From a virus, in IMG/VR virus record IMGVR_UViG_3300017969_000139, positions 1-24,571 of that record: DNA of 24,571 nt, one strand, 5' to 3'. The position numbers and the translations under genes are program-made. Every line of letters begins with the position of its first letter. The first letter of the stretch is position 1. This document shows, one piece after another, positions 1-24,571 of this stretch. The notes beneath the pieces are model-generated. The model ran no database searches. It saw nothing but the letters and a program-made list of their open reading frames with translations, and was not told the DNA's origin.

Positions 1-104
1 AAGGTCTCTGCGGACGTTTCCATAACCTGACTAAAATCAATTAGCGGTACGTCGTCCGCTGAAATTACCACGTAATGTCTGTGATCAAATGCACTGTGTG
101 TCAT
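1..104 (-). CDS. Partial small phage protein (N-terminal 34 residues)
   Basis: The ATG lies at 102-104 and the gene runs off the left edge, so only about 34 codons are visible. An AGGAG ribosome binding site at 111-115 sits six bases upstream and overlaps the TAG stop of the preceding lectin-like gene, so the two are tightly coupled. The visible protein begins MTHSAFDHRHYVVISADD and contains VPLIDFSQVMETSAET. From memory, short phage proteins with a similar 'IDFSQV-ETSA-T' core occur near tail-fibre genes, but their function is not established. I give no function. It continues the fibre operon leftwards. Confidence 0.75.
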   Translation of the reverse strand, partial: MTHSAFDHRHYVVISADDVPLIDFSQVMETSAET

Positions 105-113
105 ATCTTTCTC

Positions 114-830
114 CTATATTCCGAATCTGTGTCTCATAACATTATAATTTTTGCTGACTTCAGCAGCGGTAAGTGCGCGGTTGTAGATTTGCGCGAATGA
201 TATTTTACCGTTTAAAAACGCGCCACCCGTACTTGGATCATGGCTACCTATATTTAAACTTGAAATGGTTTTTAAATTACCCGTTGCCGAAAATTGTTTA
301 TCTAGCGTATTGTTTAAATATCCGTAAACATTTGACCCATTGTAAACTAGACAGGCATTAAACCATGTATTTAGAGAAAACGTGTTAGCTCCTGACCCAC
401 CTCCATAATAGTTTCCATTTACCGTGTCTACTTCATACCAAATTCTTTGGGTGTTTTGCCATTGTCCTACGCTAGTATTCAACCCTACTGACGATGTGTA
501 TGTTGAAATAAAACCGGGCCAATGCGCGGTTGATATTTGAGACACATTTACCCAAACGTTATATGTTAATTGAGACCAACCACTTATTAGATTGGTTGTC
601 GGCATTGATATATGATCATTTGTGCCGTCAAAAACAATACCGCCACCATTATCACTACTAAACGTAGGGCCGTTTGTTAGCGTTCCATTATTACCACTTT
701 TTAAATCCCGCCACGTAGTCCCGCTATCATAAGAATCTCTAACCCCCGCATCCAAATTCAAAACCAGCCCGTCTTGAACGATACCTTTAGTTGCTTGATG
801 AAGCGTCGTAGTTCCGTATGCAACTCCCAT
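114..830 (-). CDS. LamG / concanavalin A-like lectin domain virion protein
   Basis: This 238-residue protein is almost entirely one LamG-like (Laminin_G_3, concanavalin A-like) beta-sandwich. Diagnostic features are the opening LVLNLDAG with SYDSGTTWRDL, then NNGTLTNGPTF, the FDGTNDHI strand, the LNTWFNACLVYNGS segment, and the closing GKISFAQIYNRALTAAEV. Such domains bind carbohydrates or host-surface glycoproteins, so a fibre-tip or appendage role is inferred. I chose the ATG at 828-830, not the upstream in-frame GTG at 836, because it forms a TAATG stop-start overlap with the previous gene. GGAG within the last codons of that gene (838-841) is well spaced as a ribosome binding site. There is no signal peptide or membrane segment. 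Ligand unknown. Confidence 0.82.
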   Translation of the reverse strand: MGVAYGTTTLHQATKGIVQDGLVLNLDAGVRDSYDSGTTWRDLKSGNNGTLTNGPTFSSDNGGGIVFDGTNDHISMPTTNLISGWSQLTYNVWVNVSQISTAHWPGFISTYTSSVGLNTSVGQWQNTQRIWYEVDTVNGNYYGGGSGANTFSLNTWFNACLVYNGSNVYGYLNNTLDKQFSATGNLKTISSLNIGSHDPSTGGAFLNGKISFAQIYNRALTAAEVSKNYNVMRHRFGI

Positions 831-2185
831 TACCACTCCACCTCCAGTTTAGCAACATCCTTACGTTCGCCGTATACTACATAATCGTAGTAACCGCAAA
901 CGCCGCCCACAATAATTTCGCGATTATTCTTGGATTCAACAAACAGTGGCTGAAATTGACCTACAGGAGTCAAATTGACTGTAATAGAACTATTATGCAC
1001 GAGGTCGTGCCAGTAATTGGGCAGGGTAATAAAGGTTTCCTTGGTGGTGCCTCTAACATAAACGCCGTTTTCTGGACCCTCCAGAGAAGCATACTGAAGT
1101 TTCATCCCCTCTTTAGATGGGTGGTCAATAAGGAAGCTCTTGGTTACGGCAGTAAAGTTACCATCGACATTAAGAGCCTTAAAGTTCCCGCTGTTAGGAA
1201 CATCGTTTGATCTGCCGGGACCAAGTAGTAAAATCCTACCTTGGCTCGCATCGGAGCGTAAAACTTTTCCGACGTTTTGAATGAGTTCATCAATGCCTGT
1301 AGGTCTAATATTTGTTAAACCACCCGTTGGCGCAACATATACAGTTTGACCAACCGTAAAAGCAGATGTATCTAACGTCCTAACCAAACCAAACGCATGA
1401 ACATGACCTTCTGAGTCATGTGTTAAATCGCTCTCTAAAACGCCGATAGCTGGCATCTTTGTTGGGTCGTTGCCCACGGATGGAGCAATCAATGGCTTTC
1501 CGTTGTTGGAAAAATATCCCGAAACATAAACAGGAACCCCAGCATTGATTGTAGAACCCGTTGTATTCTTACACTCAAATACAATAGGACCATCTAATTC
1601 TGCATAAAGAAATTCAGCCGTTAAATTACTATTTAATGTAATGTCATTATTTGTGGTTGCGCCATTGTCTGTTATAGACTGAAGAGTTTGGCCGCTTACT
1701 AACCCCTCAAAGTAGCCAGATATTGCGGTATCATCATACGATCCACCTCCACCGCCACCTCCACCGCCACCCGCAACGAGTTCGGTCATGTGAAAGCCGT
1801 CATAATATCCGCCACTAGTGCAAAGAAAGCCAAAATAATCTACCGCGCCAACTCCTGAGTTCAGAATTGGCTGACCGCTACCAGAAATGATCCAGTCTAT
1901 ATTGTTCCACCATGTAACCTCGCGATTACCGGTAGAATCTTGCTCTAGTCTAAGGGTAAATTTTTGTCCAGCGTCTACATTAGATACGGCTAGCGTTCTG
2001 TTTCCACCGAGCTGTACACTGTGAGTGTTCGACTCGTTCATGTCGAAGGTGATAGTTGTCCCATCAACCTCGCTGTTTAACTTGGTTTTTACCCCAGCGT
2101 TAAACGTAGAAACACCGCTCACGTTAACGTTGTTGTTAAACGTAGCGTTGCCGTTATCTAACGATGGTACTGGATTATACGACAT
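830..2185 (-). CDS. Tail-fibre / appendage protein with Gly10 linker
   Basis: This 451-residue protein has two parts joined by a run of ten glycines (residues 139-148). Residues 1-135 resemble the shaft-forming start of phage fibres, with NVNVSGVSTFNAGV then QLGGNRTLAVSN and a Trp-rich stretch, TWWNNIDWI. Residues 150-330 hold an SGYFE motif and a module including PAIGVLESDLT and GQTVYVAPTGG. Residues 348-420 carry TKSFLIDHPSKEG, YASLEGPE and LPNYWHDLV, a conserved C-terminal fibre module seen in many aquatic phages. The ATG overlaps the upstream gene by 11 bases and has AGGAG (2193-2197) seven bases upstream. The stop is in a TAATG overlap with the lectin gene. A structural role is inferred; the receptor is unknown. 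Confidence 0.8.
   Translation of the reverse strand: MSYNPVPSLDNGNATFNNNVNVSGVSTFNAGVKTKLNSEVDGTTITFDMNESNTHSVQLGGNRTLAVSNVDAGQKFTLRLEQDSTGNREVTWWNNIDWIISGSGQPILNSGVGAVDYFGFLCTSGGYYDGFHMTELVAGGGGGGGGGGSYDDTAISGYFEGLVSGQTLQSITDNGATTNNDITLNSNLTAEFLYAELDGPIVFECKNTTGSTINAGVPVYVSGYFSNNGKPLIAPSVGNDPTKMPAIGVLESDLTHDSEGHVHAFGLVRTLDTSAFTVGQTVYVAPTGGLTNIRPTGIDELIQNVGKVLRSDASQGRILLLGPGRSNDVPNSGNFKALNVDGNFTAVTKSFLIDHPSKEGMKLQYASLEGPENGVYVRGTTKETFITLPNYWHDLVHNSSITVNLTPVGQFQPLFVESKNNREIIVGGVCGYYDYVVYGERKDVAKLEVEW
1742..1771 (-). repeat. Ten-glycine codon run (12-bp unit repeated)
   Basis: Thirty bases encode ten consecutive glycines using only GGT, GGC and GGA, with a 12-bp unit (GGTGGCGGTGGA) present twice. 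It forms a flexible hinge between the N-terminal and C-terminal halves of the 451-residue fibre protein. Short repeats like this can change length by slippage. Confidence 0.85.
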
Positions 2186-2435
2186 CTATAGGCTCCTCGT
2201 GACCATGTTCTTCGTCTGGGTCTTCTGTTAAATAATCATAGTTTTCTATATCTATCCCATAGAATATACACGCTTCTTGAGGAGTGTTAAAGAATTGCCA
2301 ACCGTCCACTGGAAGATCGTAACTCTCCTGTTGCCCCTCTATAAGAGTGAATCCGGGGCCGTAAACATTATTGCCGTGAAAAACATAATCTTTCTCGGAA
2401 TCGTACTTGTAGTAACCTTTTTCTATATGTGCCAT
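2175..2435 (-). CDS. Small acidic protein between adhesin and fibre genes
   Basis: This is an 86-residue protein of unrecognised family. It starts MAHIEKGYYKYDSEKDYVFHG and is rich in Tyr, Asp and Glu. It contains PVDGWQFFNTPQEACIFYG and an acidic tail with DPDEEHGHEEP. The ATG at 2433-2435 was preferred over an in-frame upstream start at 2465 because AAGGA precedes it by six bases, and because the upstream start would lie inside the preceding gene. Its 3' end overlaps the next fibre gene by 11 bases. Its size and position are compatible with a small tail-fibre assembly or accessory protein, but no sequence motif shows this. Confidence 0.75.
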   Translation of the reverse strand: MAHIEKGYYKYDSEKDYVFHGNNVYGPGFTLIEGQQESYDLPVDGWQFFNTPQEACIFYGIDIENYDYLTEDPDEEHGHEEPIDVV

Positions 2436-2446
2436 TTTTTTCCTTT

Positions 2447-4594
2447 TTAAGTTAAAACTGTCCAACCTTTAGAGGTTGCGATTGCTAAAGTGTCTGGGTG
2501 GAGGTGATATACCCCATAATTATATCTTATATCGAGAGTTTGCCCGGTAACTCCGCTGGCTAGATTATTGATTATATCTGTAAGATTACCACTACCAAGG
2601 TAATTATCATAAAACCCTATACTAGTATTAATTGTCGGTATGTTAACAGTATTTAAGCTAAAGCAATGGTTAAACATTGCCGAAGAATCTGTGGCAGATG
2701 ATAAATCATACGAAACGCTTTCTAAAGATTGGCATCTTTCAAACATTTGCCGCAAACCATACTCGCTATTTATAATAGCTGGTGGTTTTTTCAAACTTTG
2801 ACAATTATTAAAAATTCTGCTATTATTGGTACTTGTATTGGTAATTCCAGAGATGGTATAGTGAGAAGCATCTATCAGATGCAAACATGCGCTAAACATA
2901 GACGGACAATAATACGGCGTTGAGTCATAACCCTCAAAAAATCCAGAGGGCGCCGTTCTTAAATTCCAACAGTTATTAAACATGCTACTAGTGTTAGGTT
3001 TATTTTGAACATTTTTAAACGAAACGTCGGTAAGAGCATAATTAGTATTAAACATACTTGTGGTATCAGTACAATTAGAAAGATCAAAAGTTTGGTATTT
3101 TTTAACAGATTGACTGTTATTGAACATACTTCTACAACCAGTCGCACTACTGGTGTCCATTTCTGGATAAGATGTAATTGCGTAATTGTACGCAAAAGCC
3201 TCAGTGAAATTTATACCCGAAGACGTTTCTTGTTTTGAATTGTCCCATATAAATTCTTCCATATTGATGCAACCACGAACGAAACTACTAAAATTTGTTA
3301 TAGGACCAAGCTTTTTAATGTGTATTTGTTTTATACTATGGGTGGCCCAAAACATATTAGTCACATTGGATAGGCTAGGGCAATCAATTTCAATTTTAGA
3401 TCTCAAAGACTGACACCAATAAAACATATCTTGAGTATTTGTTAGATTGGGCGCTACTAGTTTAGGGACAGCTTTTAAGTTGTAACAATATTGAAACGTG
3501 TATCTACATCCAGTAGCATTAAGAAAACTAAAGCCAGACGGAAGAGATGTTAATTGGTGATTGTAACTAAATGTGGCGTAAAAATCTTTACCGTTAGAAA
3601 AATCTAAATTAGGAATTTCTTTTAGAGATAAGCATCTATGAAAAGTCCCGTAGAAACTTGTAACGTTAGAAAAATCGTATTCTGGTACTTCTTGTAAAGA
3701 GTGTGCGCCAGAAAACAGATCTCTCACGCCTGTAGCGCTTGAGGTATCAAAAAATGGCGGATTTTTTAGCGAATAAGCGCCCCAAAACATTTTTTCAAAA
3801 TCAGAAACACCCGCCGTAGCGCCGCTTGGAAATTCAACATGTCTTAAATCGGGAAGTAGGTGGAATTTATACCTTGGGGTAAAAGCTCCAACATTAGCAA
3901 TAATCCGTTGGCAATTTTTATGACGACCAAGTTGGTAGGACGAGCTAGTAATAGTAAAGTCATCAATATTAGCGCCGCTAGCTACTACATCTAATACCGT
4001 AGAAGATTGATTGTTAAGATGATGTTGAAATCTTATATTATCAGAAGATTCATTTCCATACTCGTCAGTGTAATAATCACCTTTTCCGTAGTCATGGGTA
4101 TCTCCAAAGTATGCACCCGCCATTCTTTCCAAAGAGAAGAATGTAATACCACTAATACTTCCGTCAAGCTGAATAATAACTTGCCTTGCTAAAAATCCGT
4201 TAATTTCAATCTGACTACTTTCCGGCAGTAAATCAAAATCATATTTTTTATGTTGGGTGCCAAAATTTCCAAAATAATTTATATTGTCGGTTCTTGTTCC
4301 TTGAAAAATGCCAGAATGTCCATCGCCCCAGTCAATTGGTATGTAGGTCGGACAGTTATTGTAAACGCCATTTCTAGCAAACAGTCCAACGCCAAAATCT
4401 TTAGCGCCACTTGGAACGTACAAGAGGACTGCAACACCCTCACTAACATTGGGCATATCAAGCCAACCGCTTGGTCTAATCCAATCGCCCGTTGATATTT
4501 CTGGACTAAAATCAACTCGACCTATATTGTCATCATACGGCTCTATGACCGATATCTTCCCGACGTTGCCGTTTCCGAATTTTAATACTGCCAT
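2447..4594 (-). CDS. BspA/DUF285-type leucine-rich-repeat adhesin, paralogue C
   Basis: This 715-residue protein is the third of three tandem paralogues. The N-terminus (LKFGNGNVGKISVIEPYDD) is shared with its neighbours, followed by RPSGWLDMP and a PKD-like strand with DWGDG. From roughly residue 260 to 650 it is a long array of about 23-residue BspA-type (DUF285) repeats of the form MF--C-SL--IP--D-S. Examples are MFWGAYSLKNPP, MFYWCQSLRS, MFNNCWNLRTAPSG and MFERCQSLESV. The conserved C-terminal cap has GVTGQTLDI and HPDTLAIATSKGWTVLT. BspA-type repeats are known from bacterial and protozoan surface proteins that mediate adhesion; a receptor-binding role here is inferred. AAGGT lies just upstream of the ATG. 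No signal peptide, consistent with a virion protein. Confidence 0.85.
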   Translation of the reverse strand: MAVLKFGNGNVGKISVIEPYDDNIGRVDFSPEISTGDWIRPSGWLDMPNVSEGVAVLLYVPSGAKDFGVGLFARNGVYNNCPTYIPIDWGDGHSGIFQGTRTDNINYFGNFGTQHKKYDFDLLPESSQIEINGFLARQVIIQLDGSISGITFFSLERMAGAYFGDTHDYGKGDYYTDEYGNESSDNIRFQHHLNNQSSTVLDVVASGANIDDFTITSSSYQLGRHKNCQRIIANVGAFTPRYKFHLLPDLRHVEFPSGATAGVSDFEKMFWGAYSLKNPPFFDTSSATGVRDLFSGAHSLQEVPEYDFSNVTSFYGTFHRCLSLKEIPNLDFSNGKDFYATFSYNHQLTSLPSGFSFLNATGCRYTFQYCYNLKAVPKLVAPNLTNTQDMFYWCQSLRSKIEIDCPSLSNVTNMFWATHSIKQIHIKKLGPITNFSSFVRGCINMEEFIWDNSKQETSSGINFTEAFAYNYAITSYPEMDTSSATGCRSMFNNSQSVKKYQTFDLSNCTDTTSMFNTNYALTDVSFKNVQNKPNTSSMFNNCWNLRTAPSGFFEGYDSTPYYCPSMFSACLHLIDASHYTISGITNTSTNNSRIFNNCQSLKKPPAIINSEYGLRQMFERCQSLESVSYDLSSATDSSAMFNHCFSLNTVNIPTINTSIGFYDNYLGSGNLTDIINNLASGVTGQTLDIRYNYGVYHLHPDTLAIATSKGWTVLT

Positions 4595-4603
4595 TTGTAT
4601 ACC

Positions 4604-6700
4604 TTATGTTAAGACGGTCCAACCCTTTGAGGTTGCTATTGAAAGTTGGTCACTAGACAAAGCATAAACACCCGGAACTTGTCTTAAATCAATTGTTTGA
4701 CCAGCAACGCCACTAGCAAGCCCATTTATCACATCCAGAGTTGCGCCACTTGCCATAGGACATCTATAATAACCTATAGATTTACTTACGCCCGACAAAG
4801 CTCCAACCTCAAGCGCAGTCGCATAGTTGAACATGGCGCTACAAGAATCTATATTAGAAGCGTCTGCGTATGGTATTGAAACTAAATTACCGTTTGAATA
4901 AAACATACTATCTAACTTGGCGCCAGATGGTATTGTTAGAGATTTAATTCTAAAAGGAGTTCTGCCGTAATTCCAGTTTGAAAACCAATTAGTGCTTCCG
5001 GGGTTGTTGGAAGTTATACAGCTAGAGAAATCAACATCTATCTCCCCAGAAGCATTTAGATTAGAAAAGAAATCTTGACAGGCATAAAAATTAGACAGGT
5101 CAGATACAGGGAATTTTTTTAACGCAGAGCAACTTCTAAAGGCTCTAACCGCCCTTGTTAAAGATGTTGCTTCAGTAGCAAAATTTGACTCTCCAATATC
5201 TTCTAAAGATGTACATGCATCAAACATATAATCCATATTTGTAGCATGGGGAGCATTTATTCCACCAATCCTTTTTAGACTTGTACAGCTGGATACAAAT
5301 CCATGCGTATTTATAACTCCTGATAAATCAATGTATGGTAATTGTTCTAGGGAATTACAGACAGAAAACATGCCTTGAACGCCCTGTACAGCAGTGGTGT
5401 AAATACTACTATTTAATAAGTTTACTTTTCTTAATGAAAAACAACTATTAAACAGGTTCTCGTATCTTATACTGTTATCATTTGGGTTGCTCAAGTCTAA
5501 ATTTATTTCTTCTATTGATCTACAGCTATGAAAAGCACTTCTAGCGGAAGTGCAATTTGTAGGTATTACGTCTGGTATTTTTTTTAAGGAATAACAATTG
5601 TAAAATAGATAGTTTAAACTTTGAATACCACTTAATTCAAAATCTGGAGTATAAACAAGGCTGTTGCAGTCTTGGAACATAGAGGGAGCATACCAGACGT
5701 TTGAAAGATCCCAGTTTCCGGTTATTTTTTTTAAGTTTCTACATGTCTGAAACATGCTCTCACATCTAGTAAGAGTTGAAGGTATATCAAAATGTATCTC
5801 TTCAAAAGAAGATGCGAAGAACGTGTATTGACAGCCCGTCAAACTACCAAAATTATAAAGACCCGATGGAAGTGTTTTAATATTTTTCATCTTATGAAAC
5901 ATGTATTTTGCGTCTAACGCATTTGAAACATCAATCGTGGGTAATTCTTTTAGGCCGCACCGACCAAACATAAAGTTAACACCTGTTAAATTTGGCATAA
6001 CTCCGCTATAAATATCTAATTCTTCAAGGTTCCAACTGCCATCAAACAGTGCATTGAATTGGTTTGCGTTTGGCGCATAAACTCTAGCTTTTTTAAGAAG
6101 GTGCATATCTTGAGTAAAACCATTATAATGACTAGCTGTTACACCTATAGCATTTGGTAAATTTATATCAAACTCTAGTATATTTTGCTTTGGATAATTC
6201 CTAGAATATGAGCCGTGATATTTTTTATATTTAAAATCAAAGTCATAAATACCACTATTGGCCTCAACAACTATCATTGCCTGTCTGTATCTTATTCCAT
6301 TGTCAGTAAATTCTGTCGATTCCGACAGTGAAGAAAATTCAAATTCATGTTCTATTGGCATAGCTGGTATACCGCCAGATTGATTCACGTAGTCAACATT
6401 TCCATCACCCCAGTTTATAGAGCAGTCAGTTAGATAATTGTTGTTAGATAATCTTTCTCCATATGCTTTAATTGCAAAATATCTTAAAAGAGAGTCGTCT
6501 CCATATTGATCACCACTAGGTACGGCAAATAGAAATGCACACTTATCTTCGCCACTATTTATAACGGGCATATCAAGCCAATGGGAGGGCCTTGTCCACG
6601 GAGTTATTGGCGTGGGTGTGTCATCAACATACACGTCCTCATACGGCTCTATAACCGCAATCTTCCCGATAGTCGTATTTCCTACTTTTAAATTTGCCAT
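4604..6700 (-). CDS. BspA/DUF285-type leucine-rich-repeat adhesin, paralogue B
   Basis: This 698-residue protein is the second tandem paralogue. It shares the start LKVGNTTIGKIAVIEPYED, the RPSHWLDMP motif, the NWGDG strand, the 'RQAMIVVEANSG' strand and the C-terminal cap (GVAGQTIDL, then ATSKGWTVLT). The middle (about residues 220-640) is an array of BspA-type repeats such as MFQTCRNLKKI, MFQDCNSLVYTP, LFYNCYSLKKIP, MFSVCNSLEQLP and MFDACTSLEDI. These are clearly diverged from the arrays of the flanking genes. The gene begins nine bases after the previous stop with only a weak GGT ribosome binding site and ends nine bases before the next gene. An adhesin role is inferred from the repeat family and the fibre-operon context. 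Confidence 0.85.
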   Translation of the reverse strand: MANLKVGNTTIGKIAVIEPYEDVYVDDTPTPITPWTRPSHWLDMPVINSGEDKCAFLFAVPSGDQYGDDSLLRYFAIKAYGERLSNNNYLTDCSINWGDGNVDYVNQSGGIPAMPIEHEFEFSSLSESTEFTDNGIRYRQAMIVVEANSGIYDFDFKYKKYHGSYSRNYPKQNILEFDINLPNAIGVTASHYNGFTQDMHLLKKARVYAPNANQFNALFDGSWNLEELDIYSGVMPNLTGVNFMFGRCGLKELPTIDVSNALDAKYMFHKMKNIKTLPSGLYNFGSLTGCQYTFFASSFEEIHFDIPSTLTRCESMFQTCRNLKKITGNWDLSNVWYAPSMFQDCNSLVYTPDFELSGIQSLNYLFYNCYSLKKIPDVIPTNCTSARSAFHSCRSIEEINLDLSNPNDNSIRYENLFNSCFSLRKVNLLNSSIYTTAVQGVQGMFSVCNSLEQLPYIDLSGVINTHGFVSSCTSLKRIGGINAPHATNMDYMFDACTSLEDIGESNFATEATSLTRAVRAFRSCSALKKFPVSDLSNFYACQDFFSNLNASGEIDVDFSSCITSNNPGSTNWFSNWNYGRTPFRIKSLTIPSGAKLDSMFYSNGNLVSIPYADASNIDSCSAMFNYATALEVGALSGVSKSIGYYRCPMASGATLDVINGLASGVAGQTIDLRQVPGVYALSSDQLSIATSKGWTVLT

Positions 6701-6709
6701 TATTTGTAC

Positions 6710-8785
6710 CTATGTAGTAACAGTCCAGCCTTTTGAAGTTGCGATAGCGATGGTGTCGGGGTGGAGATTATTAACACCTTCGCACCGGTAGATATCTATG
6801 TTTTGACCCGTAACACCGCTTGCCAAGTTCTCAAACACTTCAGTTATTGCGCCGCTAGGTAAACCACACTCTCTAAAGGAAGTGCTGACACGTAATCCGT
6901 AAATCTGACACCTTCTTAAATGTCTACAGGTTTTAAATGTATTGGTAAATAAATCACAGTCGGAAACGTCCGTTGGTGGAAAACTATGTAATCTAGTGCC
7001 TTCAAAAGTGTCAATAGAATTAGGGCCAAATATAACATCTCCAGTATATTCTACGGTTGTAGGCATCCAGTCATTATTATGAGTAACCATATTGTCAATT
7101 CCAGATAAGTTAAGGTCTGGAACTGAAGTAAATCTTGGACCACTTGCAAACATCCATCTAATATAAGAAGGGCATGAATTATAGTCTTTAAAAAAACCGG
7201 ATGGGAACTCGATTAAATTTTCACAATATCTGAACATTTCTGTTGAGCTAGTTAGTCTTGAACCAAACTCAAAACCGCCAACCTTTTCAAGATTCGTACA
7301 ACCCTGAAACATGTAAGCGACATCGGTAGCATTTGTCAGTGTTAATTTAGGAATGTATTTTAATCTTTTATTACCCTGAAAAGCGTTCCTAAAATTTACA
7401 CCGCTTGAGTAATTTATGTTGGGTACTCTAGCAAGATTAGCAGAAGAAAACGCATTAGTAAAGTTATCAGCTATTATTTCTGGATTTTCAAACCTAACGC
7501 TTCTTAATTGAGAAGATGCATGTACAAGCCTAGAAAGTGTTGTTGCTTTAGATAAATCTCCAAAACGAAGATGTTTCAATGACCTACAGCCCTGAAACAT
7601 TCCGGTGGGATTAACGCAGTTTGGTAGATCAACCTTGGGGACATATCTTAAATTATAACATTCATCAAACATCAAGTATGTATGGGTAGCGCCAGAGAAA
7701 TCGAAATCAGGAGGTATGCTCACTAGGTTATGAGAGTACCTAAACATTTGATTGCAATTTCCGAGTGATGATATGTTAAATGTGCCAGAAGGAATGGATA
7801 TTAACGATTCCATCCCAGCGCACATACTGTTAAAATATATACCGTTTGAATAATCAAAATTTGGAATTTCCTCAAGAGATGAGCAACTACTATAAAAAGA
7901 ATTAAAATGTGTATTGTTACTAAAGTCATAATTTGGTATTGTCTTTAAGGAACGACAAGCCCAAAAAAAATTATCAGCCTGCGTGATAGAAGATGTATCG
8001 AAGTAGGGAACCTCTTTTAGCATCGTGCAACCATAAAACATTTGCTGGGCATTGGCATTAGTCAATGTTATATCTGGATTAATTTCCAATTTTCTCAAAT
8101 TTTGGGATGAGTTAAAATGCCTATAAGGACTAATACCGCTAACCTCATATCTTATATGCTCTAAATCAAGATGAAAACTACCTCCACCACCTGTAAGGTT
8201 AATATCTTTTACTCTGCGGCCAACAACCTCTAGGTCTACCATCCTACTACTTCTGTAGTATGCAAAATTATTAAATCCCGCACTTCCGTTTAATGCGTGT
8301 AGATAAAGCGTTTCTAGGCCACTAACAGAGCCGTCGATTTGAAAAAGCGCCTGTCTACATTTTCTACCTTTGTAAGTTATCTCGCTACTAACTGGTAAGC
8401 TGTCGAAACTGTAAGTATGAGTCTCCCAAGTAAAATAATTTACATTTCCGGCCTCATTTGGTCTAGATCCACTCTGTACAACTACAGTTCCATCACCCCA
8501 ATCTATAGTATTATAGGTTGGATAAACATTATGGGAGACATACGGCCCTCTAGTATAAAGCGCAACCTGTTGGTCAATACCGCTCTCAACCATAATTAGC
8601 CCAGCCACCTTCTCGTCGCCAGCGCCAGAACTCATAACTGGCATGTCTAGCCATTCTGAAGGTCTAACCCAATCATCTAAATGTTTATCGTAAGTTGGCT
8701 TTATGATATCTGGCTCAACACTTTCGTATGGCTCTACGAGAGAAATAGAGTTAATTTCAGAATTTCCTAATTTAAATACACCCAT
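6710..8785 (-). CDS. BspA/DUF285-type leucine-rich-repeat adhesin, paralogue A
   Basis: This 691-residue protein is the first of three tandem paralogues. It has the common N-terminal segment (VFKLGNSEINSISLVEPYE), RPSEWLDMP, a DWGDGTVVV strand typical of PKD-like beta-sandwiches, and the C-terminal cap HPDTIAIATSKGWTVTT. BspA-type repeats fill roughly residues 230-640: MFYGCTMLKEVP, MFDECYNLRYVP, MFQGCRSLKHL, MFQGCTNLEKV, MFRYCENLIEFPSG. I chose the ATG at 8783-8785 because its A is the last base of the upstream TAA (TAATG overlap); the in-frame TTG five codons earlier has no support. There is no clear ribosome binding site, so translation probably depends on coupling to the upstream fibre gene. 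Receptor unknown. Confidence 0.85.
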   Translation of the reverse strand: MGVFKLGNSEINSISLVEPYESVEPDIIKPTYDKHLDDWVRPSEWLDMPVMSSGAGDEKVAGLIMVESGIDQQVALYTRGPYVSHNVYPTYNTIDWGDGTVVVQSGSRPNEAGNVNYFTWETHTYSFDSLPVSSEITYKGRKCRQALFQIDGSVSGLETLYLHALNGSAGFNNFAYYRSSRMVDLEVVGRRVKDINLTGGGGSFHLDLEHIRYEVSGISPYRHFNSSQNLRKLEINPDITLTNANAQQMFYGCTMLKEVPYFDTSSITQADNFFWACRSLKTIPNYDFSNNTHFNSFYSSCSSLEEIPNFDYSNGIYFNSMCAGMESLISIPSGTFNISSLGNCNQMFRYSHNLVSIPPDFDFSGATHTYLMFDECYNLRYVPKVDLPNCVNPTGMFQGCRSLKHLRFGDLSKATTLSRLVHASSQLRSVRFENPEIIADNFTNAFSSANLARVPNINYSSGVNFRNAFQGNKRLKYIPKLTLTNATDVAYMFQGCTNLEKVGGFEFGSRLTSSTEMFRYCENLIEFPSGFFKDYNSCPSYIRWMFASGPRFTSVPDLNLSGIDNMVTHNNDWMPTTVEYTGDVIFGPNSIDTFEGTRLHSFPPTDVSDCDLFTNTFKTCRHLRRCQIYGLRVSTSFRECGLPSGAITEVFENLASGVTGQNIDIYRCEGVNNLHPDTIAIATSKGWTVTT

Positions 8786-11700
8786 TATAAGATAATCCAA
8801 TTAGAGTTAGTTGATTGTAGTGTTATAGATTGGTATTGTGTACTCAATGAGAATGAGGTTTGACCGTCTATAGTTTCCCCACCAACACCACTAACTATTA
8901 CGGTGTTAGCACTGATATTCTTTATATTATACACGATTCCGCCGTTGCCAACCGCAGAGGGAAGTGTCAAATTTAAACCGGCTGTAGCATGTATTGTATA
9001 GTCTGTGGTTAATATTGCTGAGTCTGCACTGACTGTCCTAATTGGCTGAACGACTGGCCCTTCGATATCTGGATCGGTAATGATGTAGAACGTGGCGGCG
9101 TCTGGTATTATAAGGTCATATTCTGCCTGTGTAAGCTGTTTAATGTGATATATTTCATCACTAGTAATTACGCGTTTTCCGCTGGCGATTATATTACCAC
9201 TTAACGATACGTCTACACCGTCATAAATAAATGTATTGTTACCGCTAACCGAGCCTTGGTCATTAAAGAAATTAATTCCACTAGGAGTGCCGGTTGGAAT
9301 CAAGCCAGACACAGTATCAATTTCAGTCTCTAGATTATTTGTTATTGTATTAAAATAACCAGATACAGAGGGAGCGTCTGTAATAATATAAAAGGTTGCA
9401 GAATCAGGTGTGATCGCATCGTACTCTGCTTGTGTTATTTGTTCTATGTGATAAATATCATCACTCGTAATAACGCGCTTACCACTAGCCGTAATATTTC
9501 CACTCAGCGTGATGTCTGAGCCATCATAAATCATGGTGTTATTGCCGGTTAGACTTCCATCATCGGCAAAGAATGTTAATCCGCTTGGAAGCCCTGTTGG
9601 AGTAAGACCAGAAACCGTTAATATATCCAAGTCGGCTTGATCTGCCCTAGACTCAAAATAGCCCGATATTGACGTGTCTCTTGAGTCAAAATACCCGGAG
9701 ATTTGAGTATCGCGAGCCTCAAAGTATCCTGAGATAGCCGCATCTTCGTTGGCATCAGTAATAATATAAAATGTAGATGCGTCAGGAGTTATTAAGTCGT
9801 ACTCAGCTTGTGTAATATGTTCGATATGTTTTACGGCATCGCTGGTGACAACATGTTTTCCGCTTGCAGTAATATTACCACTAAGAGATATGTCTGAACC
9901 ATCGTATATTAATGTATTATTACCGGTTAAACTAGCGTCGTCCGCAAAGAACGTCATGCCGCTTGGTATGCCGGTTGGAGTCAAGCCAGACACCGTAATT
10001 ATGTCTGAGTTTAATTGGTCAGATGTAGATTGAAAGTATCCCGAATTAGCTAGAATATCAAGATCGGCGGAATCAACTCTAGACTCAAAGTACCCAGAAA
10101 TAGATATGTCTCTAGTTTCAAAATATCCAGAAAGCGCTGCATCTTGAGTTGTAAGATAACCAGATAGCGAAGGTGCGTCTGTAATAATATAGAAAGTAGC
10201 TGAGTCTGGAGTTATAGCGTCATACTCTGCTTGGGTTATTTGCTCAATATGGTATATATCATCGCTAGTTATAACTCTTTTACCACTAGCCATGATGTTG
10301 CCGCTAAGTACTACATCATTTCCATCATATATAAAATTGCTACTGCTATCGAGATCGCCGTCATTAGCAAAGAAAGTGATACCACTAGGAATACCTGTTG
10401 GCGTCAAGCCAGAAACCGTTATGATATCTGAGTTTAGCTGATCTGATGTAGATTGAAAATACCCCGAATTAGCTAGAATTTCAGAATCAGCAGAGTCAAC
10501 CCTAGATTCAAAATAGCCGGAAATAGATAAATCTTTACTATCAGAATATCCAGACACAGCAGTTATGAAAGAATCATTATCGTCTATGCTACTTTGCAAG
10601 TTACCGCTAGTAGTTGAAATTAACGTTGTTAAAGTATTCGCTACGTTAGCGTCATCGTTTAGTGCGGCTGCTATTTCATTGAGTGTATCAAGAGTCGAAG
10701 GCGCTCCATCTACAATCATAGCATAAACATCCCCGCTAATAGAGGATATATCTACGTCAAAAGTACCGCCAGCGTTATTCGTATATGTTAATATACCACC
10801 GCCATATGATAAACTAACACCGCTAGTGTCAAAAGTAGATAAGCTAGATAAGTCAGCAGTAAAGCTACCGCCATAGCTATTATTGTATGTTAGTATATTA
10901 TTTGTGAAGTCAAAATTTTCACCGCTAGGAGTAAGCAGTCCTGAGACGGTATATACATCGTCATCTATAGAATCAGCTCTATTCTCGAAATGTCCAGAAT
11001 TTGCTAGAATCTCAGAGTCAGCAGAATCAGCTCTAGATTCAAAGTAACCCGAATTAGCTAAAATGTCAGCGTCTGTAGAATCAGCTCTATTCTCGAAGTA
11101 TCCAGAATTAGCTAGAATTTCGGAATCGGCAGAATCAACCCTAGACTCGAAATACCCAGAAGTATTTATTAAAAGATCATAATTATCTTCTATGGAACTA
11201 TTGAGCGCACCAGATACGGCATTTAGCTCAGATATAGTCTCATTTATACTACCTTGCAGGCTGCCGCTAGCTTGGGTTATATAACTATCCGCCCAGCCAC
11301 TAAGTGAACTATCTTGTGTATCTATGTAGCTCCTAGCCCATCCACTAACCTCTGTAGCGGAATGGTCTAAACTATCTATGTACGACTGAAAATAACCGCT
11401 GTTGGTTACTATATTTTCAGTATTTTGATCTATTAATGATCCGCTAGCATACGGTAAAGCGGCTGTAGTCTGAAGGGTTGTATCAGCAAATCTAATAACG
11501 TCGAACGTACCGCTATGGGCAATAACATTACCATCTACATCAAAGTCATCATTCTCATCTAGATAAGCAGTTTTATCAGCAGGTATAACACAAAACACTG
11601 TGCTAATACCTACTAAGTTTATAAGATTATCTGAATTGGAACTTTGAAGGATGGTGTCTCTACTGAGGGAGTTATCACTCGCTCTATATGTACCAATACC

Positions 11701-11868
11701 TATTTCAAATCTATCAAAGTTTTGTATACAGTAATAAGTCTGGTTGCCATCGCCAATGGCGTCAGAGAAAGTTTGAAAACCACCATACGTAGCGCCACTA
11801 AAGCTAATCCTACCGAGACCTTCGGTAGTTACGCTCTCTTTTACTCTATCTGCTAATATGATTGCCAC
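8785..11868 (-). CDS. Long tail fibre with fourfold 80-residue repeat
   Basis: This 1027-residue fibre has a recognisable order. Residues 1-110 form an N-terminal attachment domain (MAIILADRVKESV, FEIGIGTYRASD). Residues 155-230 are an SGWA/YID module. Residues 237-308 are four tandem 18-residue SGYFESR-type repeats. Near residue 385 is the widespread fibre motif VDGAPSTLDTLNEIAAALND. Residues 485-932 hold four copies of a module with TPTG-PSG, YDG-DV-LSGNI-ASGK and QAEYD-I-PD--TFYIITD. Residues 945-1027 form a C-terminal beta domain ending NSNWIIL. The start is GTG (11866-11868), supported by AAGGGA six bases upstream and a two-base gap from the glycosyltransferase stop. QAEYD...TFYIIT motifs are known from phage fibre proteins. 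It is a structural, host-recognition protein; the receptor is unknown. Confidence 0.85.
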   Translation of the reverse strand: MAIILADRVKESVTTEGLGRISFSGATYGGFQTFSDAIGDGNQTYYCIQNFDRFEIGIGTYRASDNSLSRDTILQSSNSDNLINLVGISTVFCVIPADKTAYLDENDDFDVDGNVIAHSGTFDVIRFADTTLQTTAALPYASGSLIDQNTENIVTNSGYFQSYIDSLDHSATEVSGWARSYIDTQDSSLSGWADSYITQASGSLQGSINETISELNAVSGALNSSIEDNYDLLINTSGYFESRVDSADSEILANSGYFENRADSTDADILANSGYFESRADSADSEILANSGHFENRADSIDDDVYTVSGLLTPSGENFDFTNNILTYNNSYGGSFTADLSSLSTFDTSGVSLSYGGGILTYTNNAGGTFDVDISSISGDVYAMIVDGAPSTLDTLNEIAAALNDDANVANTLTTLISTTSGNLQSSIDDNDSFITAVSGYSDSKDLSISGYFESRVDSADSEILANSGYFQSTSDQLNSDIITVSGLTPTGIPSGITFFANDGDLDSSSNFIYDGNDVVLSGNIMASGKRVITSDDIYHIEQITQAEYDAITPDSATFYIITDAPSLSGYLTTQDAALSGYFETRDISISGYFESRVDSADLDILANSGYFQSTSDQLNSDIITVSGLTPTGIPSGMTFFADDASLTGNNTLIYDGSDISLSGNITASGKHVVTSDAVKHIEHITQAEYDLITPDASTFYIITDANEDAAISGYFEARDTQISGYFDSRDTSISGYFESRADQADLDILTVSGLTPTGLPSGLTFFADDGSLTGNNTMIYDGSDITLSGNITASGKRVITSDDIYHIEQITQAEYDAITPDSATFYIITDAPSVSGYFNTITNNLETEIDTVSGLIPTGTPSGINFFNDQGSVSGNNTFIYDGVDVSLSGNIIASGKRVITSDEIYHIKQLTQAEYDLIIPDAATFYIITDPDIEGPVVQPIRTVSADSAILTTDYTIHATAGLNLTLPSAVGNGGIVYNIKNISANTVIVSGVGGETIDGQTSFSLSTQYQSITLQSTNSNWIIL
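9073..10416 (-). repeat. Four dispersed copies of an ~80-codon fibre module
   Basis: The copies lie near 10174-10416, 9751-9993, 9373-9615 and 9073-9312. They are separated by SGYF-type spacers of about 20 to 60 residues, longest between copies 1 and 2. Copies 1 and 3 encode the same amino acids from GKRVITSDD through to TFYIITDAPS. At DNA level about 23 of 113 compared bases differ, all synonymous. Copy 2 carries KHVVTSDAVKHIEH and copy 4 EIYHIKQLT variants. Confidence 0.85.
10945..11160 (-). repeat. 54-bp tandem repeat, four copies (18-residue unit)
   Basis: The unit encodes SGYFESRVDSADSEILAN. Four consecutive copies with exact 54-bp spacing encode residues 237-308 of the long fibre. The amino-acid variants are ESR/ENR, D/A and SGYF/SGHF. 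Further single copies occur downstream around residues 449, 590 and 735. Confidence 0.85.
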
Positions 11869-11870
11869 TT

Positions 11871-12890
11871 CTATTCCCTTTTGAGTAGGTATTTTGCCTC
11901 ATTTACAAAAGATTGAAACAGAATTTCGTCAAGCGAATTTTCTTCAACAAAGTGTTTTCTAACCTCGTGTAAAGGATAATTTATTTCAGTAAGTCCTAAA
12001 ATATAATTCCTTAGTTTAGTTATATAGTCTACTGGGTAGTGAACGCCGTTTACCTTTTGGAATCTATGCATCCACTTCATAAATGGTAAAGAGTATACTT
12101 TTCTGTCTTGCGATCTATATTTTTCTGCTATGTATCCCTCTTCTCCGCCAAAACCTAATGCAAATTTATTATATCCCAACCAGCTCTCTTTTCTAGTTAA
12201 GAAACACCCTGTAGCTTGACCCCATATCTCATATGGTGTATCTGAATCTACGTTTAATAGGCGTTTAGCGCCAGTTCCTACTAATGGAATGTCTTCATCT
12301 TGTTTAAGTGACATTCCGCAACTTTGACATTCGCGTATTACCTTTTGTTCTACCGCCGATCTATAATTTCTGTCTTTGTCTACAAAAAAGTAAAAGTCCT
12401 TACAGGCACAAACAAATGCGCCAACCCATTTACCCCACATGCCATTATCCCAAGTTTTTTCAAAAAAATCAAATTGCAGCTGACAATTGTCGGCTATCAT
12501 TGGTCCATAGAACAAATCATCCGACTCAGGGTTATCATTTATAAAGTCTAATATCTTTTCTAGTGTCTGAACAACTGGGCAAAGTAAAATATGACAATCT
12601 AAAACAAGAACAAATTCAGAGTCTGCTAGTTCTATTAACCTATCTTTTACAGCGCCCGACCCCTGTTTATTGAAAATATCAAACTTTATTGGCGCAAGAT
12701 CCCTAGAAGCAAATTCTTTTAAAAGTTTAGAGTGTTCGGAGCCACTACTATTATCAACTAACACAAACTCTATTTGCTCAAGTAGGTCTTGTCTTTTGTT
12801 AAAAATTAATTCTTTTCTTATGTCCTGAATAGTGAAATAAGCGCCATCGAAATCGTGATGGTGAGGTATAGCTATTGAGAGCTTTTTCAT
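11871..12890 (-). CDS. GT-A fold glycosyltransferase, polypeptide-GalNAc-transferase-like
   Basis: This 339-residue protein starts MKKLSIAIPHHHDFDGAY, a typical GT-A opening, and has VLVDNSSG around residue 46 for nucleotide-sugar binding. VLVLDCHILL carries a DxH metal motif (D98, H100). FGGEEGYIAEKY (about 247-258) and KWMHRF (H275) follow. DxH plus a 'GGE' motif plus a later metal-binding His is the arrangement known in polypeptide GalNAc-transferases (GT27), so transfer of a sugar to protein is a reasonable inference. The donor and acceptor are not shown. I chose ATG 12888-12890 with AGGAG eight bases upstream; earlier in-frame codons overlap the preceding gene and lack the family start. 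Cys pairs (CAC, CQSC) at about 161-191 are unusual. It sits among fibre genes. Confidence 0.8.
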   Translation of the reverse strand: MKKLSIAIPHHHDFDGAYFTIQDIRKELIFNKRQDLLEQIEFVLVDNSSGSEHSKLLKEFASRDLAPIKFDIFNKQGSGAVKDRLIELADSEFVLVLDCHILLCPVVQTLEKILDFINDNPESDDLFYGPMIADNCQLQFDFFEKTWDNGMWGKWVGAFVCACKDFYFFVDKDRNYRSAVEQKVIRECQSCGMSLKQDEDIPLVGTGAKRLLNVDSDTPYEIWGQATGCFLTRKESWLGYNKFALGFGGEEGYIAEKYRSQDRKVYSLPFMKWMHRFQKVNGVHYPVDYITKLRNYILGLTEINYPLHEVRKHFVEENSLDEILFQSFVNEAKYLLKRE

Positions 12891-12912
12891 TCCTAAATCT
12901 CCTGTCTTACTC

Positions 12913-14406
12913 TTAAGGTTCTTCTGGGTCTGGTCTAGTCCAGTTAAATTTATCATAACAATGATCTAAAATAAAGTCGCAACTTATGCCACTAAAAATA
13001 GCGCCATTGCAGGTTTCTAGTTCATAATCTATTTCCGTGCAGCTGCCACCACCCTGAAGGTCTGATTCACAGCAAGCGCCAGATCCAACTTCGCATGGGT
13101 CATCAAAACAACTTATGTATGTACCATTACCTCGACGGCGACTTTCTGTAAAAGTAGAATTAACTCCATATACTTCATCGCAAGCCGCCGCATCAATTGT
13201 ATACGCACAGTCTCCAAGCTTAGCGTTTGGAGGGCAGCAAATTCCTACCTCTGGCGGAGGCGTGGTACACCACGGATTATCACAATCAGGACCACTATAA
13301 TATCGCACGGCAGTGAGTTTATCGTTGTGATACATTTGATATACTGGGAAACTCGACCTCTTGTAACATCCCGGATCAGTGAGAGCGTATGTGCCAGACT
13401 CAATAGGTTCTGAAGTATCATTTGAGCAATATATCTCGTAATCAATCTCAATAGGGTAGTTGCTACAATTTGAATCAACACATGCTTCCGTGCAAAAAGT
13501 ATCTGTAACAATACAATTATGAAAAACTAAACTATCTGCGTAAAACTCGTGATAATCTTTTAAGTGTAGGTCATACAGTTGAGTTTCGTATTTATCTTGT
13601 TTAAGGGAAATGCTTTGAACTGTTTCAAACCCATACTCATTGATCACTACATCTCCGATGTTTAAATCACCAAGAATGTTAACGTAACTTCCATAGTTAT
13701 TTCTTGAAAGTTCTGAGTTTACCGCCTTAAAGCCCTGAGTAGTTTTAATTGGGTGGTCTTCTGTGAAGAAATAGTCACCGCTATTTAGCGAAACGAGTTT
13801 TCTGTCACCTAGTATTGGTCTAATTAGTTCAAGGATGGTGGTATTACCACTGGGCGTCTCAACCTCATCTCCAATTTGTATGTCTTCTATATTTTTATAA
13901 CCGTTGGGTATTTTAATCTTAGTGCCAGAGACAAAACATGTGATTGGTGGCGTGCAACACGAATTTATACGATGTTCATATTCATCGCACCCCCCGTTTG
14001 TTGCTACCCATGTAGCGCAATCAAAACAGCTGTCTCGACTAGGATAGTAATACAAATAATTATTGTCTGGATTATCCCCATATATTGTCGGATAATACCA
14101 CTGTCCAGAGGGTGTGAGGATTCCAACATTCTCGCCTAGCTCTTTAGAACATTGAATTTGACCATTAAATTGACCTCCTACTTCGTCGCATATGTCAGCC
14201 CAAACATTATCTCCACATAGAGAAAAGTTATGTCTCTTCGTGTATGAAAAATTGCACGGTTCCGCCCCGTCAACAGTATAAACATCAAAAGCTGAAAAAC
14301 AACATGAACCACTGTAACATGGAGGTGGAGTACAACATGTCCAAGCCTGATCGCAATCGTCACAGGTTTCGTTATTTCGCATATAATAACACTTGGGTCT
14401 TCCCAT
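12913..14406 (-). CDS. Cys-rich virion protein interrupted by a Hint (mini-intein-like) domain
   Basis: This 497-residue, strongly Cys-rich protein has repeated motifs such as CCTPPPCYSGSCC, CCTPPITC, CTTPPPEVGICC and GSGACC. The C-terminal half resembles tandem Cys-rich repeats seen in bacterial extracellular proteins. Residues 157-297 form a complete Hint domain (annotated separately); without it a 356-residue product would remain. I chose the ATG at 14404-14406, which shares its A with the TAA stop of the giant fibre gene (TAATG), over an in-frame TTG at 14427 that overlaps that gene. AGGA lies about 11 bases upstream, so coupling is likely. The stop is 22 bases before the glycosyltransferase start. 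Extracellular or virion-surface location and disulfide bonding are inferred from Cys content and context; there is no signal peptide. Confidence 0.78.
   Translation of the reverse strand: MGRPKCYYMRNNETCDDCDQAWTCCTPPPCYSGSCCFSAFDVYTVDGAEPCNFSYTKRHNFSLCGDNVWADICDEVGGQFNGQIQCSKELGENVGILTPSGQWYYPTIYGDNPDNNYLYYYPSRDSCFDCATWVATNGGCDEYEHRINSCCTPPITCFVSGTKIKIPNGYKNIEDIQIGDEVETPSGNTTILELIRPILGDRKLVSLNSGDYFFTEDHPIKTTQGFKAVNSELSRNNYGSYVNILGDLNIGDVVINEYGFETVQSISLKQDKYETQLYDLHLKDYHEFYADSLVFHNCIVTDTFCTEACVDSNCSNYPIEIDYEIYCSNDTSEPIESGTYALTDPGCYKRSSFPVYQMYHNDKLTAVRYYSGPDCDNPWCTTPPPEVGICCPPNAKLGDCAYTIDAAACDEVYGVNSTFTESRRRGNGTYISCFDDPCEVGSGACCESDLQGGGSCTEIDYELETCNGAIFSGISCDFILDHCYDKFNWTRPDPEEP
13516..13938 (-). 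other. Hint / intein-like self-splicing domain (141 residues)
   Basis: All residues of a class 1 intein are visible. The first residue is Cys in CFVSGTKIKI (block A). FTEDHPIKTTQGF carries the TxxH block B motif. QLYDLHLKDYHEFYADSL matches block F. The domain ends VFHN directly followed by Cys (+1), which is block G. With only 141 residues there is no room for a homing endonuclease. The flanks are CCTPPIT before and CIVTDTFC after. It could be a mini-intein or a bacterial-intein-like (BIL) A-type domain; splicing or cleavage is predicted, not shown. Confidence 0.85.
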
Positions 14407-17400
14407 TAGTCTGCACATCCTGAACAAGAGATGTAAATTGGTCTATATTCGCCATTTATATATGTAGCAACAACGAAATCTCCACCACTGATGGCTAGAG
14501 ATGGGTCTCTGTTTATAAGGGGGACATTGTAATCATACTGAAGATTATTATCTCTAACCAATAGCCAACCAGAGCTACCAGTCATATAGGTTACTGGATT
14601 AGGGATATTGTATTGGGCTTCACCGTGAGTACCGGCTAACCCACTAGCAAACCCCTCTAGCATTGGAGGAGGCGAGTAGCCATAGCCAGTATTGACTCTA
14701 GCGTAAGCTCCGCCAAACACCAAAGATCCTGAATGAGAAGATTCTCTCGCAGTTAATAAAGAATCGTCATTATAATGATGATTTAATGATAAGTAACCGC
14801 CTGAATTTATAATAGTATTTGGTTGGAATGTAGAGTCACCACTATCTGCAACTAATTGTCCAGACTTTTTAGGCAGGTCGCTTGTAGAAAATGTATAATT
14901 GTCATGAGTTAGAATAACTTTGTCAAAACTTGCAAAGCCGTCTGTTTGTATTTTGTTATCCGATATAGTTAAGCCAGACCCAAGTTTAGATTGTATTGTA
15001 AACTTATTATCTGTACTGTTATATCCTACATCAATACCGCTAACACCACTTACGTATACGGTCTCATTAGGCGCTATAGTGTCAGTAGCGGTTAGTCCGT
15101 TTGAAACACCAAACGAAAATTGAGTAGAAGTTGGGAAAGTTACAGTAACAGAACCATCAAAGTTGTTACTAACACTACCATTGGGAAATTTAATCTCACC
15201 GACAGGTGAAACTGAAGGGTTGCTATCTACCTCGCTAACCCTTAGCTGTAAGTCTGTGTGGTCTTGAGAATCAACATAATCTTTAGCCCAGCCGCTGACA
15301 GCAGATCCGCTAGCGTCAATTGCGTGTTGAAGAACACCACTAAGACCGTCTGCATTTACAACAAAGTTGTTTGTATTTAAAGTTACATCAACCCCTTTCT
15401 CTCCACTGATAAATACATCGTCTGTGTTGTTTACAGTTAGGAATGGCGACTTGCCATCCGACATATCAAAACTGTAAGACGACCCACCGGCAGAATTGGT
15501 TACTGTAACTTCTCCGTTTCCATTGTCCGTGACGGTACCATTAGAAAAGTTTATAATCTGAACGTTTGATATAGATGGAGACCCATCAGATTCTCTGACT
15601 GTTAACGATGAAGATCCAGTACCAAAGGTTGCAGCAGCCCAGCCACTAATCGCAGAGCCGCTACCATCAATATACGATTTAAGCCAAGCTCCACTGGCGT
15701 CAATCGTTGATTGCGCCCAACCACTTACCGCAGAGCCGCTAGCATCAATTAACCCATGAAGAACACCGCTAAGTCCATCTGCGGTTACAACAAAATTGTT
15801 ACTATTAAGATTAACTTCAACACCTTTATCGCCACTAACAAAAATCGAATCACCGTTATTTATTGTTAATGCTGTCGATAAACCATCAGAAATATCAAAA
15901 GAAAGTGAGCTAGAAGAAAGTCCATTTACCGTTTCTGCAAGGGTGTTGATACCACTAAGAATACCACTGCCCGATCTAAGATGCCATAAATCTCCATCCC
16001 CACTACAGCTTATACCCCAGAAAACATCGTCATTGCAGACCCAAGTCTGTATGAATCCAGACGGTGTTTCTTCATGAGCTTGAATATTACTATCTTTTCT
16101 AACAGACAGAGGCGCCTCTGGAGAAAGCACTGCGTCTCCAATGGATATTTTTTGATCACTAGTGTCGCCAGCTATAACGTTCTGTATATTTAATTTATTA
16201 CTTACATCTCTACCGTAAAGAATCCTCTGGTTATCATCAAGACCGGTAATAATTTCAATATTATTTTGACCAAACTCTTCGACATTATTTTGTCCGCGTA
16301 AAGAATTGTTGCCGAGACCAAGCGAGTTTGAGAAATTACTATTTAATCCAGCATTTTGCCCAATGAACACAGAGTCAGATGCTCCACTTGCCCAAAAGCC
16401 AGCGTTGTTGCCTATAAATAATCCATTTTCTAAATTATCAGCATTGAAACCCGCTCTGTAACCTATAAATACAGATGCTGTATCAATTGCAAGGTCTGGG
16501 TTTGGTGTTCTGGCGTAAGCTCCGGCTTGAGTGCCAATCATTACGGTGTTTCGCCAGCCGGTGGCGTGTATACCAACATCGCAACCAATAAAGACACTGC
16601 CTGAGTTTAACTGTTCTTGTATTAATGGTGTATTATTTGCGATCATGATATTGCAATTTTCTACAACCATAGACGGAGTAGGAATACCTGAAGATATGTA
16701 ATCACCCAGTGTGTCTATAGATATTTTAGATATAATGTTTTCAACACCGCTCTCTATTTCTATTGGTAAGAACGAATTATGTCTATCTAGCAATCCCGTT
16801 TCAATAACATCAAATAAATCTGTGAAATCTAAATGTAACCTACCAGAACCAGCGCTTTCGTTATATTCGTATCTAACTCCGGTTCCGCCCTCGCTAATTA
16901 TACCGCTAGAAGATTCTAGAGAATACCCGTCAGCAAATCTGATAGCACCTCTTAGTAGTAAATCTCCATCTAACTTAGCGTAAGGACGAGCTGTCGCGGG
17001 AAGATCGTAATCTGGAGAGTTAGTCATAGGATCAGCTTGGTGATCTAAATGTAATAGCAATCTAGAATCACCATCGCCGTCTATGAAATTAAACGCTATA
17101 AAGCTATCAACTCTATCATTATTTGAATTATCAATTAAATTGATATCAGCTATTGATCTACCGCCGCTAGTGCTATGGTTAATTTCTAATACATCATTGT
17201 CAAAATCATCATGAGATATTTTTAAATAGCTATCTTTAATGTAAACAAAGCCGTTGTCAACTTGGAATTCATTAGCATTGATATAAACCCGTTTGTCACT
17301 CCCAGTTAAACCAGATATCGTTGGTATTCCAACACCAATCTGTAGTAGATAATCTCCGGTCTGAGTTACAAGACTTGTCCCTATGGATATATTGTGATTG

Positions 17401-19916
17401 AAATTACCGGATACATTATTATTATATCCTATAATAGTATTGTAACTACCCTCTACGTTTCTAAATGTACCATAGCCTAAATATGTATTTTTACTACCGT
17501 ATCGGTTTTCATTACCGGCGTAATAGCCAAGAGTTGTATTGTAGTCACCGGTCTCTATGTCATTCAATGACTCATAACCAAATGCAGTGTTGTAGTAGGC
17601 GGTTTGGGTTATTGGTCTTGCATTAGGTGTAATTCCACCAAACGTATTCCCCTTCTCGTCTGAGTAAATAAGACCGTCTTGAGGATCATCTTGACTCAGG
17701 AACATATTATGAACATTACCGCCATCGTCCATAAAGTAAAGGCTTTGCGTCTGACCGCCGAGAACATTCTCTTTTACATATATCTTACCAAAATCCGAAG
17801 AAATAGATGGATCTGAAGGTTGCTGCTTTAGCGCTATTGTCCCGCTATTGCTATTATTGCTAGCGATAACTAGAGGGTCATGAATAGAGTGCGCCTCGCC
17901 CCCAATAGAGATATTGTCTCTTACTTCTAGGTCTCCAGCAAGAATTTCCAAATCGCCATTAACAATTTCAACATTATTGTTAGAGTTATGAATTTTTATA
18001 TTTGTTGTGTATTGGTCTAGACTATTGTAAGTTCTAAAATATGAGCTGTTGTCTGAAGGATTGTAGGCTATCTCTAAGCCAGAAGCAGGAGAATTACCAT
18101 TAGATAGAATTTGTATGGTAGATTCATTTTCGCCAACCGAAGAGATCCTTAGATCAGCGCCACTCTGAGCATGAACGTTCAAGATAGTTTCTGGTAAGAA
18201 TCCGTCTGAGCCATCTGCGTAGCTTACGTTTGTAATACCTACTACGCCACTACCCTGTTCTCCACTAGCCCTCATTACAACTAGAGCTTCTAGGTTTGGG
18301 TTTATATTTCCAGAATCATAAACATGTAAAGAAAATCTATCTTTAGATTGATTGTTATAACCTAGTTCGTCTTTATGGTCATGGTATATAAGCCCAAAAC
18401 CATGAGGTTCTTCCGAAACTCTAGAGCTATATTTTGTACCTACATCTATTCCAGACTGATTAGAAGCGAAAGATATGATATAGTTATCATTGATACCGGA
18501 ATTACCAAGAAAACTTACGTCAACACCTGACAAATAAGCCAAGTTAGCATCTAAATCTCTTTCGTAGCCAATATGAACTTTGTCTGGTGAGTTCGTGGTA
18601 AGAAATATACCGTGACAGCCACTTTGTTTTACAAGGGATAGCTTCCCGTCTCCAAGTATTCTATCTGTAGCAACGTGCCTACCCGGAAGGGTTCTTATGC
18701 TTACATTAGACTCCCAGTGAGACCTAGAATAAACAGAATCTTCTTCTAAGCAGTCTATGTCGATTTCTGCCGATCTAAATATCCAGCTGTAATCTCTAAT
18801 GTAGCTAGCGCCACTTGAATGAGCTATAAAGCCAGCTCCGTCAATACCGGCGTCATTTAAATAGCCGCAAACCTTACTTGCTTGCGACCAGTCGCCGTCT
18901 TCGCACAAGCCACTTGAGCCAAGGTGTAGTGTTGTACATTCATATAAACATTCTGTTAATGTATTATATTCTATATCATTTATAACAGCCCTGCCGCTAA
19001 CTAGAATGTCATTAAAATATCCGTCCCACAGTAGGTCTGTCGCCCCTAAGCTATAAACATTTTTGCTTTTTGGTACGATGTTTCCATCTACAGTCACAAG
19101 ACCGCTATCACCAGATGGACTGTTTGTTCCTATTCCGATCTTCCCACCAGAAAAATAAACTGTTTCGTTTATAGAGTTCCAATTTCTGTTGGAGTTACCT
19201 ATATTAAATTGGTAGTCAACAGATGGTGTTATGTCTCCAGACGTTTGTAAGACACCGTAGGCGTCTAGATGTTTAACGCCAATACCAACCCTTAGATTAT
19301 CCATCTCTCCATAGATAAGAGGGTTGGGGCCGTCATCGTATTGAGTTTGACAGCCAGAAGTTGCATTAGGATGGGCGCCTATAAATAACTTATAATCGTC
19401 ATTTTCAGCAATATAAAAACCAGCCCCATAACCAAGCGCTATATTAAAGTTTCCGTGTTTATTGTCAGAAAGAGCATATGACCCAATAGCAACATTACTT
19501 TCACCTTGTATATTTGAAGACAAAGTGGCTGTACCAATCCCGACATTCCAATTACCGTAAAGGTTACACTCCAAAGTATTAAACCCAATGGCGATATTGT
19601 TACCACCATCATAATTCTCTTTTAGAAGGTCATAACCTATAGCAATATTGTTAACTGAGTTTCTACCGGTGAAAAATAGTTTGTCAAAATTATCTTGACC
19701 TATAACAATGGTTCTAGAGTTTTCCGAGTTAAGACCGGGATTTTCTTCTCTGAAATTATTAGAGTAGAGATTTACTCCAGATAACAAAGCGTTAACAGAA
19801 TCTCCTAGATCTATGAACATTGTTCTCAGATCGGACGGAGAGATAGCCTGAGTATTCTGATCGGGAAATAAAGAATTAACCTGATCTAAATACTCTGATT
19901 TAGATAAAATTGACAT
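14406..19916 (-). CDS. Giant tail fibre (1836 residues) with three YadA-head-like arrays
   Basis: This is the largest gene in the window. Residues 1-48 (MSILSKSEYLDQVNSLFPDQ...) look like a virion attachment domain. Residues 88-182, 776-850 and about 1100-1206 are YadA-head-like arrays of the form N-AIG--AL (NIAIGYDLL, NVAIGSYAL, NTAFGYESL, SVFIGYRAG). These left-handed beta-roll repeats are known from trimeric adhesins and from fibre proteins. Between them are beta-rich segments with IGIGTNSP and VGIGV. Residues about 1330-1655 contain threefold diverged repeats (FDISDG, FDMSDG and FGVSNG versions). SGWA/YID modules recur near 1390-1520. The C-terminus is PIYISCSGCAD. There is no obvious C-terminal S74 chaperone. 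The start follows the previous stop by eight bases with TAGGTAG upstream. It is inferred to be a homotrimeric host-recognition fibre. Confidence 0.83.
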   Translation of the reverse strand: MSILSKSEYLDQVNSLFPDQNTQAISPSDLRTMFIDLGDSVNALLSGVNLYSNNFREENPGLNSENSRTIVIGQDNFDKLFFTGRNSVNNIAIGYDLLKENYDGGNNIAIGFNTLECNLYGNWNVGIGTATLSSNIQGESNVAIGSYALSDNKHGNFNIALGYGAGFYIAENDDYKLFIGAHPNATSGCQTQYDDGPNPLIYGEMDNLRVGIGVKHLDAYGVLQTSGDITPSVDYQFNIGNSNRNWNSINETVYFSGGKIGIGTNSPSGDSGLVTVDGNIVPKSKNVYSLGATDLLWDGYFNDILVSGRAVINDIEYNTLTECLYECTTLHLGSSGLCEDGDWSQASKVCGYLNDAGIDGAGFIAHSSGASYIRDYSWIFRSAEIDIDCLEEDSVYSRSHWESNVSIRTLPGRHVATDRILGDGKLSLVKQSGCHGIFLTTNSPDKVHIGYERDLDANLAYLSGVDVSFLGNSGINDNYIISFASNQSGIDVGTKYSSRVSEEPHGFGLIYHDHKDELGYNNQSKDRFSLHVYDSGNINPNLEALVVMRASGEQGSGVVGITNVSYADGSDGFLPETILNVHAQSGADLRISSVGENESTIQILSNGNSPASGLEIAYNPSDNSSYFRTYNSLDQYTTNIKIHNSNNNVEIVNGDLEILAGDLEVRDNISIGGEAHSIHDPLVIASNNSNSGTIALKQQPSDPSISSDFGKIYVKENVLGGQTQSLYFMDDGGNVHNMFLSQDDPQDGLIYSDEKGNTFGGITPNARPITQTAYYNTAFGYESLNDIETGDYNTTLGYYAGNENRYGSKNTYLGYGTFRNVEGSYNTIIGYNNNVSGNFNHNISIGTSLVTQTGDYLLQIGVGIPTISGLTGSDKRVYINANEFQVDNGFVYIKDSYLKISHDDFDNDVLEINHSTSGGRSIADINLIDNSNNDRVDSFIAFNFIDGDGDSRLLLHLDHQADPMTNSPDYDLPATARPYAKLDGDLLLRGAIRFADGYSLESSSGIISEGGTGVRYEYNESAGSGRLHLDFTDLFDVIETGLLDRHNSFLPIEIESGVENIISKISIDTLGDYISSGIPTPSMVVENCNIMIANNTPLIQEQLNSGSVFIGCDVGIHATGWRNTVMIGTQAGAYARTPNPDLAIDTASVFIGYRAGFNADNLENGLFIGNNAGFWASGASDSVFIGQNAGLNSNFSNSLGLGNNSLRGQNNVEEFGQNNIEIITGLDDNQRILYGRDVSNKLNIQNVIAGDTSDQKISIGDAVLSPEAPLSVRKDSNIQAHEETPSGFIQTWVCNDDVFWGISCSGDGDLWHLRSGSGILSGINTLAETVNGLSSSSLSFDISDGLSTALTINNGDSIFVSGDKGVEVNLNSNNFVVTADGLSGVLHGLIDASGSAVSGWAQSTIDASGAWLKSYIDGSGSAISGWAAATFGTGSSSLTVRESDGSPSISNVQIINFSNGTVTDNGNGEVTVTNSAGGSSYSFDMSDGKSPFLTVNNTDDVFISGEKGVDVTLNTNNFVVNADGLSGVLQHAIDASGSAVSGWAKDYVDSQDHTDLQLRVSEVDSNPSVSPVGEIKFPNGSVSNNFDGSVTVTFPTSTQFSFGVSNGLTATDTIAPNETVYVSGVSGIDVGYNSTDNKFTIQSKLGSGLTISDNKIQTDGFASFDKVILTHDNYTFSTSDLPKKSGQLVADSGDSTFQPNTIINSGGYLSLNHHYNDDSLLTARESSHSGSLVFGGAYARVNTGYGYSPPPMLEGFASGLAGTHGEAQYNIPNPVTYMTGSSGWLLVRDNNLQYDYNVPLINRDPSLAISGGDFVVATYINGEYRPIYISCSGCAD
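14950..15920 (-). repeat. Threefold diverged ~130-residue module in the giant fibre
   Basis: Copies begin with SFDISDGLSTALT, SFDMSDGKSPFLT and SFGVSNGLTATDT. They continue with a VSG/ISG-KG-V strand and, in two copies, ADGLSGVL then IDASGSAVSGWA. Boundaries are approximate (about 15690-15915, 15280-15485 and 14960-15130 for the core). This indicates growth of the shaft by internal duplication. Confidence 0.7.
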
Positions 19917-19924
19917 TTAACTAC

Positions 19925-20419
19925 CTATTTAAAACTTATTTGTAGTGCTTCTGGATCAAACTTTAGATTGTCCCCCATGTATACTATCCTTGGGTTGTTT
20001 AGAGCTGCCACCATTAATAAATTACCAGATCCATAGTCCGGATGGTCTGTTATAGCTATACCTGAAACCCACCCCCAGTCTTGGAGAGCTGTATCAAATG
20101 TAAGCGATCCAGAATTCCATATCACACTGTTTACGCCGCTTTCTCCAGCGTCGAGTGTCGCAACATTGAAATTCCAAGAATCGTCTCCAAGAGAATTTGG
20201 ATCACCGATATTAATTCTTCTATAGCCAGTATCAACGTTGTTTACTCCGCTTGGTAGCTCTTGAAGCCAACCTCCTGTCTCGAAGTTTTTTGCATTTCCA
20301 GATTCAACTGGTACGCCGCTACACAGGGCGATAGCCAGACCTGTGGGTTTTGGGAATGAACTGCCCCTAAAGACATGGTGCAGTAATCCAGATTCTAAAT
20401 AATCAGACAAAGCTGCCAT
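19925..20419 (-). CDS. Phage structural / fibre-associated protein, 164 residues
   Basis: This protein begins MAALSDYLESGLLHHVFRG and continues FPKPTGLAIALCSG, then a Gly-rich GYRRINIG strand, NSVIWNSGSLTFD and WGWVSGIAITD. It ends with a strand containing KFDPEALQISFK. The pattern of a short helical start, 'P-GL-IAL' strand, a Tyr-Arg-Arg strand and a Trp-rich WGWVSGIAI core resembles a common small phage structural family encoded near fibre genes; its precise role is not established. AGGAG lies upstream of the ATG. It is the first gene after the capsid terminator and the putative promoter, so it opens the fibre operon. Its stop is eight bases before the giant fibre start. Confidence 0.75.
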   Translation of the reverse strand: MAALSDYLESGLLHHVFRGSSFPKPTGLAIALCSGVPVESGNAKNFETGGWLQELPSGVNNVDTGYRRINIGDPNSLGDDSWNFNVATLDAGESGVNSVIWNSGSLTFDTALQDWGWVSGIAITDHPDYGSGNLLMVAALNNPRIVYMGDNLKFDPEALQISFK

Positions 20420-20462
20420 TTTTAAACTCCTAAAAAAATAATCCTATAGATATCTACAGAGT

Positions 20463-20491
20463 ATTATACACATTTCTAGAACATATATAAA
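20463..20491 (-). promoter_or_regulatory. Putative sigma70-like promoter for the fibre operon
   Basis: On the minus strand TTTATA (20486-20491) is followed after 17 bases by TATAAT (20463-20468), 43 bases before the ATG at 20419. The -10 matches the consensus perfectly and the -35 matches at four of six positions. It overlaps the T-tract of the capsid terminator, so the two signals would separate head and fibre transcription. Confidence 0.4.
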
Positions 20492-20523
20492 AAAAGGAAA
20501 GGCAACCAAAAGATTGCCTTTCC
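20489..20523 (-). terminator. Intrinsic terminator after the major capsid gene
   Basis: On the minus strand GGAAAGGCAA pairs perfectly over ten base pairs with TTGCCTTTCC across an eight-base loop, directly followed by seven T residues. It lies 27 bases downstream of the capsid stop codon, in the only large gap (131 bases) of the window. It probably protects or ends the abundant capsid transcript. Confidence 0.92.
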
Positions 20524-20550
20524 AGTATATTTATCTATCTTATAGAATTA

Positions 20551-21558
20551 CTAGAACGAGCCTAGGATAACTCTACGGTTATCAAGAACACCGAATCCTA
20601 GCTCGGCCCAACCGTACCAGCCAACTCTTTGTTGACGATGCAAGGTTGGATCTTCGTGGATGCTAACAGCTTGTTTCATTGGCATAACGAAGCTGTCGTT
20701 AGCGCCTTGATCAAGACCAACAACCAACTCAAGGTCACTTCCTTGAACTGCGCCACCAAGACCACTAGTGAAGAACTCTTGGTACTCTTGACCTTCTCCG
20801 AGTTCATCTAGGTCATGAAGGCTTACACCGAAGATGTTGGTGATAGGAGCGCCATCGCCTCCAGCGTTGTAAATCTGGGTTCTAACAGCGTCAGAAACTT
20901 GATCGAAACCCCAGTTACGAACGTCTTCAAGCGCTTCTGGTGAAACATATAGGTCGGTCAAACGACCACGATCACCACTACCGGTGTTACCACCAGCATT
21001 ACGACGCATAACAGTTTGCATCAAGCTGACAAGTCTCTTAGAGAACATACCAGCGGTTGCATCGCCGTCGTAAACCAAGATGTTGCGGTCAACACCAGCA
21101 GCAAGAAGGGTGTGCCATCCGTCGTCATTCATTTTCTTGACGAAGCCAGCTTCCAAAACTTGCATAGCGCGAGCGGTAATGTCCCAGCGAGCTTCGCGAG
21201 CATAGCGAAGCAAGAAGTCAATCGAGCTAGCGATTGAGTAAGTTGGGATCATAACGTAATCGCTCTCGACCGCACGCTCAGGAATACGACCGTGACCCGG
21301 ATTGGTGTAAGCAACATGCTCACCCTCAAGTCCCGGAGCAAGAAGATCCAAAGGATATTCGGTGCTTCCACCGGGTTCTACATTAATAGTCTCGAAGATA
21401 TTCCCAAGAATATTTCCAAGAAGAACGCCTTTACGGAGAGGAAGTTCTAGAGCTTGAGCAAATTCTCTCTGAGCTGCAAGAGCAACGTCCATATTAGCAT
21501 CGCCACATTTGCGAAGCATTGAAATAAATTCTTCGCTAGGTCTTTCTGTATATGACAT
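20551..21558 (-). CDS. HK97-fold major capsid protein
   Basis: This 335-residue protein has the expected features of an HK97-fold coat protein. It has an N-terminal arm with helical segment (EFISMLRKCGDANMD), an E-loop region around residues 70-100 rich in Gly and Pro, and the long spine helix (DITARAMQVLEAGFVKKMNDDG). An A-domain-like stretch contains LYVSPEALEDVRNWG, and the C-terminal strand is GWYGWAELGFGVLDNRRVIL. It follows the portal, protease/scaffold and decoration genes in the canonical order. AGGAG lies 7-8 bases upstream of the ATG, and a strong terminator follows. The coding sequence is visibly richer in G and C than the fibre genes, as often seen in highly expressed phage genes. 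No long N-terminal delta domain is present; a separate scaffold is supplied upstream. Confidence 0.88.
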   Translation of the reverse strand: MSYTERPSEEFISMLRKCGDANMDVALAAQREFAQALELPLRKGVLLGNILGNIFETINVEPGGSTEYPLDLLAPGLEGEHVAYTNPGHGRIPERAVESDYVMIPTYSIASSIDFLLRYAREARWDITARAMQVLEAGFVKKMNDDGWHTLLAAGVDRNILVYDGDATAGMFSKRLVSLMQTVMRRNAGGNTGSGDRGRLTDLYVSPEALEDVRNWGFDQVSDAVRTQIYNAGGDGAPITNIFGVSLHDLDELGEGQEYQEFFTSGLGGAVQGSDLELVVGLDQGANDSFVMPMKQAVSIHEDPTLHRQQRVGWYGWAELGFGVLDNRRVILGSF

Positions 21559-21582
21559 TATATTTATCTCCTATTTATTTAA

Positions 21583-22053
21583 TTAGGCAAGTGGAAGGTT
21601 AACGTAGACTTTAGCGTAGCCGTCTGAGTCTTGTTGACTCATGAAACGACCAACTGCCTGTCCAGCTGTCGAAACATTGGTAAGATTACCAGCGTTAGAA
21701 GCTGATGCATAAGCGACTTCGCCGGGAACGATGGTAACAGCATCAATGCTATTAGTAACAACCCAACCACGGGTCATAACAGTTACCTTGCCACCTTTCT
21801 GAACTTCATCTTTATATTGATTAAGGTGAGTTCTAGTTAGGTCTTTGTTTACAACGTCATTTAGCAAAATACCAACCGGTACAGTGCCTGTAGTTGCAGC
21901 TGAGTATTGAACAAGGTTAGCGCCTTGGTCCATAGCTGCACCTGAAGCGTTAGCTGCGTCGATCAAAACAACGCCACCACGAGTTGCAGTACCAGCATTA
22001 TAGAAAAAGCTGATATCTGTTGATTCTTCGTATCTATCTGCTTTAAGAGCCAT
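21583..22053 (-). CDS. Capsid decoration / stabilising protein
   Basis: This 156-residue protein is small, beta-rich and Ala/Gly/Val-rich, and lies directly between protease/scaffold and major capsid genes, the usual place for a head decoration protein. It begins MALKADRYEESTDISFFYNAG, then TRGGVVLIDAANASG, TVPVGILLNDVVNKDLT, KGGKVTVMTRGWVVTNSI and GEVAYASASNAG, ending DGYAKVYVNLP. The repeated pattern of 'GILL', 'GWVVTN' and 'GEVAYA' strands resembles DUF2190-like or other beta-tulip capsid-stabilising proteins. AGGAG lies upstream of the ATG. It would bind the outer capsid surface at local symmetry axes. The family assignment is by pattern and position, so moderate confidence. Confidence 0.75.
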   Translation of the reverse strand: MALKADRYEESTDISFFYNAGTATRGGVVLIDAANASGAAMDQGANLVQYSAATTGTVPVGILLNDVVNKDLTRTHLNQYKDEVQKGGKVTVMTRGWVVTNSIDAVTIVPGEVAYASASNAGNLTNVSTAGQAVGRFMSQQDSDGYAKVYVNLPLA

Positions 22054-22074
22054 AGTTTTATTCTCCTATTAAAA

Positions 22075-22767
22075 TTACTTAGTTGAAAGTACGTTCTTAG
22101 AAAGCCAGTCAGAAATACTAGCTCTAGTGGATTCTATTTCATCTTCTCCGGGAACAGTTTCAATAAGAGTTGCCTCGGAAGTTTCTAGGTCTTCAAGAAG
22201 TTCTGGAGTAGCTTCGGCTTCAGCTTGCTCATCGTCTGCTTTAGCTTCTTTTTCCTTCTTTTTCTTTTCAATAGCTTCCTTTAGTTCAGGAGGCATACCA
22301 GCTTCTGCTTCTTTGTCTTTATCTTTTTTGGCTTTTTCTTTTTTACCATACATAGCGACAACAGAATCAAACGCTTCGTCAGCAAGACCGTCAAATGCAG
22401 CGAGTGCATCTTCTACGTCTTCTGCTTCAAAACCAGCTTCTACAAGAGCAGCTTTACGCTTCTCCATCTTTTCTTTCTTCTTCATCTCTTCTACATGCTC
22501 CTTAGCAGATGCCAAGTCTTGTTGAGATTTAGCAAGAGCATCTTCCAATTCTGCAACACGAGCTTGAGTACTCTTGATGCTTTCTTCTAGTTCAGCAATG
22601 CTGCTATCTTTAGCTTCAATGTCAGCTTCAAAAGCCTCGACTTTGGAAGCAAACTCTTTATCTTTTGCTTCTTCGATTTTAGCTTTAATCGCATTGTTTT
22701 CCGCTTTAGCAGTAGCAAGTTCAGCGCGAACTTCTTCTAGCTGCTTTTCTAGCAAGTTATCAGACAT
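22075..22767 (-). CDS. Nested scaffold protein from an internal start
   Basis: An in-frame ATG at 22765-22767 starts MSDNLLEKQLEEVRAELATA. It is preceded by AGGAG at 22776-22780 with eight bases between, a better signal than many true starts in the window. The product would be the 230-residue coiled-coil half only, without protease. This mirrors the known phage lambda C/Nu3 arrangement, in which a protease-scaffold fusion and free scaffold share a reading frame and stop codon. The region is rich in Glu, Lys and Ala and lacks any membrane or catalytic motif. A higher yield of scaffold than protease would be expected from the separate start. Expression is inferred from sequence only. Confidence 0.75.
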   Translation of the reverse strand: MSDNLLEKQLEEVRAELATAKAENNAIKAKIEEAKDKEFASKVEAFEADIEAKDSSIAELEESIKSTQARVAELEDALAKSQQDLASAKEHVEEMKKKEKMEKRKAALVEAGFEAEDVEDALAAFDGLADEAFDSVVAMYGKKEKAKKDKDKEAEAGMPPELKEAIEKKKKEKEAKADDEQAEAEATPELLEDLETSEATLIETVPGEDEIESTRASISDWLSKNVLSTK

Positions 22768-23547
22768 ATTAAATTCTCCTATGTCGAAGTTAGAGTTATC
22801 ATCTAAATTAAATGCTACACTGTTTAAAATTACACTTCTTGGGTTGGCGGGCTTAGAGACCAAGCCTTTACCAGAGAAAGAGATATTTTTCAGCGCTCTG
22901 CCTATCTTATATCCTTCGTACTCTCCATTCCCACCGTATGATCTAAGGTGTTTCGTAAGGAAGGCGGACTCTTCGTCTCTTGCTAAGATTTTTTTAACAC
23001 CGTCTTCATTCGACAATGCATAATCAAATCCAGCAAATAAACATTCCATTGAAACATACCACTTTCCCTCTTCTATCTCGGAGATTATTTTCTCCATTCT
23101 TTCTCTATTTTCTTCACCAGTCCAACTATTGTAAAGAACAGCTTGTGTAATGATGTCAAAATCTTCAGGCATTTCAGAATCATCTGCAACGGCCTTTCCG
23201 TCTTTAGTTAAAACATAACTACCAGTAATATGTCCGATGATATCGTTTTCATCGTGCATAAAATTAAACTGTTTATCTTCTGGTGTATTTCTTGCTGCCC
23301 AAGTTGCCTCTGGCATGAACACGTCATCATTCTTATTCCAGCCACAAGAAACCAATACAGATTCTAAATAATATAGATCTATTTGATCTTTGTTTTCTGC
23401 AACAATTTTCTGGGCGGCATGTACAATATCAGCTTCAGTTACATTTGTTTTTACTGATGCCTCAGAGCAATATGCAACACTGGCGGTACTCTTAACGAGT
23501 TCGCCAATACCGTCGTTTATTTCATGTTGATATATTTTTATTGTCAT
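22075..23547 (-). CDS. Prohead maturation protease fused to scaffold
   Basis: This 490-residue protein has two halves. Residues 1-245 look like a herpesvirus-assemblin-type prohead protease: FNFMHDENDIIGHITGSYV holds the candidate catalytic His98, and KWYVSMECLF the candidate Ser166. GLVSKPANPRSVI near 228-240 matches the conserved 'PANP' strand. Residues 261-490 are a Lys/Glu/Ala-rich coiled coil with a short C-terminal helix (SISDWLSKNVLSTK), typical of an internal scaffold whose basic C-terminus contacts coat protein. A ribosome binding site and ATG inside the gene allow the scaffold to be made alone. The protease would digest scaffold and itself before DNA packaging. The start has AGAGGTG upstream. 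The gene lies 57 bases after portal and 21 bases before decoration. Confidence 0.85.
   Translation of the reverse strand: MTIKIYQHEINDGIGELVKSTASVAYCSEASVKTNVTEADIVHAAQKIVAENKDQIDLYYLESVLVSCGWNKNDDVFMPEATWAARNTPEDKQFNFMHDENDIIGHITGSYVLTKDGKAVADDSEMPEDFDIITQAVLYNSWTGEENRERMEKIISEIEEGKWYVSMECLFAGFDYALSNEDGVKKILARDEESAFLTKHLRSYGGNGEYEGYKIGRALKNISFSGKGLVSKPANPRSVILNSVAFNLDDNSNFDIGEFNMSDNLLEKQLEEVRAELATAKAENNAIKAKIEEAKDKEFASKVEAFEADIEAKDSSIAELEESIKSTQARVAELEDALAKSQQDLASAKEHVEEMKKKEKMEKRKAALVEAGFEAEDVEDALAAFDGLADEAFDSVVAMYGKKEKAKKDKDKEAEAGMPPELKEAIEKKKKEKEAKADDEQAEAEATPELLEDLETSEATLIETVPGEDEIESTRASISDWLSKNVLSTK
22776..22780 (-). promoter_or_regulatory. Internal ribosome binding site for free scaffold
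   Basis: AGGAG lies inside the protease/scaffold gene, eight bases before an in-frame ATG at 22767, exactly at the junction between protease and coiled-coil halves. Confidence 0.75.
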
Positions 23548-23604
23548 AGTTCACCTCTAAAGATAATATACACAAAAAAATAATTTTTTTTATAAAAGCC
23601 TGAA
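23548..23604 (-). promoter_or_regulatory. AT-rich gap with a possible -10 element
   Basis: This 57-base gap between portal and protease genes is nearly all A and T. It contains TGTGTATATT (23565-23574), matching nine of ten bases of the -10 region proposed at 20463-20472. No clear -35 is present, and the -10 is only 17 bases from the start codon. The A8/T7 stretches could pair but lack G-C pairs, so no terminator is called. Confidence 0.25.
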
Positions 23605-24571
23605 TTAACTACCCAGAGAGTACTCTATAAATGCGGAAATTGCACGTCTTTTGTAATCCTCTAAGTTCATTTTTTCTGGGTTAATGTTTTGCGATTTTAA
23701 AGAATTTTTTAGTATGATTGGGGTGGCGACTTTGGAGTTTATGCAGCTTATTATTTCTTCTTCTCCGCACTCACCTAAGAGTTTTACATTTGACAAAATA
23801 TCTAATTTTAGCTGCTCAATGTCTTTTACTTCAGCTCTAGTTAACTGCCTCATATTCTTTTTCCCCTGAGAAGACAGATAAGCATTATTTATTAGAGCTG
23901 ATATTGTTTCGTATTTTTCGTTAGCCCAAACAATCAACTCTGCGACTCCGGGTTTTGATTTTGGCGTTTCAGTTCTCTTCTTTCTTGGGCCTTCGTCTAT
24001 CTTGTTTTGCGGCCTTCCATTCGGATTTACTGGTTTTTGTGACTCTTTCTTGACTTGTATCTTTTCATTTATTTCGCCTTGTTTTTCAATTTTTTCCATA
24101 TCTTTTTGGTGATTTGGATTATGAAACGGGCTAGCTTTTTCTGGAAGATTTTCTTTATCTCTATCCTTATCTTCTCTTTTTAGCCTCATTTTTTCAACCT
24201 GTGGAATTTCTTTAAATCTTTCTAGGATTGTCTCGTGGGATATGATGTCCCTGTCTGCAAGTTGTATTAGTAAATTTTTCTCAGATGATTCATCAGAAAG
24301 GCTCATTTGATCATAAACAATGTATGGAGATTTCCTAAAGCCCATAGCTTTTCTTACAATCTCACATTCTTTTTCCCAGAAGGCTGTTAATTGATCTCTT
24401 CCGTACTGAAGTCTCTCCACTAACGTTTTAAGGGATATGAAGTTATTGGTGAATCCACCGCTTTGACCGGCAATCCCAGTTAGTGTTGGAGGAACACCGA
24501 GGCCAGCATATATACTATTAAGAACTGACTGGTATTTTTCAGAGCCTAAGAACTTATAAACTTGCGACTGA
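23605..24571 (-). CDS. Portal protein, C-terminal part (gene continues past the right edge)
   Basis: About 321 codons are visible and the reading frame is open to the right edge, so the true start is outside the window; the GTG at 24420 is internal. The visible part begins with FLGSEKYQSVLNSIYAGLGVPP and continues GIAGQSGGFTNNFISLKTLVERLQYGRDQL, then a helix with WEKECEIVRKAMGF. This is the typical late-wing/stem region of portal proteins, where LGVPP and the following helical segment are conserved. Residues after that form a long Lys/Glu-rich linker (PNGRPQNK) and a predicted helical tail ending YSLGS. The dodecameric portal is the DNA gate and head-to-tail connector. Position upstream of protease, scaffold and capsid supports the call. 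Confidence 0.85.
   Translation of the reverse strand, partial: QSQVYKFLGSEKYQSVLNSIYAGLGVPPTLTGIAGQSGGFTNNFISLKTLVERLQYGRDQLTAFWEKECEIVRKAMGFRKSPYIVYDQMSLSDESSEKNLLIQLADRDIISHETILERFKEIPQVEKMRLKREDKDRDKENLPEKASPFHNPNHQKDMEKIEKQGEINEKIQVKKESQKPVNPNGRPQNKIDEGPRKKRTETPKSKPGVAELIVWANEKYETISALINNAYLSSQGKKNMRQLTRAEVKDIEQLKLDILSNVKLLGECGEEEIISCINSKVATPIILKNSLKSQNINPEKMNLEDYKRRAISAFIEYSLGS

Follow-up and report, generated by a model that had tools for sequence, protein, structure and literature searches.

In this study, we describe a Hint (intein/BIL-type) domain of 141 residues that interrupts a cysteine-rich phage protein, and our reading of its residues and relatives is that it probably splices itself out in cis by the class 1 route, which would leave a protein of 356 amino acids. 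The host is unusual for a mini-intein-type element, and the novelty of the domain lies in its position inside a clade of phage Hint domains with Lys or Arg at the residue following the domain (+1). Its identity as a Hint domain is far above chance, and it is kept by purifying selection inside a fast-changing protein. The first-pass annotation, made from the letters of this DNA, had proposed a splicing-competent-looking mini-intein-type Hint in a variable Cys-rich virion protein. This proposal holds apart from the virion location, which is suggested by gene neighbourhood; the Lys/Arg +1 phage clade, the derived look of Cys+1 and of Asp at block F position 4 (F:4), and the purifying selection on the domain go beyond it.

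A Hint domain within a cysteine-rich phage protein

The window, meaning the whole stretch of DNA analysed, is a phage fragment taken from IMG/VR and spans 24.6 kb; its minus strand carries genes of head and tail type, and it is from this neighbourhood that we infer a virion location for the Cys-rich protein. The ATG of the Cys-rich gene (14404-14406) overlaps the stop of the upstream gene of 1836 amino acids (TAATG). Two IMG/VR contigs (L001 and L002), about 90% identical to the window, bear the same Hint-containing gene; at this identity, the window and its carriers are counted as one case and one pair of lineages. The features are as follows:

12913 to 14406, minus strand: Cys-rich gene that hosts the Hint domain; the precursor read from the ATG has 497 aa, and the open reading frame reaches a TTG at 14427
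13939 to 14406, minus strand: N-extein, 156 aa, 17 Cys, C-terminal SCCTPPIT; 83% identical in L001/L002
13516 to 13938, minus strand: Hint (intein/BIL-type) domain, 141 aa, without endonuclease; from Pfam, PDB sequence profile, AlphaFold2 and VIA-align
13936 to 13938, minus strand: Cys1, N-terminal nucleophile; 46/46 in the phage family alignment
13753 to 13764, minus strand: block B TEDH (Thr59 and His62; Hint residues 59-62); Thr and His 46/46 in the family
13570 to 13572, minus strand: Asp123, F:4; the residue usual in inteins, with Asn in 40/46 rows of the family
13516 to 13521, minus strand: His140-Asn141, block G, Asn cyclisation; 46/46 in the family
13513 to 13515, minus strand: Cys+1, acceptor nucleophile; most relatives have Lys or Arg here
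12913 to 13515, minus strand: C-extein, 200 aa, 20 Cys; all 20 Cys conserved in the related virus

In translation, the Hint domain occupies residues 157-297 of the 497-residue protein, starting with CFVSGTK and ending with VFHN ahead of CIVTDTFC. The annotation had placed it directly after CCTPPIT, with which the translation agrees, and had given 356 residues as the spliced length, which is what a 497-residue precursor leaves once a 141-residue domain is removed. The exteins contain 37 Cys in 356 residues (about 10%), bearing out the "Cys-rich" part of the earlier description, and Cys1 is the sole Cys of the Hint domain. The AlphaFold2 model of the whole precursor, built with a two-sequence alignment, has a pLDDT of 29, and no extein fold was read from it.

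The annotation had described a mini-intein-type domain without endonuclease at 13516-13938 and had suggested profile comparison with intein, BIL and Hint families. These comparisons confirmed the domain, with 141 residues and a predicted Hint fold, and recovered Pfam Hint_2, BIL2, BIL and gp41-1. The match to Hint_2 (E=1.9e-6) lies above the family cut-off and is accompanied by weaker matches to Vint, PT-HINT and Intein_splicing. Searched against the PDB as a single sequence, the domain found the gp41-1 intein at 3e-4; with a profile of 46 relatives, it found Tetrahymena BIL2 (6e-19), the C. thermocellum BIL (7e-18) and the gp41-1 intein (6e-12). An AlphaFold2 model of the domain from the 46-relative alignment (pLDDT 92.3, pTM 0.86) was ranked by VIA-align closest to BIL2 (6y75; Z 19.1, 2.1 A, 141 residues), followed by the BIL 2lwy (Z 17.0) and the gp41-1 intein (Z 16.5), with both splice junctions within the aligned range of the predicted fold. 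The bacterial intein-like domains (BILs) to which the annotation had compared the domain are both its closest folds and its closest kin.

Cys1, TxxH, the penultimate His, the final Asn and Cys+1 are each where the annotation had put them. Together with Asp at F:4, the residue most common there in inteins (PMC4031507), and a predicted Hint fold free of endonuclease, they are the residues and the fold of a class 1 mini-intein, as in gp41-1 (PDB 6qaz/6riz), which shares Cys1, TxxH, Asp F:4, His-Asn, a +1 nucleophile, the absence of an endonuclease and the fold (Z 16.4-16.5 over 124 residues). Unlike class 1 mini-inteins, the window domain sits in a variable Cys-rich phage protein and not in a DNA-metabolism enzyme, descends within the Lys/Arg +1 clade and has no known empty site. 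With type A BILs, such as that of C. thermocellum (2lwy, Z 17.0), it shares the fold, the His-Asn C-terminus and a variable, non-conserved host protein, and it differs from them in having a +1 nucleophile and in having Asp, not Asn, at F:4. It also differs from class 3 inteins, since F:4 is Asp123 and not Cys and the Cys1 nucleophile is present. Tetrahymena BUBL1 BIL2 (6y75/6tmm) is the best match in both fold and profile; BIL2 serves to dispense a ubiquitin-like domain by way of an isopeptide bond (PMC8616854), whereas the window domain is flanked on both sides by Cys-rich segments of a phage protein and is followed by Cys+1.

Phage relatives and descent

Alignment searches returned some 200 phage stretches, and we read the best 80. 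Among these best 80, an HMM tabulation of the +1 residue gave Lys in 58, Arg in 15, Cys in 3 and few others. After sequences more than 75% identical had been dropped, Lys or Arg stood at +1 in 43 of 52 phage domains (from the same best 80 of about 200), compared with 13 of 47 Hint domains from bacterial and archaeal genomes (Fisher p 3e-8). In either set, the catalytic residues (Cys1, Thr, His, His and Asn) hardly vary, in counts for which the selection of full-length domains favours the end motifs. Position F:4 is mostly Asn, and of the aligned phage domains the window pair alone has Asp there. The nearest members of the clade, which includes domains from L003, L004, L032, L035, L044 and L126, are 38-42% identical to the window Hint. 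The window domain shares with this clade all the catalytic residues and differs from it in having Asp at F:4, where most members have Asn, and Cys at +1, where they have Lys or Arg.

In a tree of 99 rows, the window pair falls inside a supported set (99/97) of 34 rows, among them 31 phage domains with Lys/Arg and one MAG, and a second tree of 69 rows supports the same grouping (96/94). A single clade of the six +1-nucleophile rows tested was rejected (p-AU 0.0004). Grouping the window pair with one long-branch ribonucleotide reductase intein was not rejected (p 0.39), and since the window pair is itself on a long branch, its exact sister is unsure. Within the clade, Cys+1 combined with Asp F:4 occurs in the window and its near twin only, Cys+1 being present in the window protein and in L001/L002. 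Read most simply, the trees have Cys+1 and Asp F:4 arising within the Lys/Arg +1 group, a direction of change that would take a BIL-like ancestor without a +1 nucleophile to a class-1-type mini-intein.

In the literature that we searched, which took in few subscription journals, no description of the Lys/Arg +1 phage Hint clade was found. When isolated phages were searched for this clade, most hits were to annotated terminases, helicases or recombinases, alongside some uncharacterised proteins. Elsewhere, the Lys/Arg +1 phage Hints are often found beside glycine- or proline-rich linkers (L003, L004, L032, L035, L050, L060, L089 and others), and their host proteins are often large and of structural type. 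One open reading frame (L044:3536-6712) holds seven Hint domains, the last six forming a head-to-tail array with a period of 163 residues and a single Lys between units (HN-K-CFIAG), the final Hint being only partly matched; splicing of every Hint would leave a poly-Lys stretch. In eight others (L077, L082, L084, L089, L091, L096, L101 and L103), the open reading frame stops exactly one Lys past the Hint (VHNK-stop), and several of these have a second Hint just upstream that ends in HN-F, HN-R or HN-L. Tandem Hints ending in HNKG are also found in large phage contigs (L009:6001-6843 and L010:6001-6834), in frames that are open only if TAG encodes an amino acid.

Proposed splicing and its alternatives

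We favour class 1 cis-splicing because the window domain has both intein features, Cys+1 and Asp F:4. By this route, Cys1 would accept the N-extein as a thioester, aided by Thr59 and His62, and the N-extein would be transferred to Cys+1, aided by Asp123. Cyclisation at His140-Asn141 would then free the domain, and the junction would turn into a peptide bond (..CCTPPIT-CIVTDTFC..). Splicing would presumably take place in the reducing cytoplasm of the host, ahead of Cys pairing in the exteins. By descent, this is not a typical homing intein, as it comes from a BIL-like phage clade with Lys or Arg at +1. There is a precedent in a BIL with Tyr+1, which spliced once this residue was Cys (PMC4031507). 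The same protein holds a second CCTPP-C motif, CCTPPPCYSGSCC (CCTPPPC); the CCTPPIT-Cys joint would therefore rebuild a motif that the protein already uses, which we count in favour of splicing, and the likeness would fit an insertion directly ahead of a Cys already in the module.

Several points are counted against splicing. Cys+1 may simply be an extein Cys, and on its own it is weak evidence, because in exteins with about 10% Cys it would be expected by chance about one time in ten. The closest kin have no +1 nucleophile, and type A BILs yield mainly cleavage products (PMC4031507). Finally, residue -1 of the Hint is Thr, which can slow the first splicing step. The search for empty sites gave no Hint-free extein homologue in IMG/VR (single proteins and two-sequence alignments) or in isolated phages (tblastn), so that the joined product is without empty-site support; the extein searches returned only the two carriers, both with a near-identical Hint. 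One further candidate (L024) was rejected as an extein homologue, as it shares just the short stretch SCCFSAFDV within an unrelated-looking open reading frame.

The main rival to cis-splicing, to which we give a minor share of belief, is an action like that of type A BILs, in which thioester formation and Asn cyclisation would be largely uncoupled and would give cleavage products with little ligation, Cys+1 being incidental. Maturation of the precursor would then yield two chains rich in Cys, which disulfides might hold together. The closest solved folds and the sequence kin are indeed BIL-like, the host is variable and non-conserved as described for BILs (PMC7765530), the residues for both of these reactions hardly vary across the clade despite Lys or Arg at +1, and the high Cys content of the exteins is as this rival would have it. 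However, BILs are by definition without a +1 nucleophile (PMC4031507), whereas one is present here, as is an Asp at F:4 that is otherwise absent from the clade.

It is also conceivable, if improbable, that the Cys1 thioester is passed to a nucleophile of another molecule, so that the N-extein would become covalently linked to another virion protein or surface, the Lys+1 relatives doing something similar intramolecularly, by way of the Lys side chain. Tetrahymena BIL2, the best fold match, is reported to form isopeptide bonds to Lys side chains (PMC8616854), and the strong enrichment of Lys or Arg at +1 among the phage relatives points the same way; but the window protein has Cys and not Lys at this position, no partner is known, and Arg+1, found in 9 of the 52 relatives, is incapable of Lys chemistry.

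We would tentatively suggest, without holding it to be likely, that tailed phages have a dedicated Hint family in structural-type proteins, in which the conserved +1 Lys (in some, Arg) contributes to ligation or processing. It might do so with its side chain, as Tetrahymena BIL2 does, and on this view the window branch regained splicing through Cys+1 and Asp F:4. The tree suggests a BIL-like phage domain acquiring splicing residues and, if this is true, natural neighbours would offer a direct test of how BIL cleavage relates to intein splicing. New ligases or protein tools could also come from such a phage Hint family, with its conserved +1 Lys or Arg.

Selection on the domain and its host protein

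Between the window and the related virus, the Hint protein is 98.6% identical, and 6 of 423 bases differ, 4 of them synonymously. Its dN/dS is 0.13 (2 nonsynonymous changes in 335 sites), in the range of the three neighbour genes (0.08-0.17). For the same pair, dN/dS is 0.43 in the N-extein and 2.31 in the C-extein, where 78.5 nonsynonymous changes stand against 9.5 synonymous ones and 20 of 20 Cys are kept. The domain is therefore maintained while its host protein diverges. The annotation had called this host variable, a view upheld by the C-extein ratio and by extein relatives that are limited to two contigs. That the Hint is an inactive structural insert, with the 497-residue chain as the mature protein, is very improbable given how little the Hint sequence and its catalytic residues change in a protein that otherwise evolves fast.

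The 98.6% identity of the Hint, against 72-84% in the exteins, raised the question of a recent transfer; purifying selection fits better, because the synonymous rate of the Hint (0.047) resembles that of the next gene (0.053) and is near that of the C-extein (0.081). The high ratio of the C-extein (window 12913-13515), with all its Cys kept, suggests diversifying selection on the Cys-rich protein, and recombination with an unseen source could be another cause of the raised ratio. Adenine mutagenesis of the C-extein by a diversity-generating retroelement was rejected, as all substitution types occur, many without adenine. Elsewhere in the window, a glycosyltransferase-2-like gene (11871-12956; Pfam just below the cut-off) overlaps the end of the Cys-rich gene, and three long, similar open reading frames of about 700 amino acids (2447-8800) resemble, by eye, BspA-type leucine-rich repeat proteins.
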